From positions 1,480,451-1,544,450 of the forward strand of contig LN890280.1 in NCBI GenBank assembly GCA_900065925.1: a stretch of DNA of 64,000 bases, written 5' to 3'. The notes under the pieces are model-generated. The model was given only the letters and a program-made list of their open reading frames with translations, did no database searches and was not told the DNA's origin. The position numbers and the translations under genes were made by a program. The stretch is from Nitrosotalea devaniterrae. GTDB lineage: Archaea; Thermoproteota; Nitrososphaeria; Nitrososphaerales; Nitrosopumilaceae. Positions 1 through 64,000 of the stretch are shown one piece after another (positions within the stretch are counted from its first letter, which is position 1; every line of letters starts with the position of its first letter).

Positions 1-699
1 CGTTATTCCAAATTCTTTTTTGATCAACTTTGAATTGTTCTTTGAAAATACAGTATTCTCTAAAAGATCTTCAATTTCACAGAATAATTTTTCAAGTGAT
101 GGTTTCTTGCCAAGCAGTATTAGTATAAAATCAGCATTTATTTTTACACCTACTTTAGATATCGCATCGCTAATTTGTCTGGTACATGCAAATCGCATGA
201 GAATATCAGTCTCAATTTTATTTGAAAGCATTGTATCTGCCTTTTTGGCAGATAAAGAAATCGCAATGGTCTTTTTTGCATGTTCTGCATTCAAAATATA
301 CAAGGCATGAATTCCTTGGATGATAAGACTGGGATATTTTTCTCGCAGCAATTCAAGAAATCTGATTGGATCTTTTATGGTTTTTTTGAGTCGGACAAGT
401 TCTACATTAGTATTCATCAAACTAAATTGGACCCTTTTTGATTTTCCCCCATGAACTAATGGAATTATACTAACAATATCTCCATTTTTTAACATAGTTT
501 CCTTGCCCTGCAATGCAGATGAATCCACACCGTTTATTGCAACAAGAATATTTGCTGGATCAATCTGTGGCCTGTCTTGTGGAATTGAAGACTTGAGATG
601 ATCTAATAGACCAGATATTGTCATGGTATCGTTTTGAATTTCAAGTTTATCAGATAGGAAAGATTTTCTTGCTCCTCCCAATAGCTTGACTATTATCAT
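1..699 (-). CDS. MoaD/ThiS-like domain fused to KEOPS subunit Cgi121 (partial, C-terminus off window)
   Basis: The minus-strand frame is open from an ATG at 699 to the left edge (233 codons, no stop). Residues about 1-90 look like a ubiquitin-like sulphur-carrier fold of the MoaD/ThiS type. This part has a short beta-rich start, the phrase ILVAINGVD, and a run IVSIIPLVHGG that carries the diglycine expected at a MoaD C-terminus. Here the chain continues instead of ending. The remainder matches Cgi121, the KEOPS subunit that binds the tRNA 3' end: IQGIHALYILNAEHA, ADTMLSNKIETDILMRFA, TRQISDAISKVGV. KEOPS makes t6A37 on ANN-decoding tRNAs. The gene lies just behind S17e and TatD on the same strand. 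The family calls are from motif memory; the fused architecture is read directly. Confidence 0.72.
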   Translation of the reverse strand, partial: MIIVKLLGGARKSFLSDKLEIQNDTMTISGLLDHLKSSIPQDRPQIDPANILVAINGVDSSALQGKETMLKNGDIVSIIPLVHGGKSKRVQFSLMNTNVELVRLKKTIKDPIRFLELLREKYPSLIIQGIHALYILNAEHAKKTIAISLSAKKADTMLSNKIETDILMRFACTRQISDAISKVGVKINADFILILLGKKPSLEKLFCEIEDLLENTVFSKNNSKLIKKEFGIT

Positions 700-732
700 A
701 TTATCAAAAGAGTGCTATAGGATTTTAGTGTG

Positions 733-993
733 CTAGTTGAGTATTTGCTCTTCAATTTCTTCAGTCTCATCAACTGACTCATTTTGAGCAACCACTTCGG
801 ATTCTTTTTCTTCTCGTTCCTCTAATTCGCGTCTAAGATAAGAAGAGATGTAACCTGCAATTTCATTCTTTAGACCTTTGGATCTTACAATTGCAATCTC
901 GTTTAGAACCTGTTTGTTGTGTGCAAAATCAGTATCAAACTTTCCTTTATAAGCAGTCATTAGCTCTGTGGAAATTCGTCTGATTCTATTCAC
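733..993 (-). CDS. rps17e: 30S ribosomal protein S17e
   Basis: This 86-residue protein belongs to the archaeal/eukaryal-only S17e family of the small subunit. The N-terminal half carries the family pattern NRIRRISTELM, then KFDTDFAHNKQVLNEIA and LKNEIAGYISSYLRR, a compact helical domain that contacts rRNA in the 30S head. The last 25 residues are a very acidic glutamate-rich tail, common in thaumarchaeal versions. It sits 33 bp upstream of the MoaD-Cgi121 fusion and 31 bp downstream of TatD on the same strand, so the three are probably co-transcribed. Confidence 0.93.
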   Translation of the reverse strand: MNRIRRISTELMTAYKGKFDTDFAHNKQVLNEIAIVRSKGLKNEIAGYISSYLRRELEEREEKESEVVAQNESVDETEEIEEQILN

Positions 994-1024
994 AAGTTGG
1001 ATTGGCTAAAGGGGTTTTTTATAC

Positions 1025-1780
1025 CTATACACCAAGATACGAATCAACATTATTTTCTGCAATAAGCAACATCTCATCATATGATTTCCTGAGGATATTA
1101 GCTGCACAGAAAAGAACACTTGGAAGGAATGTTATTTGTGCAGTTTTAAGACCAAAGCATCTGGAGAACTTCACAGGTCCATCAGTTTCTAACAATATTT
1201 TGTCCATACGAGTTTCTGAAAGAAGAACTTGTTTGTCACCAGCGTAAATCATTGCGGGCCCATATGATACAAAACAATTCAATTCCATCGCTTTTTGCAA
1301 TTGTTTTTTACTGCCAGAAAACCAGTGAAGCAAAACCCCTTTTATGGAATAAGAAGGGAGTATTGAAAATATTTCATCTAGTGTTTTTCTTGAGTGAATA
1401 GAGACAGGCTTGTCTAGTTTTTCTGCAAGCGAAAGTAGTTCTTGGAAGACCAACACTTGTCTTGAGAATCCGGCTTCATCTGAGACATATGTTTTATCAA
1501 GACCAATCTCACCTATACCAGATAGTTTGCTAGAGTTTTGAGTAATTAGATCCACCATTGCGTTTAGATCATCATCTGCTTTTTCAGGATGGATTCCAAT
1601 GAACGGTAGAACCAGTGAACTACGTTGACTTAGATCAAGCGTAGACTTTGAGCTTGAATTATCCATAGATACACAACAAGCCTTAATCTTCATTTTATCC
1701 ATCGCAGTAAGTATGTATTCCATGTCACCAGAATACTCGTTGTCTGATAGATGGATGTGAGCATCAGTCAGCCAGGCCAT
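1025..1780 (-). CDS. TatD family metal-dependent hydrolase
   Basis: This 251-residue TIM-barrel hydrolase has the full set of TatD metal ligands: the HxH near the N-terminus (DAHIHL, His8 and His10), GEIGLD (Glu), SIHSRKT and LLHWFSG (His), and LETDGP (Asp). TatD proteins are Mg-dependent 3'-5' exonucleases on single-stranded DNA or RNA and are proposed to act in repair and turnover; the substrate here cannot be read from sequence. The ATG at 1780 directly precedes the conserved DAHIH strand, so the start is secure. It heads the TatD, S17e, MoaD-Cgi121 gene run. Confidence 0.9.
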   Translation of the reverse strand: MAWLTDAHIHLSDNEYSGDMEYILTAMDKMKIKACCVSMDNSSSKSTLDLSQRSSLVLPFIGIHPEKADDDLNAMVDLITQNSSKLSGIGEIGLDKTYVSDEAGFSRQVLVFQELLSLAEKLDKPVSIHSRKTLDEIFSILPSYSIKGVLLHWFSGSKKQLQKAMELNCFVSYGPAMIYAGDKQVLLSETRMDKILLETDGPVKFSRCFGLKTAQITFLPSVLFCAANILRKSYDEMLLIAENNVDSYLGV

Positions 1781-1878
1781 TAGTCACACATCTGACCATG
1801 AAATAGTGTGTATAAATCGATCCTTGCATAGTTTTTTTCCACTCAAAGTCTTTTATCAAGGGTTTTCTGATTTATGGC

Positions 1879-2100
1879 ATGGTAACATCCGAATTTGGTC
1901 TTTCTGTGATGTATAGGATTTTGAAAAAAGCAGGTGCTGAAAGAGTAAGTGATGAATCGGCTAACGAGCTCAGAAGAATACTAGAAGAAATTGGTGTTTC
2001 AATTGCAAAAAATGCAGTAGAGATGTCAACACATGCAGGTAGAAAAACAATAAAATCAGAAGACATCAGACTGGCCTCAAAGCAATTTTCAAAATTTTAA
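1879..2100 (+). CDS. Archaeal histone (HMf-like)
   Basis: This 73-residue single histone fold consists of a helix with LSVMYRILKKAGAERVS, a long central helix (ANELRRILEEIGVSIAKNAVEMS) and the closing THAGRKTIKSEDIRLA segment, the classical archaeal histone arrangement. It forms dimers and larger assemblies that wrap DNA. There is no tail beyond the fold. An ATG five bases upstream is out of frame and ends after three codons, so the start at 1879 is used. It is divergent from TatD. Confidence 0.95.
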   Translation: MVTSEFGLSVMYRILKKAGAERVSDESANELRRILEEIGVSIAKNAVEMSTHAGRKTIKSEDIRLASKQFSKF

Positions 2101-2141
2101 TCTAAAAGATTTAATTGTTCAAGTAAAATCATTTTGATCGC

Positions 2142-2213
2142 GGTGAGGTGGCAGAGTGGCTATGCGTTCGCCTGCAAAGCGAATCTATAGGGGTTCAAAT
2201 CCCTTCCTCACCT
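2142..2213 (+). tRNA. tRNA-Cys (GCA)
   Basis: The acceptor arms GGTGAGG (2142-2148) and CCTCACC (2206-2212) pair perfectly. The anticodon stem TTCGC/GCGAA encloses the loop CTGCAAA, giving anticodon GCA. The T-arm contains GTTCAAAT. There is no intron and no encoded CCA. The gene lies 51 bp upstream of the AIPR defence-type gene, and tRNA genes are common integration sites. Confidence 0.96.
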
Positions 2214-2264
2214 TGAATATATCATAATAACCTGCTTTTCTAAATAGGGCAGTTTGTAGACAGA

Positions 2265-4025
2265 GTGAATTTGGCTGAAAGAAGTAACGGGTTACTAGAA
2301 TACATTCCAGGTGCAAAACCTGTAGCATACCAGTACACCAATGGTCAACCATTAGATGGATTTTCACAGAATGTCAAAGACAGCATAAAAGAATATGCAG
2401 AAAGTGCTCAAAATGAAGTTGAGAAGGGTCATAATTTTCTACAATGGGTACTAACCAGAGTCTTTGAAGCAACTGAAGATGATGCAACCGATGCAATCGT
2501 AGATGGTGCAAACGATCTTGGAATAGATGCATATCTGCCAGTAGATTTTTCTGAAGACAAGATCTATCTATTTCAATCAAAGTATGGAACGTCTCATTCA
2601 ATTGAAGCAATAGCAAAATTCAAAGAAGATGTCAAGAGGCTTCAGGGTAAGGACATTTCAAAGATGCGTCCAGAACTTGCCCATCTAGTGACAAAGATCC
2701 AAGAAAAAAATCTCAAGATAGAGTGCATCTATGTGACCGATCAGAAGGTAGAGGATGAGAATTTTGATTCAGTTGAGATATACGATGTTGATGTAATAAT
2801 ACAGAAACTTTGGGATAGGATAAAAAAACCTGCTGCAGGTAAGAAAGCGCCAATCAAACTTGAGACAAAGTTAAGATATCAGAATACGTTACTTGGGATT
2901 TTAAAGCTAAGAGAGCTTACAAATTTTGTTACAAAGAACAAGGACTATGTTTTTGAATCCAACATTAGACAGTGGATGCAATTCAAGACCACAGTGAATA
3001 AAGGATTGAGGGAGACGCTACAAGAAGTTCCCCACAAATTTTTTTATTATAATAACGGAATAACAATAGTAGTAAGTGATTTTGAGGAACTAGAAGACAA
3101 TTCCATAATGTTGCATTCGCCTCAAATAGTAAACGGGGCACAGACATCTAATTCAGTATTAGATCATGCAAGACGTACTCATAATTTGGATGGAAGTATA
3201 ACTGTCACAATCATCAAGGCAGCAGATGAACTTGATCAGAACAATATTACAAAATACAGAAACTCACAGAACGCAGTAAGAGGAAAAGATCTTGTATCCT
3301 TGATGGACTTTCATAAATCATTAAAATCTCAAATGGAAAACATTCATTATTTTTATGAAATTCAGGGTGGTTCATTTGATACTAAAACAAAGTCACACCA
3401 AAGCGAATTTGTCGGAGATGCAATTTACAACAAGTACCTACCAGATAATCACAAAAAAGTCATAGTGGCAAAGGATGCAATACAAGCATTTGTTGCTGGA
3501 ATAGAGCAGAGACCAACAGAAGCATACAGCTCTCCTGCACAGTTCTTGCCAAGAGGTAGCAAATATGACGAAGTTTTCAATGAGAAACTAAAGGACGATT
3601 ATAGACTTCTTTTGTACCCATATTGTACAAAGGAATATGCAAAAAAGAGTCTTAACTATGGAAAGAAGGGAGGACACAAGACAAAAAGATATGCGACATT
3701 GTTCTTTGTTGCAGTATACTTTAAGATCCTCCATGAAAAGATTCTACATACAAAAGATGACTTTAAAGAAGACATATCCAAGTTAGAGCCAATATTTAAG
3801 AGCGTCAAGCTAAACCAGCGCATACTCAAATTGACAGATACTATTGTCACAAAGTTCCTAGAGGATACTGTGGTAGATGACGAGATGACTGCAGCGAACA
3901 CGTATCACAATTTCTTTTCTCACCACGTGTGGCAAGATTCCATGGTTCGGGTAATAGAGAAGAAGATAAAACAAGAAGAAGAAGAGATAATCAGCATTCA
4001 GAAAGTAGTACAAGATCTTTTTTAG
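2265..4025 (+). CDS. AIPR family protein (putative phage-resistance nuclease)
   Basis: This 586-residue protein has two recognisable parts. Residues about 55-125 form a PD-(D/E)XK-like nuclease core of the Mrr type: D88 in LGIDAY, then Q104 and K106 in the strand IYLFQSKYG. Residues about 240-500 are the AIPR domain, recognised by FKTTVNKGLRETL, KFFYYNNGITIV and SPQIVNGAQTSNS. AIPR was named from abortive-infection phage-resistance proteins, but its mechanism is not settled. The start is GTG at 2265. It stands alone behind tRNA-Cys with no obvious partner; the next gene encodes a small zinc protein. Codon use and base composition do not stand out clearly from the neighbours by eye. Confidence 0.82.
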   Translation: MNLAERSNGLLEYIPGAKPVAYQYTNGQPLDGFSQNVKDSIKEYAESAQNEVEKGHNFLQWVLTRVFEATEDDATDAIVDGANDLGIDAYLPVDFSEDKIYLFQSKYGTSHSIEAIAKFKEDVKRLQGKDISKMRPELAHLVTKIQEKNLKIECIYVTDQKVEDENFDSVEIYDVDVIIQKLWDRIKKPAAGKKAPIKLETKLRYQNTLLGILKLRELTNFVTKNKDYVFESNIRQWMQFKTTVNKGLRETLQEVPHKFFYYNNGITIVVSDFEELEDNSIMLHSPQIVNGAQTSNSVLDHARRTHNLDGSITVTIIKAADELDQNNITKYRNSQNAVRGKDLVSLMDFHKSLKSQMENIHYFYEIQGGSFDTKTKSHQSEFVGDAIYNKYLPDNHKKVIVAKDAIQAFVAGIEQRPTEAYSSPAQFLPRGSKYDEVFNEKLKDDYRLLLYPYCTKEYAKKSLNYGKKGGHKTKRYATLFFVAVYFKILHEKILHTKDDFKEDISKLEPIFKSVKLNQRILKLTDTIVTKFLEDTVVDDEMTAANTYHNFFSHHVWQDSMVRVIEKKIKQEEEEIISIQKVVQDLF

Positions 4026-4186
4026 AGATTCAGCTTATTGCGGCAGAATTGATGACTGATAGGTTCTCTTGCAGGAGGTCCACATTAGCCATCTATTCTA
4101 CCGCTGTTTTATTCTATATTATGCTAGTATTTAACATGCTTTTTACAAACATGATTTTTATAACGAATTGAATCAAACGGTATAGA

Positions 4187-4351
4187 ATGGTAGAAACGCA
4201 ACAATGCGCAATATGTAAAGGTCCTTTGGATCACGTATATGCTCCAATGCCATCTTGGAACATCAAAGGTCAGTTATGCAGTAAGTGTTACTCTAAAAAA
4301 ATTGGAGAACATTATCCAGGTACTCATGAAAGAGTAAACAAGTCAAGCTAA
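4187..4351 (+). CDS. Small zinc-ribbon-like protein (54 aa)
   Basis: The ATG at 4187 opens a 54-codon frame to TAA at 4349-4351. Two CxxC knuckles (CAIC at about residues 7-10 and CSKC near residue 32) indicate one zinc site. The basic tail ends NKSS. The frame converges with and overlaps the YkgJ-type gene by 9 bp. An AT-rich promoter-like stretch (ATTTTTATAACG) lies about 30 bp upstream. The function is unknown; small CxxC proteins of this kind are abundant in thaumarchaea. Confidence 0.7.
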   Translation: MVETQQCAICKGPLDHVYAPMPSWNIKGQLCSKCYSKKIGEHYPGTHERVNKSS

Positions 4352-4921
4352 GAACCAACCAGTTTCAATCAGATCTTTATCTTTTAGTTCTCCAATACCT
4401 GTAGCAAAACGCCAGATGTATGGTGCGTTGGTGTTCATCTTTTTTTGTATCTGAATCAAAGATTCCAGTTCAGAGTTTACATTACCAGATGGTGTTCCAC
4501 AGTTTTCACAAAATTTGCACTTGGGATCAATACTAACTGGCGAAGACTGGATTATGGGATATGCTCTGCATGCAAGTGGTCGATTTTCATAAATTTTACA
4601 TGTATACCCACCATGAGGCGATCTTTTACTTGATTCAGTATCAAGAAATGGGCACGTATTACCATCCAAATCTTTTCCCATCATTTGATACGCAAGTATT
4701 GTAGTTGGCACCTCAGACTCTGTTTCAGATATGCCTATTCTTGGAAGAACGGTTATCTTGATACCATATTTTTCTGCCAAAGATTCCACTTGTTTTTTTT
4801 CATCAGGCATTACAAGCACGCCAATCTTGCCAAACTTTATTGTTGGATAATACTCTCTTTCAATACAACACTTTGAGCATCCATCTATACAGGAAAAATC
4901 CAATATGTCTTTCAGGGTCAA
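4343..4921 (-). CDS. YkgJ family cysteine-cluster protein
   Basis: This 192-residue protein has the CxxCxxCC-type metal cluster of the YkgJ family (Pfam PF03692): CIDGCSKCC near residue 15, then CPFLD, CKIYENRPLACRAYP and CKFCENCG in the middle. The family is thought to bind zinc or an iron-sulphur cluster; its substrate is unknown in archaea. The start ATG at 4921 has an AT-rich upstream region. It overlaps the convergent 54-aa zinc protein by 9 bp. Confidence 0.8.
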   Translation of the reverse strand: MTLKDILDFSCIDGCSKCCIEREYYPTIKFGKIGVLVMPDEKKQVESLAEKYGIKITVLPRIGISETESEVPTTILAYQMMGKDLDGNTCPFLDTESSKRSPHGGYTCKIYENRPLACRAYPIIQSSPVSIDPKCKFCENCGTPSGNVNSELESLIQIQKKMNTNAPYIWRFATGIGELKDKDLIETGWFLA

Positions 4922-5027
4922 AAAAGGATAAATTTCCTTTTATTGAGACAAGATTTGATCCCTATAAGGTTTCCAGAGAGAATAAATAGTAATACCCTTA
5001 TATCACCAAACCCTATACTTTCTAACA

Positions 5028-5309
5028 ATGGTAGCATATAGAACAAGCATGCAGATAGTAAGAGATTTGCTTACTGTAACAGAAGAAAGCGGTATGAACG
5101 GAATTAACGTAACATCACTTCTAACCAAGGCAAACTTATCACATTCAAGACTTTCAAAATTCGTCGACAACCTCACCGGTGCAGGCCTAATGAACAAGAT
5201 AGAATTCGACGGCAAGAACACATTTGTCATAACTACAAAAGGTAAGCAATATCTGGAAACATACGAAAGATTCCAGAATTTGGCAGACTCTTTTGGCTTA
5301 GATCTCTAA
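5028..5309 (+). CDS. Winged-helix transcriptional regulator
   Basis: This 93-residue single wHTH domain contains the helices MQIVRDLLTVTEE, INVTSLLTKANLSHSRLSKFV (recognition helix region) and the wing KNTFVITTKGKQYLETY. It resembles the ArnR1-like/HTH_45 group that thaumarchaea carry in many copies. The DNA target is unknown. A TATA-like CCCTTATATC about 27 bp upstream of ATG 5028 suggests a leaderless or short-leader transcript. Confidence 0.8.
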   Translation: MVAYRTSMQIVRDLLTVTEESGMNGINVTSLLTKANLSHSRLSKFVDNLTGAGLMNKIEFDGKNTFVITTKGKQYLETYERFQNLADSFGLDL

Positions 5310-5512
5310 GCCCACATATTTTTCATTATTTTAATTGGTAGAAATTATAATATCATATTTTGTAAAATTTCAGGAAAGTCCCATTTGTTATTTTCAAAAA
5401 ATATTATTTCTGATTCAACAGTGAACTACACGTGTGATAAATAAAATTTTTAATAAAATACACAACATGGATCTTTGATCAGATAGTTAGTTAGGAGTTA
5501 GCAAACCGACAG

Positions 5513-5549
5513 ATCTATAAAGGTGTAGTTTGGTTTATCAAAAGGGGAG
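5513..5549 (+). promoter_or_regulatory. TATA box and ribosome binding site for the 31-aa ORF
   Basis: CTATAAAGG at about 5515-5523 is a good archaeal TATA box. A strong purine run AAAGGGGAG (5541-5549) ends 5 bp before GTG 5555. This is one of the few leadered, Shine-Dalgarno-type starts in the window. Nothing else is recognisable in 5310-5512. Confidence 0.45.
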
Positions 5550-5554
5550 TAATT

Positions 5555-5650
5555 GTGGGAGAGACACTAATATGGTGGAAAGGACTTGCAAAAGAACTCG
5601 AATTAGATATAGAATCCCTTGACGAAACAAAAGAAGAAAGCATACTCTAG
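5555..5650 (+). CDS. Putative 31-residue small protein
   Basis: GTG at 5555 opens 31 codons ending TAG at 5648-5650. The peptide starts VGETLIWWKGLAKELE and ends with an acidic helix containing DIESLDETKEES. It is supported by a strong Shine-Dalgarno sequence and a TATA box at a sensible distance. No family is recognised. It could be a genuine small protein or a leader peptide; it is too short to judge by codon use. Confidence 0.42.
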   Translation: MGETLIWWKGLAKELELDIESLDETKEESIL

Positions 5651-5687
5651 AATAATTAAACAACAACACATTATGTATTCATAGTTA

Positions 5688-5761
5688 AGCCTCGAGCGGG
5701 ATTCGATCCCGCGGCCTAACGCTTACGAGGCGTTCGCTCTACCAGGCTGAGCTATCGAGGC
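5688..5761 (-). tRNA. tRNA-Thr (CGT)
   Basis: Read on the minus strand, the acceptor GCCTCGA pairs with TCGAGGC. The D-arm is AGCTCAGCCTGGTAGAGC. The anticodon stem AACGC/GCGTT encloses CTCGTAA, so the anticodon is CGT. The T-arm contains GATCGAATC. There is no intron. A second threonine tRNA (GGT) lies at 41279-41352. Confidence 0.95.
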
Positions 5762-5814
5762 AGTGGTTCGCAATGTAATCAGAGTTTATAAAAAGCCTTT
5801 GCGCTTTTGAGTCA

Positions 5815-7113
5815 TTGAAAGTATCGATTTCTGGAGTTCGTGGGATTTTTGGCAATGACCTCAATCTTGAAGATATAATCCATTATTGTAGAAATTTTTC
5901 ACGTCTTGTCAAGTCAAAAAAATGTGTTGTTGGCAGAGACACTAGACCATCTGGTGAGATAGTAACTAATGTTGCAATTGCCTCACTTTTAGAAAGGGGA
6001 ATATCAGTTTACAATCTAGGCATATCTCCCACTCCAGTTGTCTTCAGAGAAGCAAGAAAATATGGGAGTGGTTTGATCATTACCTCTTCACATAACCCAT
6101 TAGAATGGAATGGTCTCAAATTCATTTTAGATGGAAGGGGCATTAACGAATCAGAATTACAATACTTGGAAAAGAAAGACAAGTTTCAGAGAGAGAAAGT
6201 AGGTACTGAATCACAGGTAGGTTCAGACTACATAGATGAGGCTGCAAAAGTAATTGGAAACATGAAAAAATCATCAAAAATAGCAATTGACGTAGGAGGT
6301 GGCGCAGCATTTGAAGTTGCTCCACAGTTGCTAAGAAAACTAGGTTGTAAAGTAAATGTGATCAATGGTATCCCTGGAAAATCAACTCGAGGACCAGATC
6401 CTACAAATGATCAATTATCAAAACTTGTTGAAGCTTCAAAAAAGACAAGCATCGGTTTTGCTTTTGATCTTGATGGTGACAGACTAGTTGTAGTAAAGAA
6501 TGGTAAAAAACAATCACCAGATGTAACACTTGGTCTAGGTGTAGCAGGTGCACTTGAAAAAGGATACAAAAAATTTGTTCTTAGTATAGACACTAGTGTT
6601 TCAATTGAAAAATTTATCAAAAATGAGGGAGGTCAAGTAAGTAGATCAAAAGTAGGAGAAGCAAATGTTGTGGACTTGATGTTAAAAACTAAATCTCAAG
6701 CTGGGGGAGAAGGAAGCAGTGCCGGTTTTATTTTACCAGAATTTAACATGTGCAGAGACGGTCTTCTCACAAGTGGTCTTATCGCATCAATGGTTGGAAC
6801 AAAACAATTTGATGACATCAATAAATTCATGGAGGAATATCATCAAGTACGAACCAAAGTAAGTGTAGATTCCAAACTTCATAAAAAAACGCTTCAAATT
6901 CTTTTGAAAAAGATGAAAAAACAGTCAAGCCAAATTATAACAATTGATGGAATAAAATCCATAATAGATGATGATAGTTGGGTACTAGTGAGACAATCAA
7001 ATACTGAGCATATTATTAGGGTCTCTGTAGAATCAAATGACTTGAGTAAGGCTAAATCAATAGAAAAACAAGTCACAAAGCTGGTTAAACAAAGCTATGA
7101 AGAATCCAAATGA
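5815..7113 (+). CDS. Phosphohexomutase (phosphoglucosamine/phosphomannomutase type)
   Basis: This 432-residue alpha-D-phosphohexomutase starts with TTG at 5815, directly before the conserved VSISGVRGIFG. The catalytic phosphoserine loop is TSSHNP (about residue 90). The metal site is DLDGDR and the sugar-specificity loop is GEGSSAG. The C-terminal phosphate-binding domain contains RQSNTEHIIRVSVES. It interconverts hexose 6- and 1-phosphates, feeding UDP-GlcNAc or GDP-mannose for glycosylation. Which sugar is preferred cannot be decided here. Its end overlaps thiL by 17 bp, so the two are translationally linked. Confidence 0.88.
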   Translation: MKVSISGVRGIFGNDLNLEDIIHYCRNFSRLVKSKKCVVGRDTRPSGEIVTNVAIASLLERGISVYNLGISPTPVVFREARKYGSGLIITSSHNPLEWNGLKFILDGRGINESELQYLEKKDKFQREKVGTESQVGSDYIDEAAKVIGNMKKSSKIAIDVGGGAAFEVAPQLLRKLGCKVNVINGIPGKSTRGPDPTNDQLSKLVEASKKTSIGFAFDLDGDRLVVVKNGKKQSPDVTLGLGVAGALEKGYKKFVLSIDTSVSIEKFIKNEGGQVSRSKVGEANVVDLMLKTKSQAGGEGSSAGFILPEFNMCRDGLLTSGLIASMVGTKQFDDINKFMEEYHQVRTKVSVDSKLHKKTLQILLKKMKKQSSQIITIDGIKSIIDDDSWVLVRQSNTEHIIRVSVESNDLSKAKSIEKQVTKLVKQSYEESK

Positions 7114-8056
7114 AATAGAAATAATCAAGACATTTCAAAGCCAATTTGGGAAAAAGTCAAAGTTTCAAGCTGATGATATCGAAGTCCTAAAGATTGGTAA
7201 TGTCAAATTTATTGTAAAATCAGACATGCTAGTTCAAAGTACTGACATGCCAATAGGAATGAGACTTGACGAGGTTGCAAGAAAAAGCATGGTTTCATGT
7301 GTCAGCGACTTTTCATGCAAGGGAGTCAAGCCCATATTTGCTACAATTGCATTGGCAATACCGCGTAATTTTACTCAGAAAATGATCAATGCTTTGGCAA
7401 TCGGTTTTCGTAGATCTTCCAAAGAATTTGGAGTGGACATAATTGGTGGAGACACCAATGAAGGAAAGGAATTGGTTATCGAAGTATCCATGTTTGGGAC
7501 AATCAATAGGAAAATACCATCAAGAGGAGGTGCCAGGACAGGAGACATCATAATAACATCTGGTCCATTTGGATATTCATCAGCAGGCCTGAAGATTATA
7601 CTTGATGGTTACAAGACAAATCCTCAGGCAACAAAAAGATTCAGAAGAGCAATTTTCAGACCTAATCCCAGACTAGATTTTGGATTAAAGGCAGCCAAAT
7701 ATTTTTCATCATCCATGGATTCTAGCGATGGACTTGCCATAACACTAAATGACATGAGCCATCAGAGCAGAAAGAAATTTGTGATAACTAACATGCCCAC
7801 TGGGAATGATGTCATCAAATTTGTACGCCAAAACAAAATGAGTTTGGAGAACATAGTGTTTTGTGGTGGAGAGGAATATGAGATAGTATCAACAGTTCAT
7901 CAAGAAGACTTGCAAAAAATCAGGAATCTGGCAAAGAAGATGAAAATTCCACTAGCAGAGATAGGTTATGTTACCAATGGAAAGAATGTGGTTTTGGTTA
8001 ACAGGGATGGATCTAAGGTCATTAAGAGATGTGGCTGGACACATCTTAGATCCTAA
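7097..8056 (+). CDS. thiL: Thiamine-monophosphate kinase
   Basis: This 319-residue ThiL/PurM-fold kinase phosphorylates thiamine monophosphate to the diphosphate cofactor. Diagnostic segments are VKSDMLVQSTD near the N-terminus, the ATP/Mg loop DIIGGDTNEG, ITSGPFGYSSAGL, MDSSDGLAITLNDM and VFCGGEEYEIV. The length is normal for the family. Its start lies inside the end of the phosphohexomutase gene, and S11 follows after 30 bp. Confidence 0.93.
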   Translation: MKNPNEIEIIKTFQSQFGKKSKFQADDIEVLKIGNVKFIVKSDMLVQSTDMPIGMRLDEVARKSMVSCVSDFSCKGVKPIFATIALAIPRNFTQKMINALAIGFRRSSKEFGVDIIGGDTNEGKELVIEVSMFGTINRKIPSRGGARTGDIIITSGPFGYSSAGLKIILDGYKTNPQATKRFRRAIFRPNPRLDFGLKAAKYFSSSMDSSDGLAITLNDMSHQSRKKFVITNMPTGNDVIKFVRQNKMSLENIVFCGGEEYEIVSTVHQEDLQKIRNLAKKMKIPLAEIGYVTNGKNVVLVNRDGSKVIKRCGWTHLRS

Positions 8057-8086
8057 TGTTTTTTAAACCCGTTAAAGAGTCTTGAA

Positions 8087-8491
8087 ATGTTGTCCGTACA
8101 AGAAGCTAAGGAAAAATGGGGTATCGCTCACATTTTCAGTAGTTTTAACAATACCATAGTGCACATCACAGACGTTTCTGGTGCAGAAACTGTGGCAATT
8201 AGTTCTGGTGGACGACATGTTAACGCAGACAGATACGAGTCATCTCCTTATGCAGCAATGAAGTCCACTGCAGCAGTAGTAGAAGCAGCACATGATAAGG
8301 GCTTTACAGGTCTTCACATAAGAGTAAGAGCAGTAGGCGGAGTAGGTTCACGTGTTCCAGGCCCAGGTGCACAAGCAGCAATTAGAGCACTAGCAAGAGG
8401 CGGATTCAAGATTGGAAGAATTGACGATGTAACACCAATCCCTCATGATACCACTAGAAAGAAGGGTGGTAAAAGAGGAAGAAGAGTCTAA
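8087..8491 (+). CDS. rps11: 30S ribosomal protein S11
   Basis: This 134-residue S11 shows the universal motifs [17 protein letters not shown], the [17 protein letters not shown] core, [33 protein letters not shown] and the basic tail [12 protein letters not shown]. It binds 16S rRNA in the platform near the mRNA exit. It is separated here from the main ribosomal operons. Its stop overlaps the end of the convergent hypothetical gene by 4 bp. Confidence 0.97.
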
Positions 8492-8817
8492 GCATCTACC
8501 AGTTTAACTTTTACTTTAGCATTCTTGCTTTCAAAAAATTTTGTCATAAAGGTAACAAATTTTTCTTCAATCTTTTTCCCTTTGGTTTTTGCAATCTGAT
8601 CTCCTAGTTTTAACTCCATCCCAGAAAGCAGTTCAATTTTTATCAATACTTTGAAAAAGGCCCAACCAAATCTTTCCATAGGATTGCTTACCAGAAAACC
8701 TTCTTTGATGTCACAAAGAGATTGTAATTCTTCCATGGCAGCTACAACAATCTCTCTGTCAATTTCATATTTGGTTGTTGCAATTTCAAGGATGGTGGCT
8801 CTACCGTGCATAAACAA
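8488..8817 (-). CDS. Hypothetical protein (109 aa)
   Basis: No family is recognised. The protein is soluble, with a helical N-terminal half ([26 protein letters not shown]) that could be a degenerate winged helix and a lysine-rich C-terminal half. It is probably the last gene of the RtcB, PDCD5-like, hypothetical run on the minus strand, 41 bp after the PDCD5-like gene. MHGRAT, one codon in from MF, is an alternative start. Confidence 0.6.
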
Positions 8818-8858
8818 TCATCCAACATGATGTAGGAATAATAAACTTAGTTACTAGA

Positions 8859-9344
8859 TCAGAAATTGTTTTCATTGAAATTATTATTAGATACTTCAGC
8901 CTGAGAATCACTAGAAGATTCAGGGTCTGATCCAGATTCAGATAATGATTTACTTTCTCCCTTTAGTTTATCAGACCAAGATACCATTTTACCATCTTGT
9001 TCAACATTAATTGTAGTTTGCATCCTTACGCGAATTCCAACTGACCTAAACAATGTCAGTAGCTTTCCTCCATCAATGATCTCAGTAATTTCACCGCCTT
9101 GGACAAGTTCTGCAAGTTTTTCTATGATAGTTTGAGTCTCATTTGGAAACTGTGATTCAGCATTCTGAAGCACTTCTTCTCCTCGATATCCGAGTTGTTT
9201 GAGAACAATGTCCCTAGGAGAAACCTTTTGTGCATTGGATTCAGGTTTTACTTCTTCAATTTTCTGTCTTTGTGAGATATTTTTTTGCATCTCAAGCATC
9301 CTCTTTGCTTTGAGAAGTTCAAGTTCTTTGTCTTCCTCTGTCAA
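8859..9344 (-). CDS. PDCD5-like DNA-binding protein (tentative)
   Basis: This 161-residue protein begins with a charged helix (EDKELELLKAKRMLEMQKN). A helical core follows with PRDIVLKQLGYRGEEVL, FPNETQTIIEKLAELVQGG and a glycine-bounded turn before DGGKLLTLFRSVGI, which resembles archaeal PDCD5/TFAR19 proteins. The last 30 residues are a low-complexity Ser/Glu/Asn tail. The family call is from helix pattern and order, not from a catalytic motif. The start overlaps the rtcB stop by 4 bp. Confidence 0.5.
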   Translation of the reverse strand: MTEEDKELELLKAKRMLEMQKNISQRQKIEEVKPESNAQKVSPRDIVLKQLGYRGEEVLQNAESQFPNETQTIIEKLAELVQGGEITEIIDGGKLLTLFRSVGIRVRMQTTINVEQDGKMVSWSDKLKGESKSLSESGSDPESSSDSQAEVSNNNFNENNF

Positions 9345-10822
9345 CCCTTGATTACCCCAATTGGAACCAATTTTGCTACTTTTGTAGCTATTCCAAGTTC
9401 ATGAGATACGTTTGCCACAGCATCAACATCTTTGTATGCTTCAGGCGTCTCTTCTACCACGCCTTCTCGTGTAAGAGCTTTTATGAAAATACCTTTATCA
9501 CCTAGTGATTTTTGAACTTGACTTTCTGTGAAATTTCTTCGTGCAGCAGATCTTGACATCATCCTTCCTGCACCATGAGCAGTAGAACCAAAACTCAAAT
9601 CCATAGAGCCTGGTTTTCCCAACAAAATCCAGCTACCAGTTCCCATAGATCCAGGTATAAAGACAGGCTGACCAATATCTCGATATTTTTTTGGGACTTC
9701 ATCTCTTCCTTGTGGGAATGCTCTTGTTGCACCTTTTCGATGAACTACAACTGACCGCATTTCACCATCAATTTTGTGTTTTTCAACTTTGGCAATATTA
9801 TGAGCTACGTCATAGATGAGTTTCATATCAAGATCAGATTCTGTTTGTTTGAAGACTCGCTCAAAGGCTTTTCTTGTCCAGTGTGTGATCATCTGTCTGT
9901 TACTCCATGCATAATTTAATGCGGCAAACATTGCTTTTCTATATGACTCACCCTCTTCTGAAGAATTTGGAACACATGCAAGTTCTCTGTCTACTAGATT
10001 TATTTTATATTTAGAAAGCGCTTGTTCTGATACCCGCAAATAATCACTACAAACTTGGTGTCCAAAACCTCTTGAACCACAGTGAATCAATACAGTAATT
10101 TGGCCTTCATTGAAAATTCCCATTTTTTTAGCAGCCTCTTTGTCATGAATTTGGTCAACACGTTGTACCTCAAGAAAGTGATTTCCAGAACCAAGGCTTC
10201 CTAATTGAGGTGCGCCTCTTTTACGTGCAGTAGGAGATATTTTTCCAGGATCAGCATTTTTTATCTGACCATTTTCTTCACACACATCAGCATCATCCTT
10301 TGAACCATATCCGTGATCAACTGCCCACTGTACTCCTTTTACAAGAACTTCATCAAGATCAGATGAGGTTAGTCTTACTGCACCCTTGGAACCTACACCA
10401 GATGGAATAGATGTGAATAGTTCAGTGACAAGTTCTTTTAGCCTAGGTCGAACATCTTTTTCCATAAGATTTGTTTTGATAAGCCTAACACCACAGTTGA
10501 TATCATAACCTACCCCTCCAGGGCTAATCATTCCATTTTCAGCATCCATGGCAGCTACGCCTCCAACAGGAAAACCATAACCCTCATGGCCATCTGGAAG
10601 AACTACAACATGCTTTAGCACACCAGGTATTGTGGATACGTTGATCGCTTGTTGAATTGTTCTATCGGTTAGCATTTTCTGCAATAATTTTTCATCAGCA
10701 TAAATTGTCACTGGAACTTTCATGCCTTTAGATGGATCAGCTTCAATACGATATTCCATCTCACGTATTTTCTTTGGAATTAGTGACGACATCCCTTTCT
10801 GCGAAAAAAGGTATCTGGACAC
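9341..10822 (-). CDS. rtcB: RNA-splicing ligase RtcB
   Basis: RtcB joins 2',3'-cyclic phosphate and 5'-OH ends with GTP and Mn, the ligation step for archaeal tRNA exons. At 493 residues it has the family length without an intein. Diagnostic segments are LPDGHEGYGFPVGGVAA, GVGYDINCGVRL with the metal cysteine, GSLGSGNHFLEVQ, VLIHCGSRGFGHQV, YDVAHNIAK, VHRKGATRAFP and GSMGTGSWIL. The conserved histidine motif SFGSTAHGAGR is present. At least three tRNAs in this window need such a ligase. It heads a small minus-strand operon. Confidence 0.97.
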   Translation of the reverse strand: MSRYLFSQKGMSSLIPKKIREMEYRIEADPSKGMKVPVTIYADEKLLQKMLTDRTIQQAINVSTIPGVLKHVVVLPDGHEGYGFPVGGVAAMDAENGMISPGGVGYDINCGVRLIKTNLMEKDVRPRLKELVTELFTSIPSGVGSKGAVRLTSSDLDEVLVKGVQWAVDHGYGSKDDADVCEENGQIKNADPGKISPTARKRGAPQLGSLGSGNHFLEVQRVDQIHDKEAAKKMGIFNEGQITVLIHCGSRGFGHQVCSDYLRVSEQALSKYKINLVDRELACVPNSSEEGESYRKAMFAALNYAWSNRQMITHWTRKAFERVFKQTESDLDMKLIYDVAHNIAKVEKHKIDGEMRSVVVHRKGATRAFPQGRDEVPKKYRDIGQPVFIPGSMGTGSWILLGKPGSMDLSFGSTAHGAGRMMSRSAARRNFTESQVQKSLGDKGIFIKALTREGVVEETPEAYKDVDAVANVSHELGIATKVAKLVPIGVIKG

Positions 10823-10855
10823 AATTTAAATCATGAGTATGGGATTTCTAATTAG

Positions 10856-11044
10856 TCATTTAATCAGCTTTGCAGTATGCCGATACAAATCATGTAATGT
10901 TTTACCATCAAGCAAGATGGCATCATCTTTTTGATCATCAGAATCTTTGTTTTCCAAGTTCTTTTTTTCAGGTTTTACATCAGGACACATGAATTTGATT
11001 TGTTTACAAGTATAGAAAAAAGTGTCGATTTCAAAGCCATACAA
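10856..11044 (-). CDS. Hypothetical small protein (62 aa)
   Basis: No family is recognised. The first 18 residues look unlike coding sequence, and an internal ATG at codon 19 (MCPDVKPEKKN) may be the real start, leaving a charged 44-residue peptide with an acidic middle (ENKDSDDQKDD) and a helical end LLDGKTLHDLYRHTAKLIK. It is divergent from purB, 35 bp away. It might be spurious. Confidence 0.4.
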   Translation of the reverse strand: MYGFEIDTFFYTCKQIKFMCPDVKPEKKNLENKDSDDQKDDAILLDGKTLHDLYRHTAKLIK

Positions 11045-11079
11045 GTAGATTTATTTTCCTTGATCAACTGATCCAAGAC

Positions 11080-12441
11080 ATGCCAATTCTTCCAATCGAT
11101 GGTGGTCGTTATGGTACAGATGAGATGAAGGAGATTTTTGATGATCAAAAAAAGATAACATATCAATTAGACATAGAGGCAGCTGTTGCCCTATCTCAAT
11201 CAGAGATAAGGATGATTCCAAAGGATGCAGCTTTGAACATATCAAAGATGGCAAAGTCTGGAAAGATTACAATAAAAAGAGTAAAACAGTTGGAAGCAAA
11301 AAGTGATCATGATACAGCGGCGTTGGTAGAGGCCCTAAGTGAGATTTGTAAGCCATCTGCAAAACCTTGGATACACTATGGTTTGACAAGCAATGATCTA
11401 GTAGATACAAGCAACTCACTACAATTCCGTGACACCCTTAGTATCATAGAACCAAAGGTAGCAAAACTAGCCATCATTTTAGCAGACAAGGCTGTAAAGT
11501 ACAAAGATTTACCAGCAGTAGGAAGGACACATGGTCAACATGCTAGCATAATTTCTTTTGGATTAAAATTTGCCAATTGGGCACATGAGATGTCAAAACA
11601 CGTAGAAAGAATAGAGGAAATAAAAAAGAGAATTTTGATTTGTAAAACACTTGGTGTTGTAGGTACCGGTTCTCTTATGGGTGCAAAAGCTTTGGAGGTA
11701 CAAAGAAGAGTGTCAAATAAGCTTCAGTTGTATCCCGCAGACGTTACAACCCAAGTGGTTGCACGTGAAAGATATGCAGAATTCATTTTTTACATGGCTT
11801 TGATTGGATCCACACTTGAAAAAATTGCCATAGAGATTCGTAATCTACAAAGAACAGAGATTGGCGAAGTTGCAGAATCTTTCAAGAAAGGACAGATGGG
11901 AAGCAGTGCAGTTCCAGTAAAAAGAAATCCTGTAAAAAGTGAGCGTGTAACTTCGCTTTCAAAATTATTACGCAGTCAGGTATCAGTGGCTTTTGAAAAT
12001 ATTCCGCTATGGCATGAAAGAGACTTGTCAAACTCTGCAAATGAGAGATTCATCATTCCAACTAGTGCAATTTTACTTGATGAGATGCTTGAAACCATGA
12101 TACGAATTGTCAGTTCTTTATTTGTAAATGAAGATAGAATAAGACAAAATCTTGAAATTACAAGAGGTCAGATATTTGCAGAATTTGTTTTGGATGCACT
12201 AATACAGAAAGGAGTTCCAAGATTTGAAGCATACAGAGACATCCAACGAATAGCATTTGCAGCGTCAGAAGAAGGAACAGATTTCAGAGATGCAGTAAGA
12301 AACGACAAGGCATTCTCATCACACCTGACTAACAAAGAGATTGACAGAGTATTCATTCCTGAAAATCATCTTGGTGCATCATTTGACATAATCAAGAATG
12401 TATCAAGTAAGGTCAGAAATTCATGTTCCAAGTTTTCTTGA
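11080..12441 (+). CDS. purB: Adenylosuccinate lyase
   Basis: This 453-residue member of the fumarase/ASL superfamily catalyses two fumarate-releasing steps of purine synthesis (SAICAR to AICAR, adenylosuccinate to AMP). It shows KSDHDTAALVEAL, the helix with IHYGLTSNDLVDTSN, the catalytic-base region RTHGQHAS and the signature loop GSSAVPVKRNPVKSE. The start MPILPIDGGRYG is typical of archaeal PurB. Its 3' end overlaps the convergent asparagine-synthase-like gene by 29 bp. Confidence 0.95.
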   Translation: MPILPIDGGRYGTDEMKEIFDDQKKITYQLDIEAAVALSQSEIRMIPKDAALNISKMAKSGKITIKRVKQLEAKSDHDTAALVEALSEICKPSAKPWIHYGLTSNDLVDTSNSLQFRDTLSIIEPKVAKLAIILADKAVKYKDLPAVGRTHGQHASIISFGLKFANWAHEMSKHVERIEEIKKRILICKTLGVVGTGSLMGAKALEVQRRVSNKLQLYPADVTTQVVARERYAEFIFYMALIGSTLEKIAIEIRNLQRTEIGEVAESFKKGQMGSSAVPVKRNPVKSERVTSLSKLLRSQVSVAFENIPLWHERDLSNSANERFIIPTSAILLDEMLETMIRIVSSLFVNEDRIRQNLEITRGQIFAEFVLDALIQKGVPRFEAYRDIQRIAFAASEEGTDFRDAVRNDKAFSSHLTNKEIDRVFIPENHLGASFDIIKNVSSKVRNSCSKFS

Positions 12442-13204
12442 CTTTTAAGAGATTTTTATGAATCAAAGATCCATACTGCATTGCTTTTTTTAGCTTTAAA
12501 GCAGATTCTTCTGGAACTCCAATTGCCATTGCAAGTTTTCTGACAATATGTTTTCTGACAAGGTCATCTTTGCCATTTATTTTATGTTCTAATGGAATAG
12601 TTTTTCCAAATTCTACAAATTTTTCGGATAAAAATGGCTGTACAATCATAACATCAAATTCAGATGCAATTTTGTTTACTGCCTTCATCATTCTCAGTTC
12701 ATTGTCTAGCTTGTCTTTTATCATATCAAGTACCGCATCTGCTCCATCAGAGATTGAATCTCTATAGGCATTATATCCACAGAAGAGCTCGTCTATGCCA
12801 TTGGCAGTAATTACCTTGCTAATTTTGTGTTTTTTTGCAAGTTTTGCTACATAATAAAATGCAATACAGTTTTCATTCCAAGATAAATTATCCACATTGA
12901 TTTCATCCCAGATCTTTTTTGCTACATCTGAAAATGTTTTCTCTGAAATTATTTCCACCTCGTGATCCATACCAAGCATTTTTGCCATTTTTTTTGAAAA
13001 CTCTATATCGTGAGAATCCTCAAAACCCATAGTAAGAAGTAACACATCATATCCAAGATCTTGACAAATTTTTGCCAAAAGACAACTATCAACTCCACCA
13101 GAAAATGAAATTCCAATTTTTGAAGAATCTTTTACGCCTTCGATAGCTCTGATCATTTGTATGTGTAGTTTATTTTCAAGATCTGTCATTGTCCCAGTAA
13201 CCAT
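12413..13204 (-). CDS. Asparagine-synthase-like ATP pyrophosphatase
   Basis: This 263-residue PP-loop protein carries the ATP motif SGGVDS (about residue 35), TMGFEDSHDIEF and the AsnB-type segment NGIDELFCGYNAYRD. It corresponds to the C-terminal synthetase domain of AsnB without the glutaminase domain. It would adenylate a carboxylate, but the acceptor is not known. It could act on free aspartate or on a peptide or cofactor. The ATG at 13204 follows a TATA-like element shared with the divergent PCD gene (TTAAATATAGG around 13232-13242). Confidence 0.78.
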   Translation of the reverse strand: MVTGTMTDLENKLHIQMIRAIEGVKDSSKIGISFSGGVDSCLLAKICQDLGYDVLLLTMGFEDSHDIEFSKKMAKMLGMDHEVEIISEKTFSDVAKKIWDEINVDNLSWNENCIAFYYVAKLAKKHKISKVITANGIDELFCGYNAYRDSISDGADAVLDMIKDKLDNELRMMKAVNKIASEFDVMIVQPFLSEKFVEFGKTIPLEHKINGKDDLVRKHIVRKLAMAIGVPEESALKLKKAMQYGSLIHKNLLKVKKTWNMNF

Positions 13205-13259
13205 TTCACAATAGACTCGCTTTGAGAGTTAAATATAGGATTCTGTAAAACATGTTAGA

Positions 13260-13541
13260 ATGTTCAGATTAACTGAAGAACAAATCAGAACAGAATTATC
13301 AGGATTGGATGGATGGAGTGTGTTAAACGGAAAACTGCACAAAGACTTTGTATTTGATGATTTTATCGAGGCATTTGGTTTTATGTGCAAAGCAGCAATA
13401 CACATAGAAAAAATGAACCACCATCCAGAATGGTTCAACGTATACAACAAGATTTCAGTAGACTTGGTAACACATGATGCAGGAGGAATCACACAAAATG
13501 ATATTACCCTTGCAAGAACTTTGAACTTGCTAGAAAAATAA
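13260..13541 (+). CDS. 4a-hydroxytetrahydrobiopterin dehydratase (PCD/DCoH)
   Basis: This 93-residue protein has the pterin-4a-carbinolamine dehydratase fold. The catalytic region [28 protein letters not shown] carries the paired histidines of the HHP motif and the downstream His. PCD regenerates quinonoid pterins, and in organisms without aromatic hydroxylases it may serve molybdopterin-related chemistry. It precedes the 6-pyruvoyl-tetrahydropterin synthase-like gene by about 50 bp, so both pterin genes are neighbours. Confidence 0.93.
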
Positions 13542-13593
13542 GCACTATAACATCTGTACAGAATTTATATACGGATTGAGAAGGATTTTTCAA

Positions 13594-14415
13594 ATGTCAA
13601 CAGGCTCTACGGTTTTGGATTCTGATTTCAAGTATATCGATGGCAAGGGTAATCTTTTGAAAAGTAGAACAGAGCTCTCAATAGCACAGATGCTTGAATT
13701 TTTACAAATAGAATACCAGTACGATTATGCAATAACCCTGAAAAATGGAAAGAAGGTAAATGTTGATTTTAAGACAGACAAAGGCTTGATAGAGGTAATT
13801 GACACTGAAATAGACATTGCAAAATACAAAGAGCTCAAAGCGGAATTGTCTGATGTGAAAATAATTGCAATGGGCCATCCAAAATTTGCAGCAAGACTAT
13901 CAGAATTACAAGATATCATACTCTACAAGACCCAAGAAGTACAAACAGGTTCCATATTCATGGAAGATCCCTCATTTGCATTTGATTATGCCCACATATT
14001 GCCCCTAGTTGAAAAATGCTCAATTCTACACGGTCATACATCATCTGTCACAGTTGAACTAGTTGGAGAGATGAAAAATAACTTGTTGATGGATTTTGGA
14101 GAAGCAAAAAAGATAATCAAGGAAGTCATCTCGATTTTAGATCATAAATTTTTCATTAATGAAAAATATCTCATTAAGGAAGATGGTGAGCACTATAGAA
14201 TTGGATTTGACGGTCCAAAGGGAAGATTTGATCTCCAAGTTCCAAAGAATACAACTTATCTTTTAAGAGGGGAGGCAACTGTTGAGAATTTATCCACTGA
14301 ATTGATCAAGCTACTTGTTCCAAAGATGCCAAAAAATATTGAAGCTGTAGGAGTCTACATTTATGAGGGCTATAACAAGGGCGCTCACATAATATCACAA
14401 ATCTCAAAGATCTAA
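13594..14415 (+). CDS. 6-pyruvoyl-tetrahydropterin synthase-like protein with N-terminal nuclease-like domain
   Basis: This protein has 273 residues from ATG 13594; a TTG at 13576 is in frame, but the TATA box at 13563-13570 places the transcript start near 13594. Residues about 20-110 resemble a PD-(D/E)XK fold (RTELSIAQML with E27, KVNVDF with D58, GLIEVIDTE with E67) but lack the ExK lysine. Residues about 118-273 are PTPS/QueD: FAFDYAH (His134), KCSILHGH (catalytic Cys142, His146, His148) and a final EATVENLSTEL helix. The zinc triad and the cysteine are intact. A role in 7-cyano-7-deazaguanine (archaeosine) or tetrahydropterin synthesis is expected. The job of the extra domain is unknown. 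Confidence 0.8.
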   Translation: MSTGSTVLDSDFKYIDGKGNLLKSRTELSIAQMLEFLQIEYQYDYAITLKNGKKVNVDFKTDKGLIEVIDTEIDIAKYKELKAELSDVKIIAMGHPKFAARLSELQDIILYKTQEVQTGSIFMEDPSFAFDYAHILPLVEKCSILHGHTSSVTVELVGEMKNNLLMDFGEAKKIIKEVISILDHKFFINEKYLIKEDGEHYRIGFDGPKGRFDLQVPKNTTYLLRGEATVENLSTELIKLLVPKMPKNIEAVGVYIYEGYNKGAHIISQISKI

Positions 14416-14418
14416 GAT

Positions 14419-16734
14419 ATGGAACCGACTATCAAGGAAACTGCTTGGAATCCTGAGATTGAAAAACAAATTCTAAAACAATGGGAAGAATCACGGATTT
14501 ATGATTTCAAACCAGAAGGAGATGTGTTTGTAATTGATACACCTCCACCTTATCCATCAGGGAGACCATGGCACATCGGTGCAGCATCACACTATGCTCA
14601 GATAGACATGATTGCAAGAACTGCAAGAATGTTTGGAAAAAATGTCTTGTTCCCAATAGGAATTGACAGAAACGGTCTCCCCGTTGAGATGTACACTGAA
14701 AAAAAGCATGGAATTAGAATGCATGAGACAGAAAGAGGTGAGTTTCTCAAGCTCTGTGCAACAGCACTAGATGATTTGGAGGCAGAAATGATACAGATTA
14801 TGAAGAGTCTTGGCCTTAGTGGCAATTTTGCAGAATATTACAGAACAGACTCTGAGAAATATCGTACTCTGACCCAGTCAACATTTATCGAGATGTGGAA
14901 AAAAGGACAGATCTATCTTGCAAACAGACCCAACAACTATGATTGGGTCACAGGCACTACAATAGCAGATGCAGAGATAATCTACGAAGAAATTCCTACC
15001 AAGCTAGTTCACATGAAGTTTACGATAAAAGAGATTGAAAAGATCATAATCATTGCAAGTACAAGACCAGAATTGTTATGTGCATGTCAGACAGTAATTG
15101 TAAATCCAGAAGATGAAAGATATAGAGATGTTATCGGGAAAAAAGTAACCATTCCACTGATAAATAGAGAAGTGGAGATCAAGACTCACCCTTCCGCTGA
15201 AAAAGAATTTGGTTCCGGGGCAGTTATGGTGTGTAGCTATGGTGATCAAAACGATGTTGCGTTGTTCAGGGATCTCAAGCTAGAAGAGATTGCAGCAGTT
15301 GGAACAAATGGAAGAATGAAAGAGGTAGCAGGACCATATACAGGCCTCAAGGTAAAACAAGCAAGAGAGAAAATAATTGAAGATTTACAAAACCAAGGTC
15401 TTGTAGAAAAAATAGAGAGTATCAATCATAGAACTCCAATATCTGAGAGAAGTAAGACTGCAATTGAAATCATATCCATGGAAGAATATTACCTAAAACA
15501 AAAAGATGCAGTTGATAAAATAAAAGAACTTGGAACAAAAATTGATTTTCATCCTCCAATGCATAAACAGATCCTGATGAATTGGCTGGAATCAATCTCA
15601 ATTGATTGGCCAATATCAAGAAGAAGATTTTATGGTACAGAGATACCCATATGGTATTGTAAAAAGTGTAATGAGCCGCATGTGCCAGAACCTGGAAAAT
15701 ACTATAGACCTTGGAAAGATCCTAGTCCAATATCAAAGTGTACCAAGTGTGATTCTACAGAATTCGTAGGAGAACAACGTACTTTTGATACTTGGATGGA
15801 TTCTAGTGTATCACCACTATATATCACAAAATACAAGCAAGATGAAGAATTTTTTAGAAAAACATACCCTACTACCATTAGACCACAGTCAAAGGACATA
15901 GTGCGTACATGGCTATACTACACCATATTACGATGTGAACAACTCACTGGCAAGACGCCATGGAGTGATGCATGGATAATGGGATATGGTGTTGATGAAC
16001 ATGGTGCAAAGATGAGTAAAAGTAAGGGCAATGTAGTTGATCCCCTTCCAATCATACAGAAATTTGGTGCAGATACATTCAGGTTCTGGAGCGCAAGTGA
16101 GATAAATCTAGGATATGATTTTAGATGCTCTGAGCAAAAAATAGAGACAACCAAAAAGTTTCTAAGTAAACTTTGGAATGTTTCAAGATTTCTTTCTGGA
16201 TTTCCAGTAATAAAATCTGGAAACCCCAGTCCTTCTGACAAGTGGATACTCTCAGAACTTGACAAGGTGATCATAGAATGCAAAAAGGGTTACAGCGAAT
16301 ACAATTTCTTTGTGCCTGCCACTGCATTAAGAGAATTTACGTGGAATCTTTTTGCAGCACATTATATTGAAATGGTAAAGGGAAGAGCATATAGTTCTGG
16401 TTTTACAGACGAAGAGCGAGACGGAGCAATATTTACACTACACAAGGTTCTTTCTTCAGTTTTGACACTACTTGCACCAATTACACCATTTATCACAGAC
16501 TATCTATGGCACAATCTATATTCACAAAATACCATACACCATGAAAAATTTGTAGAACCCGAAGGTCATGAGGACTGGACAAAATACACAAAGGAGATTA
16601 CTGAATTTAATTCAGAAGTGTGGAACAAGAAAAAAAGTATGAATTTATCATTAAAAGATACAGTAGAGATTACAATTCCAACAAGCTTGGAGATATTTGC
16701 AAAAGATCTCAGGGCGATGCATAACATAAAGTAA
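14419..16734 (+). CDS. valS: Valyl-tRNA synthetase
   Basis: This 771-residue class I synthetase has a PPPYPSGRPWHIGAA HIGH-type motif (His52), a long CP1 editing insertion from about residue 170 to 400 with the STRPELL editing signature, DTWMDSSVSPL, a WIMGYGVDEHGAKMSKSKGN KMSKS loop near residue 531, and an anticodon-binding helix bundle. The DTWMDSS segment and overall length favour ValRS over IleRS or LeuRS. It starts 3 bp after the pterin synthase stop, so the two are probably co-transcribed. Confidence 0.88.
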   Translation: MEPTIKETAWNPEIEKQILKQWEESRIYDFKPEGDVFVIDTPPPYPSGRPWHIGAASHYAQIDMIARTARMFGKNVLFPIGIDRNGLPVEMYTEKKHGIRMHETERGEFLKLCATALDDLEAEMIQIMKSLGLSGNFAEYYRTDSEKYRTLTQSTFIEMWKKGQIYLANRPNNYDWVTGTTIADAEIIYEEIPTKLVHMKFTIKEIEKIIIIASTRPELLCACQTVIVNPEDERYRDVIGKKVTIPLINREVEIKTHPSAEKEFGSGAVMVCSYGDQNDVALFRDLKLEEIAAVGTNGRMKEVAGPYTGLKVKQAREKIIEDLQNQGLVEKIESINHRTPISERSKTAIEIISMEEYYLKQKDAVDKIKELGTKIDFHPPMHKQILMNWLESISIDWPISRRRFYGTEIPIWYCKKCNEPHVPEPGKYYRPWKDPSPISKCTKCDSTEFVGEQRTFDTWMDSSVSPLYITKYKQDEEFFRKTYPTTIRPQSKDIVRTWLYYTILRCEQLTGKTPWSDAWIMGYGVDEHGAKMSKSKGNVVDPLPIIQKFGADTFRFWSASEINLGYDFRCSEQKIETTKKFLSKLWNVSRFLSGFPVIKSGNPSPSDKWILSELDKVIIECKKGYSEYNFFVPATALREFTWNLFAAHYIEMVKGRAYSSGFTDEERDGAIFTLHKVLSSVLTLLAPITPFITDYLWHNLYSQNTIHHEKFVEPEGHEDWTKYTKEITEFNSEVWNKKKSMNLSLKDTVEITIPTSLEIFAKDLRAMHNIK

Positions 16735-16796
16735 TACAATCAAGACTGACGAAATTCTGTTGAGATTTAAATAACATCGTGTTGTATCGTGACATC

Positions 16797-17165
16797 ATGC
16801 CACGAATTGTACATTTTGACATTCCTTCAGATAATCCAGAACGAGCACAGAGATTCTATCAAGATGTATTTGGATGGAAGTTTGACAAATGGGAGGGTCC
16901 CATGGAATACTGGATGATAAAAACTGGAGAAGATAATACACCCGGAATTAATGGAGGTTTGGCAAGAAGGATGCCTGGGCAAATAGGCATGACAAATACA
17001 ATAGACATACCATCAATTGATGAATATGTAATCAAGGTTCAATCAAGTGGTGGTCAGATACTAGTACCAAAAATGGAGATCCCAGGAGTTGGCTATTTTG
17101 CAACATGCATGGATACAGAAGGAAATATTTTTGGAATCATCCAGATGAATCAAAAGACAAAATAG
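16797..17165 (+). CDS. VOC/glyoxalase-like protein
   Basis: This 122-residue protein has one vicinal-oxygen-chelate unit pair: VHFDIPSDNPERAQRFYQDVFGW at the start and YFATCMDTEGNIFGIIQ at the end, the usual metal-ligand positions (H and E). The ATG at 16797 is preferred over GTG 16779 because TTTAAATA at about 16766-16773 would place transcription close to 16797. The substrate is unknown; such proteins include glyoxalases, dioxygenases and drug-binding proteins. Confidence 0.8.
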   Translation: MPRIVHFDIPSDNPERAQRFYQDVFGWKFDKWEGPMEYWMIKTGEDNTPGINGGLARRMPGQIGMTNTIDIPSIDEYVIKVQSSGGQILVPKMEIPGVGYFATCMDTEGNIFGIIQMNQKTK

Positions 17166-17170
17166 AATTT

Positions 17171-17749
17171 TCAGGCAGTTAGTTTTATCAGCAGTTTAGC
17201 AACATTAGCACCAATTCTTTTTACGCTGTCCTCTTGTTTTTTGTCTTTTAGAGTACCATTAGTATTGAATACCTCATGAGCTTTTGCTACTGCAATTTGA
17301 TCTGGAATTACAAGAACACTGATGTTTTCAAGAATGGCTCGTACGTGAACCAATCCACGAAGACCTCCAAGACCTCCAGGAGATGCACTCATTATCCCTG
17401 CAACCTTACCCTTGAAACAAGCCAAAGGTTCCTCACCTTCAGACACTCTAGATGTCCAGTCAATTGTATTTTTTAGAACACCAGAGATTGAGCTGTTATA
17501 CTCTGGCGATGATATGAGAAATCCTTGGTGCGATAGCATCAAGTCCTTGAGCTTGCGTGCATTAGAAGGAAGTCCATCTTTTTGTTCCAGATCTCCATCA
17601 TAGAGAGGCATTGCAAAATCTCGAAGATCAATTACAGTAACATCCACATTGTTCTCCGTTGCACCTATTGCCGCAATTTTTACTAGTTTTTTATTAAATG
17701 AATCAATACGAGTACTTCCTGCAAATGCAAGAATTTTCGGTTTTGTCAA
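17171..17749 (-). CDS. NADPH-dependent FMN reductase family flavoprotein
   Basis: This 192-residue flavodoxin-fold protein has the phosphate loop GSTRIDSFNKKL, the SSPEYNSSISGVLKNTIDW flavin-binding segment and SASPGGLGGLRGLVHVR, all typical of the ArsH/ChrR/SsuE group. It reduces FMN, quinones or metal ions with NAD(P)H. It is convergent with the VOC gene, whose stop lies 6 bp away. Confidence 0.9.
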   Translation of the reverse strand: MTKPKILAFAGSTRIDSFNKKLVKIAAIGATENNVDVTVIDLRDFAMPLYDGDLEQKDGLPSNARKLKDLMLSHQGFLISSPEYNSSISGVLKNTIDWTSRVSEGEEPLACFKGKVAGIMSASPGGLGGLRGLVHVRAILENISVLVIPDQIAVAKAHEVFNTNGTLKDKKQEDSVKRIGANVAKLLIKLTA

Positions 17750-17848
17750 TTATGATTTGACACGATCATGGCTTAACAAGTTTTCTCTTCAATAATAGAA
17801 CCGTATTTGTGGCGTTCTTTAAATAATAATTTTATCTTTCACTAAGAG

Positions 17849-18847
17849 TTGAAGGCCATAGTTATTAGAAAACATGGAGGGCCAGATGTATTATCATATG
17901 AACAGATCCAAGATCCTAGTCCAGAGAAAGGACATGTTCTAGTTAGAGTAAATTATTGTGCTGTAAACCACTTGGATATTTGGGTAAGAAATGGAATGCC
18001 TGGCAAGAGTGTGGTGTTTCCACACATTTTGGGGTGCGATATTTGTGGAACCATATTAGAAGAATTTGGAGATTTTAGAAAGGGAGATAAGGTTATCGTA
18101 TATCCAGCAGTAGATACTAGCATTCCAAGAGTCTCTTTTGGAATAATAGGTGGATTTGGCAAGTATGGGGGAGGTTATGCAGAGATTGTTTCAGTTCCAA
18201 AGAAGAACATAATAAAAAAACCAGGTTGGCTCTCAGACAAAGAGGCTGCTGCAATCAATATCTCGTATCTTACGGCATGGAACATGTTGGAAAGATCAAG
18301 ATGTGAAAAAGGTGATACTATTCTGATATGGGGAGCAAACAGTGGAGTGGGTTCTGCTGCAATCTTACTTGCAAAAGCAAAAGGCTTGAAGATCATCACA
18401 ATAACCTCTGACAAAAATAAAACTGCGCTTGCAAAAAAATTAGGGGCAGACTTTGTCATAGACCGAAGTATCAAAGATGTTACATTAGAAGTTCTAAGAC
18501 TTACCAATCAAGTTGGAGTAGATGCGGTAATTGATCATGTGGGTGCAAAGACATGGCCCATAAGTCTTGAAGTCCTCAAGGTGAAAGGAAGAATGATCAC
18601 ATGCGGTACTACAACTGGAGGAGAAGCAGTTGTAAACATAAGATCGCTTTACAGCAAAGAAGCCCAAATAATAGGTGCATATCTTGGCTCAAAGTCACAA
18701 CTTGTTTCATTGCACAAGTTTATGAAATTAAAAAAAATAAGACCTGTAATTGACAGTGTGTTTGATCTAAAAGATGTAAAAGATGCACATCAGAAGATGG
18801 AAGAAAGTAATCAGTTTGGAAAGATACTTTTGCAAGTATCTAGCTAA
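17849..18847 (+). CDS. Zinc-type alcohol dehydrogenase / quinone oxidoreductase-like protein
   Basis: This 332-residue medium-chain dehydrogenase starts with TTG at 17849 (MKAIVIRKHGG). The GroES-like domain contains VNHLDIWVRNG and HILGCDICGTI. The Rossmann domain contains ILIWGANSGVGSAAILLAKAKG, the NAD(P) loop. The structural four-cysteine zinc lobe is absent, which favours the quinone-reductase/enoyl-reductase branch. The substrate is unknown. Confidence 0.87.
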   Translation: MKAIVIRKHGGPDVLSYEQIQDPSPEKGHVLVRVNYCAVNHLDIWVRNGMPGKSVVFPHILGCDICGTILEEFGDFRKGDKVIVYPAVDTSIPRVSFGIIGGFGKYGGGYAEIVSVPKKNIIKKPGWLSDKEAAAINISYLTAWNMLERSRCEKGDTILIWGANSGVGSAAILLAKAKGLKIITITSDKNKTALAKKLGADFVIDRSIKDVTLEVLRLTNQVGVDAVIDHVGAKTWPISLEVLKVKGRMITCGTTTGGEAVVNIRSLYSKEAQIIGAYLGSKSQLVSLHKFMKLKKIRPVIDSVFDLKDVKDAHQKMEESNQFGKILLQVSS

Positions 18848-19073
18848 CAAATTTTCTGCATTCACAATCTAGAACAAGGCAAGTCTCACTATGTCTAATA
18901 TGATCATCTATACCATGACCACAGTTGACATTCTTGCATGTGTGCCTGTTTTTTTCCCTTTCTACAACTTTGCGGGCTATCTGATTTGCTTGTTCTTTTG
19001 AATAACTCTTTTTGTCAATGTAATAATGAACTACTCTGTTATAGAGTTCATTTGGATCAAATGTATGACTCAT
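18840..19073 (-). CDS. Small zinc-binding protein (77 aa)
   Basis: The N-terminal half is helical and charged (DPNELYNRVVHYYIDKKSYSKEQANQIARKV). The C-terminal half carries two zinc pairs, CKNVNCGHGIDDH and CLVLDCECRKF. No named family is recognised. It overlaps the convergent oxidoreductase by 8 bp and lies 45 bp upstream of no other same-strand gene except aconitase, which follows it. It may be a short regulatory or RNA-binding protein. Confidence 0.7.
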   Translation of the reverse strand: MSHTFDPNELYNRVVHYYIDKKSYSKEQANQIARKVVEREKNRHTCKNVNCGHGIDDHIRHSETCLVLDCECRKFVS

Positions 19074-19118
19074 GATAGATAGAAAATAACAACACCGAAA
19101 CTATTAGTTTTTACTTTT

Positions 19119-21401
19119 TTATGCAGCCTGTGCTTCTCTCTCACGCATAATATTCAAAGCAGAACCTGCCTTGAACCATTTTATCTGGAAATCATTGTAG
19201 GAATGCTTGAGTGCAATTTCATCTGTTGTTCCATCTTTATGATTTAGCACACATTTGACATTTTTTCCAGGCTGTATCTGAGATAGATCAAGTATACTTA
19301 TCTTATCAGTTTCCTGAATCTTGTCATAATCAGATGGATTGACAAAGGTGAGTGCTAACACTCCTTGTTTCTTGAGATTTGTTTCATGTATACGTGCAAA
19401 ACTTCGTGCAATAACTGCAGCACATCCAAGATATCTCGGAGACATGGCAGCATGTTCCCTGCTACTGCCTTCCCCGTAATTGTTATCCCCTACTACTATC
19501 CATTTCAGACCTTTCTCTTTGTATTGTCTTGCAATGACTGGAAATGATTCGGTATTTCCATTTAGTTGGTTTTTTCCTTTCCCAACATCATTTGTAAATG
19601 CATTAACGGCACCAAGAAATATGTTATCACTGATTTTGTCAATATGACCACGCAATGACAGCCATGCACCAGCAGGAGAAATGTGATCTGTAGTACATTT
19701 TCCTTTTGCCTTTAGCAAGAGTGGTAATTCGACGAAATCTTTTCCATCCCATTTCAAAAATGGTTCTAGTTTTTGCAATCTACCACTAGTTGGATTGATC
19801 ATAACTTCAATCTCATCTGGATTTGCAGCAGGTGGGACATAGATCTCACCTATATTTGAAAATCCCTTTGATGGTACCTCTGGCGCTTTTTTTGGAGGTT
19901 CTAGTTTGAAGTCTTTTCCGTCAGACCCTTTGAGGGTATCTTTTAGCGGATTAAATGATAATTTGCCACCAAGTGCAAGTGCAACAATTAACTCTGGACT
20001 TCCCATAAAGGCCATTGTCTCTCTTCTGCCATCATTTCGTCCAGGAAAGTTTCTGTTAAACGAAGTAACTATAGTATTAGGTTCTCCAGCTTTTATCTCA
20101 GGCCGATTCCACTGTCCAATACATGGACCACAAGCATTTGCCAACACAGTTGCGCCAATCTCGTTCAAAGTGTGCATCTGTCCGTCGCGTTCAATTGTTG
20201 CGCGGATTTGTTCTGAACCGGGAGTTACAAGAAGAGGAATCTGTACATGAATTCCATGAGATTTTGCTTGCTCTGCAACAGATGCAGCCCTTGTCATGTC
20301 TTCATATGAAGAGTTAGTGCAACTTCCAATAAGAGCTACAGAAATGGTATCAAGATACTTGTTTTCTTTTACATCTTCTGCTAGCTTAGATATTGGTCTT
20401 GCAAGATCTGGTGTATGCGGACCTGCAATATATGGTTCTAGTGAAGACAGATCAATCTCTATTACTTTATCAAAATATTTTTCTGGATTTTGTTCAACTT
20501 CAGGATCTGCAACAAGAATGTCTTGGTATCGGTTTGCAAGCTCTGCAATTTGTCCACGATTAGTTGACTTTAGATAAACTTCCATCTTTTCATCATATGG
20601 AAATACAGAACATGTTGCGCCAATTTCTGCACCCATGTTAGTTATTGTGGCTTTACCAGTACAGCTAATTGACTTGGTGCCAGGTCCAAAGTATTCTACT
20701 ATAGCATTTGTTCCTCCTGATACGGTAAGCTTCCATGCTACATACAGTATGACATCTTTTGGTGCAACCCAACCGTTTAGTTCTCCTTTGAGATGTATAC
20801 CGATTCTTTTTGGATACAACAGTTCCCATGGAAATCCTGCCATCACCTCTGTTGCGTCCAATCCTCCCACCCCAACAGCGAGCATACCTAGGCCACCCGC
20901 ATTTGGTGTATGAGAATCTGTTCCAATCATCAATCCACCAGGAAAAGCATAATTTTCTAGTACAACTTGATGAATAATTCCTGCACCTGGTTTCCAAAAT
21001 CCTATTCCATATTTTCGAGATGAAGATTCAAGAAATTTGTAGACTTCACTATTTTCATCTAGTGCAACTTTAATGTCTACATCTCCACTGACTTTAGCAC
21101 GAATGAGATGATCACAATGAACAGTTGTTGGAAGTGTACTTCGCTTAAGACCTGATTGCATGAATTGCAAAATCACCATCTGTCCAGTTACATCTTGTAG
21201 TGCAACTCTATCAGGCCTGAGAAAGGAATAGCTCTTGCCTGGTTCTAGATCTTTTGCACTTTCAATATCATCAAGGTGACCTACTAGAATTTTTTCAGTC
21301 AGAGTAAGCGGTCTGTTGACTAGTTTTCTATATTTTGTAATATTTTCTGTGATTTTAGCATAAACCTTTGAAACTAGATCGGGAGTTGTTTCTATTTGCA
21401 T
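19119..21401 (-). CDS. Aconitate hydratase
   Basis: This 760-residue aconitase interconverts citrate and isocitrate in the TCA cycle with a 4Fe-4S cluster. Cluster ligands are in LIGSCTNSSYEDM and NACGPCIGQW. Other signatures are HCDHLIRAKV, IGTDSHTPNAGG, FNRNFPGRNDGR and, in the swivelling domain, KCTTDHISPAG and YGEGSSREHAA. An in-frame TTG at 21419 would add six residues; the ATG at 21401 lies better relative to TTTATATTAAA at 21433-21443. Confidence 0.95.
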   Translation of the reverse strand: MQIETTPDLVSKVYAKITENITKYRKLVNRPLTLTEKILVGHLDDIESAKDLEPGKSYSFLRPDRVALQDVTGQMVILQFMQSGLKRSTLPTTVHCDHLIRAKVSGDVDIKVALDENSEVYKFLESSSRKYGIGFWKPGAGIIHQVVLENYAFPGGLMIGTDSHTPNAGGLGMLAVGVGGLDATEVMAGFPWELLYPKRIGIHLKGELNGWVAPKDVILYVAWKLTVSGGTNAIVEYFGPGTKSISCTGKATITNMGAEIGATCSVFPYDEKMEVYLKSTNRGQIAELANRYQDILVADPEVEQNPEKYFDKVIEIDLSSLEPYIAGPHTPDLARPISKLAEDVKENKYLDTISVALIGSCTNSSYEDMTRAASVAEQAKSHGIHVQIPLLVTPGSEQIRATIERDGQMHTLNEIGATVLANACGPCIGQWNRPEIKAGEPNTIVTSFNRNFPGRNDGRRETMAFMGSPELIVALALGGKLSFNPLKDTLKGSDGKDFKLEPPKKAPEVPSKGFSNIGEIYVPPAANPDEIEVMINPTSGRLQKLEPFLKWDGKDFVELPLLLKAKGKCTTDHISPAGAWLSLRGHIDKISDNIFLGAVNAFTNDVGKGKNQLNGNTESFPVIARQYKEKGLKWIVVGDNNYGEGSSREHAAMSPRYLGCAAVIARSFARIHETNLKKQGVLALTFVNPSDYDKIQETDKISILDLSQIQPGKNVKCVLNHKDGTTDEIALKHSYNDFQIKWFKAGSALNIMREREAQAA

Positions 21402-21471
21402 TCTAATAACAGTATACAACTAATTTGAATTTAATATAAACGGTATTTCTGATAATGGTATCTAAAAATCT

Positions 21472-22089
21472 CTAGTGTTTTGCTTTAATTAGACTTACAA
21501 AGTATTTGTGAAGTGAAAGGTCTCCGGTAAGTTCAGGATGAAATGCAGTACCAATGATGTTTCCTTGTTTTACTGCAATTATCTTTTCGTTAAACTTTGA
21601 TAATATCTCTACATCTTTCCCTGCATCTATGATTGATGGTGCACGAATAAATACACCTTGAAATTTGTTGATGCCTATTTTATCCATCGAGATTTCAGAT
21701 TCAAAGGAATCTTTTTGTCTGCCAAAAGCATTTCGTTCTATTTTCACATCAAGAAAATCCAATAATGGTTGATCCATTTCACCAACCACTCTATCTTTTG
21801 CCTTTTTTGAGAGCATTATCATACCCGCGCATATACCAAAGACAGGCATTCCACTTGCAATTTTTTCTTTGATTTTTTTCAGTGAGCCATTTACTAGAGA
21901 TAACGTGCCTATGACTGTGCTTTCTCCACCAGGTATTACTAATCCATCAAGATCAGAAATTTGTTCAGGAGTTTTAACCTCAGTTACAATACCATCCAAA
22001 CCTAGTTCTTCAATTGCCATCTTTGTGGCCATTATGTTTTCTGCAACATCTCCCTGAACTGCCAATACTCCTATGGTTACACCACTCAT
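21472..22089 (-). CDS. pdxT: Pyridoxal 5'-phosphate synthase glutaminase subunit
   Basis: This 205-residue class I glutaminase supplies ammonia to PdxS. The triad is visible as the nucleophile Cys in VFGICAGM and His/Glu in [17 protein letters not shown] forms the oxyanion strand. The pdxT start overlaps the pdxS stop by 4 bp (ATGA), so the two are made in equal amounts and assemble as the PdxST complex. Confidence 0.96.
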
Positions 22090-23054
22090 GCTGTACTACC
22101 ACGTTCTTGCATTCTAAGTTCAAGATTCTTTGTATCCAATCCCAACATTGATTGTCTCTCATCAATCATTTTCTGTGCTTCCTTTACTTTGTCTGGATCT
22201 TCCCAGAATGTAGTTGCCAAAACTATTGCTTGCGCTCTCTCTTTTGCATCATCAGCTTTGAATATTCCAGATCCAACAAACACCCCATCACAACCCAGAG
22301 TCATCAAATATGCAGCATCTGCAGGAGTTGATATTCCACCTGCTGCAAAGTTTACAACAGGCAATCTACCCAAACTTGCAGTCTCTTCTACAACAGAATA
22401 TGAAACTTTCAATTCTCTTGCAACACTAATCAAATCTTGTTCATCACCTGCGTCGTAAATTGATTTTATGCGTCGTAATTCGGTATTTACATTTTTAATA
22501 TGAATGACAGCTTCTGCAACATTACCAGTACCAGGTTCTCCTTTTGTTCTGATCATTGCTGCACCCTCTTCTATTCTTCGAAGCGCTTCACCTAAATTTC
22601 GTGCACCGTTTACAAATGGGCTTGTGAAATCCCATTTCCATATGTGATGATTTTCATCTGCAGGGGTTAAGACTTCAGATTCATCAATCATGTCTACATT
22701 TGTTTCTTGCAAAACCATTGCTTCGTATACATGACCTATCCTACATTTTGCCATAACAGGAATTGTTACAGAATCCATAATCTCTTGAATAATTCTAATA
22801 CTTGCAGTTCTTGCAACACCACCAGCTTTTCTAACATCTGATGGAAGTTTATCTAAAACCATTACTGCAACTGCGCCAGCATCTTCTGCAATTTGCGCTT
22901 GTTCAACAGTTGTAACATCCATCACAACTCCATTTTTGAGCATGTGTGCAAAACCACGTTTTAGAGTAGAAGTTCCACGTGTGGTACTAAATGATCCTAT
23001 CTTTTCTTTGATTACTCCTTTAGTATCACCCAAATCACCAGAGAGTGGAATCAT
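22086..23054 (-). CDS. pdxS: Pyridoxal 5'-phosphate synthase lyase subunit
   Basis: This 322-residue TIM barrel builds PLP from ribose 5-phosphate, glyceraldehyde 3-phosphate and ammonia. Characteristic segments are [29 protein letters not shown] (catalytic lysine), [37 protein letters not shown] and [16 protein letters not shown] (phosphate site and second lysine region). It is first in the pdxST operon. Confidence 0.97.
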
Positions 23055-23079
23055 GAGATTTGATCCCGTCTTAGGCTAT

Positions 23080-23613
23080 TTATTTTATTATTTCTGCAAT
23101 TATGGCATCCATGCTGTTTTGGACCTCATTTATCAATGGAGGAATGAATTCCTGAGTAGAATTCTGGTCAGGCCATTGCAAGTTGATGGATTTACCGTCT
23201 AGTGTAACTTGTAATCCAAATTTTTCATACTCATTTAGATCATTTTTTACTGGATAGGACGTCTCAGGAATTTGCATAAAGCCGGTCTCTTTTATGAGCG
23301 CAGTTAGCCTCTTGACTTCATCTTTTGACAGTTGATATTTTTTATCAGGTTCAGAATAGCCATTCTTTGTTAGACTGTAGGTAGTTTGACCATCATTTGC
23401 GATACTTAGAACTTCAGTTGTGTCAGCACCAATGCTCTGCGTAAGACCAAATGATATTTTTTTGAGGTGTTGTTTACTGTATTCTATCGATATAACATCA
23501 TCAGAATTAACTGCAACACTGGGAATTTCAGGTCGAAGAAGAGTTGGTACTACAATGAAAAGAGCTGCAAGCACTGGAATTGCTCCCAATAGTATGATTA
23601 TAGGACGAACCAA
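23080..23613 (-). CDS. Membrane-anchored hypothetical protein (177 aa)
   Basis: An N-terminal hydrophobic segment (IIILLGAIPVLAALFIVVPTLL, residues about 4-25) anchors or exports a beta-rich domain of about 145 residues. No catalytic motif is seen. The soluble part alternates strands with short polar turns and ends in a helix (NEVQNSMDAIIAEIIK). Similar lone anchored domains are frequent in thaumarchaea. It ends 25 bp before pdxS and may be co-oriented by chance. Confidence 0.65.
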   Translation of the reverse strand: MVRPIIILLGAIPVLAALFIVVPTLLRPEIPSVAVNSDDVISIEYSKQHLKKISFGLTQSIGADTTEVLSIANDGQTTYSLTKNGYSEPDKKYQLSKDEVKRLTALIKETGFMQIPETSYPVKNDLNEYEKFGLQVTLDGKSINLQWPDQNSTQEFIPPLINEVQNSMDAIIAEIIK

Positions 23614-23788
23614 ATTTTACTCCCCAAGTGATTTGAGTCTGATTTAGGCATGTAATTGATTAAGAGATGAAAATTACAACATGTAGTTTTCTTGGAACAA
23701 TCCAACGCTCAAAAAGAGTTATGATGGTACCAATAAATCTTCAGAAGTCAAGTAAATTAAAATTCAAGTGCATTTATGTTCATTACGT

Positions 23789-23948
23789 GGGGTCGTAGCC
23801 TAGCCTGGTATGGCGACAGTTTAGATCACATGATGATCACCGCTAAGGGCTCCAGTGGTTTCACAAGCTTCACTGACGCAAGGATGATGTACAGTTTGGA
23901 GCTGTAGTGACCCGTGTGTCGCCGGTTCAATTCCGGTCGGCCCCACCA
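23789..23948 (+). tRNA. tRNA-Trp (CCA) with two introns
   Basis: The acceptor GGGGTCG (23789-23795) pairs with CGGCCCC (23938-23944), with A73 and an encoded CCA following (23945-23948). The D-arm is 23798-23814 and the T-arm 23921-23937. A consistent mature tRNA needs the anticodon stem ACGGG/CCCGT and loop CTCCAGA. This removes a 29-nt intron at 23818-23846 (between positions 28 and 29) and a 54-nt canonical intron at 23856-23909 (37/38). The boundary choice is mine, made by fitting the cloverleaf. Confidence 0.82.
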
Positions 23949-23985
23949 TCCGGTTTTTCCCTTACCTTAACAGTTATAAGGAAAA
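23948..23985 (+). terminator. T-rich hairpin after tRNA-Trp
   Basis: A GGTTTTTCC run directly after the tRNA can pair with GGAAAAA about 20 bp downstream. The oligo-T stretch at 23953-23957 fits archaeal factor-independent termination. Confidence 0.35.
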
Positions 23986-24059
23986 AGGCACCTAGTAAGT
24001 CTGCTAGGGGAGATAGTGTTGAGTTTTACAATTTCAAAAATACATGGCGGTAGATTGGA

Positions 24060-24692
24060 TTGAGTAGAGGTAATTTTCCAACATTTGGAGCTTCCAAAAC
24101 TGGAACTTTTGTTTCCACTCTGAAAAATTATAACCTGCCTCCTTTCATTTTAGAAAAAATTGCTGCAGACTGTAAATCAGATTTGGTCAGAAAAGGCAGA
24201 ATTGAAGAACGCTTGCAAAGCATGAATGATTCCGCTCTTGAACTTTTACACAAGGTTTTTGTTGATTGTCATGAAGACTCCGCTGGCACATATGCCAACT
24301 ACCGATTTTTCGCATATATCTCAAGCATGTTCCACAAGTGTGAGATTTTGTTAAATGAAAAAATTCCAGGCTCTTCTGGAAAAGTCTACAAGGTACCTAT
24401 TGCAGTCAAAAATAATGGAATGTATATTGCAGTAGGTTTCAACAAATCTTCTGGTGGCCCAACAACAAAAAGAGAGGCCATAAAATTCTATGAGATGGTT
24501 GACGATATCAAGAAAGGAGAGCATGGAAATCAGCTCTCTGAGGGAGTCTTTGGATCTTCGGTTGGCTTTGATGGAGAAGCACTTGTCACATTAGAAAAAC
24601 TAAGTACAACCAGAAAGAAGGATCCACAAAACAAAATAGATTTCAAGACAGCAAGTTTTCAAGACAGGATATATTCTGTCACAAAGTGTTAG
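24060..24692 (+). CDS. Hypothetical protein (210 aa)
   Basis: I do not recognise this family. It starts with TTG at 24060; the next in-frame methionine is about 54 codons in. The first third is helical and charged (LEKIAADCKSDLVRKGRIEERLQSM), and the middle contains YANYRFFAYISSMFHKCEILLNEK and a beta stretch VPIAVKNNGMYIAVGFNKSSGG. It has no signal peptide or membrane segment. Pattern and length suggest a soluble alpha/beta protein, possibly nuclease-like, but no catalytic motif is secure. Confidence 0.6.
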   Translation: MSRGNFPTFGASKTGTFVSTLKNYNLPPFILEKIAADCKSDLVRKGRIEERLQSMNDSALELLHKVFVDCHEDSAGTYANYRFFAYISSMFHKCEILLNEKIPGSSGKVYKVPIAVKNNGMYIAVGFNKSSGGPTTKREAIKFYEMVDDIKKGEHGNQLSEGVFGSSVGFDGEALVTLEKLSTTRKKDPQNKIDFKTASFQDRIYSVTKC

Positions 24693-24753
24693 ACGGTAAA
24701 ATAGTCTTAATTAAAAAGTTTGATTTTTCACAATTACAGATAGTCACTAAACG

Positions 24754-24870
24754 CTAACGCTTCTTTTTAGCAGGACAGAATTTTAGGTGAACTTGTTTTT
24801 CCACAGTCAATGTAGTTTCATTTTCATGAAATAATTTTGTACTACAATCAGGGCAGATGAATTCTGGCAT
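24754..24870 (-). CDS. Small CxxC protein (38 aa)
   Basis: The ATG at 24870 opens 38 codons to TAG. The peptide begins MPEFICPDCSTKLFH and ends in a basic cluster AKKKR after a third cysteine. One CxxC plus a later Cys and His could hold a zinc ion. There is no family match I can name. Confidence 0.5.
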   Translation of the reverse strand: MPEFICPDCSTKLFHENETTLTVEKQVHLKFCPAKKKR

Positions 24871-24925
24871 AAAAAAACTCTAAATTACTTACTTATAGTC
24901 TTTTAGAGCCGCCACGAAAATTACA

Positions 24926-25492
24926 CTATACCCGCAAACTAGAAGTATCAAGGGTTGCAAAAAGAGCATCCTTTTCTGTTTGGTTATAATCTGCGTCATA
25001 GTGTTCATAGGACAATGATGCAAAGAGATGTTTGTCCCAGATATCATGTACTAGTTCCTTGTAATTTTTGTATCCAGTTTGTCGTAGAAATTCATGAGTA
25101 AGCTCATGAGAAACCTTTGGACAATTAGTCTCCATTAGAAATGTCAAGTCATCTTTCTGTGGACTTTTACTCCATAGAACCATGCCAAAATTTTCTGCAA
25201 AATATCCTTCACAGGTGCAATCAGTCCAAAGTGGCCTAAAATATGTCAGATAAAAATGAAAAATATCCCTACCTCTATCAGCATGATCCTCAAGTAGTGC
25301 AGGCGTATCTACAATCCTGAATCGTCCCCCAGATTTTACTATCATCTCATCTGCTTGGACCTCAACTTTTTGCGAGAAAGTCTTTTCAATCCAAACTTTA
25401 TAGAATTGAGCCATCTTTGTGACATATTCAAATTCCCATTTTCTTTTGTCCAGATCTTCTTCTTTTACCACAAAAATGAAATGAAGTAGCAC
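24926..25492 (-). CDS. Putative HExxH metallopeptidase-like protein
   Basis: This 188-residue protein contains a clear HELTH sequence (His129, Glu130, His133), the HExxH zinc-protease signature, in the helix VSHELTHEFLRQTG. It is preceded by an alpha/beta region with a DCTCEGYFAENFG segment. No signal peptide or membrane helix is apparent, so it is probably cytoplasmic. No third zinc ligand is obvious; HDIWDKH or the EHYDADY segment are candidates. I cannot assign it to a named peptidase family. Confidence 0.55.
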   Translation of the reverse strand: MLLHFIFVVKEEDLDKRKWEFEYVTKMAQFYKVWIEKTFSQKVEVQADEMIVKSGGRFRIVDTPALLEDHADRGRDIFHFYLTYFRPLWTDCTCEGYFAENFGMVLWSKSPQKDDLTFLMETNCPKVSHELTHEFLRQTGYKNYKELVHDIWDKHLFASLSYEHYDADYNQTEKDALFATLDTSSLRV

Positions 25493-25594
25493 ATGATGAA
25501 AATATTATAGCGCAATTAAAAGTTCTTTGAATAAAAAATAGAGTACTCTATGGTAGGGTTTCAAAAATATAGGGCAGGATTTCTCCACAGAGAC

Positions 25595-25834
25595 TTAGCT
25601 TTGACCTTCTATGCCCATCAGGGTTAGAGTTGAACGGATCTTCTCTATTTTACGAATTTTCCAAGTGATTATTTCCCTTAGTGCTTCTACTGTTGGAGAT
25701 TCAATCTTTGCCAGTATATCGTAGGCCCCGAAGGTACCGTGAACTTCCTTAACTCCGTTGATTGCTTTTAGCTGTGAGATTATAGATTCTTCAGAGCCAA
25801 GTTCACAATTTATTAGCACATATGCAGTTGCCAT
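25595..25834 (-). CDS. Stand-alone Lrp/AsnC ligand-binding (RAM) domain protein
   Basis: This 79-residue protein starts at ATG 25834 (MATAYVLINCELG). A longer in-frame extension to 26014 looks non-coding. The fold pattern is that of a RAM domain: AYVLINCE, INGVKEVHGTFGAYDILAKIES, ALREIITWKIRKIEKIRSTLTLM. Such single-domain proteins bind small molecules (often amino acids) and may modulate full-length Lrp regulators. It has no DNA-binding part. Confidence 0.85.
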   Translation of the reverse strand: MATAYVLINCELGSEESIISQLKAINGVKEVHGTFGAYDILAKIESPTVEALREIITWKIRKIEKIRSTLTLMGIEGQS

Positions 25835-25987
25835 AGTATACCTATACAACGCAAATATATCAATAGATCTGTTTTTTCTTTGTAAATCAAAGATTATATC
25901 ATAGCTGAAAACTGACCGCCTGCACAAAATTTCAGAAATTCTTTTGATTGCAAGCATTTTTAGAAAATTTAGGAAAAAAGAAATGTT

Positions 25988-26139
25988 CCCCGGTTCTGAC
26001 TCACATAGAGTCATTGGTACGTTTAGCCTTAATCCTCATCTTGTTCTATTACCGGGGTGCCCTGTAGCACGGCTGGGTGGACCAAAAATCATATTTCATC
26101 ATCCCAGTCCGTCTGCGTGCATATTGGGGCGATATGATT
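25988..26139. other. GC-rich intergenic element with two perfect inverted repeats (candidate structured RNA)
   Basis: The 310-bp gap between the RAM protein and pheT holds CCCCGGT (25988-25994) against ACCGGGG (26051-26057), an internal GACTC/GAGTC stem, GTGC/GCAC at 26057-26070, and AATCATAT (26087-26094) against ATATGATT (26132-26139) directly behind the pheT stop. It is distinctly richer in G+C than flanking spacers. I see no SRP, RNase P or C/D signature that fits. Confidence 0.45.
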
Positions 26140-26144
26140 ATTTT

Positions 26145-27782
26145 CTAGTCAAATATTAATCCAGTGAGCCGCATTTCAAACCCCGATACAGGCATTCTCA
26201 GTTTGAAAGTATCAATAATTTTAGGATCAATTTCTCCCAGAGCTCCGAGTTTCTTACCAGATATCACAATACTACCAGTTCTTCCATCAACAAACATTGG
26301 TTCCTTTTGTGGTATAGTATCGCACGTAAGATTAAAACCAGTTTTTAGAAGAGATTGTAAAACAGACTTTACTTCTGTGAAGTTTACATCTTTGTGCGAA
26401 CTAAGACAAGCAAGATGAACTACCTCATTGATCGAAGAACCTTTTTCAAATATCGTTCCAATCTCAAAGATCTTTTGAGGATATGATTCATGGATATTTC
26501 TTGACAAGACTTCCATCATTCCAGGAAGAAGCGCATCACGAAGAATTATGTGTTCTTGGCTTTTGGAATCTGCAACAGATATTATTTTAGACGAATCTTT
26601 GTTGGTTTTTTCATACAGAATTTCTTTGCTAGTGAGCTCAAAGTTCATCACTTCAAGATAACCCAGTCCAACCATAATCTGGCGGACAGTCTCAAGTGTC
26701 TTGGTGGTACGATTTCTCTCACCAGCCGAAACTGACTCTGGCATTGTAGGTGCAAGATTTTGAATTCCATAACCAAGAGCTACTTCCTCTACTAGATCCA
26801 TCACTCCAAAGATATCTGTCCTATATCTCGGTATACTACATACAATTTTTTTTCCTCTCAGCTTTGCATCTAGCCTACTTTTTTTAAGAGACTTTACAAT
26901 GACTTGATTCGATATCTCAATTCCTAGTGTCTTGTTTACAAGCTCAGGCTCTAGCACAAGATCTCGAGATTTTAGTACAGGAGTGGAATTTCCCGCTCCA
27001 GTTACTTTAACTGAATACAATTCAAATCCTGCAATCTGTAAAGTATTTGCAACAACTGCAAGAACTCCTTCTGCAGCATTCTTGTCAGTTGCAGTAACTT
27101 CTACGAGTAAATTGCGAGTTTTGACATTCATTTCTGTGAGTTTTGCATTGACAATAGGAGGAAGTGAGATTGTCTTTCCATCAGAATCCACAATGATCGG
27201 AATTTTGGAATGCCCTTCTAAGATGTGTTTGTATTTTTTCCCCGTCTCTGTTTTTTCCAGTATATCTTTTACAGTCATTGATACATCAGATTCAAGAGGA
27301 ATGAAGCTATGCTCTTGTGTTACAGTCTTGTAGTATAACGGAAATTTTATTTTTTCAAGATCATGAATTCCAATGGATGCTTTCTTTCGTCTTCTACCTA
27401 ATCCATTATGAAGATCCTCCTGCATGGTAATTATTTGTCGTATTGTTTCATCATCGAGCTTACCGTTTCTTGCCTCGATTGCTGTAACATATGGTCTTAC
27501 TTTGGAAACAGTGGGAGTAGCCTTAATTGCATTTTTACCATTTTTGATTTTCAGTGTAGGCATTCCAAGTTTTATTCCAAGCAACCCCTGAAGACCTGTA
27601 ATGATGCCATAATCAGTAGAGTAATCAGGTCTGTTTGGACTGTATTCTACGTTGATGTGGTCAGCAGTCTCATCCTCAATATCAAGTCCAATGAATGGCA
27701 AAGTTTCAACAAGCTTTGCCTTGGGAACATTCCTGCCAAGAATTTTTTTGACCCTGTCAAAGTATAGTGTGACTACTGGCAT
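26145..27782 (-). CDS. pheT: Phenylalanyl-tRNA synthetase beta subunit
   Basis: PheRS beta forms an (alpha-beta)2 enzyme charging tRNA-Phe and carries the editing site. From ATG 27782 (MPVVTLYFDRVKKILG, the usual N-terminus) it has 545 residues. An upstream in-frame GTG/ATG at 27803 would only extend it into pheS. Visible parts are the B3/4 editing region (YVTAIEARNG onward), the B5 DNA-binding-like domain (KTLGIEISNQVIVKSLKKSRLD) and a catalytic-like class II fold (IILRDALLPGMMEVLSRN). The start overlaps the pheS stop by 10 bp. Confidence 0.95.
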   Translation of the reverse strand: MPVVTLYFDRVKKILGRNVPKAKLVETLPFIGLDIEDETADHINVEYSPNRPDYSTDYGIITGLQGLLGIKLGMPTLKIKNGKNAIKATPTVSKVRPYVTAIEARNGKLDDETIRQIITMQEDLHNGLGRRRKKASIGIHDLEKIKFPLYYKTVTQEHSFIPLESDVSMTVKDILEKTETGKKYKHILEGHSKIPIIVDSDGKTISLPPIVNAKLTEMNVKTRNLLVEVTATDKNAAEGVLAVVANTLQIAGFELYSVKVTGAGNSTPVLKSRDLVLEPELVNKTLGIEISNQVIVKSLKKSRLDAKLRGKKIVCSIPRYRTDIFGVMDLVEEVALGYGIQNLAPTMPESVSAGERNRTTKTLETVRQIMVGLGYLEVMNFELTSKEILYEKTNKDSSKIISVADSKSQEHIILRDALLPGMMEVLSRNIHESYPQKIFEIGTIFEKGSSINEVVHLACLSSHKDVNFTEVKSVLQSLLKTGFNLTCDTIPQKEPMFVDGRTGSIVISGKKLGALGEIDPKIIDTFKLRMPVSGFEMRLTGLIFD

Positions 27783-29242
27783 TTTGGTACACTCCTCAAC
27801 CAACCAAAATTGTTTTCATACAACTCTCTGACATCCGTTAAGCCATAACGCAACATTGCAATTCTTTCAATTCCTCCACCCCATGCAAGGACTGGATTTT
27901 TGATTCCTAGCGGTTTTGTTACCTCTGGTCTGAAAATTCCCATTCCAAACAGCTCTACCCACTTGCCAAGTTTTTCATTGTATATCATGGACTGCAATGA
28001 TGGCTCGGTATACGGGAAAAATGTTGGCCAGAATTTTATTTTCTTAATTCCCATCTTGTGATAGAATTCAGTCTGCAATCCCATTAGGTCTCGTAGTGTG
28101 ACATTTTTACCAACTACAACTCCTTCTACCTGATGAAACTCTGCAAGGTGTTTGTAGCTTAGTTTTTCATTTCGAAATACTTTGCCAATTGAAAATAACC
28201 GTGCTTCATCATGCTTTTGGTCAGCAAGTTCTCTAATAGTTACACACGTAGTATGCGTTCTTAGAACAAGTCTTCTTGCCTCTTCATTTTGCCATTGATA
28301 ATTCCAACCCTTTTTGTGTGCGTCAGATACTTTTTTTATCTGATCAGGTTTTGCGATTGTTTTTGCTTTTACATCTGCAAGGTAAAAAGTATCTTGCATT
28401 TCTCTTGCAGGATGATCTTGAGGAGTAAACAAGGCATCAAAATTCCAAAAACTAGACTGGACATTACTTCCTATTATTTCAGAGAATCCAAGACTGACAA
28501 ATATTTCTCGTACCTCATCAATGACATCTCTTAACGGATGACTTTTTGCTGCAAATATTACTGGAGCAGCAGCTTCAACATCTATTGCTCTGACAACTTT
28601 GGCGTCCGGTTCTACTTTATGTGATGTCTCAGATACGCTTTCAAAATCAATGTTATCAGGTACACTTTTTGCTGCTTCCATTCCTTGCTCAGTGAGTCCA
28701 ACCAAGGCAGATTTTTTTGATGTAAGAACAATAAATTCGGGTCGTTTTTTCAGGGACTCCAGCGCATCCTTGTCTTCAAAATTATCTGTAGATACCCCCA
28801 TTGGAGTTTTAGAAATTGTTTTGATAATTTTTTCTTCAGATGATAAATCGTGATATCCTTTTAGCATGAGTCTATTTTCATGAACTTCGATCCAACCATT
28901 CTTTTTTGCATTTGCTATAGCCGGACCAAATTCATTTTTCAAGTAATCTTTCGCAGCATTCATTTCACAAGAATAACCATCTAATGATCGTAAGTAATTT
29001 ACAAGCTGTCTTTCTGGTAGTCCTTTTTCAGATGCCTCATTTCCTCTCTTGCCTAATGTTACAAGAGTTTTCTCTGATTCTACAACATTTGCTAGACTTT
29101 TGAATTTGAGCCATTCAATGCCTCGCCTTATCTGATCTAGTGAAAGTTTTGTAATTTCTGAAAGGTCTTCTGGTGTCAGGTTTTTCTTTTCAGCCAAGGT
29201 CTTGAGAATTTTTTGCTCAATTGGATGCAGAACTTGTGACAT
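27773..29242 (-). CDS. pheS: Phenylalanyl-tRNA synthetase alpha subunit
   Basis: This catalytic class II subunit has 489 residues from ATG 29242. The N-terminal third contains winged-helix repeats typical of archaeal/eukaryal PheRS alpha. The catalytic core shows HPLRDVIDEVREIF, FWNFDALFTPQDHPAREMQDTF, LRTHTTCVTIREL, motif 2 (SIGKVFRNEKLSYKHLAEFHQVEG) and motif 3 (AWGGGIERIAMLRYG). The TATA element TTTTTAAACC (29262-29271) lies in a 52-bp region shared with divergent trpS. Confidence 0.96.
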   Translation of the reverse strand: MSQVLHPIEQKILKTLAEKKNLTPEDLSEITKLSLDQIRRGIEWLKFKSLANVVESEKTLVTLGKRGNEASEKGLPERQLVNYLRSLDGYSCEMNAAKDYLKNEFGPAIANAKKNGWIEVHENRLMLKGYHDLSSEEKIIKTISKTPMGVSTDNFEDKDALESLKKRPEFIVLTSKKSALVGLTEQGMEAAKSVPDNIDFESVSETSHKVEPDAKVVRAIDVEAAAPVIFAAKSHPLRDVIDEVREIFVSLGFSEIIGSNVQSSFWNFDALFTPQDHPAREMQDTFYLADVKAKTIAKPDQIKKVSDAHKKGWNYQWQNEEARRLVLRTHTTCVTIRELADQKHDEARLFSIGKVFRNEKLSYKHLAEFHQVEGVVVGKNVTLRDLMGLQTEFYHKMGIKKIKFWPTFFPYTEPSLQSMIYNEKLGKWVELFGMGIFRPEVTKPLGIKNPVLAWGGGIERIAMLRYGLTDVRELYENNFGWLRSVPKCQ

Positions 29243-29294
29243 TATCACAAAAAGCCAAAAAGACTTTTTAAACCTTAACCTAACTGAATCGTGA
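29243..29294. promoter_or_regulatory. Shared divergent promoter of pheS and trpS
   Basis: Only 52 bp separate the two ATGs. The symmetric-looking TTTTTAAACC at 29262-29271 lies about 24-33 bp from both starts and can act as TATA for each strand, giving leaderless mRNAs for two aromatic aminoacyl-tRNA synthetases. Confidence 0.55.
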
Positions 29295-30410
29295 ATGTCA
29301 TCTGAAGAGTTTACAGTAACTCCTTGGAGCGTAGAGGGAGATATTGACTATGATAAACTCATGCAGAAGTTTGGTACAGAAAAAATTTCGCCTGAATTAG
29401 AAGCACGAATAGAGAAGATAACGGGTGAGGTTCATCCAATGTTAAAGCTAGGATATTTCTTCAGTCACAGAGATTTAGATAAAATCATAACAGAATATGA
29501 AAAAGGAAACAAGTTTTATCTCTATACCGGAAGAGGACCATCTGGAAAAATCCACATGGGACATTTGCTTCCATGGATATTTACAAAATATCTTCAAGAA
29601 AAATTTGATGTTAATCTAATATTCCAATTAACGGATGATGAAAAATTTCTCTACAGTGACCAAAAATCTATGGAGGAGGTATCAAAATACACTCAAGAAA
29701 ACATTCTAGATATCATTGCAATAGGATTTGATCCAAAAAAGACAAAGATCCTAATTGATACAAAGGATATCAAGAGAATTTATCCAATAGCATTAGAGAT
29801 AGCAAAGCGAATCACTTTTTCAACTGTCAAGGCAGTTTTTGGGTTTGAAAATTCTACAAACATAGGAATGATTGGTTTTCCACCAATACAGGCAGCACCT
29901 TGTTTTTTGCCATCAATAATTGAGGGACGACCCACTCCTGTTCTCATACCTGCTGCAATAGACCAAGATCCCTATTGGAGAGTAACAAGAGATATTGCGG
30001 AAAAGATGGGATATCCAAAACCAGCTCAGATCCACTCTAAATTTTTGCCAGGACTGGGGATGCAAGGAAAAATGTCATCCTCAATTCCAGAGACTGCCAT
30101 TTTTACCACAGATAGTGATGATGTAGTAGACAAAAAGATCTCAAGTACATTTACTGGCGGTCAGTCTACTGTCGAGCTCCAACGAAAATTGGGTGCCAAC
30201 TTTAGCATATGTCCAGTATTTTGGTATCTTAGATACTTTTTTGATACAGAAAAAGAATCTGATGAGAGAGCAAGAAAGTGTAAAGGTGGACAGTTATTGT
30301 GTGGAGAATGCAAGTGTAATCTAAAAGATGCTACAAAACCTTTCTTGGCAGAGTTCAAAAAACAGCGAGAAAAAGCAAAAGACCAAGTAGACAAATTCAT
30401 GTTTGATTAA
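29295..30410 (+). CDS. trpS: Tryptophanyl-tRNA synthetase
   Basis: This 371-residue class I enzyme is of the archaeal/eukaryal TrpRS type. It shows YTGRGPSGKIHMGHLLPW (HIGH motif), FQLTDDEKFLY, PCFLPSIIEGRPTPVLIPAAIDQDPYWR (tryptophan and dimer region) and the KMSKS equivalent GMQGKMSSSIP. A long N-terminal extension with FTVTPWSVEGDIDYDKL is normal. Its cognate tRNA-Trp is in the same window at 23789. The following 93-aa gene starts 5 bp after its stop. Confidence 0.96.
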   Translation: MSSEEFTVTPWSVEGDIDYDKLMQKFGTEKISPELEARIEKITGEVHPMLKLGYFFSHRDLDKIITEYEKGNKFYLYTGRGPSGKIHMGHLLPWIFTKYLQEKFDVNLIFQLTDDEKFLYSDQKSMEEVSKYTQENILDIIAIGFDPKKTKILIDTKDIKRIYPIALEIAKRITFSTVKAVFGFENSTNIGMIGFPPIQAAPCFLPSIIEGRPTPVLIPAAIDQDPYWRVTRDIAEKMGYPKPAQIHSKFLPGLGMQGKMSSSIPETAIFTTDSDDVVDKKISSTFTGGQSTVELQRKLGANFSICPVFWYLRYFFDTEKESDERARKCKGGQLLCGECKCNLKDATKPFLAEFKKQREKAKDQVDKFMFD

Positions 30411-30415
30411 GCAAT

Positions 30416-30697
30416 ATGAAGAAAAATATCACATGTATAGACAGTTATGAAGCACAAAAACTCGCTAGTCTAATATACATAAAAGACGATAACGAGATTT
30501 TCATCAGTGGAATTTTAGAGATAATTGAAAATGAGATAATAATATCTCTCAAAGACAAGTCTGCACATAGTATACTTTTCAAAGACAGACTTCAGGCAGA
30601 GTCTTTTGCAGATTTCATCCAGTCTGTAATTGACAATGTAAACAAAATTACAGAGACCAAAGTTTTTGAAGACATTGTGGAAATAACAAAAGAGTAA
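30416..30697 (+). CDS. Hypothetical protein (93 aa)
   Basis: No family is recognised. It is a soluble, acidic alpha/beta protein with the order strand (ITCIDSYEAQKLASLIYI), strands EIFISGILEIIENEIIISLKD and a helix with LQAESFADFIQSVIDNVN. It begins 5 bp behind trpS and is therefore almost certainly in the same transcript. Confidence 0.6.
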   Translation: MKKNITCIDSYEAQKLASLIYIKDDNEIFISGILEIIENEIIISLKDKSAHSILFKDRLQAESFADFIQSVIDNVNKITETKVFEDIVEITKE

Positions 30698-30699
30698 TT

Positions 30700-31047
30700 T
30701 TAGACAAGAGATTTGTCCATTTCCTGAGTAACTAATTCTTGTACTTTGAGAAAATACAATCTAGTGGTATATGGCATGTCATCAAGATTATTTGCTATGG
30801 CCATCATCAGATAGCGAACTGCTCGTTTTGATATATTGAGGTTAAATTTCAGATAAAGAATGGGATCTTGCTTTACACCAATTTTATCCACAAGCCACGG
30901 TGGTGCCATCTCTTTTGCTTCTTCAATCACTTTATTGTACCAGAGTGCTATATTTTCAGGATCTAGACCTTCTTTTAGACCCGTAATGTCAGACGACATT
31001 TTGCTAAACATCCTATCTGTTAATTCTTTCAATAACTTACAAGACAT
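30700..31047 (-). CDS. Hypothetical helical protein (115 aa)
   Basis: No family is recognised. It appears all-helical, with amphipathic segments CKLLKELTDRMFSKMSSD, LWYNKVIEEAKEMAPPWLVDKIGVKQDP and RAVRYLMMAIANNLDDMPYTTRLYFLKVQELV. It converges with the 93-aa gene, with 2 bp between stops. Confidence 0.6.
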   Translation of the reverse strand: MSCKLLKELTDRMFSKMSSDITGLKEGLDPENIALWYNKVIEEAKEMAPPWLVDKIGVKQDPILYLKFNLNISKRAVRYLMMAIANNLDDMPYTTRLYFLKVQELVTQEMDKSLV

Positions 31048-31091
31048 TTTAGAGTTTTAGGTGACCCACTCAAAGATTGAAAAGTTATTTG

Positions 31092-31559
31092 TCAACTAAG
31101 TATATTGCCATCAGCATCAATCTCAGATTTCTTGATTCGCGTAGTAGAAATGCGCGTACCATCCCTGGCAAGAGCCATAGGAACTACAATCACTTGAACT
31201 GGAGGAGAGTTTCTTTCTGCTCTCAGACGGTTGAGTTCATTGCCTTTTGATGAGGTCTCCTCACTTACTACCAATGCTTCAACTTCTTTTTCTAATACAG
31301 CCGGACCAAAGTCATTGTCAAGTTTGCTTATTTCATATACAGAGTTTGGAAAATTTACTTCAATAGCATTTTCTAACATTTCATATCTTTTTGAATAATC
31401 ATGATCAGGCTTTTTTCCTTTTTTTCTTGCAAGCTCATCACTAGTCAAACCTATGATAACCTTGGATGAAATTGAGAATCCATTTTGCAATAACTCTAGA
31501 TGACCTTTATGAATAATATCAAATGTACCGCCCAAAGCCACAAGTTTGAATCTAGTCAT
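31092..31559 (-). CDS. coaD: Phosphopantetheine adenylyltransferase (archaeal PPAT)
   Basis: This 155-residue nucleotidyltransferase transfers AMP to 4'-phosphopantetheine in CoA synthesis. It has GGTFDIIHKGHLELL (HxGH), SVIIGLTSDELARKK-like spacing after the first strand, VSEETSSKGNELNRLR and the closing DGTRISTTRIKKSEID (ISSTRI type). This is the archaeal/eukaryal branch, distinct from bacterial CoaD. It follows the exported protein gene on the same strand by 27 bp. Confidence 0.93.
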   Translation of the reverse strand: MTRFKLVALGGTFDIIHKGHLELLQNGFSISSKVIIGLTSDELARKKGKKPDHDYSKRYEMLENAIEVNFPNSVYEISKLDNDFGPAVLEKEVEALVVSEETSSKGNELNRLRAERNSPPVQVIVVPMALARDGTRISTTRIKKSEIDADGNILS

Positions 31560-31586
31560 GATAGATATCGTATATTCAGGGTTTTA

Positions 31587-32609
31587 TCATTTAACAAGTA
31601 CTACATTAATTGATGGTACTGCAGAAGATAGAGGAACTCCATCATAATTCCACACATACGTTTCAACAAAATATGAACCTGCTGAATTAGGTACCCAGTT
31701 TACAGACATGTTTTGATCTCCAGGTCCAAGAAATACTCCTTCGTATTGTCCTATGAATTCAACTTGTCCACTAAATTGTTTGACTTGAACATAATAGATG
31801 AATGACTGGGTAGAATTACCAAGATAATTTGTATCACTAGTTATCTTTACTGATGCATTTACTGGTATAGTAGAATACGAAGTACCATTAGGATCAGTAA
31901 GCATCGTACCTCTTACAATTACTGGTAGCGTAGCTTGAAGTCCCTTTACAGGAATTAATTTTGACTGATAATTATCAGACTCGGCAATTAGCATGTAGGA
32001 TTTTGCTCTAGGACTTGAGTCTGAAGTGACACTGAATTGAGAGTCTTTTCCAGAATCAATGTTAATTGGATCAGATATTCCAATAGCAACTATTCTTTGA
32101 AATGCATCATATGAAATTAGATAGATCTTTGTATTGGCAGATTTTAGTGCTCCATTATCTGTAATAGTACCAGATACAGATACTTTGTCAGAGACTTGAA
32201 GAGGACCAGAAGAAATGTCCAGCACTTGTTGCCTGTCAGAGGATGACTGGAATCCTGCAATTTTTACTTGAATTTGTGTGATAGAGGGATCAGATTTTGT
32301 AGAAGATATCATAAAAGGAGCCTTTCCCCCAGGCGGAATTACCTGAATAAGTGTTGTACCTGTTTTGTATTCTACCTGATTGGAATTATCATCCATGAAT
32401 GTAACTCCAAGTGTAACTGCATTTACAGGAGAATTGAGATTATTTTGGACTTCACCAAACACTACGGTAGTACCGTCACTTGCTTTGTGAGAATATATTG
32501 TTTGAAGTGTTGTCACACCAAGACTTGTTGGAGATGGAAGATCAGCCCAGACAATATTTGTTGTAAATAGCATAACAATCAACAAACTAGAAAATAACAA
32601 GGTCTTCAT
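31587..32609 (-). CDS. Secreted beta-sandwich protein (340 aa)
   Basis: A signal peptide (KTLLFSSLLIVMLFTTNIVWA, cleavage near residue 22) precedes an almost entirely beta chain that looks like three tandem Ig/FN3/CARDB-type domains: TTLQTIYSHKASDGTTVVFGEVQNN, then VSVSGTITDNGALKSANTKIYLISYDAF, then ASVKITSDTNYLGNSTQSFIYYVQVKQF. The last part GSYFVETYVWNYDGVPLS is typical of thaumarchaeal surface proteins. It probably acts at the cell surface; no enzymatic motif is seen. Confidence 0.7.
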   Translation of the reverse strand: MKTLLFSSLLIVMLFTTNIVWADLPSPTSLGVTTLQTIYSHKASDGTTVVFGEVQNNLNSPVNAVTLGVTFMDDNSNQVEYKTGTTLIQVIPPGGKAPFMISSTKSDPSITQIQVKIAGFQSSSDRQQVLDISSGPLQVSDKVSVSGTITDNGALKSANTKIYLISYDAFQRIVAIGISDPINIDSGKDSQFSVTSDSSPRAKSYMLIAESDNYQSKLIPVKGLQATLPVIVRGTMLTDPNGTSYSTIPVNASVKITSDTNYLGNSTQSFIYYVQVKQFSGQVEFIGQYEGVFLGPGDQNMSVNWVPNSAGSYFVETYVWNYDGVPLSSAVPSINVVLVK

Positions 32610-32743
32610 ATTGATTATAGTTCTAAAAGGAGATTAATCATATACTGCATATCATAATCTAAACAACATAGTTTAGAAGGTTCTACTAAACTTACGTTGG
32701 ATAACATAATCATAAAAAGAAGATAAAAGATGTTTTTGGTTAT

Positions 32744-32845
32744 TTACTTGTGTTTCTTTGCGGTAATTACACACCAGTAAATGAATCCTGGTATCAATCC
32801 TACCATCAATGGTATGTATACGCCCGCTTGACTCCAATCTTGCAT
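32744..32845 (-). CDS. 33-residue membrane peptide
   Basis: The ATG at 32845 opens 33 codons to TAA. The peptide is MQDWSQAGVY, a hydrophobic helix IPLMVGLIPGFIYWCVIT and a basic end AKKHK, a single-span small membrane protein with a positive cytoplasmic tail. It lies next to the accessory island but on its housekeeping side. Similar peptides often associate with respiratory or transport complexes; the partner is unknown. Confidence 0.55.
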   Translation of the reverse strand: MQDWSQAGVYIPLMVGLIPGFIYWCVITAKKHK

Positions 32846-32852
32846 ATCTAAA

Positions 32853-33119
32853 TTACCTAATCACCAAAAAACTTACATAGTATTTAAATCCATCTTTCAG
32901 AGGTTCTGGGGAGTCTTCGTCGGGTCGATCTGAGCGGAAAAAGTCGTCGGATTGGACTGATCGGTGTTTAAGAGGATAGTATTTCATTCCATCTCCTAAC
33001 CAAATAACACCGTCAATAACCCAATAATCTTCTACTTTTAGACACTCATGGGTATCTTTTTCCTCAGAAATTAATCCTAGTTTACAATTAGGACACTTAC
33101 TTAGATTTACTCTTGACAT
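32853..33119 (-). CDS. Hypothetical zinc-knuckle protein of the accessory island (88 aa)
   Basis: The N-terminus has CPNCKLGLISEEKDTHEC, a CxxC plus later His/Cys zinc site. The rest is acidic with an RSDRPDEDSPEP loop and aromatic strands. No family is recognised. Its start lies inside the end of the 183-aa gene (23-bp overlap), marking it as the third gene of one polycistron. Confidence 0.6.
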   Translation of the reverse strand: MSRVNLSKCPNCKLGLISEEKDTHECLKVEDYWVIDGVIWLGDGMKYYPLKHRSVQSDDFFRSDRPDEDSPEPLKDGFKYYVSFLVIR

Positions 33120-33648
33120 TCCTTTCTTTTCTCACAGTTGGTTTTTTCTCATACTTTCTTACGATTTCACGAAGTTCATCTTCATGCTCAAATATTATTT
33201 TTATAAGTAAATCATTGTACACTTTTTCCCCCTCTTTTGTAAGTTGAGTTGACATGTCTACAAGTATGTTGTTTTTGAGATGATCAAACTCTGCTTTAGT
33301 GAGAGATAATTTAGATATTGTACTATCTTTAGATAGAGTATTCATTGGATCTAATCCTGTCAAAAATCCATCTTTACCTTTCATCAAAGTGTAAGCAGGA
33401 TAAAGCTCTAATCCTTGTTCTATTTCATTCATTAATTTTCTTAACGCTTCCCTTGAAAATCTAATATCAGCAAGTATCTCTCTTCTTTTTGGAGCAATCG
33501 CAGTTTTACCATCCTTTTCTAGTCTAGGAAATACACGAGTTTGATAAAAAATTAATGATATGAAATCTTCTAGAAAATGACAATAAGCTCCATCTGCTAC
33601 TACCGTTGGAAAATTCTCAAAAATTTCCTCATTACCATCTGGAATCAT
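33097..33648 (-). CDS. Hypothetical helical protein of the accessory island (183 aa)
   Basis: No family is recognised. It is helical throughout (DGAYCHFLEDFISLIFYQTRVFPRLEK is a short aromatic-rich start, followed by REALRKLMNEIEQGL and a long charged C-terminal helix) and ends with a very basic tail NVKSKSK. It overlaps the zinc-ribbon gene upstream by 4 bp and the zinc-knuckle gene downstream by 23 bp. Confidence 0.6.
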   Translation of the reverse strand: MIPDGNEEIFENFPTVVADGAYCHFLEDFISLIFYQTRVFPRLEKDGKTAIAPKRREILADIRFSREALRKLMNEIEQGLELYPAYTLMKGKDGFLTGLDPMNTLSKDSTISKLSLTKAEFDHLKNNILVDMSTQLTKEGEKVYNDLLIKIIFEHEDELREIVRKYEKKPTVRKERNVKSKSK

Positions 33649-33827
33649 TTGATTTTAGATCCTTTAATTTTTGGATTTTTTATTTTATTGGTCATGCCTG
33701 TCTTTTCTGTTTTATTCCAATATGGTGATTTACACCCTGCACATCTGAGAGGTTTATCATTACTTCTTGATAACCATTCATGATCACATACGTCACATTT
33801 CCATACTGTTTTTGTTCCTATTCCCAT
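33645..33827 (-). CDS. Zinc-ribbon protein of the accessory island (60 aa)
   Basis: ATG 33827 (MGIGTKTVWKCDVC) is preferred over an upstream in-frame start at 33881, because that extension is made of the promoter region itself. The zinc ribbon consists of CDVCDHEW and CAGCKSPYW, a rubredoxin-like or transcription-factor-like knuckle pair. A basic tail follows. It is the first gene of a three-gene minus-strand operon, divergent from the transposase, and a plausible DNA-binding regulator of the shared operator. Confidence 0.68.
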   Translation of the reverse strand: MGIGTKTVWKCDVCDHEWLSRSNDKPLRCAGCKSPYWNKTEKTGMTNKIKNPKIKGSKIK

Positions 33828-33833
33828 TACTAT

Positions 33834-33893
33834 TAGTGTACACCAACAGTATATAAGTTTATATACACATATAGTGTACACTGATAGTGTATG
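33834..33893. promoter_or_regulatory. Symmetric bidirectional promoter/operator of the island
   Basis: The order is TAGTGTACAC (33834-33843), five bases, the palindrome GTATATAAGTTTATATAC (33849-33866), five bases, TAGTGTACAC (33872-33881), then a partial copy TAGTGTATG ending in the transposase ATG. The palindrome offers a TATA box on each strand, about 26-35 bp from both starts. Each GTGTACAC is itself palindromic and sits near a transcription start, as a repressor site would. Confidence 0.7.
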
Positions 33894-35018
33894 ACAGACA
33901 TAAACAAACGAGAAGAAAAAGGAAAAGAGATCGCAAACATGAACCTAATCAAAAAGATTGATGATCACAGTTACAAAGTAAAATCACAAACAAGCAACCA
34001 AGAATATGATGTAATCTCACTAGAATCTGGATGGGTTTGCTCTTGCCCTGACAGCATGTATCGAAACGTCAAATGCAAGCATGTTTACGCATTAGAGACA
34101 AGCATTTCATTTAAGAAAGAAGTTCAGGCACGAAAAACAGTCATTATCGAACCAATCTCAACTTCAAACTGCATTTACTGTAAATCTGATAGAATCGTCA
34201 AGGATGGTCTAAGACACAACAAGTACGGAGACATTCAGAAATTCAATTGCAAGGAATGTAAGAAGTATTTCACTATCAATATTGGCTTTGAAAAGATGAA
34301 GCATGATCCTAAAGGAATCACAACCGCTATGCAACTTTATTTTTCAGGCGAATCATTAAGGAATACTGCCAAATCCCTCAGGCTTTTAGGCATGGATGTA
34401 TCACACAAGACCGTTTACAACTGGATAAAGAAATACACTGGAATCATGCAGAACTATTCTGAGAAACTAAAACCGCAAGTTTCTGACACATGGCGAGCAG
34501 ATGAAATGTATCTCAAGATTCGTGGCAATATGAAATATCTCTATGCTATGATGGATGATGAAACAAGATTCTTTATTGCTCAAGAAGTAGCTAATACAAA
34601 ATACACACATGATGTCCAAAAGTTATTCCAAGAAGCTAATAGAATCACAGAGAGAAAACCCAAGATCTTCATAACTGATGGTGCTTTTAATTACAAGACA
34701 GCATTCTACAAGGAATATCGAACAAGAGCAGTAAAGGATAGACCAATACATATTAGACATATTCGATTCTGGGGTGACAACAATAATAACAAAATGGAGA
34801 GATTAAACGGTGAAATTAGAGATAGAGAAAAGACTATGCGTGGAATAAAGAAAATGGACACCCCAATATTGAAAGGCTATCAGGTTTATCACAATTACTT
34901 TAGAACTCATGAGGGATTAGACGGTAAGACTCCTGCACAAGCTTGTGGAATAGAGATTCAAGGAGAGAATAAGTGGTTAACTTTTATTCAAAATGCTAGT
35001 AAGAGTGACTCTAAATGA
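33891..35018 (+). CDS. SWIM-finger DDE transposase (IS6-like catalytic domain)
   Basis: This 375-residue protein has a SWIM zinc finger at about residues 45-65 (VCSCPDS then VKCKHVY), a second zinc ribbon at about 92-125 (CIYCKSDR and CKECKKYF), an HTH region (TAKSLRLLGMDVSHKTVYNWIKKY) and an IS6/IS240-type catalytic domain with D204 (WRADEMYLK), D263 (FITDGAF) and E303 (NNKMERLNGEIRDREK). The triad is complete, so it could be active. I find no obvious terminal inverted repeats bounding this gene alone. The SWIM fusion is reported in archaeal transposases. Confidence 0.83.
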   Translation: MTDINKREEKGKEIANMNLIKKIDDHSYKVKSQTSNQEYDVISLESGWVCSCPDSMYRNVKCKHVYALETSISFKKEVQARKTVIIEPISTSNCIYCKSDRIVKDGLRHNKYGDIQKFNCKECKKYFTINIGFEKMKHDPKGITTAMQLYFSGESLRNTAKSLRLLGMDVSHKTVYNWIKKYTGIMQNYSEKLKPQVSDTWRADEMYLKIRGNMKYLYAMMDDETRFFIAQEVANTKYTHDVQKLFQEANRITERKPKIFITDGAFNYKTAFYKEYRTRAVKDRPIHIRHIRFWGDNNNNKMERLNGEIRDREKTMRGIKKMDTPILKGYQVYHNYFRTHEGLDGKTPAQACGIEIQGENKWLTFIQNASKSDSK

Positions 35019-35023
35019 GTATT

Positions 35024-35620
35024 TTAGAAAGGCATAACAAAAGAAGCGAGTTTATCAATCATTATTCTGTCTTTGTAAGATTTCTCATAATTATTTTTGC
35101 AATCCTTGCATACTCCCTCAAACGCTTTTGTTTTTAGAACTATATTCTGTGTAAACTTCTCAAAAGATATTTTGAATTCATTATGTAGTCTGTTAGATTC
35201 TAGTTTTTGTTCTTGTGAAGCTGGTTCTCTTGATGTTCTGATTTGCCGATCAATATTTATCATCGATACCATATTAGTTAAAACTTCATCATATCCTGTA
35301 AACAAATGTTGTAAAAATTGTTCTTTAAAAGCAAATAGATCAAAGAACGATTCAAATGGAGAACCAGAACGTTGAACCGCACTTCTATCAAATGCCATAC
35401 TGAATTGTTTGAATAAATTCTCACAGTGTTCTAGGTATGTTTGTCTGGCAATTACTTTCTCCTTCTGTGACCTATCATAGAGCCATTTGAAAAAACCAGT
35501 TGGTATACTAATCACGATTAGTATACCGCCTAATGCAATCAGTAATGATACCCATGGATTTCCTACAAATGTTTGAATAAAAGTTGTAATAGGATCTGTC
35601 ATATTTCCACTCATTTCCAA
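35024..35620 (-). CDS. Membrane-anchored hypothetical protein of the island (198 aa)
   Basis: One strong transmembrane helix (WVSLLIALGGILIVISIPTGFF, residues about 23-44) precedes a basic stop-transfer and a cytoplasmic helical domain of about 140 residues ending with CKDCKNNYEKSYKD. The start could be ATG 35620 or the internal MTDPITTF at 35602. It resembles single-pass helical proteins seen in defence and phage-related islands, but I cannot name a family. It converges with the transposase, 5 bp apart. Confidence 0.6.
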   Translation of the reverse strand: MEMSGNMTDPITTFIQTFVGNPWVSLLIALGGILIVISIPTGFFKWLYDRSQKEKVIARQTYLEHCENLFKQFSMAFDRSAVQRSGSPFESFFDLFAFKEQFLQHLFTGYDEVLTNMVSMINIDRQIRTSREPASQEQKLESNRLHNEFKISFEKFTQNIVLKTKAFEGVCKDCKNNYEKSYKDRIMIDKLASFVMPF

Positions 35621-35627
35621 GATCCGA

Positions 35628-35778
35628 GATCGTTCCTATGGTTATAAAATAACTGAAATGTGTGCAGATCACTAACAATTCTGATCGCTACTCCTTACCC
35701 GACGAAAATTTACAGGCATAGACGCCCGACGGAGAGGTACCAGAACCCTTTCAGACTGCCAGATTTGGGCAGATCGCT
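35628..35778. repeat. GATCGCT-type short repeats in a GC-rich spacer
   Basis: Short direct repeats occur at 35628 (GATCGTTCC), 35667 (GCAGATCACT begins 35664), 35683 (GATCGCTACTCC) and 35772 (GATCGCTGGCTCC). CCCGACG is repeated near 35698 and 35726, and CTGCC/GGCAG forms a hairpin around 35756-35772. The spacer (35621-35814) is GC-rich for this genome and lies at the right edge of the accessory island. Confidence 0.4.
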
Positions 35779-35814
35779 GGCTCCTAAATGAATTAAAGGT
35801 TCTTTAAATAAAAC

Positions 35815-36207
35815 TTGAGCGCGATTTGTAATCAAGATTTGGAAATAATAATTGAACCATGGAATCAACTTGTCATTCACGAAGTATTAGAATTAAGATT
35901 TGAGGACTGGATAACTCAGATAATTGCAAGTGCAAGGTCTGCAGGAGGTGGAATACCCACTATCTTTTGGGCCGGAGGAGTATCATTTCATTTTGCAACC
36001 TTTCCAGATACAGATACAATAGTACAAGAGAAACTCAAAGGCAGAATTCACTATTCATCGGTCACATTTGCCATAAAAGAAAAATTTGAAAAACAAATCA
36101 CACGGGAAAGTGGAGCTGTCAATTTTACAGACGTAAGCCATAATGAAATATTTAGCAAATTAACAGAAAAATTGAGATCACAGTCAAAGTTTCAAAACGG
36201 TCACTGA
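35815..36207 (+). CDS. Hypothetical protein (about 130 aa)
   Basis: No family is recognised. It is a soluble alpha/beta protein with EIIIEPWNQLVIHEVLELRF, a glycine-rich loop SARSAGGGIPTIFWAGGVSFHFATFPDTDT and a helical end. The start is uncertain: TTG 35815 or TTG 35839. The TATA box TTTAAATA at 35801-35808 would place transcription near 35830, which favours the second. It overlaps the convergent membrane peptide gene by 7 bp. Confidence 0.6.
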   Translation: MSAICNQDLEIIIEPWNQLVIHEVLELRFEDWITQIIASARSAGGGIPTIFWAGGVSFHFATFPDTDTIVQEKLKGRIHYSSVTFAIKEKFEKQITRESGAVNFTDVSHNEIFSKLTEKLRSQSKFQNGH

Positions 36208-36368
36208 GTTTTTCGAGATTTACGGAAAACCAAGAACCCACCTACCACTATAAGTGCAATACCTCCTATGAAGTAAGGAGAAGGATAAGGTGCAATGGGA
36301 AATAGAAAAATTCCAGCTGTAATCATTCCAAGATAAACAAGCATCGTTTGATCGATATCAAATACCAT
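36201..36368 (-). CDS. Two-helix membrane protein (55 aa)
   Basis: The ATG at 36368 opens 55 codons to TGA. There are two hydrophobic helices: MLVYLGMITAGIFLFPIA and YFIGGIALIVVGGFLVF, followed by a basic end RKSRKTQ. It is a small integral membrane protein of unknown role. It lies 69 bp after the glycosyltransferase stop on the same strand. Confidence 0.6.
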   Translation of the reverse strand: MVFDIDQTMLVYLGMITAGIFLFPIAPYPSPYFIGGIALIVVGGFLVFRKSRKTQ

Positions 36369-36437
36369 CAAGGGTTACTCTTTTTTTCCATACTATAAAG
36401 AATTCTAATGATGTACTTTTGAGATAATTACTTGAGG

Positions 36438-37943
36438 TTAGTTTCTTTCGCGTATCTCAACTTCACTTCCTTCATAATTTGCAGCCATGTTTGTAAATGG
36501 GTATTTTCCTAGATCTTCATCTAAGACTCCGCCTTTGAATTTTTTAACACTAACTGTGTTATTGTATACATCCTGAAGTTGTTTTCCTGCGTCAATATTT
36601 GCTTGAAGATGAAGATCTGATACTAGAAGGACATGATCAGTAAGCAGGGGATAAAACAATACGTATCGATAGTCTGGTAAGACATCAGTCATGTGGTATA
36701 CGTATTTGAATATCCATGAATACACCGCACTTGAGACAATTGTGGTATTTTTCTCATCATATGGAGCATCGCTGTTATGGACATTTTGAAGAACATATGC
36801 TACAGCATCAAACTGGGCAGAAACATTTGAGGTAATCAGAAAAGAGGTCATGACCAGTCCAAATATTCCAACACATGATATGATGATAAATGGGAGTTTA
36901 TTCCTGATGTCTTCTTTTGCATGTTTAGATAGATCAATTATGAATTTAGCAGCTGCAATGCAGAGAACTGGAAGAACTGGAATCCAGTAAAAGTACTGTA
37001 CATATCCAATAGTAGCAAGAAATACTAGGAATGGAATAAACCACAATAAGATCATCCAGTCTTTTTTAATAGCAGCACAAACTATTCCAGCAAACCCCAA
37101 TACCAATAGAAGAGGATCAAAAACAAGAAAGTTCTTCAGTATGTTTCCAAAGTTGTTGTTTTGGCGATGGACTTGATACAAAACATCTCCAATCCAAGTA
37201 TGAAATTGATTATTTTGTATACTTTGAATGGGCCAAATCAATGGTATCAAGATAACAGGAATAAACCACACTGCAAGCATTCTAGGATTCTTTGTATTCT
37301 GATATATCAGAACGGTAAGCAATGGAATCATTACAAACATGGTCTCTTTTGTAAAAAGAGAAACTCCAAAGAAAATTCCAGAAAATATTACAAGTAATTT
37401 TTTATTTTTAGAATCTTTTGCATAAACAGCAAAGAGTATGGATGTCAACAAAAATGGAAGCAAAATTGAATCTAACAGTATTCTTCTTGTAAGCCAGGTA
37501 ATTGGCATGACTGCAAATAGAATAGACGCAAATAATGCAATATTTTTTGAATAGCGTCTCTCTGAAATTTTGTATATCAGAAAAGTGTCAGCAACTGCAA
37601 GTATTCCCATTAATACACGTGGAACAAGATACAACATCTCTGCAGAATGCACATCCGCAGTGGGATGGAGTGAATTTGGATATCCCACAAGGGCAAATGC
37701 TCCTGCCAAAAAGATTTGGCCAAAGAAAGGATGATCATGAAAATAACCGGTTTGCAGACCTTCTCCAGCAAGTACATGCATGGCTCTGTACATGTAAATT
37801 CCCTCATCATAGAAGACATCAGGAAATCCCACCGGATTCCAGATATGAGTAAATGCAGACAAGGCTAGTGGAATAAGCAATAAGAGAATTGATGCATGCT
37901 TGACTTTCATAGAAAAAGATCTTACCATATTTTTTGAACCCAC
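36438..37943 (-). CDS. Membrane glycosyltransferase (GT-C, PMT/ArnT-like)
   Basis: This 501-residue protein has about eleven hydrophobic segments and the GT-C acidic loop DVFYDEGIYMYRA after the first helix. GTs of this class use polyprenyl-phosphate sugars on the outer face of the membrane; here it may modify S-layer proteins or lipids. HDHPFFGQIFLAG in the first loop and RRILLDSILLPFLLTSILFA further on match the ArnT/PMT_2 pattern. The start is uncertain among M1, M6 and the internal MKVKHASILLLL. Confidence 0.8.
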   Translation of the reverse strand: MGSKNMVRSFSMKVKHASILLLLIPLALSAFTHIWNPVGFPDVFYDEGIYMYRAMHVLAGEGLQTGYFHDHPFFGQIFLAGAFALVGYPNSLHPTADVHSAEMLYLVPRVLMGILAVADTFLIYKISERRYSKNIALFASILFAVMPITWLTRRILLDSILLPFLLTSILFAVYAKDSKNKKLLVIFSGIFFGVSLFTKETMFVMIPLLTVLIYQNTKNPRMLAVWFIPVILIPLIWPIQSIQNNQFHTWIGDVLYQVHRQNNNFGNILKNFLVFDPLLLVLGFAGIVCAAIKKDWMILLWFIPFLVFLATIGYVQYFYWIPVLPVLCIAAAKFIIDLSKHAKEDIRNKLPFIIISCVGIFGLVMTSFLITSNVSAQFDAVAYVLQNVHNSDAPYDEKNTTIVSSAVYSWIFKYVYHMTDVLPDYRYVLFYPLLTDHVLLVSDLHLQANIDAGKQLQDVYNNTVSVKKFKGGVLDEDLGKYPFTNMAANYEGSEVEIRERN

Positions 37944-38054
37944 AAGATACTTTAGATTACTGATTATATTTGCAATTAACTCAAGACATTATTTTCCAGG
38001 TTCATTTTTGCCAGATACTGGTCATCAGGGAACTGTTTGAAGTATCATTAGGGA

Positions 38055-38126
38055 TGGACTGGAGGGGATTTGAACCCCTGACCCCTCGCGTGCAAGGCGA
38101 GTATTCTACCGCTGAACTACCAGCCC
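38055..38126 (-). tRNA. tRNA-Ala (TGC)
   Basis: On the minus strand GGGCTGG pairs with CCAGTCC. The D-arm is AGTTCAGCGGTAGAAT. The anticodon stem CTCGC/GCGAG holds CTTGCAC, giving TGC. The T-arm is GGGGTTCAAATCCCC. There is no intron. Confidence 0.96.
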
Positions 38127-38210
38127 GTTATAGAAATTGAAAACCGCAGAGATTTTAATTGTTGCCTTTAGGCGGCAAAGATTTTATTGATATTATTGTT
38201 TGATTCATCC

Positions 38211-38771
38211 ATGGTATTACTAAAATCAGAAGTTGTCCTAAAAGCAGGAGACAAGGCTCCAGACTTTGATCTATTAGGAATTGATGATAAGAAACATTCT
38301 CTTGCAGAATACAAAGACTATAAAGCAAAATTGATAATTTTCATGTGCAATCACTGCCCATACGTACAAGCCAAGGTAGATGCAATGAATGAGATCTATG
38401 AAAAATTCAAGGGAAAAATTGCAATGATAGGAATAAACAGTAATGATGCAACAAAATATCCAGACGACAGTTTTGACAGCATGAAAATATTTGCAAAAGA
38501 GAAGGGTTTGGAATTTACATATCTAGTTGATGAAACTCAAGAAATTGCAAAAAAATATGGTGCCGTATGCACCCCAGATCCATTTCTGTTTGACAATGAA
38601 GGAAGACTAGTTTTCCACGGAAGAATTGACAATGCAATGAAACCCGAAGACAAACCAACAGAAAAAACAATGATACTAAACATAGAAAAGGTTCTTTCTG
38701 AAAAGAAGATAGAGAAAGATTTTGACCCATCGATGGGTTGTTCTATCAAATGGAAAAGCCAGCAGACTTAA
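38211..38771 (+). CDS. Thioredoxin-like peroxiredoxin-family protein
   Basis: This 186-residue thioredoxin fold has GDKAPDFDLLGIDDKKHSL at the start, then LIIFMCNHCPYVQAKVDAM, where CNHC/CPY marks the redox-active region, and DPFLFDNEGRLVFHGRID at the cis-proline strand. It belongs to the AhpC/TSA-related single-domain proteins annotated as thioredoxin family. ATG 38211 is chosen because ATTTTATTGATATT at 38180-38193 fits a TATA region for a leaderless start. A TTGCC/GGCAA hairpin lies further upstream. Confidence 0.85.
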   Translation: MVLLKSEVVLKAGDKAPDFDLLGIDDKKHSLAEYKDYKAKLIIFMCNHCPYVQAKVDAMNEIYEKFKGKIAMIGINSNDATKYPDDSFDSMKIFAKEKGLEFTYLVDETQEIAKKYGAVCTPDPFLFDNEGRLVFHGRIDNAMKPEDKPTEKTMILNIEKVLSEKKIEKDFDPSMGCSIKWKSQQT

Positions 38772-38796
38772 ATGACAGTCGGGTAAAAAAAAATTT

Positions 38797-38884
38797 GGGC
38801 CGATAGCTCAGCTTGGCTGGAGCGTTCGACTGATAAAATTATTCAGATATCGAAAGGTCGTGGGTTCAAATCCCATTCGGCCCA
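38797..38884 (+). tRNA. tRNA-Ile (GAT) with 13-nt intron
   Basis: The acceptor GGGCCGA (38797-38803) pairs with TCGGCCC (38877-38883). The anticodon stem TTCGA/TCGAA encloses CTGATA, an inserted AAATTATTCAGAT (38836-38848) and A38. The anticodon is GAT (38832-38834). The insertion pairs with the loop through CTGA/TCAG, giving a compact bulge-helix type splice site at position 37/38. Confidence 0.93.
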
Positions 38885-38995
38885 TCTATTTTCAATGTCA
38901 TACAATAGATTTCAATAAATAGGAATAACTTGTTACACTTTTGTTGTCAAGATTTAAGCTAGTAGCATATCTTTCAGGCAAGGGAGTCAGATAGC

Positions 38996-39346
38996 ATGGA
39001 CAAAGATGAGTTGTGCAAGCAGGTCTTAGAGTTAGATTCACGAATAAGATTTGCAGGCCTGATTAATGAGAATGGAAGACTTGTCGCAGGAGGAATGAAA
39101 CCAGGATTCAAGTCTTTAGAGGATTCAAGAGATGATGAAATGTTATACATGGAGTTAGTTTTAAGAGCAAAAATGAGAAAGGAATTCGACAAGGTTTTGG
39201 GTCCAGTAAAATTTGCCATGTCATATAGAGATATGTTGATCATAATGAGTTTTCCAGTAAATGAGAACATTCTTTTAATTTCAGTTGAAAAGGATATTGA
39301 TTTTTCCAAGCTTCCTTTCCAGATTTTAGAAATAATTAATCACTGA
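38996..39346 (+). CDS. Small alpha/beta protein, DUF6659-like
   Basis: This 116-residue protein has DSRIRFAGLINENGRLVAGGMKPG, LRAKMRKEFDKVLGPVKFAMSYRDMLIIMSFPV and ENILLISVEKDID, which resembles a Roadblock/profilin-like sensor fold found repeatedly in Nitrosopumilales. The DUF number is from memory. Such proteins may act as small regulators or GTPase partners. Its end overlaps the convergent regulator gene by 7 bp. Confidence 0.7.
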   Translation: MDKDELCKQVLELDSRIRFAGLINENGRLVAGGMKPGFKSLEDSRDDEMLYMELVLRAKMRKEFDKVLGPVKFAMSYRDMLIIMSFPVNENILLISVEKDIDFSKLPFQILEIINH

Positions 39347-40239
39347 TTTTGGTGACTTTCAAATACGGTCTGACACCATTGTAACAAATTTTCCACATCA
39401 CCAGATACAAAATCAACACCAGTCTTGGATTTTTTCACAATTTTTGTGCACAATGCAAGATGAAGATTTTTTCCAAATTTTTCTGTGCTTGTGTCAACTG
39501 CCTGAGAAAAGAATTTGATTTCACCTTCTTTTGAGGAAAATATTATGACAATCATGATACCATCACGTTTGGGCCAGATCTTATTGAGAAATCTCTGCAA
39601 GTCAATGTCAAACATCACATCGATTGCAGAAGACATGTCTCCAAGCAGGGAAACCCTCCATTTTTCTGTGCGAAGTGCAGCAGAAGCAGCCTGGGCTAAA
39701 AGTGCGTTTTGATAATCAGTAGCCAAAATGACTGCATTCTTTTTTGGGTTTATCTCTTCTTCTAATAGGCCAATCAATGAAATTGAAGTTGAGATTATTT
39801 CATCAAGAAAATTTTTCTCAGATCGTCCCATTTTTCCACCATTATAGGAATTTTCAACAGCTTCGATTGTTGGAATTATCACCTCACTTACTATCTTGGT
39901 AGGAACAGCCCCCGAATGGAGTGCAGTTCTAATGAGAGTATGTGCCTCAGGAGATAACCCCGACAAGACATATTCCAGATACTTGTTTTGGACTTGGAAA
40001 AAATCTGCTGGAAAACTGAGTTTATCAACACCCTCTTCAATGAACCACAGATTTACGCTACCCATGTTTTTTTGTTTTATCAGACCCTCTCCAGCAAATA
40101 TTTTGAGGTATTTTGACATGGTCACGCGATTGATTCGTAGTTTTTCAGCAATTTCAACTCCTGTCAATCCAGTTCTTGAAGGACCAAGAGTATCAATCAA
40201 TTTTTCACGTATTTTATCTACGTCATATTCTCGTGTCAC
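39340..40239 (-). CDS. HTH regulator with C-terminal B12-domain-like region
   Basis: This 299-residue protein has a winged helix at residues 5-75 (DVDKIREKLIDTLGPS, GVEIAEKLRINRVTMSKYLKI, LIKQKNMGSVNLWFI). Residues about 110-230 read like the helical-bundle plus Rossmann layout of cobalamin-binding regulators (VIIPTIEAVENSYNGGKM, SEKNFLDEIISTSISLIGLL, AVILATDYQNALLAQAASAALRTEKWRVSLLGD), but the B12-ligand motif DxHxxG is not present. Transcription seems leaderless from a TATATA at about 40259-40264. The ligand is unknown. Confidence 0.65.
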   Translation of the reverse strand: MTREYDVDKIREKLIDTLGPSRTGLTGVEIAEKLRINRVTMSKYLKIFAGEGLIKQKNMGSVNLWFIEEGVDKLSFPADFFQVQNKYLEYVLSGLSPEAHTLIRTALHSGAVPTKIVSEVIIPTIEAVENSYNGGKMGRSEKNFLDEIISTSISLIGLLEEEINPKKNAVILATDYQNALLAQAASAALRTEKWRVSLLGDMSSAIDVMFDIDLQRFLNKIWPKRDGIMIVIIFSSKEGEIKFFSQAVDTSTEKFGKNLHLALCTKIVKKSKTGVDFVSGDVENLLQWCQTVFESHQNQ

Positions 40240-40283
40240 AAACGTTGTTTAGTTTTCTGGTATATAGCATTAATAAAATCAAC

Positions 40284-40340
40284 AAGGACCAGGATGAGGT
40301 CCTTGCTGACCGGTACTTTGGTATGGTCTGGTTGGTCCAA
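40284..40340 (+). other. Two adjacent hairpins in a gene-free spacer (candidate small RNA)
   Basis: In the 427-bp gap 40240-40666, AAGGACC (40284-40290) pairs with GGTCCTT (40298-40304) around the loop AGGATGA. It is followed by ACC-G-GTAC and GTATGGT pairing around TTTG. The rest of the gap to 40630 is AT-rich with nothing recognisable. A TATA-like TATATAG at 40261 lies upstream. Confidence 0.4.
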
Positions 40341-40635
40341 GTTATGTGAGCGAGGTATGCAGTATACTAGCGCACTATCAATACAATAACTAAAAAAGTA
40401 AATAAGAAAAACGCAGAATTGATACTAAATACTTAAAAGATTGATCATGATTTTCTCAGATCTAAAAGTGTACAATTTAATCAGATCGAAAGATCAAAAA
40501 TATCTTTAGAATTTTTCAATGTAAAAAACACTATTTTCACAATACAAAAATGAATTTCATTAGTATTTGCCATTTAATCAGTTGATATGAAGTCAACCTT
40601 TTGTTGGAATAATTATGCCAAAAGTGTTAAATATT

Positions 40636-40651
40636 CGTACTTTAAAGTACG
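40636..40651. promoter_or_regulatory. Perfect 16-bp palindrome over the TATA region
   Basis: CGTACTTTAAAGTACG is a perfect palindrome centred 23 bp before ATG 40667. Its middle TTTAAAG can serve as TATA, so a dimeric regulator bound here would block transcription. It may be autoregulation by the following ribbon-helix-helix-like protein. Confidence 0.6.
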
Positions 40652-40666
40652 GTATAGGTAAGTAAT

Positions 40667-41053
40667 ATGCCAAAAGCAGGTTTCAAATCAATAACAATTT
40701 CAGAGGAGGTATACAATAGATTCCATGATACCTACAAGAAAAGCAAGCATGAACTTGCAATGAAGGGAGTCAATAGTTTTGCAGGATACATAACATTCAT
40801 GATGGAAGACCTCATGCAAAAGGATGACACTTTTGCAAGATATGCTCCAAAACTTGAAAAAATATCTGTTGACGATAACAGAGTTGTAGTAAAAGACAAT
40901 ATCAAAAACAGAATAGCTGAAGTGGCTGTTCAGAACAATGAGCTTTATTGTTTATTATGTGAAGAAAAAAATTGTGTCCATGTTGGATTTGTATTTTCTC
41001 TTCCAGAGATTTACGAAGTTCTAAACGCTAGAGGAATAAAGCACCAAAGATAA
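40667..41053 (+). CDS. Ribbon-helix-helix-like protein with C-terminal zinc motif
   Basis: This 128-residue protein has an N-terminal stretch FKSITISEEVYNRFHDTYK, a beta-strand followed by helix like RHH DNA-binding proteins, then a helical segment FAGYITFMMEDLM. The end contains YCLLCEEKNCVHVGFVFS, a CxxC-x4-CxH cluster resembling a SWIM-type knuckle. The type is common in thaumarchaea but uncharacterised. The palindrome covering its promoter fits an autoregulated factor. Confidence 0.65.
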   Translation: MPKAGFKSITISEEVYNRFHDTYKKSKHELAMKGVNSFAGYITFMMEDLMQKDDTFARYAPKLEKISVDDNRVVVKDNIKNRIAEVAVQNNELYCLLCEEKNCVHVGFVFSLPEIYEVLNARGIKHQR

Positions 41054-41058
41054 AAAGG

Positions 41059-41180
41059 TGCAGGAGGTGGGATTTGAACCCACGAACCCCTAAGAGACGG
41101 GATCACCCATTAGTATGATCTTAAGTCCCGCGCGTCCAAAGGCCATTAAACCTTCTTTGGCCAGGCTCGGCGACTCCTGC
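41059..41180 (-). tRNA. tRNA-Leu (TAA) with two introns
   Basis: On the minus strand GCAGGAG pairs with CTCCTGC. The anticodon stem CGGGA/TCCCG encloses CTTAAG and A38, with a 16-nt intron at 37/38. The variable arm CTCTTAGGGG and T-arm GTGGGTTCAAATCCCAC are typical of Leu. Before the anticodon arm there are 18 surplus bases whose ends form CCAAAG/CTTTGG, which I read as a second intron in the D-loop region. Removing both leaves 88 nt. The exact position of the second is uncertain. Confidence 0.8.
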
Positions 41181-41278
41181 GTTTTATTAGCGAGATGTCG
41201 GAGAAATTAAACGTTTTATGAAAAAATTTTCCGGGACCAAGTAAGATTAATAAGGATTCAGAAGAGCGAGCTTGTCAT

Positions 41279-41352
41279 GCTTCGATAGCTCAGCCTGGTA
41301 GAGCGTTACCTTGGTAAGGTAAAGGTCGCGGGATCGAATCCCGTTCGAAGCT
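41279..41352 (+). tRNA. tRNA-Thr (GGT)
   Basis: GCTTCGA (41279-41285) pairs with TCGAAGC (41345-41351). The anticodon stem TTACC/GGTAA holds TTGGTAA, so the anticodon is GGT. The T-arm contains GGGATCGAATCCC. There is no intron. Confidence 0.96.
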
Positions 41353-41370
41353 TAATGTTTTCTAAGATTA

Positions 41371-42702
41371 CTATTTGGGAACTGAGAAATAAAATGTGGT
41401 GCCTTCCCCTTCCTTGCTTTCAAACCAGATTTTTCCACCCAGATTTTCTATAATTCCTTTACAAATGACCAACCCAAACCCACTTCCTCCATATTTTCTC
41501 TTAAAAGAAATATCAACCTGGTAGAACTTTTTGAATACAGAATCTTTTCTTTTTTCCAGGATACCTATGCCATTGTCTTTTACATGAAATAAGATAGAAT
41601 CACCCTCTTCTTTGGCATTAATCTCAATTTTTCCCCCTGTTGTAGGCACAAAATCAACTGCGTTTTGTATCAAATTGTAAAAAACATCGTTGAGCCTAAT
41701 TTTGTCACTTGTAATTGGTTTTTTTGTACTAGTAGAATTTACAAATTCTATCTTTTTTTCACCCATCATTGGCATGCATGATTCTATTACTTCATTCATG
41801 AAACTGTCTACGTTGAATTTTTCTTTTTTAAATTCCATCGTATTGCTGTTGAGTTTTTGTACATCAATGATGTCACGCATTAATTGTTCCAATCTTGCCG
41901 CATTGTCATAGATTTCATTTACTGCCTCAGATTGCTTTGCAGTCAAACTTCCAAGAGATGTACCACTCAGAGTTTTAGCATATTTTTTTATTGGCTCTAT
42001 AGGAATTTGGCACTCTTTTGCAACCATCATGTAAAATTCCTCCTTTGTAGCATCCATTTTTTTTAGTTCATCAAGTTGTATTCTTTGTCTTTCATGGTCT
42101 CCCAAGACACTATGAGCCTGATAGATTTCGGATATGTCCCTTATTGCAGTGTTGCTTCCAATTAATTTTCCCTTGTCATCATAGATATTGTTTGCACTGA
42201 TCAAACCAGGAAAAACAGTTCCGTCTTTTCTTTTGAACCATATTTCAATATTTTCCACCCTGCCTGATTTTTTCCAAGTTTCAAAGGTTTTGTGCATATT
42301 GTCTATACTTTTCTCTGCAGTGTGATCAAACAAAGACTTGCCAAGAACATCTTCTTTTGAATAGCCAAAATTTTTGACATACGCTTGGTTACACTCCAGT
42401 ATTATTCCATTAGTGTTCACGGTTCTTTGCAGAACAGGTGACTCTTCATAGATATTTTTGTATTTTATTGGGTCAGTTTTTGATTCAGTTCTTTTCGATT
42501 CTACTGCATACTTTTGTGTCAAGACAGAATTGTTCTGTTTTCTATTGCCCAGCCATACAATAATGCCTCCACTTGCAGCACAAACTACTCCAAGGAAAAA
42601 CACTTGACTTGAGAAAGGTTCATGCACATCTAGTCCATAGACAGCAATTAAAAGTCCGAAAATGCCAATCATCAACCCTCCAATAGGGCCAAAATTATTC
42701 AT
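41371..42702 (-). CDS. PAS sensor kinase-like protein without the phospho-acceptor histidine
   Basis: This 443-residue protein has two N-terminal transmembrane helices (residues about 5-22 and 32-50), a PAS domain (about 85-195; GIILECNQAYVKNFGYSKEDVLGKSLF) and a HisKA-like helix (about 215-275) in which the usual SHELRTPL reads AKECQIPI, so Lys229 replaces His. A normal HATPase domain follows (NLIQNAVDF, VKDNGIGI, GGSGFGLVI). ATP binding seems intact, but histidine autophosphorylation should not occur at the standard position. It may signal through another partner or be a pseudokinase. No response regulator is adjacent. Confidence 0.85.
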   Translation of the reverse strand: MNNFGPIGGLMIGIFGLLIAVYGLDVHEPFSSQVFFLGVVCAASGGIIVWLGNRKQNNSVLTQKYAVESKRTESKTDPIKYKNIYEESPVLQRTVNTNGIILECNQAYVKNFGYSKEDVLGKSLFDHTAEKSIDNMHKTFETWKKSGRVENIEIWFKRKDGTVFPGLISANNIYDDKGKLIGSNTAIRDISEIYQAHSVLGDHERQRIQLDELKKMDATKEEFYMMVAKECQIPIEPIKKYAKTLSGTSLGSLTAKQSEAVNEIYDNAARLEQLMRDIIDVQKLNSNTMEFKKEKFNVDSFMNEVIESCMPMMGEKKIEFVNSTSTKKPITSDKIRLNDVFYNLIQNAVDFVPTTGGKIEINAKEEGDSILFHVKDNGIGILEKRKDSVFKKFYQVDISFKRKYGGSGFGLVICKGIIENLGGKIWFESKEGEGTTFYFSVPK

Positions 42703-42878
42703 GCTCTAAAATTTCCTCCAGATTGTACCGTAAAACAGATCATTCTGGGACTCGCAATGAAAAAATCTAGATTAATTATTGATTGTAAATCTTGTATGAG
42801 AATATATTGTGAAACTAACAGATTAACTTTTCATCTATGGTAAGTTTTCCAGGACAAACCAGAGAAAAGTTCCAGTCT

Positions 42879-43388
42879 TTATTCTATTTCTAACAGAGAA
42901 ATTATCATATCAAGTAATTCTTGAATTCTTTTCTTTATCCCCTCAAGAACCTGCTTGATTTCATCTTTTGAGATCCTCGCTTCATGGATACGCAAACTTT
43001 TAGAGACTTGATCCATGCCATGGTCTGCGATGAATTTGTTAAATTTATCTAGAAACTTGCTTTCAACAAGTACCTGACTTGCAGTTTCCAGTTCCCGGAC
43101 TGGTTGGTATACGGTAGACTTGCCAAACAGGTCCATCATGTCAGGAGGTAGACTAACCATATTACCATAAAGATCGTAAAACTTCCAAGAAGTCTTTCTG
43201 TATGATGGGAGGTTTTGATATAGTTCGTCTCGTGTTTTGTATCGTACCAAGTATCCATTAATTTCAAGGTCAAGCCATGCATTTCCATCAGATATTCCAA
43301 TCATTTTACAGGCATCCTTGCAGGTCTCCAGGATGTCATGCAATGATCTTGTCTCTTCCAAGAGTTCTACACTTACATTTTTAGCCAT
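42879..43388 (-). CDS. AbiTii-like protein
   Basis: This protein has 169 residues from ATG 43388, which has a purine-rich GAGAAAGGA upstream; an in-frame GTG at 43433 would add 15 residues. The family look is the N-terminal ELLEETRSLHDILETCKDACKMIG, DGNAWLDLEINGY and LPSYRKTSW, matching the AbiTii domain named after abortive-infection loci. The second half is helical and ends with LEGIKKRIQELLDMIISLL. It follows the DNA adenine methyltransferase gene by 92 bp on the same strand. The role is not known for any archaeal member. Confidence 0.65.
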   Translation of the reverse strand: MAKNVSVELLEETRSLHDILETCKDACKMIGISDGNAWLDLEINGYLVRYKTRDELYQNLPSYRKTSWKFYDLYGNMVSLPPDMMDLFGKSTVYQPVRELETASQVLVESKFLDKFNKFIADHGMDQVSKSLRIHEARISKDEIKQVLEGIKKRIQELLDMIISLLEIE

Positions 43389-43480
43389 TTGTAGGATTTT
43401 TCCTTTCTCACTTGAATTCAATACAACCAGCACTGAAAGTATCTTTGATTTTACTCTATTGAAATTCAGTATTTTTGGTT

Positions 43481-44344
43481 CTAATAGTTTTTAATCAACA
43501 ATTCAGTGTGTCCAGTTCTCTTTTGGGATACAGAATTGATGAACCTATTTGCGTTTATCTCAATTATTCCATCTGAGAACTCGTGGAAGAGTTCAACTAT
43601 TTCATCAGATTTAGAATTTGATAATAGTACCTTGACACCTTTTTTATCAAGTGCTTTGAACTTGGCATAAAGCCTTTCTTGGTCACTAAAATCAAAGTCA
43701 CTATCAGTATAGCTTGTAAAACTAGCTGTGGAGCTAACCGGTTGATATGGTGGATCCAGGTAAACAAAATCTCCATTCCCTACCCCTTTTAGTGCATCTT
43801 CAAAATCCTGGCATTTGATTGAAATGTCCTTTGATTGTAACACCCTACTTACTTCAAAGAGATTTTCCTTGTTTACAATGTTCGGGTTTACGTATCTTCC
43901 AACAGGTACATTGAATTTTCCTTTGCTGTTCACACGATATAATCCGTTAAAGCATGTCTTATTGAGAAATATCAGTCTTGAAACTTTATCAATTTCATTT
44001 TTAGGATTAGTTTCTCGTATTTTATAATAATAAGCACTCTGGTTTTTGGAATAGTTTTCAGCATGGTGTTCTAGTGATGAAACAAGTTCCTTTACCTTAT
44101 CCCTAATTGTAACATATGATAAAACCAGATCAGAATTAAGATCAGAGATAAGCCATTTTGCTTTTCTCTCTTTAGATACAAGTGAGAAAAATACTGCACC
44201 TCCACCTAGAAACGGTTCAAAATATCTTTCAAATTTGCTAGGTATGTGACTTGTAATGACAGGTAAGAGTTGTCTTTTACCTCCAGCCCATTTTACAAAT
44301 GGTTTTGGCGCAACTGAAATTAGTTGATATTCTTGTTTCAACAT
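43481..44344 (-). CDS. DNA adenine methyltransferase (Dam/D12 class)
   Basis: This 287-residue N6-adenine methyltransferase has the SAM motif FVKWAGGKRQLLPVI, EPFLGGGAVFFSL, the RVNSKGKFNVPVG DNA-contact loop and the catalytic DPPYQPVS. It belongs to the alpha (Dam) order of motifs. The recognition site cannot be told. It is a solitary methyltransferase without an endonuclease next to it; the neighbour is the AbiTii-like gene. Confidence 0.92.
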   Translation of the reverse strand: MLKQEYQLISVAPKPFVKWAGGKRQLLPVITSHIPSKFERYFEPFLGGGAVFFSLVSKERKAKWLISDLNSDLVLSYVTIRDKVKELVSSLEHHAENYSKNQSAYYYKIRETNPKNEIDKVSRLIFLNKTCFNGLYRVNSKGKFNVPVGRYVNPNIVNKENLFEVSRVLQSKDISIKCQDFEDALKGVGNGDFVYLDPPYQPVSSTASFTSYTDSDFDFSDQERLYAKFKALDKKGVKVLLSNSKSDEIVELFHEFSDGIIEINANRFINSVSQKRTGHTELLIKNY

Positions 44345-44479
44345 AGATTAATTTCAAAATCTTATTTTGTGCAATAGGGTTACAAAAGATCACACCTTGT
44401 GTAACTTTTTTTAATCTAAAATGAAGCTCAAGATAGCTTGATGGTTAATTCAAGAATAAAAGTAAAAGGAGAAGGGGGT

Positions 44480-45130
44480 TTAGTCCCACTTAGACCATGC
44501 TGCCATCCATCTGTATGTCCATGTTGTTAATTTGCAACCCAATGCAGTCATTGTTACTGTCAAAACTGCACTAGCGCCTGCACCTAACGCGACGGGACTA
44601 TCATAGAACTTTCCTACTTGGGGTTCTATTGGAGTCATGTATGGAGGCAATGTGGTTCTTGGGTATTTGAAAGCAGTCTCAAGAGGATCATCTATTGTGA
44701 TTAGATTGATCATGTTGAACAACGACATTGACATACCACAGAGTACACCGCCTATCAGGATCAAAGAGTGTTTGTTTCTCTTTGTTGCCCAATATGCCAA
44801 ATCCATCAATATTGCAGATGGAATCCACATTGGCACAACGACGAAGCTGTATGGATATCCTAAGGAGAACCACGCACCTTTTGCAATCCAAGTATACACT
44901 GTCATAATTAGTGCATAGTATGTTGCTGTTCCTGGAACGCCAGTGAACGTAAGGTAGTATGCTGCACCGACTGCGAGCATCAATGATTGTGATAGAGTAA
45001 ATATCACATAAGATGTCCACATCCAGTCAGTATAGAAGATGTAGTCTCCTGCGTTGATTGTCAACAAGGTCGAGTTGACTGCTACCACTACTATGAATAA
45101 GTAGTGAGTACATCGTCTTAGCCAGACCAT
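44480..45130 (-). CDS. amoA: Ammonia monooxygenase subunit A
   Basis: This 216-residue protein is the thaumarchaeal AmoA, starting MVWLRRCTHYLFIVVVAVNS with several membrane helices and containing NAGDYIFYTDWMW, IAKGAWFSLGYPYSFVVVP, the LPPYMTPIEPQVGKF loop and the conserved end YRWMAAWSKWD. It is an integral part of the copper membrane monooxygenase that oxidises ammonia to hydroxylamine. Its own TATA (TTTTATATAC, about 25-30 bp upstream) suggests that it can be transcribed separately and leaderless. Confidence 0.98.
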   Translation of the reverse strand: MVWLRRCTHYLFIVVVAVNSTLLTINAGDYIFYTDWMWTSYVIFTLSQSLMLAVGAAYYLTFTGVPGTATYYALIMTVYTWIAKGAWFSLGYPYSFVVVPMWIPSAILMDLAYWATKRNKHSLILIGGVLCGMSMSLFNMINLITIDDPLETAFKYPRTTLPPYMTPIEPQVGKFYDSPVALGAGASAVLTVTMTALGCKLTTWTYRWMAAWSKWD

Positions 45131-45250
45131 TGGTTTGTATGCAGGAAGTGATGTATATAAAATTTTATGACATGCGAGATCAGCAGAAAAAATACTCTTG
45201 AGATAACTCTATTGAATAAATAATAAAAGAAAAGATGAAAAGGAATTTTC

Positions 45251-45613
45251 CTATCCGAAGAAGACACAGTCAGTCACAAGTGTTGCGATAGCAATTGCTG
45301 CGATCACACCTGCAATAAGACCGTTGTATGTCTTTGCTTTTGAGGTACCTTCAGTGACTACTTTGACACTAAACAAGTACCCTATAGCTTCTATGATTGT
45401 AAGTACAGTTAACGCAAAGTGTGCGCTTGGCGGTGGATATGCCCATGGATAATATACGCATGCAACGGCAACTCCTCCCCATGTTCCTGCCCAGAGTGCA
45501 ACGAATGCACCAGTGATAAGTCCAACCATGTCTTCGACACGTCGACCAATCATCTTACTGACGTCGGAACTGGAAGCTCCGCCACCTGTACCGAATCCTT
45601 TTGGTAAGGTCAT
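45251..45613 (-). CDS. amoX: AmoX, AMO-associated membrane protein
   Basis: This 120-residue protein has an N-terminal soluble stretch (GTGGGASSSDVSKMIGRRVEDM) and three hydrophobic helices (MVGLITGAFVALWAGT, FALTVLTIIEAIGYLF, GLIAGVIAAIAIATLVT). Its place between amoA and amoC is the conserved thaumarchaeal position for amoX. It has been reported as an extra subunit of archaeal AMO. An ATTTAAAAG box near 45640 would give a leaderless mRNA. Confidence 0.93.
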   Translation of the reverse strand: MTLPKGFGTGGGASSSDVSKMIGRRVEDMVGLITGAFVALWAGTWGGVAVACVYYPWAYPPPSAHFALTVLTIIEAIGYLFSVKVVTEGTSKAKTYNGLIAGVIAAIAIATLVTDCVFFG

Positions 45614-45717
45614 TTGGATTTATTGACAGATGTATGCTTTTAAATCTTTTCCCGAGATGAGATACAACTCACGTTAAGTTGATCGGAGAAAAATAAGAAA
45701 AGAGCGCTTGTGCGCGT

Positions 45718-46281
45718 TTATGGGATTGATCTACTGTACAATTTGCCTTCTAGGGCCATCTTGTACATTTCTGCAACATATGGGTTCTCACCTGGTGTTT
45801 CTGCTCCAAGTTCGACGAGTCGTGCGTATACTCTTATTACATAGGCAAGTGCGCCCATGAAAGCAACGACGACACCCATGTTAAACATCCAGTGGTTTGG
45901 AACTGCGAAGATTTCCTCTACATACCAGAAGTGCCACATCTCATTGACACCTATTGTGAACATGGTTGCCAAGTAACCAAGGATGGTCATCTTGAGACCG
46001 GTGTTCATTGAGTTGTTTGGACCTCTCAGAATTGGTACCTTTCTGTCATAGACAGCTACCATTCCCCATCCTAATGGAAGAGCAATGAAGTGGCTGTATA
46101 ACCACCAGTGTGCTGGTGTAAAGGCACTATCTCTGATTGATGTCTGGTGTAAAGATCCGTCTACGAAGTTATCGACCTCTACTGATGCAGCGATTGATCC
46201 CAATGCGATGATGATAAGCCAGATCTTCTTCAGTCTCTGGATTTCAACTTCTTTTGGAATTAGTGCCGGCATTTGTGCCAT
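45718..46281 (-). CDS. amoC: Ammonia monooxygenase subunit C
   Basis: This 187-residue membrane protein is AmoC. The metal-binding pattern D-x3-H-x12-H of PmoC/AmoC is intact: Asp41, His45 and His58 in DGSLHQTSIRD and TPAHWWLYSH. Further marks are GVNEMWHFWYVEE and VIRVYARLVELGAETPGENPY. It is divergent from amoB across 255 bp, with a TTTAAATAAC TATA near 46305 for a leaderless start. Confidence 0.98.
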   Translation of the reverse strand: MAQMPALIPKEVEIQRLKKIWLIIIALGSIAASVEVDNFVDGSLHQTSIRDSAFTPAHWWLYSHFIALPLGWGMVAVYDRKVPILRGPNNSMNTGLKMTILGYLATMFTIGVNEMWHFWYVEEIFAVPNHWMFNMGVVVAFMGALAYVIRVYARLVELGAETPGENPYVAEMYKMALEGKLYSRSIP

Positions 46282-46536
46282 GACGTTTGGAATGGTTGTC
46301 AGTTATTTAAAAGATGAGATATAATTTCCACAATATTAATTCTAATTTTTTCATAATACAACCTAGAAAGATAATAATAATATTATAAAAAAATATTTAA
46401 TCATACAAAAATAATACGCAAAAAACTATGTGATTCATGATTAACATGGATGTATAACATGAAATCAGACGCTAAATGGATCTGACAGGGCAAAACATAT
46501 ATCGTTGTAGTTTCTCAGTTGCTTTAGTTAAGCGAT
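46282..46536. promoter_or_regulatory. Divergent amoC-amoB control region
   Basis: This 255-bp AT-rich spacer carries one TATA near each gene: CTTTTAAATAAC reading towards amoC at about 46303-46312, and CATATATCG at 46495-46503 for amoB. No other gene or clear operator is seen. Confidence 0.5.
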
Positions 46537-47103
46537 ATGGTCGATAAGAAGTTTATTGTGGCTGCAATAGGTGTGATAGTAGCACTTGGAGCAGTTGGAC
46601 CATCATTAGCACAAATGTTCCAACATGCTGAGGCCCATGGTGTCCAGGCACAGTTGCAGAGTCGTTTCGTAAGAATAGATGGTGAGACATGGTCAAAACA
46701 ATCTGTTCATACAGGAGACACTTTGTCAGTATCTGGTAAATTCGTAAGTCTTGTAAACAGAGATTTGCGAGGCTGGTACACCGTATATGGTGACTCATCC
46801 AACGCTGGTAACAGATGGGAAATTGTTGCAAGAGATCCACCTGGTAACGTAATCACGATACCAGCAAACGCAGTGGTTCCATACAAGTTAACCATCAAGG
46901 CACTTGAACCAGCAGTATATCACATGCATACGCAGCTTAACATAGCAAGCATCGGTCCAGGTCTAGGTCCAGGACAAACAGTCGTGGTAACAGGCGACCC
47001 AATCGTAAAGCCAATTCCATATACAAACGTAGTCTATCAATCGATAGTCATTGGAGTTGGATATGCGGTTACTTTCGCAACAAGACCTTGGCAAGTGATT
47101 TAA
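46537..47103 (+). CDS. amoB: Ammonia monooxygenase subunit B
   Basis: This 188-residue AmoB has a signal peptide (residues 1-25), a cupredoxin-type domain and a C-terminal membrane helix (SIVIGVGYAVTF). The copper ligands of PmoB correspond to His34 (AEAHGVQAQ) and the pair His129/His131 (YHMHTQL). The short archaeal form lacks the second cupredoxin of bacterial PmoB. It is transcribed away from amoC and is followed by convergent membrane genes. Confidence 0.98.
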   Translation: MVDKKFIVAAIGVIVALGAVGPSLAQMFQHAEAHGVQAQLQSRFVRIDGETWSKQSVHTGDTLSVSGKFVSLVNRDLRGWYTVYGDSSNAGNRWEIVARDPPGNVITIPANAVVPYKLTIKALEPAVYHMHTQLNIASIGPGLGPGQTVVVTGDPIVKPIPYTNVVYQSIVIGVGYAVTFATRPWQVI

Positions 47104-47167
47104 AAACAATCACCCCCTCTCTTTTCATTTTCTAAGTCATCTAGTGAAAACTATTTTTATTAAAAAA

Positions 47168-47446
47168 TCAGAATTGTGACTTGGCTCGATTAAATTCCAA
47201 AGTCCACTTTCTAACATAGTAGAGAGGAACTAGAACAGATATTGGCAGTGCAATTATCATTCCAAATGGCCACGATATACTCATTTGAATCACCAAGTCT
47301 ACAAAAAATATTATGACCTCAATTATTATTCCGTAGACTAGCTTTTGTATTCGGTAGAATGCAATTAGTTGAGTCACAAAGGTAGGTACTACTGCAAGTA
47401 TGAGTTGGATCTTTAGAAATTTTTCATTCTTGTCATTTGATGTCAT
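47168..47446 (-). CDS. Three-helix membrane protein (92 aa)
   Basis: Hydrophobic segments LILAVVPTFVTQLIAFYRI, LVYGIIIEVIIFFVDLVIQM and FGMIIALPISVLVPLYYV are separated by short charged loops. The C-terminus is basic (RKWTLEFNRAKSQF). No family is recognised. It is convergent with amoB, 64 bp apart, and could be a conserved membrane partner, though nothing in the sequence proves that. Confidence 0.6.
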   Translation of the reverse strand: MTSNDKNEKFLKIQLILAVVPTFVTQLIAFYRIQKLVYGIIIEVIIFFVDLVIQMSISWPFGMIIALPISVLVPLYYVRKWTLEFNRAKSQF

Positions 47447-47492
47447 GTTATTGTAATTTGATTTTGCATACAGTTTGGGTTTTCATGTAAAA

Positions 47493-48182
47493 CTAGTATT
47501 CTATTTTGAAATCATCAAAATATGCGCCAGTATCTTTCTTGGTCCACATACCATCTGCTCCAGATAGATAGTTGTGGTCATTTGCTCTTATGATGAGTTG
47601 GCCATCAAGATATGCAGCTATTCCCTGTGATGAAATTAATGCTTCCATTGTATGCCATTCACCAGGTGCAATAGTGACTGATTTATCATAATTACATATT
47701 AGAAAATCAGGAGTATTTTTGCATAAAGAGAGTCTGTTTTGCGCAGAGTCAGCCATCAACACAAAGTAATGTTTCTGGTCAATGAATCTAAGAATCATGC
47801 CTGCAGACTTTGCAGTCTCACCTGATACAATCTTGAACTTCATTGTAACATTTTCAGTATCAATAGAGGGTGAATCAGGAATCAATTGTAGGTGGTAATC
47901 AGTAGTATTATCATTAGTGGGTATTTTTTCCAATACATTTGGTTTTGAGATTGCACTAGAGTCAGATTTTATTATCCAAGAAGGCTTGGAATCTGTTGAC
48001 AGCTCAGCAAACCCGGAAGGAACTGTCCCATTTTGATACGAATCAAAGTCCCAGGCTTTTGTGTGATGATATCCAGAGTTGAGTTGGGAATTATAATATG
48101 CATATGATATTCCAATCATTGTAATAACAGCAAATATCACAAGACGTTTTTTCTTACTAAATTTAGGTTTTGGTGATGACAA
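47493..48182 (-). CDS. Membrane-anchored LamG/DUF1080-like protein
   Basis: This 229-residue protein has a basic N-terminus with an uncleaved anchor (RLVIFAVITMIGISYAYY) followed by a jelly-roll of the concanavalin/LamG or 3-keto-disaccharide-hydrolase type: WDFDSYQNGTVPSGF, GMILRFIDQKHYFVLMAD, PGEWHTMEALISSQGIAAYLDGQLI and the closing GAYFDDFKIEY. The domain probably binds a carbohydrate outside the cell; no catalytic acid pair is clear. Confidence 0.7.
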   Translation of the reverse strand: MSSPKPKFSKKKRLVIFAVITMIGISYAYYNSQLNSGYHHTKAWDFDSYQNGTVPSGFAELSTDSKPSWIIKSDSSAISKPNVLEKIPTNDNTTDYHLQLIPDSPSIDTENVTMKFKIVSGETAKSAGMILRFIDQKHYFVLMADSAQNRLSLCKNTPDFLICNYDKSVTIAPGEWHTMEALISSQGIAAYLDGQLIIRANDHNYLSGADGMWTKKDTGAYFDDFKIEY

Positions 48183-48260
48183 AAATATCTACAGGTAGTG
48201 TGCTATTTGTGATTGATATAAAGATAACATTAGGATAAAAAATGTCAAGGAAAAAAATTA

Positions 48261-48470
48261 TTATTTCTTTTCTCGTTTTCTTGGCTTGTTTTTACTTCTC
48301 CATTTGTCAAAGCCCCATCTTGTGGCACTAAAGACTCCAAGGGTGAAAAAGAAACCACCGACCATCAAAAACAGAAAGCTATGATGTGGATCAAGTAATG
48401 CCCACCATGCAAATCCTATGAATGCACTAACAAATTGTAGCGCAACAAAAACTATCCACTTGTCTGCCAT
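48261..48470 (-). CDS. Two-helix membrane protein (69 aa)
   Basis: Helices WIVFVALQFVSAFIGFAWWALL and FLFLMVGGFFFTLGVFSA are followed by a very basic cytoplasmic tail (KWRSKNKPRKREKK). No family is recognised. It lies directly downstream of amt on the same strand, 111 bp away. Confidence 0.6.
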   Translation of the reverse strand: MADKWIVFVALQFVSAFIGFAWWALLDPHHSFLFLMVGGFFFTLGVFSATRWGFDKWRSKNKPRKREKK

Positions 48471-48580
48471 TTACAAAGTTCGGTAAAATCACGTACTATT
48501 TACCGTTTCTCAATTTTAAAAAATTAATTTTCAATCAACAATGACTTGAAAATATAAAAATGAAAAAGATGGGAATGTTT

Positions 48581-50086
48581 TTACTCTGCAAATCCAGAGT
48601 ATGCTCTTTCGCCTACTTGAGATATGTCCAATCCTATTTCTTCTTCTTTTGGTGTTACTCTGACACCACCTGGCCAAATTGCATCTTGGATTCTCCAAAT
48701 GATGTAAGTTAGGCCAAATGACCAAGCTGCACCGAATCCTGCTCCCATGCTGTTAATTACAAACTGCATTGGGTTTCCAAAGAAGAGACCATTGTGGCCA
48801 TATGGATTGATTCTGACTTCACTGAATGCACCTGTAAGCAATGCACCTACAACACCGCCCATTCCGTGTACACCCCAAGTATCCAGAGCATCATCTATTC
48901 TTGCCCTGTTCTTGATCAGTACACAGTAGAAGCATATTGTTGCACATGCAAATCCTACTATTATTGATGCCCACGTTCCAATGAAACCAGAGGCTGGCGT
49001 AATTGCTACTAGTCCAGCAACAGCTCCGTTGACTGCACCGATGGCGCTAGTCTTTCCTGTATGTGCCCAACTTAGGAACATCCACCATATTGCTGCAACC
49101 GCAGTTGCAATGTTGGTGTTCTGGAATGCTTGTGTTTCAAGGAAACCAGCAAATCCTGCACTACCAGGGTTGAAACCAAACCATCCGAACCAAAGTAATG
49201 ATGCACCCAAAATTATGAGCGGAATTGAGTGTGGTTCAAATGGTGCTTTACCATATCCTATTCTCCTTCCCAAGAACATTGCGGTAGCTAAACCAGCAAA
49301 TCCTGAGGTGATGTGAATGACTGTTCCTCCCGCAAAGTCTTCTGCACCCATCTTGGCTAACCAACCAAGTGACGTACCTTGACTTCCGAAAGACCAGTTG
49401 GCATGTCCCGCAACATCATAGATGAATGTAGTCCACAATACAATGTGTATCAAGAATGCACTCATCTTTACTCTGTCAGCATAACCAGCAATGGCTAGTG
49501 ATGGAGTAATAGCAGCGAACATGAGCTGGAACATCACATAGGCTAAGTGAGGAATAGTTGGAGCGTATACATCGGCTGGTGCGTTGTGCGATACATTATT
49601 CAAGCCTACCCAGTCAAGGTTTCCAATAAATCCAACAGGATCAGCAGATGGACCAAACATTATCGAGTATCCAAAGATAACCCATTGGACACTGACAATT
49701 GCATAGACCATGAATGCTTGTAACATTACGGTTAGAGAGTGTTTTCTTCTTGTAAGACCTCCATACAAGAATCCCACACCACCAGGAGTCATTATCATGA
49801 CGAAGACTGCTGCTGCGTACATGAAGGTTGTATCTCCTGTGTCTATACATGGGGCATTACTTCCACCGAATGTTCCGTTACCTGGTGGAGTCATCGGCTG
49901 AGCACAGTGAATCTCATTTGTCTTGCTAGGATCTGCTAGATTTCCTAACGGACCAAACTGAGCGTGTGCATCTTGTATTGCCGTGAATCCAGATAACCCG
50001 ACTATTAAGCCTGCGAGCACAAAAACTACCGGCCATTTGTGTTTTGTTACTATCTGCATTGGCGATTTAGAAATTGTCTCCAGCAT
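48581..50086 (-). CDS. amt: Ammonium transporter (Amt)
   Basis: This Amt/Rh channel has 501 residues from ATG 50086 (MLETISKS). The longer frame to 50122 is rejected because those bases form the TATA box (see the repeat feature). A signal-like N-terminus (VVFVLAGLIVGLSGF with AHAQ) precedes eleven membrane helices. The twin-histidine pore residues are in GGTVIHITSGFAG and WGVHGMGGVVG. FLYGGLTRRKHSL and LWFGWFGFNPGSAG are family marks. The C-terminal tail ends GERAYSGFAE. It supplies the AMO pathway or biosynthesis with ammonium. Confidence 0.96.
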   Translation of the reverse strand: MLETISKSPMQIVTKHKWPVVFVLAGLIVGLSGFTAIQDAHAQFGPLGNLADPSKTNEIHCAQPMTPPGNGTFGGSNAPCIDTGDTTFMYAAAVFVMIMTPGGVGFLYGGLTRRKHSLTVMLQAFMVYAIVSVQWVIFGYSIMFGPSADPVGFIGNLDWVGLNNVSHNAPADVYAPTIPHLAYVMFQLMFAAITPSLAIAGYADRVKMSAFLIHIVLWTTFIYDVAGHANWSFGSQGTSLGWLAKMGAEDFAGGTVIHITSGFAGLATAMFLGRRIGYGKAPFEPHSIPLIILGASLLWFGWFGFNPGSAGFAGFLETQAFQNTNIATAVAAIWWMFLSWAHTGKTSAIGAVNGAVAGLVAITPASGFIGTWASIIVGFACATICFYCVLIKNRARIDDALDTWGVHGMGGVVGALLTGAFSEVRINPYGHNGLFFGNPMQFVINSMGAGFGAAWSFGLTYIIWRIQDAIWPGGVRVTPKEEEIGLDISQVGERAYSGFAE

Positions 50087-50106
50087 CTTTCGATAGAGAT
50101 GTTTCG

Positions 50107-50155
50107 CATCTATAAAAGGCATTTTATCCTAAAATATTTTTTTTATGATATTATC
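50107..50155 (-). promoter_or_regulatory. amt promoter, copy A of a 49-bp repeated promoter
   Basis: On the minus strand TTTTAGGATAAAAT is followed by the TATA region CCTTTTATAGATG. It is about 90% identical (44 of 49) to 52616-52664. The TATA block ends 33 bp before ATG 50086. Confidence 0.8.
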
Positions 50156-50249
50156 AATGTTGAAGATCTAATTTTGTAGAATTTTAGTATCATAGAATTT
50201 GAAAAAATTCTAAATAAAATTATTATACAACTTACAGACTAGAGCACGC

Positions 50250-50417
50250 ATGACTGAAGCAGGAATAGAAATTTTCATTGCAACAGGAGTAACTCTTGCA
50301 ATGACAATAGCAATTTACTTCGGTGAAAGAGCTCACAGGTATAATTTAGCCAAGAAAGGAAAAACTTGGGGAACCTATGGCTTTAGGTATGAAGGCACCG
50401 GTCACGAACACGCCTAG
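50250..50417 (+). CDS. Single-span membrane protein (55 aa)
   Basis: ATG 50250 opens 55 codons to TAG. One hydrophobic helix (IEIFIATGVTLAMTIAIYFG) is followed by a basic-aromatic tail (AHRYNLAKKGKTWGTYGFRYEG). It is divergent from amt and 164 bp away. It might be a conserved accessory membrane peptide; no family name is secure. Confidence 0.6.
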   Translation: MTEAGIEIFIATGVTLAMTIAIYFGERAHRYNLAKKGKTWGTYGFRYEGTGHEHA

Positions 50418-50497
50418 AGTAAATCCCTTTACCACATTTTTGTAATTTTGTCAACGATTAGATAGATCGATTTATTCACAGAAGATGCTGACAAATA

Positions 50498-50989
50498 ATG
50501 AGAGAGAATCTGGAAGAAGACGAGCATATCATAGCATCAATTCCGCAGATTTGGGGAATAGCGTTAGGGTTCGGAGGATTTTTCCATAAAAATAAAGAAG
50601 GTATTCTCATCCTTACAAACAAGAATGTAATTTTTGTTCCACGCTACATATGGATCACTGCAAAAGAAAAGGAGAGATATTTCGCAGGTGACAAGGCTGG
50701 AATAGAAAGAATGTCAAATTACAATGAATCAGATCTGGATGAAGATTTGACTGAGAACCCAAAATCATGGATAATGCCTCTAAATTCCATAACAGATGTC
50801 AGAAGTATAACAACAAGAAAGGTAGATTTTCTCAGGATTACATTTACAGAAAAAGCAAAAGAGAAAAAATATGATTTTGGAATTACCAAAACAGTAACAA
50901 ATTACCCATATCGACAGCCTCTGGTTTTTAAAAATTTAGACTGGAGTTTGTGGATAGGTCTGATAGTATCAAAACTAAAAAAATCATAG
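50498..50989 (+). CDS. PH/GRAM-like domain protein (163 aa)
   Basis: The first 60 residues (EDEHIIASIPQIWGIALGFGGFFHKNKEGILILTNKNVIFVP) and the later SWIMPLNSITDVRSI and LRITFTEKAKEKKYDFGI read like a PH-like beta barrel of the GRAM/bPH type. There is no membrane helix. The function is unknown; such domains often bind lipids or other proteins. Confidence 0.6.
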   Translation: MRENLEEDEHIIASIPQIWGIALGFGGFFHKNKEGILILTNKNVIFVPRYIWITAKEKERYFAGDKAGIERMSNYNESDLDEDLTENPKSWIMPLNSITDVRSITTRKVDFLRITFTEKAKEKKYDFGITKTVTNYPYRQPLVFKNLDWSLWIGLIVSKLKKS

Positions 50990-50998
50990 ATTATAGCA

Positions 50999-51469
50999 CT
51001 AACTACTGCCTTTAGAAGATAGTTTTTCTCGTGCCTGAGAAATAATAAAATCATCATCAGTATCTTGTGCTTTTAAGAATTTCAAATCAATTACCTTCTT
51101 TTTAAATTTGAATATTTCAAGTTCATATTTTTCATTCTTAGGTGTATAGTTTGCAAGTTGTAATGACGCAGACCCATTGTATTCTTCCATAAACTGTTGA
51201 TAGTGATCAGATATTTTTAGTGATTTTAAAAAAACATTTGCTGTCTGTAATATGCGAGATTGACAATACAGAACGAATTCATAGTTAGTATCTCCCTCAA
51301 AGAATCTCATTTTGATCTCATCATCTGGCCAGTATTTTATTACCTGATTCCAGGCATTTACAAGTTTTTTTTTATTATCAAATATTAGGTAGACAGTAGG
51401 ACGTACATCAAATACATGATATCCCAGACCTAGAAAATCTTCAAACCAGTCTATTTTAGAATCAGTCAT
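50999..51469 (-). CDS. Hypothetical protein (156 aa)
   Basis: ATG 51469 (MTDSKIDWFEDFLG) is preferred over an upstream in-frame extension to 51526. It is a soluble alpha/beta protein with VFDVRPTVYLIFDNKKKLVNAW and a beta stretch LQLANYTPKNEKYELEIF. No family is recognised. It converges with the PH-like gene, 9 bp apart. Confidence 0.55.
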   Translation of the reverse strand: MTDSKIDWFEDFLGLGYHVFDVRPTVYLIFDNKKKLVNAWNQVIKYWPDDEIKMRFFEGDTNYEFVLYCQSRILQTANVFLKSLKISDHYQQFMEEYNGSASLQLANYTPKNEKYELEIFKFKKKVIDLKFLKAQDTDDDFIISQAREKLSSKGSS

Positions 51470-51540
51470 GTTCAATTCCAAGTATGTATTGTATTTAATG
51501 ATTAGAATAAGGAAAAGGGTTTTCAATAAGAAAAGTTAAG

Positions 51541-51792
51541 ATGTCAAATAGTTCAGAATATTTTGAATTACATATGGGAACTAGAAAGCGAATTGGCGAG
51601 ATAATGAAGATGAATAAAGAAGAATTATACCAATATCTCAGACAGGAAGACAGTTCCATCCAATCAACAGATAAAATAGAAATGAGACCTTTTGAACATG
51701 GCATCAAGATTTTTTATTTCCATAAAGATTCAGAAACACCCTATAAAACACGTGTATATCTGAATCCAGATGAATCTGAATCGTTAAAATAA
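51541..51792 (+). CDS. Hypothetical protein (83 aa)
   Basis: No family is recognised. It starts at ATG 51541 and runs through a helical half (TRKRIGEIMKMNKEELYQYLRQED) into beta strands (IEMRPFEHGIKIFYFHKD, TRVYLNPDES). It is divergent from the 156-aa gene and convergent with the Cas4-like gene. Confidence 0.5.
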   Translation: MSNSSEYFELHMGTRKRIGEIMKMNKEELYQYLRQEDSSIQSTDKIEMRPFEHGIKIFYFHKDSETPYKTRVYLNPDESESLK

Positions 51793-51845
51793 ATAAAATT
51801 AGTTTTAGGTAAAAATTATAAAATTAAAATGAAAAAAGTGTGTAA

Positions 51846-52595
51846 TTATAGGAAGGGTTTTGATTTGAGTTCACGCCACTTGCCACGAGCCCAGAATCCC
51901 CATTTCTGTTTGTCTTCATTTGCATAGTAACATTTCTCATTGTGAGGACATTCCATGCATTTTTCAGACGGTTCGATTGCTGGAGCAATGTTGTTTGTCA
52001 GCAAGGTATTGAGAATTTTAGCTCTACGTTTTGTTTCGTTTAGGAGCCTCTCACTCTTTGGAACATTGAATTCCATTTCGTTTCCTTCTCTATCAAAGTA
52101 GACAATCACTCCTTCAGGTTTGTCAAACATAAACAGATAGGAGTTCAGGTGTATGAAATCTGCCGGATATGGCATTTCAGGTAATTTTTCTGAACTTCTA
52201 AAGAGCATCACTACTTCATCTTCAACTCTGTCAGCTCTACCGACAATCTTTACGTTAGAACCTGCATCAAGTTGACCATCAATGGGTTTTTCCATGATGC
52301 TAAATGCGCTCTTTTGCATTATCTTTGACACCATCTGCTTGTGATTGCTTTCAGACGGATCCTTTCGATCAAGGTATGCGTTTCTTAAACATCCACTTAC
52401 CTCATCTACTGTGATCTTACCTTCGTCAGCTACTTGTGGATTAATTGCTGCAAAGACTTGCTCAATTACATCGTAAACATCTACTCGTGGTGGTGCATCA
52501 GTTGCTGCACGATAGTTTTCAATTCCTTCCTTAATTTTGTCTTGAACTTTTCCAACGATTTTTGCTTTTTTGTAGCTAGCTTTGGATTCTGTCAT
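51846..52595 (-). CDS. Cas4/RecB-like protein with degenerate nuclease site
   Basis: This 249-residue protein has the Cas4 layout: N-terminal cysteine C69 (SGCLRNAY), a PD-(D/E)XK core with D122 (VGRADRVED), and a C-terminal Fe-S triplet C213, C216, C222 (CMECPHNEKC). Where an E-x-K strand should follow D122, the sequence reads LFR (131-133), and the QxxxY helix reads HLNSY. The 4Fe-4S ligands are kept but the catalytic residues are lost, so it may bind DNA ends without cutting, or act as a structural or regulatory protein. Its promoter is a near copy of the amt promoter. No cas genes or repeats are nearby. Confidence 0.75.
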   Translation of the reverse strand: MTESKASYKKAKIVGKVQDKIKEGIENYRAATDAPPRVDVYDVIEQVFAAINPQVADEGKITVDEVSGCLRNAYLDRKDPSESNHKQMVSKIMQKSAFSIMEKPIDGQLDAGSNVKIVGRADRVEDEVVMLFRSSEKLPEMPYPADFIHLNSYLFMFDKPEGVIVYFDREGNEMEFNVPKSERLLNETKRRAKILNTLLTNNIAPAIEPSEKCMECPHNEKCYYANEDKQKWGFWARGKWRELKSKPFL

Positions 52596-52615
52596 TCTTT
52601 TGAAGAGTGGGATTT

Positions 52616-52664
52616 CATCTATAAAAGGTATTTTATCCTAAAACAATCTTTTTATGATATTATT
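52616..52664 (-). promoter_or_regulatory. Cas4-like gene promoter, copy B of the 49-bp repeated promoter
   Basis: It matches 50107-50155 at 44 of 49 bases, including CCTTTTATAGATG. The TATA block ends 33 bp before ATG 52595, the same spacing as in amt. It lies in the 131-bp region shared with the divergent P-II gene. Confidence 0.8.
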
Positions 52665-52726
52665 CTTTATTTGATAATATTTTAAGCAATGATTTTAATA
52701 AAAGCATTTCATATGTGCAATGAATC

Positions 52727-53074
52727 ATGACCCTTAAAAAAATAGAGGCAATATTTCCAAAAGAAAAATTGGATGCGGTCTTCAATGCTCTGACACAGCT
52801 TGACATAAGCGGATTTACGTACATGGATGTCAAGGGCAGAGGTGCCAGACCAAGAGAAATGGTTTCATCAGGCAGAGGAGGACGAATTGAAGCTACACAC
52901 AATCAGAATGCACTCATCTATGTAGTTGTCACTGAGAGTCAGTTATCGAAAGTAATAGACGCAATAACTACTCATGCAGGTACAGGTGCAGCAGGAGAAG
53001 GAAAGATCTTCATCTACAACCTTGATGATGCTGTAGACATAGGAACCAAAAAACGCGGCGATTCCTCACTCTAA
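52727..53074 (+). CDS. Nitrogen regulatory protein P-II (GlnB/GlnK-like)
   Basis: This 115-residue P-II trimer subunit has the N-terminal strand KKIEAIFPKEKLDAVFNAL, the T-loop region RGARPREMVSSGRGG (no tyrosine at the usual uridylylation position), LIYVVVTESQLSKVIDAI and the ATP/2-oxoglutarate site TGAAGEGKIFIYNLDDAVDIGTKKRG. It senses ATP/ADP and 2-oxoglutarate. Amt is 2.6 kb away and is a likely partner. It is divergent from the Cas4-like gene. Confidence 0.92.
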   Translation: MTLKKIEAIFPKEKLDAVFNALTQLDISGFTYMDVKGRGARPREMVSSGRGGRIEATHNQNALIYVVVTESQLSKVIDAITTHAGTGAAGEGKIFIYNLDDAVDIGTKKRGDSSL

Positions 53075-53147
53075 ATTTCTTTTACATATTTTACTTTTAC
53101 AGAGAATATCTTATAATCTATATAACTCCAACAAGGACAACAAGATT

Positions 53148-53669
53148 ATGTTCTGGCCTGGAATGGGAGATCCCACAAAACGCAAAAAAATGCTTAGATT
53201 TCTTGCAATTTCAGTTGTGGTAGGAGTAGTAGTTGTTCTGATTAGTACAATGGCAATTTCACAGGTCAAAGCACAAGATCCACTTTATCACAAATGTATC
53301 AATGGATTAGACATCCAATATCATGTATCTGCCACATTAGATGTCCAGGTAGATGGTAAGAAATGGATAAGACCAATCGATACAAGTACGGACATTCCAA
53401 AAGATTGTGAAAGATCCATGGTTTTCCTAGATGACGGAACCATCAGAGGTGAATGGACAAAACCATATTCATTTGAAGTAGGTCAATTTCTCTGGATGTC
53501 AGGTTTTCCTTTACGAGACATGGATGAGACCAAATCAAAAATCTATGTAAACGAAGTAGAATCACCAGACTTTATTCATACAATAGTACAAGGCGGAGTT
53601 CATTACAAGGCCGAGTTTGCCACAAAGAATGCGGGAGCACCAACCTTTACGCCACCTCCCAAGAGCTAA
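53148..53669 (+). CDS. Membrane-anchored extracytoplasmic protein (173 aa)
   Basis: After a basic start (GDPTKRKKMLRF) comes one hydrophobic helix (LAISVVVGVVVVLISTMAIS), then an external domain with two cysteines (HKCINGL and KDCERSM) that could form a disulphide, and beta strands through VGQFLWMSGFPL. It ends with a proline-rich FTPPPKS tail. I do not recognise the family. Its place between P-II and the possible amoY/amoZ pair suggests a link with the AMO or ammonium transport systems. Confidence 0.6.
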   Translation: MFWPGMGDPTKRKKMLRFLAISVVVGVVVVLISTMAISQVKAQDPLYHKCINGLDIQYHVSATLDVQVDGKKWIRPIDTSTDIPKDCERSMVFLDDGTIRGEWTKPYSFEVGQFLWMSGFPLRDMDETKSKIYVNEVESPDFIHTIVQGGVHYKAEFATKNAGAPTFTPPPKS

Positions 53670-53759
53670 GTACATCAAAGTGAGATCTGAATAACCAGAA
53701 TTATTCAAAAATAACCATAGTTGAGAATAAATTAAAAATAAGGAAAAAGAGATTTGGGT

Positions 53760-54041
53760 TTACCAGTATTTACCGTTGTCTGGTATCAGACCAATGCCTT
53801 CTCTTTCAAAGTGCTTGTTGAGTTCTGCGACCCATCTTTCTCTTGTGTCGCCACCAAGACCGTGCACTCTGAGCCAGAATGCAATTACTCCGAGAAGGAA
53901 TACTGTGAACATGATGGTTGCGAATATGTAGACCATCACATCATAGAATAGCGGGTCATAGTTTGGACCTATTTGACCTGCAAAGTTTGACAGCATACCT
54001 ACGAGCATAGTGAATATCGTGCTCATCATAATTCCAAACAA
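53760..54041 (-). CDS. Small membrane protein, candidate AmoY
   Basis: This 93-residue protein has helices FGIMMSTIFTMLVGMLSNF and FYDVMVYIFATIMFTVFLLGVIAFWLRV and a hydrophilic end with RERWVAELNKHFEREGIGLIPDNGKYW. It follows the 99-aa signal-peptide protein by about 94 bp. Two extra AMO subunits, AmoY and AmoZ, have been reported as adjacent small membrane proteins near amo in thaumarchaea. The size, pairing and neighbourhood fit, but this is an inference from layout and memory. Confidence 0.5.
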   Translation of the reverse strand: MFGIMMSTIFTMLVGMLSNFAGQIGPNYDPLFYDVMVYIFATIMFTVFLLGVIAFWLRVHGLGGDTRERWVAELNKHFEREGIGLIPDNGKYW

Positions 54042-54135
54042 TTTAGGTGCGATATATACATTTCTGTAAGAGACCCGGTCAAGATGAAAAATAGAGATCT
54101 GACTGGAGATTAATAAAATAAGAAAAAGAGAAGAA

Positions 54136-54435
54136 CTAGGCTCTCTTTGCTTTTTCCGCTTGCTTTGCTTTTACAACAAATGCAATGAAGATTCCACCGA
54201 ATATTCCACCTGAGATGATCGATGCACCGACTACACCGCTTGCATCAAGATATGGAGTACCTGAACCTGCGTGCGGATTATTTTGTACTGCCTGTACTTT
54301 GGCTTTTGCTAATGCCAATTCCTGTTCGAGCCCAAGACCACCACCTGGTGTGTACTGAGCTGCAGCAAATGGAGCAAATGTAGATGCTACAAATACAGCC
54401 AACAGTGCAGTTCCAACAATTATTGGTGTTTTCAT
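54136..54435 (-). CDS. Small exported membrane protein, candidate AmoZ
   Basis: This 99-residue protein has a signal peptide (TPIIVGTALLAVFVASTFAP, cleavage near AAAQ), a helix with LEQELALAKAKVQAVQNNPHAG and one transmembrane helix (VGASIISGGIFGGIFIAFVV) ending in a basic tail. It sits upstream of the 93-aa membrane protein on the same strand. It is proposed as AmoZ for the same reason as its neighbour; which of the two would be Y or Z is not certain. Confidence 0.5.
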   Translation of the reverse strand: MKTPIIVGTALLAVFVASTFAPFAAAQYTPGGGLGLEQELALAKAKVQAVQNNPHAGSGTPYLDASGVVGASIISGGIFGGIFIAFVVKAKQAEKAKRA

Positions 54436-54541
54436 ATGAATACCTAATTGAGATTCGATTTCGTAGATATTTAACTTTTATGCAATTAATACTTGAACGG
54501 AGTCAAGTAACATTTATGTTTCCTTAAAAAACAAGCGGTTC

Positions 54542-54991
54542 GTGGGTCGACTTCATTCACATAGACATGGAAAATCACATTCGACAAGGCCGATCACTCC
54601 TAGTACACCTACATGGGTAAAACAGAGTCCAGCTGAGATCGAAGAATTGATTGTCAAGTATGCAAAAGAGGGCCTTCCTCCAAGCAAGATTGGAATAAAA
54701 TTGCGAGATCAATATGCAATACCAATTACAAGACAGATTGTCAAAAAATCAATTACAGAAATCCTTGAACAGAAGGGAGTCAAAACAGAAATGCCTGAAG
54801 ACCTGAATAACTTGGTAACCAAGGCACTTGGCCTACAGAAACATTTGAAGGAAAACAAATCAGACAAGAGAAATGTTAGATCGCTTGAGCTCCTAGAAGC
54901 AAAAGTGCACAGATTATCTTCATATTACAAGAAAATTGGTAAGATACCCAAAACTTGGAAATATAAGGCAGTCATTGCTCAACTCGAGTAA
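54542..54991 (+). CDS. rps15: 30S ribosomal protein S15
   Basis: This 149-residue archaeal S15 (S13e type) starts with GTG 54542: MGRLHSHRHGKSHSTRP, then VKQSPAEIEELIVKYAKEGLPPSKIGIKLRDQYAIP, and the rRNA-binding core LRSLELLEAKVHRLSSYYKK in slightly varied form. The stop overlaps the DHH gene start by one base (TAATG), so both are co-transcribed. Confidence 0.95.
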   Translation: MGRLHSHRHGKSHSTRPITPSTPTWVKQSPAEIEELIVKYAKEGLPPSKIGIKLRDQYAIPITRQIVKKSITEILEQKGVKTEMPEDLNNLVTKALGLQKHLKENKSDKRNVRSLELLEAKVHRLSSYYKKIGKIPKTWKYKAVIAQLE

Positions 54992-56409
54992 TGGCAAAGT
55001 TAGACCAATCATTATCTTATTTTCATGATAGAGTTTCTGATTGCATCAAAACAGGTAAGAATATTTCTGTAATTACTCATCTTGATTGTGACGGCATAAC
55101 TTCTGGAAGTATTGTAACAAAATCTTTGATCAGATCTGGCGCAAAATGTACCGTACGTACTGTTAATGAATTTAGCAAAAACATTATTGAAAAAATGAAA
55201 AGTGATTCAAGACAATTTCATATAATCACAGATCTTGGTGGCGGATTTGCAAAAGATATCGATAATGCACTAGATGATAACTGGATAGTAGTTGATCATC
55301 ATCAGATACCACAAGAAGAGTTTGACAATCAAAAAGTAATCAATGCCTGGAAGTATGATGTAGACGGTGGAAAAGATGTGTCTGCAGGAGGCATGGCATA
55401 TCTTGTTTCAAAGGCTCTCCACAAAGAGAATACGGATTTGGCATGGATTGCAGTTGTAGCTGCACTAGGTGATCGTCAAGATCAAGGTGAAAAGAAGTCA
55501 TTTACAGGAATAAATTTGGAAATAGCATCTACTGCAAAGAAGAATAATCAAGTCGAAATTGATTTGGACATTTTGCTTGTAGGAAGAGAGACAAGGCCAC
55601 TTCCAGATGCACTTGCATTTACCTCACAGCCATTTATTGAGGGTTTAACATGGAATCGTGATGCATGCCTTTCACTTTTGAATTCTTCAGGAATAAAATT
55701 AAAGGATGGTAGTAGATGGCGTGTTCCTGCAGAACTGACAGAAGATGAGAAAAGAACACTTTTGCAGACAATATCAAAATACATTTCAACTAAAAATGCA
55801 AGCGATATACTAGATGAGCTTGTAGGATACACGTATACATTATCCGGAGAAGATAAGAGAAGTTTCCTTAGGGATGCAAGAGAGTTTTCAACTATGCTAA
55901 ACTCTTGTGGCAGGATTCGTAAGGCGGGAGTTGGAATCGCAATTTGCATGGGAGATAGAACCAAGATGTTGCAGGAAGGTGAAAACATCTTGGTAGAGTA
56001 TAGAACATTCTTGAGAACCTACATGAACACACTTTCTAGTGAAAGATGGAGAATAACAGATAACGGTCATTACTTGATGGTAAATGGTGAAGGCCTCGTA
56101 CCTGAAAATATGACAGGTGCAGTATCATCACTTCTTGGTGGATCACAGAAAAACACAGGAAAGATAATCATACTTAGAACTAATGGTGATGAAGGAACAA
56201 TAAAGTTCTCTTCACGCAAATCAACCGGATGTAAATCAGAAGTAAATTTAGGATTGCTAATGCGAGAATGCGCTGCAAAAGTGTCTGGTGTTGGTGGAGG
56301 TCATGCGGCAGCTGCTGGAGCAAGAATTACAAAAGACAAGTTAGATGAATTCTTAGATCACCTAGAACAAAATGTCACTAGAATGCAAAGTTCAAGTATT
56401 TCTGAATAA
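54991..56409 (+). CDS. DHH-family phosphoesterase (archaeal RecJ-like)
   Basis: This 472-residue protein has a DHH domain with ITHLDCDGITSGSI (the DxD metal pair), ITDLGGG, VVDHHQIP (DHH) and later AALGDRQDQGE. The C-terminal DHHA1 domain contains KVSGVGGGHAAAAGARI. Archaeal RecJ/GAN proteins are 5'-3' or 3'-5' exonucleases that work with the replicative GINS complex. The operon with S15 and Pcc1 is typical in archaea. Its end overlaps pcc1 by 38 bp. Confidence 0.88.
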   Translation: MAKLDQSLSYFHDRVSDCIKTGKNISVITHLDCDGITSGSIVTKSLIRSGAKCTVRTVNEFSKNIIEKMKSDSRQFHIITDLGGGFAKDIDNALDDNWIVVDHHQIPQEEFDNQKVINAWKYDVDGGKDVSAGGMAYLVSKALHKENTDLAWIAVVAALGDRQDQGEKKSFTGINLEIASTAKKNNQVEIDLDILLVGRETRPLPDALAFTSQPFIEGLTWNRDACLSLLNSSGIKLKDGSRWRVPAELTEDEKRTLLQTISKYISTKNASDILDELVGYTYTLSGEDKRSFLRDAREFSTMLNSCGRIRKAGVGIAICMGDRTKMLQEGENILVEYRTFLRTYMNTLSSERWRITDNGHYLMVNGEGLVPENMTGAVSSLLGGSQKNTGKIIILRTNGDEGTIKFSSRKSTGCKSEVNLGLLMRECAAKVSGVGGGHAAAAGARITKDKLDEFLDHLEQNVTRMQSSSISE

Positions 56410-56614
56410 CCTTTCAGAGAAAAAGGCAGAATCCATAAGGAAATCTTTGGAGCCTGATAATATCGATTTTCCTGAAAATCTTTCTTTTAGAATTGAAAAG
56501 GATGAGGCATCTTTGATTTTCATATTTGAGGGTAAAGGAAATATACGAACATTGATTTCTACTATTGATGAAGTTCTTGAACAGACTCAAGTTATACTCA
56601 AAGTGACTAGCTGA
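56372..56614 (+). CDS. pcc1: KEOPS complex subunit Pcc1
   Basis: This 80-residue Pcc1 fold has KKAESIRKSLEPDNIDFPENLSF and the conserved end NIRTLISTIDEVLEQTQVIL. Pcc1 dimerises the KEOPS complex and supports t6A37 synthesis on tRNA. It overlaps the RecJ-like gene and its stop TGA shares a base with the serS start. A second KEOPS component, Cgi121, is at the left edge of the window. Confidence 0.83.
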   Translation: MSLECKVQVFLNNLSEKKAESIRKSLEPDNIDFPENLSFRIEKDEASLIFIFEGKGNIRTLISTIDEVLEQTQVILKVTS

Positions 56615-57876
56615 TGCTTGACCCAAAACTTCTTCGAGATAATCCAAATAAGATCAGGAGTATGTTAGAAGCAAGAGCTGTAAAATTTCCTCTTGATGAT
56701 TTAATTTCACTAGACAAAGATAGAAGAGAACTAATCGTAAAAACAGACGAGTTTAGGAAAAAAAGAAACGAAGTATCGCTAGAAATTGCAAGAAAAAAGA
56801 AAGCAAAGGAAGACGCATCTGGCCTTATAGAACAGATGCAAACAGTTTCTGAAAATCTTCAGAGATTAGAAGAAGACCAGATAAAAATAGAAGAAAATTT
56901 CACAAAACTTTCCCTAACATTACCCAACATGGTACACGAATCAGTTCCAATTGGAAAGGATGAGACTGCAAACAAGGAAATAAAAAAGTGGGGCAACATA
57001 CCATCTTTTGATTTTGAAATAAAAGACCACATAGATTTGACTCAAAGTCTTGACTTGGTAGATTTAGAAAGAGCAGCCAAAGTTTCAGGAGCTAGATTCT
57101 ACTATCTCAAAAATCAACTTGTCAGATTAAATCAAGCATTATTGCAATTTGCGCTTGATTTTTTGACTGAGAAAAGTTATACCCCAATACAAACGCCATT
57201 TTTGATAAACAAGGGCGCCATGGAAGGAGCCATAATTGCCCAGGACTTTGAGGAAGTAATTTACAAAATTGAGGGCGAAGACCTCTATCTCATAGGAACA
57301 AGCGAACATGCAGTAGCATCAATGCATTCAGATGAAATAATCGATGGTAAAAAATTGCCCCTAAGATATGCTGGAGTTAGCACATGTTTTAGAAAAGAGG
57401 CAGGAGCTCATGGTAGAGATCAGAAGGGAATATTTCGAGTACATCAATTTGAAAAAGTAGAACAATTTGCATTTACAAGACCTGAAGATTCATGGCAAGA
57501 ACATGAAAGAATGTTAGCAATAGCAGAAGAGTTTTATCAAAAAATTGAGATACCATATAGAATCATGTTGTTGTCTAGCGGAGATCTCGGCAAGGTTTCT
57601 GCCAAGACCTACGATCTAGAAGCATGGATGGCAGGGCAGAAAAGCTATAGAGAGATAGTATCCTGTTCTAACTGTCTTGACTTTCAAGCAAGAAGACTGA
57701 AGATAAGATTCAGAGATAGAACAGATGAGCAACCACAGTATCTCCATTCTTTGAACAGTACTCTAGTAGCAACCACTAGAACAATGGTAGCAATAATTGA
57801 AAATTTCCAGACTAAAGACGGGCATATTGCAGTTCCAAAGGTCTTGCAAAAGTATGTTGGATCGAGCCTAATCTAA
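56614..57876 (+). CDS. serS: Seryl-tRNA synthetase
   Basis: This 420-residue class II SerRS is of the common (bacterial/eukaryal-like) type, not the methanogen type. It has an N-terminal coiled-coil tRNA arm (about residues 30-105), DLTQSLDLVDLERAAKVSGARFYYL, motif 2 CFRKEAGAHGRDQKGIFR, and motif 3 with YLHSLNSTLVATTRTMVAI. It is the last gene of the S15-RecJ-pcc1-serS overlap chain. Confidence 0.96.
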   Translation: MLDPKLLRDNPNKIRSMLEARAVKFPLDDLISLDKDRRELIVKTDEFRKKRNEVSLEIARKKKAKEDASGLIEQMQTVSENLQRLEEDQIKIEENFTKLSLTLPNMVHESVPIGKDETANKEIKKWGNIPSFDFEIKDHIDLTQSLDLVDLERAAKVSGARFYYLKNQLVRLNQALLQFALDFLTEKSYTPIQTPFLINKGAMEGAIIAQDFEEVIYKIEGEDLYLIGTSEHAVASMHSDEIIDGKKLPLRYAGVSTCFRKEAGAHGRDQKGIFRVHQFEKVEQFAFTRPEDSWQEHERMLAIAEEFYQKIEIPYRIMLLSSGDLGKVSAKTYDLEAWMAGQKSYREIVSCSNCLDFQARRLKIRFRDRTDEQPQYLHSLNSTLVATTRTMVAIIENFQTKDGHIAVPKVLQKYVGSSLI

Positions 57877-57919
57877 AATGTCGTACAACTTATATTTTGG
57901 CCTCAGAAGTTCATCATAG

Positions 57920-58534
57920 TTGGCTCGCCAAAAGACTGCAAGAGTAAAAGACAAGTGGAGGGAAAAAAAGTGGGTTACAGTACTGCTTCCTGCTTCATTT
58001 GATAAAAAACCAATTGCTTACATTCCAGTCACTGATGACGAGAACGCAATAGGCAGAGTAATTGAGGTCACATTGCATGACATACTAAAGGGAGATCCTT
58101 CTCAACACCAGTTCAAACTATATTTCCAGATTCATAAAATAGATGGAGAAGTTGCAACCACAATTTTCAAGAGATTTGAATATGCAAAAGAATTCTTAAG
58201 AAGCCTCGTTAGACGTGGTTCCTCATTGATTAGTTTCATCGCAGATGTTAAGACCAAAGATGGATACATTTTCAGGATAAAGATAGTTGCATTGACCCAG
58301 AAGAAATTAAACACTTCAAGAAAACATGCAATCAGGTTAGTAGCTCAAGATGTAATGTTAAAAACTATTCCAGAGATGACAATAGATCAATTCATCCAAG
58401 CTACAGTATTTGGAAAAATAAACTCAGATATCATGGCGGCTGTCAAAAAAATAGTCCACGTAAGACATGTCGGAATTGAAAAGGCAAAACTCATCAGAAC
58501 TGCAGAGGGTGAAATTGCTCTGTTACAGGCCTAA
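57920..58534 (+). CDS. rps3ae: 30S ribosomal protein S3Ae
   Basis: This 204-residue archaeal/eukaryal S3Ae (S1e) starts with TTG 57920: ARVKDKWREKKWVTVLLP, then IGRVIEVTLHDILKGDPSQHQFKLYFQ, a central RSLVRRGSSLISFIADVKTKDGY and the closing KIVHVRHVGIEKAKLI. It lies on the platform of the small subunit. It follows serS by 43 bp. Confidence 0.95.
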   Translation: MARQKTARVKDKWREKKWVTVLLPASFDKKPIAYIPVTDDENAIGRVIEVTLHDILKGDPSQHQFKLYFQIHKIDGEVATTIFKRFEYAKEFLRSLVRRGSSLISFIADVKTKDGYIFRIKIVALTQKKLNTSRKHAIRLVAQDVMLKTIPEMTIDQFIQATVFGKINSDIMAAVKKIVHVRHVGIEKAKLIRTAEGEIALLQA

Positions 58535-58571
58535 TAGATATTAGCCATTATCTCCCCATACATTATACAAT

Positions 58572-58994
58572 ATGACACATCAGTTAGAAATAACGACAGA
58601 GGTAATCTTACATGCAACAGAGGATAACAAAAAAATCTTTGAGCCCATCTTTGATTTATTCCAAATAAAAGAAGATGAGTTTACCATAGAAAAAACTCTA
58701 GGTCATTATGGAAATACAATATTACTTGCCAAAATGACACTTACAAAAAAACGTGCAGAGGAATTTGTCAAAAAGTTAGCCTCAAAAATATCAAAGACAC
58801 AGATGGATGAGTTGATAGAAAACATGGATGCACATTTTGAAGATACTACACTTTTTTTGAGAATTGGTAAAAATGAGATCGTAAGAAAAGAGATTAGTCT
58901 GCAACAAAATAATGCAATAAAAATCAAGATAAAAATGCCAATCTACAAAAAAGACCAGATTTCAAAAAAATACATAGAATTACTTACGGTTTGA
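58572..58994 (+). CDS. Exosome-associated RNA-binding protein (COG1325-like)
   Basis: This 140-residue alpha/beta protein resembles the archaeal RNA-binding proteins linked with exosome operons (COG1325): LEITTEVILHATEDNKKIFEPIFDLF, IEKTLGHYGNTILLAKMTLTKKRAEEFVKKLAS, MDAHFEDTTLFLRIGK and a basic KIKIKMPIYKK tail. It is presumed to bind RNA during processing. It follows S3Ae closely. Confidence 0.82.
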   Translation: MTHQLEITTEVILHATEDNKKIFEPIFDLFQIKEDEFTIEKTLGHYGNTILLAKMTLTKKRAEEFVKKLASKISKTQMDELIENMDAHFEDTTLFLRIGKNEIVRKEISLQQNNAIKIKIKMPIYKKDQISKKYIELLTV

Positions 58995-59049
58995 ATAAAA
59001 TCTGCAAAGCCTAGCATGATTTAATAATATTTATCAGCATAAGAGAAAA

Positions 59050-59119
59050 GGGAATGAGGTAATATTTTTGCCGCTCCAGTCTGAGCATCTGCTGTGAGGA
59101 AGCCGCGACGAACCGACCC
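59050..59119 (+). ncRNA. Candidate small structured RNA (C/D-like layout)
   Basis: This GC-rich 70-base segment sits between two protein genes. GGG (59050-59052) and CCC (59117-59119) can close it. Inside lie AATGAGG, CTGA at 59081-59084, TGTGAGGA at 59093-59100 and CCGA at 59113-59116, the order C, D', C', D of archaeal C/D RNAs but with imperfect C, C' and D boxes. A TATA-like stretch lies about 25 bp upstream, and a separate TATA (TTTTAAATA) follows for the next gene. Confidence 0.45.
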
Positions 59120-59181
59120 AAAATACCTTTGATCTATTTTCATACGGTTCTTTTAAATAGAGTAGATCCTGTTTTTTCGCT

Positions 59182-60633
59182 GTGAAAACAGATTATGATA
59201 TCATAGTAGCTGGAGGAGGCCTTGCAGGAATGATTGCTGCCCAATCTGCATCCTATTATTCTAAACAGAGATTATCAATTCTAATAATAGACAGAAATCC
59301 AGAACTTACAATAGGCAAAAAGACAATCAATGGTTGGGTTTGTGGAGACGCGGTTGGAAAGAATACTGTAGACTACATGACCGAACGAATAAAGATTGCA
59401 TGGGGCAACCCTGAGATCGAACATCCAGTAAAGGGAGTGATGGCATTTTCTCCGGATAAAGAAACCTCAATTCCCTTTGATGGTGACGGTTACATGTTAA
59501 ACAGACAACAACTTCCTCAACGCCAACTTCGTGATGCAAAGAAGGCAGGAATCAACATCCAGTATTCTACAGCATTAAGAGGTCTACTATACGATAATGG
59601 AACAGTTGTAGGAGTAGAAGGAACAAATCTAATTACAAATGAACCATTCAAAAAAACTGCAAAGATAGTGGTTGACGCTACAGGAGTTACTTCCATGTTA
59701 AGAAACGGTTTGACCATAAGCACAAAGATAGAACGAAAGATAGATCGTGATGACTTGGAATCAACTGGAAGACACATCATGAAATTTGAACAAGGAATTG
59801 ATGACAAGAGAGAATTTGATCCAGATTACTGCATAATCCATCTTGATCAAGATATAGCTCCAGGAGGATACGGATGGGTTTTCCCAAAAGGAAAAAACAA
59901 AGTCAACATCGGTTTAGGAGTACAACAAAAGGAATTGATAAAGAGGAATCAAAGACTTGGTGCACATGATGATGTCACTAAACTGATTAATGATTATGTA
60001 AAGATAAACAAAGCAATCAAAAATCCAAAATTATCAGACGACGAAATGGATTCTAATAATGTAACAGGTAACTGGCAAGTATCAGTCAGAAGACAAAACG
60101 ATTGTTTGGTTGCAAATGGATACATGATGGTTGGTGATTCTGCATGGATGCCAAAACCACTTGATGCGGGAGGAATTGGTCCTGCAATAGTTGCAGCCAC
60201 AATTCTAGGCAAAAATGCAGTAAATGCAATTGAAGCAAATGATGTTAGCGAGACAGGTCTCTGGCAATACAATATTGACTTCATAAATGACTATGGATAC
60301 AAAACAGCAGGTCTTGAAATTTTTAGACGTCTACTTCAAACCCTTACAAATGATCAGATAAACTATGGAATGAAACACTTTTTGTCAAAGTTGGATGTAG
60401 AAGCAATCAGCAAAGGAGAGCATCCAGACTTTGGAACAGTTGGAAAACTAGGCATGATGATAAGAGGCGCTCTTAACAAAAAGTTAGCAGACGGGCTAAG
60501 ATTCACTGCACAACAAAATAAGATATTAACTGAACATTACTACAATTTCCCTAAGAAACCAGATGGTTTTGACGCCTGGCAGAAAACTTTGCACCACATA
60601 CTAGACGAATCATATGCAAAGATAGAAGTTTAG
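59182..60633 (+). CDS. Geranylgeranyl reductase family FAD protein
   Basis: This 483-residue flavoprotein has IIVAGGGLAGMIAAQSA (FAD motif), INGWVCGDAVGK, PGGYGWVFPKGKNKVNIGLG and MMVGDSAWMPKPLDAGGIGPAIVAA. It saturates geranylgeranyl chains of archaeal ether lipids or of menaquinone side chains. GTG 59182 follows TTTTAAATA at 59151-59159 and would give a leaderless start. Confidence 0.9.
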   Translation: MKTDYDIIVAGGGLAGMIAAQSASYYSKQRLSILIIDRNPELTIGKKTINGWVCGDAVGKNTVDYMTERIKIAWGNPEIEHPVKGVMAFSPDKETSIPFDGDGYMLNRQQLPQRQLRDAKKAGINIQYSTALRGLLYDNGTVVGVEGTNLITNEPFKKTAKIVVDATGVTSMLRNGLTISTKIERKIDRDDLESTGRHIMKFEQGIDDKREFDPDYCIIHLDQDIAPGGYGWVFPKGKNKVNIGLGVQQKELIKRNQRLGAHDDVTKLINDYVKINKAIKNPKLSDDEMDSNNVTGNWQVSVRRQNDCLVANGYMMVGDSAWMPKPLDAGGIGPAIVAATILGKNAVNAIEANDVSETGLWQYNIDFINDYGYKTAGLEIFRRLLQTLTNDQINYGMKHFLSKLDVEAISKGEHPDFGTVGKLGMMIRGALNKKLADGLRFTAQQNKILTEHYYNFPKKPDGFDAWQKTLHHILDESYAKIEV

Positions 60634-60766
60634 ATTTACAAACTCAAGAAATTTTATCATATTGAATCAATTCCAGACCAATCATTGAATTCTTTTCTCA
60701 AATAGTAGCTTCGAACCTAACAAAAGCAAAGACATTTTTAAATTAAGGAGAAGAGTTGGATCAAAT

Positions 60767-61567
60767 GTGCTTACAGAATCATCATTATACATAGACTGGA
60801 ACAACTCCTTTGAAGTTTTAGACAAGGCATTTGCAGCTAATCTATTTGTTCTTGTAATAGGTCCAAAAGGAACAGGTAAGACTACACTAGTAAGAGAGTT
60901 TGCTGCAAAGAGAGGAATTCAACTTGAATCAATTAATTTTAGTTTGAGAACACGTGAAAGTCACCTAGTAGGAGCAAAAACATTAGAGAATGGAGCAATT
61001 GGATTTGAACAAGGAATTCTAGTCAAATCCATGAAAGAAGGAAATATGCTGTATCTTGATGAGATAAATTCTGCAGAAGCAGATGTTCTTCTCCGACTTG
61101 ATGAGGCATTAGATGATAGACGGCAGATTGTTCTAAAAGAATCAGGGGGAGAACTGATAAAAGCTGCAAAAGGATGGTTTGTTGTTGCTACAATTAATCC
61201 ATTATCACATGTTGGAACAAAAGAGCTACCACCTCAATTGTTAAGCAGATTTCCAATAAGACTCAGATTAGATTATCCACCAGAGGACATTGAATTTCAG
61301 ATAGTCAAACAGTATTCATCTGGATCCCATGAAAAAGAGATCATGCAAGGAATAAAGTTGGCAAATATTTTGCGACAAGCAGCTGCAGTAGAAGAGTTAT
61401 ACTATTCTCCAAGCTTGCGTGAGACAATAGCATTTGCAAAGATACTTGATTCTGGCATGAAAACAAGACAGGCCGCAGAGATAGTATTTGCTAATGTATA
61501 CTTGCAATGGGGCAGCATTGAATTCCAGAAAGTAAATGACATCATAACATCGATGTTTGGTAATTAA
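60767..61567 (+). CDS. MoxR-type AAA ATPase
   Basis: This 266-residue AAA+ protein has Walker A GPKGTGKTTL, Walker B MLYLDEINSAEADVLLRLDEAL, sensor region VVATINP and arginine-finger helix LPPQLLSRFPIRL. MoxR/NorQ/CbbQ proteins remodel or metallate enzymes together with a VWA partner, which is the next gene (ATG overlaps the stop by one base). The start is GTG 60767. Confidence 0.92.
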   Translation: MLTESSLYIDWNNSFEVLDKAFAANLFVLVIGPKGTGKTTLVREFAAKRGIQLESINFSLRTRESHLVGAKTLENGAIGFEQGILVKSMKEGNMLYLDEINSAEADVLLRLDEALDDRRQIVLKESGGELIKAAKGWFVVATINPLSHVGTKELPPQLLSRFPIRLRLDYPPEDIEFQIVKQYSSGSHEKEIMQGIKLANILRQAAAVEELYYSPSLRETIAFAKILDSGMKTRQAAEIVFANVYLQWGSIEFQKVNDIITSMFGN

Positions 61568-63132
61568 TGCAATCATTACATCTAAGAAATGATACATTAC
61601 TTGAGATAGCTACATTTCTTGTTAGGAGATGGTCTGGAAAAGAATCAATCACTGTTAGCATATCTGATCAAAAAGAAGTACAAACAAAATTACGAGAAAA
61701 CAAGGTTGTGATGTTCCCATTAGAAAAGTATCAAGGATCAGACTTTCAAAAATATAGACAGTTCAGAACAGCATTATGGTATGAAGCCATGAGAATTAGA
61801 TATTCAAACAAAATTCTCAGTAATGATCATGCCTTTGGTTTTATTCTCAATACTCTTGAAACAAGAAGAATCGAAACAATAGCAAGAACGGTATGGCAAG
61901 GAATGGATAGTGAAATTATCTTCAGATATGGTGTTTCTTGGCTGTACAGACCCCTATTGAATACACTATACGGAAATACTAGAATTGTGGAAGGTTTTTC
62001 CCAATATTTTCTGCTGGGAGATATCAAAGGAGAACTCTCACCTAGTGCATTTGAGAAAGTCCAAAAAGCAAGTAAATTAGCCTTGGAAATAGTCAAAGAA
62101 TCCATTGAAAAAAAATACGAAACAGATTGGCTTGAAAAGAAGATACCTGAAATAATCAAGATTTTGGAAATTGATCCACTTTTGACTATTCCAATATCAA
62201 TACCCAAAATCAGTTCAGGGATGGCACTTTCAGATCAAGAATTTGTGAAAACTTTGAACAAGATTTCCAAATATCGTGAAAGTGACTTTGGTGAATTAGA
62301 TCCTAACAAAATTTCTGAAGGTAAGGAAGTCTTTGAAGAATTCAAGGTTTTACTTGAAGAAGCGAAAAGGATAGGAAACAAAGGTCTCAACAATGAAGTG
62401 GTTGGGATAAGCATTCCAGCTGCAACAAACATAGACGAGACAAAGATCATCGACATGGATCTGATAAACCACCTTAAAGCAAAATTCAAAGAGTGGAAAT
62501 CAGGCTGGAAAGAAGAGCATGTTTTTTCAGGAGATGAGTTTGATGAAGAAGCACACATGGAGGGTCACAAGCCTTTCCTATCAGATAGAAAAATTGCAAT
62601 CAAGACCAAAATTGTGATACTCCTTGATCATTCCTCCAGCATAGCAAGTCAAGAAATACAGTACAAAAAAGCTACATTTGCTTTATGTGAGGTTTTAGAA
62701 TATTTGAAAGTAAAATTTTCAGTATATGCATTTAACACAGAACAAAAACAAGTTATTTGTTGGTTAGTAAAGCCAGAAAATTTGAAATGGAATAATATTT
62801 CTGCCAAGAGACTTGTACAGATAAAGGCAAATGGAAGCACTCCGTTAGCAGAAGTTTACAATATGTTACTACCGTCACTTCGATCAAAGAAACCAGACAT
62901 ATTTTTGACACTTACAGATGGTGAACCATCAGACCCTGATGCAGTTAGAGCGATAATGAGAGATTTCAAATCAATCGGTGTAAAGATGGTTGCAATAGGA
63001 TTTGGACCAGATACAGGAGATGCCATAGTAATTGCAAACAACCTTAGAAGATTAGGTTATGAGCGTACACTTGCAGTAAGCAGATTGAGCGACATCCCAA
63101 AAAGGGTTCTGAATGTACTTGGAACTAGTTGA
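61567..63132 (+). CDS. VWA domain protein (NorD/CoxE-like partner of MoxR)
   Basis: This 521-residue protein has a long helical N-terminal region and a C-terminal von Willebrand A domain (about residues 345-515) whose metal site is intact: VILLDHSSSIASQ (DxSxS), NGSTPLAEV and TLTDGEPSDPD. It works as the adaptor of a MoxR ATPase in activation of a metalloenzyme or other client. In thaumarchaea the client is unknown. The ASCH gene follows after 4 bp. Confidence 0.9.
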   Translation: MQSLHLRNDTLLEIATFLVRRWSGKESITVSISDQKEVQTKLRENKVVMFPLEKYQGSDFQKYRQFRTALWYEAMRIRYSNKILSNDHAFGFILNTLETRRIETIARTVWQGMDSEIIFRYGVSWLYRPLLNTLYGNTRIVEGFSQYFLLGDIKGELSPSAFEKVQKASKLALEIVKESIEKKYETDWLEKKIPEIIKILEIDPLLTIPISIPKISSGMALSDQEFVKTLNKISKYRESDFGELDPNKISEGKEVFEEFKVLLEEAKRIGNKGLNNEVVGISIPAATNIDETKIIDMDLINHLKAKFKEWKSGWKEEHVFSGDEFDEEAHMEGHKPFLSDRKIAIKTKIVILLDHSSSIASQEIQYKKATFALCEVLEYLKVKFSVYAFNTEQKQVICWLVKPENLKWNNISAKRLVQIKANGSTPLAEVYNMLLPSLRSKKPDIFLTLTDGEPSDPDAVRAIMRDFKSIGVKMVAIGFGPDTGDAIVIANNLRRLGYERTLAVSRLSDIPKRVLNVLGTS

Positions 63133-63136
63133 AGAG

Positions 63137-63592
63137 ATGAAGTGCCTCTCAGTATCTCAACCCTACGCCGATTTGATAGTTAATGGTAAAAAAACAATAG
63201 AATTGAGAACATGGAATACAAAATTCCGTGGTGAGTTTCTTATTCATGCTCCAATTAAGATCAAGGAAGAGGCATGTAAGAGACTGGACATTGACAAATC
63301 TAGTCTTAGAACAGGAGTAATCATAGGAAAAGTCGAAATTCACGATGTAAAATCATACGAGTCAGTGGAGGAACTCAAGAAGGACTATAACAAACATTTT
63401 GCCACCGAGGAGTTTTTACGCCACAGATATGGATTTTTACTCAGAAAACCACAGGCTCTCAGAGTTCCAGTACCATACAAAGGCAGCCTAGGATTTTTTG
63501 AAGCCAAGATAAAATCCAGACCATCTAAAAACGACATAAAATCAGAATTATTTGATGAAGAATACAGATACCAATGGATGGGAAAACACTAG
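63137..63592 (+). CDS. ASCH domain (PUA-like) protein
   Basis: This protein has 151 residues from ATG 63137 (MKCLSVSQPYADLIVNGKKTIELRTW), the ASCH signature of a PUA-like beta barrel; a longer frame begins inside the VWA gene. GEFLIHAPIKI and RTGVIIGKVEIHDV complete the barrel. ASCH domains bind RNA or modified bases and some are nucleases. It is the third gene of the MoxR-VWA operon. Confidence 0.85.
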   Translation: MKCLSVSQPYADLIVNGKKTIELRTWNTKFRGEFLIHAPIKIKEEACKRLDIDKSSLRTGVIIGKVEIHDVKSYESVEELKKDYNKHFATEEFLRHRYGFLLRKPQALRVPVPYKGSLGFFEAKIKSRPSKNDIKSELFDEEYRYQWMGKH

Positions 63593-63607
63593 GATATTAT
63601 TAAAAAA

Positions 63608-64000
63608 TTAAATCTTGATGTTTGGATTTTCTTTTTTAAGTTTTTCCCAATCTGCAAGAAAGTTTTTCAGACCGACATCTGTTAGGGGATGTTTCAACAT
63701 TTTTCCCAACACATCAGGCGGTAATGTCACTACATCTGCTCCAATTTTTGCTGCTTCTACTACATGCATAGGGTGTCTTACGCTTGCAACAAGAATTTGT
63801 GTACTAAATTTATAATTTTCAAAGACTTGATGCATTTCTCTGATAAGGTTCATTCCATCCTGTCCATTATCATCAAGCCTTCCAATAAACGGGCTTACAT
63901 ATTTCGCACCAGCTTTTGCTGCCAATATTGCCTGGTTTACAGAAAAGCAAAGTGTAACATTTACTGGAATATTTTCTGATGTCAGTATCTTACAGGCCTT
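63608..64000 (-). CDS. Transaldolase / fructose-6-phosphate aldolase (partial, N-terminus off window)
   Basis: The frame is open to the right edge (131 codons, stop at 63608). It has the TalC/MipB-type segments [66 protein letters not shown] and the closing [12 protein letters not shown]. The Schiff-base lysine lies outside the window. It converges with the ASCH gene, 15 bp apart. It should function in sugar interconversion, but the exact activity (transaldolase or F6P aldolase) is undecided. Confidence 0.88.

Follow-up and report, generated by a model that had tools for sequence, protein, structure and literature searches.

We find that the control region between a transposase gene and a divergently read zinc-ribbon gene belongs to a family of archaeal transposons in which repeated palindromes in front of the transposase go with the class of the neighboring small regulator gene, and in which regulator and palindromes are exchanged between elements. 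The ends of the elements, the repeated palindromes, their link to regulator class and the exchange were all established by computation. We favor the reading, to which we give a probability of roughly 0.6, that the region is an autoregulating repressor/operator cassette, carried by the transposon and swapped between elements in the manner of phage immunity regions.

The transposon and its control region

The window (the whole stretch of DNA analyzed, 64,000 nt from Nitrosotalea devaniterrae) contains a transposon of 2,846 bp at 32902–35747, with the ends GGTTCTGG and CCAGAACC, terminal inverted repeats that agree at 18 of 25 positions, and a perfect 8-bp target-site duplication (TSD), CTTTCAGA, at 32894–32901 on the left and 35748–35755 on the right. 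The 375-aa transposase is encoded on the plus strand (33891–35018) and combines a SWIM zinc finger (PF04434, 20.0 bits) with an IS6/IS240-type DDE domain (DDE_Tnp_IS240, PF13610, 55.5 bits with a cut-off of 27), besides a weak IS1-type zinc-binding stretch. It scores 117.2 bits with the NCBIfam equivalog transpos_IS6, under the cut-off of 125, and 13.6 bits with the Mutator superfamily model PF00872, under the cut-off of 21, and the Tn3 transposase model is absent among the profile matches of the window proteins. Next to the transposase gene stand, in this order, the control region and three minus-strand reading frames: the 60-aa zinc-ribbon protein with its CxxC...CxxC pattern (33645–33827), which we propose to be an autoregulating repressor, a 183-aa ORF without convincing family (33097–33648) that overlaps the zinc-ribbon stop by 4 nt, and an 88-aa ORF (32853–33119) that has a 51% relative in one related element, L057. 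A further ORF of 198 aa inside the element (35024–35620, minus strand) matches no family above cut-off. The 3′-end of the 88-aa ORF crosses the left transposon end into the flank, and with this exception the whole unit is inside the transposon. Since the inverted repeats and the perfect duplication bound the element, the switch lies inside a mobile unit, and because they also enclose the regulator, we rejected the view of it as a host gene of the flank. A single copy of CTTTCAGA is found at the uninterrupted site in several congener loci (e.g., L146 and L147), and the junction of the two flanks was aligned in 25 of the 29 congener loci compared. One of these 25, L149 (G002), carries at the insertion site of the window element a left-end-like stretch, some 50 bp in the aligned segment, which is probably the remnant of another insertion at the same promoter.

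The zinc-ribbon protein has 60 aa when counted from its ATG, and a longer reading is possible from a GTG at 33881. Nine relatives, with 13 invariant columns, are found at the same place in other elements, and the predicted model is zinc-ribbon-like (pLDDT 75–83 in the middle blocks, mean 66.8). A fold search gave no match at E ≤ 0.001; its weak top matches were MCM zinc-bearing domains and also RNA polymerase small subunits for the zinc ribbon, and AbrB (E 1.6) for a regulator of the class that we call PKWKK. A search of solved structures by sequence found no relative for the regulators. PADLOC gave no match, the transposase was the sole match to PHROGs, an Rfam scan of 31000–37000 returned one match, below its gathering score, and a search of viral contigs led nowhere. 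The nearest named records were Thaumarchaeota MAGs. Many partial transposase matches, mainly C-terminal (about residues 283–373), are present in the genus (G000:C1:288439–288615, 493274–493498 and 1439179–1439286, and other genomes), and N-terminal partial matches were few among the matches listed.

A preliminary description of the control region (33834–33893) had drawn attention to an 18-bp palindrome with TATA boxes in both directions and to identical 10-bp boxes five bases from each of its sides, and both are indeed present. The palindrome, GTATATAA-GT-TTATATAC at 33849–33866, has 8-nt arms that are 100% complementary around a non-palindromic centre of 2 nt, and makes up the presumed back-to-back TATA boxes, GTATATAAGTTTATATAC, for which the distance to both ATGs suggests a promoter role. 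As the TATA arms end about 23–26 nt from the ATGs of the transposase and the zinc-ribbon gene, both mRNAs are probably leaderless. The 10-mer TAGTGTACAC stands at 33834–33843 and 33872–33881; a search for it elsewhere in the genome, as the preliminary description had proposed, returned these two occurrences in 1,805,304 bp, with two also for the reversed control pattern. Its core, GTGTACAC, is not enriched (15 sites genome-wide vs. 29 for the reversed control), and was therefore rejected as the box of a genome-wide regulon.

The two TAGTGTACAC boxes are direct copies, and the larger structure is an inverted repeat of 27 nt, 33829–33855 against 33862–33888, 78% complementary and centered at 33858.5. 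Read as TACACT-N3-AGTGTA, the region holds four sites, starting at 33826, 33839, 33864, and 33877, with 3, 2, 1, and 0 mismatches, respectively. With up to 2 mismatches this consensus, which was derived from the same region, occurs within the 64-kb window only at 33839, 33864, and 33877. With up to 1 mismatch it occurs at 4 places genome-wide, vs. 8 for the reversed control, and the control region holds two of the 4, namely the sole exact one and one with a single mismatch. We consider that TAGTGTACAC is probably the seam of two overlapping sites of this type and not itself the operator unit, and that the region is better described as a 27-nt inverted repeat of four sites in two overlapping pairs, with a pitch of 13 bp, mirrored around back-to-back promoters. 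The candidate operator pair of the zinc-ribbon promoter (33826–33853) would then consist of the sites 33826–33840 and 33839–33853, with the box at 33834–33843 as their seam, and that of the transposase promoter (33864–33891) of the sites 33864–33878 and 33877–33891, with the box at 33872–33881 as theirs. The switch between transposase and zinc-ribbon gene that had been postulated is thus borne out in part: palindromes are common at this place in the family and follow the regulator gene, but the 10-bp boxes are probably seams rather than the operator unit. Nor did the expected conservation of the boxes in other copies hold: among 93 copies, the window's own is the sole one with GTGTACAC ahead of the transposase. 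We explain this by exchange of the regulator/operator module rather than by the switch being absent.

Regulator classes and their spacers

The search for related elements covered 37 genomes of the genus, of which 34 had matches, 250 genomes of the family, of which at least 71 had matches at E ≤ 1e-40, and 6 further loci. Once duplicates and L101, which is without a start codon, had been dropped, this gave 93 distinct transposase copies with a readable N-terminus among the matches listed. Paired ends and a duplication were found for 38 of the 93, with an exact TSD in 36, where cross-genome end-pairing decoys average 0.13; the related elements are about 1.9–4.6 kb long and their inverted ends mostly begin with GG. 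Divergent regulator starts were sought at 35–150 bp from the transposase, and a small divergent gene was found in 87 of the 93 copies, 58–144 bp away, with a product of 40–85 aa in 85 of the 87. L126, counted among the six copies without a regulator, has a gene of YLYF type 218 bp away.

The regulators include ribbon-helix-helix, AbrB/MazE-like, zinc-ribbon and other kinds. In the classes, which were set by our own patterns with six copies reassigned by hand, PKWKK has 20 members, RHH_MAMKK 19, zinc ribbon 10, RHH_W 10, YLYF 7, KLQKQ 6, LRATIP 5, VGNS 4, RHH_GRID 4, and other 2. When ten representatives were compared with Pfam, 2 scored above cut-off (KLQKQ with MazE, PF04014, and RHH_MAMKK with RHH_1), seven others had below-cut-off matches to MazE, RHH-type, zinc-ribbon or arm-binding models, and the PKWKK representative had no match, so that DNA binding by the regulators is partly our own reading. 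In 33 of the 87 copies the regulator is not closely followed by a second ORF of 60 aa or more, and the second ORFs of the other copies are varied. DNA methyltransferase matches were found in 4 of 5 scanned genes behind the regulator (L118, L130, L047, and L054), one of which also matches a restriction endonuclease model.

Compared with 100 dinucleotide shuffles each, 54 of the 87 spacers have direct repeats and 40 have inverted repeats at p ≤ 0.05. For the 80 bp before the transposase (n = 87) the fractions were 57.5% (direct) and 47.1% (inverted), whereas in a sample of 160 from the 211 regions upstream of other ORFs they were 8.1 and 9.4%. Some repeated spacer palindromes are typical of a class: AGGTACCT is found with KLQKQ, and CCACGTGG, CTACGTAG or ACGTACGT with PKWKK. 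Among the 3,570 pairs formed by 85 copies, spacer similarity over shuffle was +9.99 for pairs of the same regulator class (509 pairs) vs. +0.23 for pairs of different class (3,061 pairs), and it was +0.11 in the 198 different-class pairs whose transposases share 65% identity or more. Class by class, the similarity was significant for KLQKQ, PKWKK, RHH_MAMKK, and zinc ribbon (P ≤ 0.001; zinc ribbon P = 0.001) and for RHH_W (P = 0.034), and not for four of the nine classes (P = 0.13–0.48). Within classes it climbs with transposase identity, from +3.4 to +21.1, and this rise, together with the sharing of classes among similar transposases and the clustering of labels described below, indicates that part of the link between spacer and regulator is joint descent. 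The window spacer bears a weak resemblance to the other zinc-ribbon spacers (best score 20.3 vs. 14–17 for shuffles), and TACACT-N3-AGTGTA with fewer than 3 mismatches is found in none of these nine, so that the case is weaker for the window copy itself. CTANTAG was tried as a zinc-ribbon-specific core and rejected, as it is common to other regulator classes: with up to 1 mismatch in the last 45 bp, it is present in 8/10 zinc-ribbon, 8/10 RHH_W, 14/19 RHH_MAMKK, and 6/6 KLQKQ copies.

Covariation between a regulator residue and the operator was seen in the PKWKK class; the window copy belongs to the zinc-ribbon class. Each PKWKK operator was labelled by its best hexamer palindrome, by a rule that makes no use of the protein, and 17 of the 20 regulators received a label. 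The key column is found two residues before the conserved proline of this AbrB-like class, where S accompanies TACGTA (5 copies) and I accompanies CTTAAG (1). Copies with Y have CACGTG (5) or, in weak form, CAATTG (2), and the 4 with R have CGTACG, which in three of them contains a nested TACGTA of nearly equal score. Given the label, the residue is determined (MI/H 1.00 for the column, z = 8.1, p = 0.001 in 1,000 permutations, statistics that ignore kinship), and given the residue so is the label, Y excepted. There are further columns at p = 0.001, with smaller z, as is to be expected among related proteins. L196, which has the residue R, also contains CAATTG, and PKWKK relatives in which YCY or YSY precedes the proline (L133, L137, L186, L191, L200, L206, and L210) tend toward CAATTG rather than CACGTG in the spacer.

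The code was used for prediction in 40 further loci, first 20 close and then 20 distant ones. Among the 15 close loci that could be tested, having a coded residue, the predicted hexamer was found in 8 (one of which, L174, is nearly a known copy), another strong palindrome in 1, and none or a weak other one in 6. The fit is 8 of 9 for close loci with a strong palindrome, given a score limit of 2 that was set after seeing the result and with T counted together with S. Two close loci with a new residue, N, have CACGTG. Of the 20 distant loci, in which 17 rows have a residue belonging to the code, none gave a clear fit and one gave a tie. We regard the residue code as local to the close PKWKK family, where this covariation between sequences argues that the small protein reads the palindrome.

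Exchange of regulators and choice of target

On a quick transposase tree of 80 rows, the regulator classes require a minimum of 44 changes, where the least possible is 8 and shuffled labels need 52.9 on average. None of 200 shuffled draws was as low as 44, and the clustering is mainly that of RHH_MAMKK and PKWKK; the zinc-ribbon class requires 10 changes for its 10 rows. All three pairs of transposases that are at least 90% identical (91–92%) differ in regulator class (window/L057, L087/L125, and L054/L055). The class is shared by 54% of 35 pairs at 80–90% transposase identity, by 34% of 93 pairs at 70–80%, and by 12–13% below 60%. The regulator and its operators thus form a cassette that is exchangeable between elements with related transposases. 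This suggests that related elements carry swappable pairs of protein and DNA site, every copy having its own lock and key.

The copy whose transposase is 92% identical to that of the window has another regulator and other spacer repeats. Between the window element and L057, DNA similarity starts at the transposase start codon, and upstream of it resumes only within the left end; the flanks of the two are 99% identical over 144 bp and the transposase genes 87% identical. Exchange of the cassette in place at shared sites (L005/L057 and L085/L122) was considered and given up, because these elements have perfect TSDs of their own, which differ between genomes. Given these distinct duplications, and flanks that are 99% identical beside a transposase gene that is 87% identical, it is more likely that elements inserted repeatedly at the same promoter. 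In one genome both G025:C2 and G025:C4 match the left flank of the window element (99 and 92%), and contig C2 (L057) may derive from another strain. Avoidance of equal regulator classes within genomes was looked for and not found (9 of 51 pairs vs. 7.3 expected, with one genome per species).

For many elements the insertion point lies about 5 nt upstream of a TATA box of the host, in either orientation. Scored with the archaeal TATA consensus, and taking the better of the two sides, 19 of 38 elements have a TATA-like box (score at least 9) that starts at an offset of exactly 5 nt from the duplication, vs. 2 of 286 single control windows. With repeated targets grouped, a box at 5 nt is present in 10 of 28 cases, and in 9 of the 28 a box of this kind is absent out to 30 nt. 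The targeted promoter points away from the element, often toward a core-like gene; among the target genes are two that we take to encode RadA and ribosomal protein L12 (offset 7). For the window insertion, the TATA box precedes a 33-codon ORF read leftward, and the flank matches 31 of 37 genus genomes. The promoter of the RadA-like gene is a hot spot, occupied in several species by elements with differing transposases and regulators (L083 in G212, L085, L086, L087, L093, L122, L094, and L110), and L083 has three elements in tandem at one radA promoter.

Proposed mechanism, alternatives and known systems

In the mechanism that we propose, two archaeal promoters stand back to back at 33849–33866 and would yield a transposase mRNA rightward and a zinc-ribbon mRNA leftward, both starting at or within a few bases of the ATGs and each start being surrounded by an overlapping operator pair. 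The zinc-ribbon protein, probably as a dimer, would bind the operators and block both starts, and would in this way limit its own level and keep the transposase low. A new copy entering a cell free of the repressor could transpose until the repressor accumulates, and swapped cassettes would place each element in a specificity class of its own, much like the immunity regions of phages. There are indications of DNA binding by the PKWKK regulators; for the zinc ribbon it is presumed, and that the effect would be repression rather than activation we infer from the position of the operators. The purpose of the exchange could, as a hypothesis, be escape from resident repressors, although the simplest within-genome prediction of this idea failed. 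Lambdoid phage immunity regions contain a repressor and its own operators at two divergent promoters, and are swapped as a block between related elements. The likeness extends to the promoters, the operators and the block exchange, whereas here we are dealing with transposons of about 1.9–4.6 kb and with single small genes for regulators of several unrelated kinds, for which immunity is hypothetical.

The small protein could alternatively activate, e.g., by recruiting TFB or RNA polymerase. Zinc ribbons are found in basal transcription factors, and some sites extend over the TATA boxes besides the starts; but the best site, 33877–33891, extends across the presumed start to the first ATG base, and a protein bound there should prevent initiation, so that we consider activation unlikely. 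We similarly doubt that the sites bind the transposase itself, through its SWIM or zinc-binding N-terminal part and in the way of resolvase at res in Tn3, with the small gene as cargo. The transposase does carry both a SWIM finger and a weak IS1-type zinc-binding stretch, the exact site of the window is absent from the other zinc-ribbon copies, and Tn3 resolvase regulates itself at res (PMC7157771), but the spacer repeats track regulator class and not transposase similarity across classes, and the PKWKK regulator residue tracks the operator.

If instead the zinc-ribbon and 183-aa genes were a toxin-antitoxin pair, the operators would autoregulate the pair and the transposase would be co-regulated by proximity. 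Such a pair would be in line with the 4-nt overlap of the two genes, with the match of some regulator classes to antitoxin-type families (MazE PF04014 and RHH_1), with a HicB-like antitoxin gene behind the regulator of L107 (26.7 bits, cut-off 27), and with the toxin-antitoxin pairs of many families that reside in Tn3 transposons (PMC7157771). However, the 33 of 87 copies without a close second ORF of at least 60 aa, the variety of the others, which include DNA methyltransferases, and the profile searches, in which the 183-aa protein matched no toxin family, make it improbable in our view. That the palindromes are chance products of A+T-rich promoter DNA is, for the family, hardly credible: TATA-rich DNA does yield many weak palindromes, and 8–9% of control upstream regions reach p ≤ 0.05, but the excess over controls is five- to seven-fold, the class-linked sequences have G+C cores, and residue and operator covary. 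Beyond the autoregulating repressor/operator cassette that we favor, a wider reading, which we offer tentatively and at somewhat less than even odds, is that a large archaeal transposon family selects sites just upstream of the TATA boxes of its hosts, where it may recognize the TBP/TFB-promoter complex, and that its members swap whole repressor-operator cassettes, unrelated in fold, and so escape mutual control. The members would then be heteroimmune transposons, with a DNA code readable from single residues.

IS6 elements duplicate 8 bp of their target. The elements described here resemble IS6-type archaeal insertion sequences in the PF13610 DDE domain, in inverted ends mostly beginning with GG and in 8-bp duplications, and the window element, whose terminal repeat starts with GG (GGTTCTGG) and which has the 8-bp duplication CTTTCAGA on both sides, fits this family. 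They differ in the SWIM N-terminus, the passenger genes, the divergent regulator and a score below the NCBIfam IS6 cut-off; besides its transposase the window element has four further ORFs in or across its ends, where an IS6 element would be expected to have transposition genes only. For comparison of the ends we used the IS6 ends given in PMC6807381 and PMC7986276, of which the former proposes archaeal IS6-like elements as separate from IS6/IS26 and the latter names one passenger-bearing member of IS6. Krupovic et al. 2019 (PMC6563490), in their section on insertion sequences, give counts of the IS families of Thaumarchaeota and leave regulators unmentioned.

The nearest parallels are the toxin-antitoxin pairs of Tn3 and the sigma-A promoter targeting of TnGBS. 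Tn3 transposons, too, have several times acquired small genes for DNA-binding proteins from several families (RHH_6, AbrB/MazE, and others), which stand near the transposition promoters (PMC7157771). There, 39 of 190 transposons carry them, as antitoxin-toxin pairs (PMC7157771), whereas here 87 of 93 copies have a gene divergent from the transposase, mostly without a recognized toxin among the genes looked at. The Mutator-like elements TnGBS, ISLre2, and ISKra4 insert 15–17 bp upstream of sigma-A promoters (PMC3942029), likewise at a fixed distance upstream of promoters, but their transposases belong to another superfamily, and the target here is an archaeal TATA box, about 5 nt away and in either orientation. 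Our literature search found no description of regulator exchange, of TATA targeting, or of their combination.

Self-limiting control is central to the persistence of transposons. As dozens of natural regulator-operator pairs stand in the same promoter slot beside related transposases, it can be asked directly whether transposons, like phages and plasmids, fall into incompatibility classes. In the AbrB-like class there is furthermore a natural series that links one residue to one operator, and targeting of the DNA upstream of archaeal promoters would offer a simple system in which to test for recruitment by basal transcription factors.

Follow-up and report, generated by a model that had tools for sequence, protein, structure and literature searches.

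In the window analysed here (a stretch of 64,000 nucleotides from Nitrosotalea devaniterrae), a single dedicated promoter, present in two copies, probably drives both the ammonium transporter gene amt and the gene for a Cas4-like protein, which would be a catalytically dead partner of a particular Amt subtype. We assign this reading a probability of about 0.8. Shared transcriptional control of the two genes, already proposed in an initial annotation of this DNA, is well supported by the promoter sequences. The same composite promoter precedes these two genes only, its spacing is fixed, it recurs across genera and in two families, and its copies homogenise.

Both genes are on the minus strand. 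The amt gene (48581-50086) encodes an ammonium transporter of 501 aa (PF00909, E 1.3e-106) and starts at 50086, not at 50122. The Cas4-like gene (51846-52595) encodes a long pseudo-nuclease of 249 aa. Divergent from amt is a 55-aa ORF (50250-50417, plus strand), which is conserved in the cluster with synteny in 3 families, and divergent from the Cas4-like gene is a P-II protein gene (52727-53074, plus strand; PF00543, E 4e-20), so that each promoter faces a small gene, as had been annotated. The same divergent arrangement of P-II and the Cas4-like gene is seen in those Nitrosotalea, TA_9-type and g5 loci whose sequence includes this position. The region upstream of P-II is different, and no copy of the promoter element was seen there by eye. 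Three further genes were found in the cluster. One encodes a 163-aa protein (50498-50989, plus strand), of which a subtype with at least 43% identity accompanies the module, while distant paralogues of about 30% identity are found elsewhere. A 157-aa protein (50999-51469, minus strand) is conserved in the cluster. The 83-aa protein X (51541-51792, plus strand) co-occurs with the long Cas4-like gene; its predicted structure is alpha-alpha-beta-beta-beta, and it has no match worth naming in Pfam, NCBIfam or the PDB. No HTH gene adjoining the amt/Cas4-like pair was identified.

The distribution of these genes was followed in 151 sampled genomes of the order, representing 48 genera. The Amt subtype of the window is confined to 10 of them at 74% identity or more, the next proteins reaching at most 58%. 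All 10 are among the 11 genomes that carry the long Cas4-like gene, and the two genes are adjacent; in the eleventh, where no Amt of this subtype was found, the contig is cut. The P values obtained for this co-occurrence take no account of how closely the genomes are related. Protein X is present in most genomes that have both. The amt and Cas4-like genes probably belong to one ammonium-uptake module, and since matched promoter copies have been kept in front of both over evolution, their proteins are probably made together.

The label "Cas4-like" holds for the fold but not for the active site. An AlphaFold model of moderate quality (pLDDT 71) has as its best PDB match the RecB-like Cas4 protein SSO0001 (4ic1; E 1.4e-9, TM up to 0.67 of the target), and a sequence profile gives the same match (E 9.9e-10). 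Scores against the family models are below their cut-offs (20.8 bits against 65 for TIGR00372, 13.5 against 22.7 for Pfam Cas_Cas4). Four cysteines (C69, C213, C216 and C222) are invariant in 30 of 30 relatives, and on this basis the protein presumably binds an Fe-S cluster. An active solo-Cas4 nuclease, acting in repair or defence and merely co-expressed with amt, would be compatible with the fold, with Asp122, kept in 29 of the 30 relatives, with the QhXXY motif retained in several long relatives, and with the roles suggested for solo-Cas4 proteins (PMC5704561). However, the catalytic motifs II and III of a Cas4 nuclease (D ... E-x-K) are incomplete: the motif III Glu, on which Pcal_0546 and SSO1391 depend to bind metal and to be active (PMC4176176), is found in none of the 30 relatives, and the motif Lys is present in 4 and replaced in 26. 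Because the Glu is missing throughout, the protein is probably not a nuclease. Furthermore, the genome's cas1 homologues (at 771869 and 1124703) are more than 400 kb from the locus at about 1.53 Mb, with no cas1/cas2 association, and the gene co-occurs with one Amt subtype and not with cas genes. A nuclease or CRISPR role therefore seems unlikely from sequence, and we regard the active-enzyme explanation as doubtful. A viral origin of the gene was rejected, as no relatives were found among 2.9 million viral contigs. Our literature search found no expression paper for the long Cas4-like gene.

The promoter similarity noticed in the initial annotation is real. Positions 50107-50155 and 52616-52664 are identical at 44 of 49 positions without gaps, and the next best match to either copy, on both strands of the whole window, reaches at most 31 of 49. 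The pair is the top long direct repeat of the window (family D2, 92% over 48 nt). When the actual compositions are taken into account, 44 or more identities in 49 are expected with a probability of about 5e-15 per comparison, or about 2e-5 over all window pairs. In pattern searches, on which our genome-wide statements are based, TTTTAGGATAAAAT occurs exactly twice in the 1.805 Mb genome. Chance or generic A/T-rich promoter similarity was rejected on the basis of these match statistics, the rarity of TTTTAGGATAAAAT and the exclusivity of the composite promoter described below.

The layout relative to the ATG is identical in both promoters. Element A (TAATATCATAAAA; 50141-50153 for amt and 52650-52662 for the Cas4-like gene, minus strand) places TATCATAAAA at -64 to -55, which is 34 bp before TTTATA. 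Element B, TTTTAGGATAAAAT, is at -48 to -35 (50121-50134 and 52630-52643), and the TATA region CCTTTTATA is at -33 to -25 (50119-50111 and 52628-52620). The latter block had been described as ending 33 bp from the ATG, which is wrong, as it starts there. TTTATA is at -30 or -29 in the paired promoters, and this position is kept across the Nitrosotalea-type and g5-type promoters, with one or two at -31. A TATA box at a constant distance of about 25-30 bp before the start codon is the geometry of leaderless transcripts. Since CCTTTTATA starts at -33, leaderless amt and Cas4-like mRNAs are predicted, with 5' ends at the ATG or no more than 1-2 nt away from it. The longer amt frame does begin inside the promoter, as had been proposed: its in-frame ATG (50122-50120, minus strand) is upstream of the TATA box and presumably unused, and it is missing in the relatives that read AAAATACC instead of AAAATGCC (the ATACC relatives).

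We searched the 151 genomes for the composite pattern TATCATAAAA-N9-TANGATAAAAT-N4-TTTATA, allowing up to 3 mismatches. Five genomes have two matches each, always at amt and the Cas4-like gene. No other match was found in these five, none in the remaining 146, and none with the reversed pattern used as control. The composite is also absent from amt2 and amt3, the two other amt genes of this genome. The similarity is thus present in relatives, as shared regulation would require, but is not general in Nitrosopumilales, being found only where the long Cas4-like gene coexists with this Amt subtype. Of 46 promoters from two families, 44 have a spacing of 34 bp between TATCAY and the TATA box, as do 2 of 3 Nitrosocaldaceae amt promoters. 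In Nitrosotalea, A, B and TATA are kept in both genes of every species, while the spacer and the leader have diverged between the copies. We place no weight on a permutation test that set a genome's own amt promoter against foreign ones, as phylogeny confounds it. Weighing against the shared promoter, the Nitrososphaeraceae apart from L061 have A and TATA at both genes but do not share B, and in L066 the two genes have no promoter features in common. One element at fixed spacing before both genes, conserved across species, is the pattern of a co-regulated pair. When element A by itself was sought in the genome, using a pattern that was slightly off, the matches lay mostly within coding regions, so we claim no wider regulon.

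Part of the similarity is explained by copying. The two copies are identical over 74 nt in L062 and G043 and over at least 80 nt in L061, including the start codon and first codons, and identity that spans leader and codons is in part due to copying, not selection. On the cas4 tree, L062 and G043 nest within a clade that retains a divergent cas4 promoter; their identity is derived, a gene-conversion-like event. The copies are also close together, 2.5-3.4 kb apart in Nitrosotalea and g5, and facing each other in L061. A neutral duplication, in which a promoter segment was copied between nearby genes and gene conversion alone explains the identity with no functional co-regulation, would account for these facts. 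Yet all Nitrosotalea species retain A, B and TATA although spacer and leader diverged, and the 34-bp spacing is held in 44 promoters of the 46, which points to selection. We consider a purely neutral origin unlikely.

It is very improbable that the copies mark the termini of a mobile element, or that they are sites of site-specific recombination on either side of the genes between them. They are direct repeats around a gene block in Nitrosotalea and g5, but in L061 they are inverted, lie only about 240 bp from each other and have the flanking genes elsewhere. A TATA box at a fixed distance from the start codon closes every copy, the viral contigs hold no relatives, and no genome with precise excision of the block was seen. 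An ordinary strong archaeal promoter, with similarity due to a BRE/TATA consensus common to many genes, is equally improbable: the TATA element does sit where archaeal promoters canonically have it, and all copies are A/T-rich, but the two occurrences of TTTTAGGATAAAAT, the restriction of the composite to two genes per genome and its absence from amt2 and amt3 stand against it.

Under the dedicated-promoter reading, element A (TANTATCAYAAAA) would be a putative upstream regulator site, exactly 34 bp from the TATA box (TTTATA), and element B, which is A/T-rich, lies in between. Most likely the promoter was originally that of amt and the Cas4-like gene acquired a copy of it, since the A-34-TATA layout is seen at the amt loci of Nitrosocaldaceae, whose Cas4-like genes have no such promoter. 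Its lack there also indicates that gene linkage is older than promoter sharing. The copies would have been kept by selection and occasionally homogenised by gene conversion. Given dedicated copies at both genes, one common trans-acting factor probably controls how much of each protein is made, most likely in step with ammonium supply. The dead, presumably Fe-S-binding Cas4-fold protein may be a partner of the Amt subtype and work as either a nucleic-acid-binding regulator or an Fe-S sensor. More speculatively, it may itself be an Fe-S regulator, responsive to redox state or ammonium, that binds the DNA of element A and acts on amt and its own gene as repressor or activator, forming a self-contained uptake-control module in ammonia-oxidising archaea with this Amt subtype and the 83-aa protein; we offer this only tentatively.

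A 2023 review (PMC10432482, Table 2) counts ammonium sensing in ammonia oxidisers, and the split of ammonium between energy and biomass, among the open questions. Our literature search found no described regulator of archaeal amt in this group. The host Nitrosotalea is an acid-soil ammonia oxidiser. The promoter pair offers a concrete candidate operator with a set of two target genes, together with a module partner usable as bait. In addition, one Cas4 branch has apparently given up catalysis and become attached to nutrient transport, which contrasts with the family survey in which the catalytic motifs are conserved and all Cas4 proteins look active (PMC5704561).

Several known systems resemble this one. 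The protein shares the RecB-like fold and four-cysteine module of the Cas4 family (DUF83 / COG1468), in particular of the solo-Cas4 branch with SSO0001, and, like these, is encoded outside cas loci. It differs in the loss of the motif III Glu, in having a further conserved region at the N-terminus as well as a C-terminal tail, and in its link to the Amt subtype. The TTV1 nucleocapsid protein is also an inactivated Cas4-like protein (PMC5704561) that lost catalysis and took another role, but it is a viral capsid protein, whereas the present family is chromosomal. Nitrosopumilaceae have a short Cas4-like protein (about 215 aa) of the same fold family, which likewise has no Glu and is encoded some 3 kb away from an Amt gene. 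This short form lies behind another gene without an amt-type promoter copy, is about 30% identical to the long form and lacks its N-terminal region. Finally, the amt-glnK pairs of bacteria and archaea likewise have a P-II gene near an Amt gene, but here it is the Cas4-like gene that has the amt promoter, while the region upstream of P-II is a different one.

The amt gene (window 48581-50086, minus strand, 501 aa) and the long-form Cas4-like gene (window 51846-52595, minus strand, 249 aa) are preceded by near-identical promoters, as the initial annotation claimed. The two 49-mers (window 50107-50155 and 52616-52664) agree without gaps at 44 positions, and the runner-up match to either of them, on both strands of the 64 kb, reaches 31/49. 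The pair is the top long direct repeat of the window. Given the real base compositions, such agreement has a chance of ~5e-15 per comparison and ~2e-5 across all window pairs. CCTTTTATA, described earlier as ending 33 bp from the ATG, in fact starts there and spans -33 to -25 in both genes. The longer amt frame does begin within the promoter; its ATG precedes the TATA box and has been lost from relatives, so 50086 is taken as the amt start. From a TATA box at -31 to -25, archaeal RNA polymerase is expected to begin transcription right at the ATG, and both mRNAs are therefore predicted to be leaderless.

Three elements are kept in both promoters: element A (TANTATCAYAAAA), element B and the TATA box. 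Element B reads TTTTAGGATAAAAT in Nitrosotalea and TTCTAGGATAAAAT, TTTTATGATAAAAT or a similar sequence in other genomes; TTTTAGGATAAAAT has exactly two occurrences in the whole genome (1.805 Mb) of this Candidatus Nitrosotalea. The composite was searched, with up to 3 mismatches, in 151 sampled genomes from 48 genera of the order. Five genomes (three Nitrosotalea, one of genus g5 and one Nitrososphaeraceae MAG) carry it, each with exactly two copies, which always precede amt and the Cas4-like gene; no other site in the 151 genomes matched, and a reversed control pattern gave no match. All 37 promoters tested from Nitrosopumilaceae have a TATCAY-to-TTTA distance of 34 bp, as do 7/9 from Nitrososphaeraceae and, within Nitrosocaldaceae, 2/3 amt promoters but none of 4 cas4-like promoters. 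The simplest history would be an old amt promoter copied onto the Cas4-like gene once Nitrosocaldaceae had split off.

Leaders and spacers differ between the two Nitrosotalea copies, and nearly all copies keep gene-specific differences (ATGCC for amt versus ATACC for cas4-like). Since A, B and the TATA box stay constant while these differences persist, the sequences indicate purifying selection on the shared site in this genus. Other lineages have homogenised copies. In locus L062 and genome G043 the copies are identical over 74 nt, start codon and next codons included; in L061 identity likewise runs into the coding region and covers at least 80 nt, although these perfect inverted copies come from a metagenome assembly and are provisional. 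The Cas4-like coding-sequence tree nests L062/G043 inside the clade of L059, L060 and L063, with 0.94 support for the node that leaves out L063. In those three the cas4-like gene has another type of promoter (ACGATAAAACACC), which makes the amt-identical promoter of L062/G043 a derived state, the outcome expected if gene conversion ran from amt to cas4-like.

The window's Amt subtype (at least 74% identity) is present in 10/151 genomes; the next Amt stands clearly apart, at 58%. The long Cas4-like protein occurs in the same 10 and in G039, a genome whose contig ends beside the gene. Protein X (83 aa, window 51541-51792, plus strand) belongs to no known family, has a predicted alpha-alpha-beta-beta-beta structure and gave no convincing match in a fold search. 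It is almost confined to genomes with the long Cas4-like gene, 10 of its 11 genomes having that protein. The overlap statistics are extreme, but they ignore phylogeny, and the set covers three families. Module genes adjoin in almost all loci covering the spot, accompanied by homologues of 163-aa, 157-aa, 55-aa and 69-aa proteins. P-II (window 52727-53074, plus strand) diverges from an adjoining Cas4-like gene only in Nitrosotalea, TA_9-type and g5 loci. The Nitrosotalea genome has four clear P-II genes, besides a weak domain match (25.7 bits) within a 439-aa open frame (G000:C1:846626-846922, region L156). Beside P-II lie two small conserved genes (window 53760-54435, minus strand), which are probably amoY/amoZ because the amoYZ cluster lies 11-12 genes away from amoABCX in Nitrosotalea (PMC10030591); if so, the amt/Cas4-like block would sit between the two amo clusters.

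Coincidental expression of the two genes is unlikely, because the Amt subtype was never found without the Cas4-like protein. The interpretation proposed initially is partly supported: a shared promoter with co-regulation is very likely, given that the same composite precedes only these genes in five genomes. One factor would bind element A ahead of both genes and set joint transcription. Ammonium would be the likely signal, since a review describes amt of ammonia-oxidising archaea as changing its expression with the concentration of ammonia (PMC10432482). Many other Nitrosopumilaceae Amt genes, of a ~54% identical type (loci L083-L117), have a conserved palindrome (TGATANTATCA, or its half TANTATCA) that resembles element A but differs in its spacing to the TATA box; it keeps a fixed distance of ~92-95 bp from the ATG. 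Some match is present in 26/39 sampled Amt upstream regions versus 3.4 expected, in a sample of related genomes where some loci count one gene twice. As a lead, element A may be this module's version of an amt regulator site in wider use among these archaea.

The Cas4-like protein would be an Amt partner, either a regulator that binds nucleic acids or an Fe-S sensor, and may itself be a candidate for the element A-binding factor. It scores under the curated Cas4 cut-offs and has the Cas4 fold (4ic1, E 1.4e-9; model pLDDT 71; profile of 30 relatives, E 9.9e-10). The genome's two cas1 homologues (G000:C1:771869 and 1124703) are more than 400 kb away, and no viral relatives were found in the collection searched. 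A second, short Cas4-like protein (~215 aa) also lacks the catalytic Glu; in Nitrosopumilaceae regions L103-L117 its gene and a different Amt gene lie ~3 kb apart, and in L111 the intervening genes resemble ATP synthase subunits. The metal ligands of SSO0001 include Asp99 and Glu113, and two Cas4 proteins lose almost all nuclease activity when alanine is put into motif II, III or QhXXY (PMC4176176). In the alignment of the 30 relatives to SSO0001 the four cysteines are invariant, the Asp is retained in 29, the Lys position holds Lys in 4 and the Glu position holds Glu in none. According to the conclusion of a survey of the family, every Cas4 protein appears to be active (PMC5704561); the branch described here departs from this, having lost the catalytic Glu.
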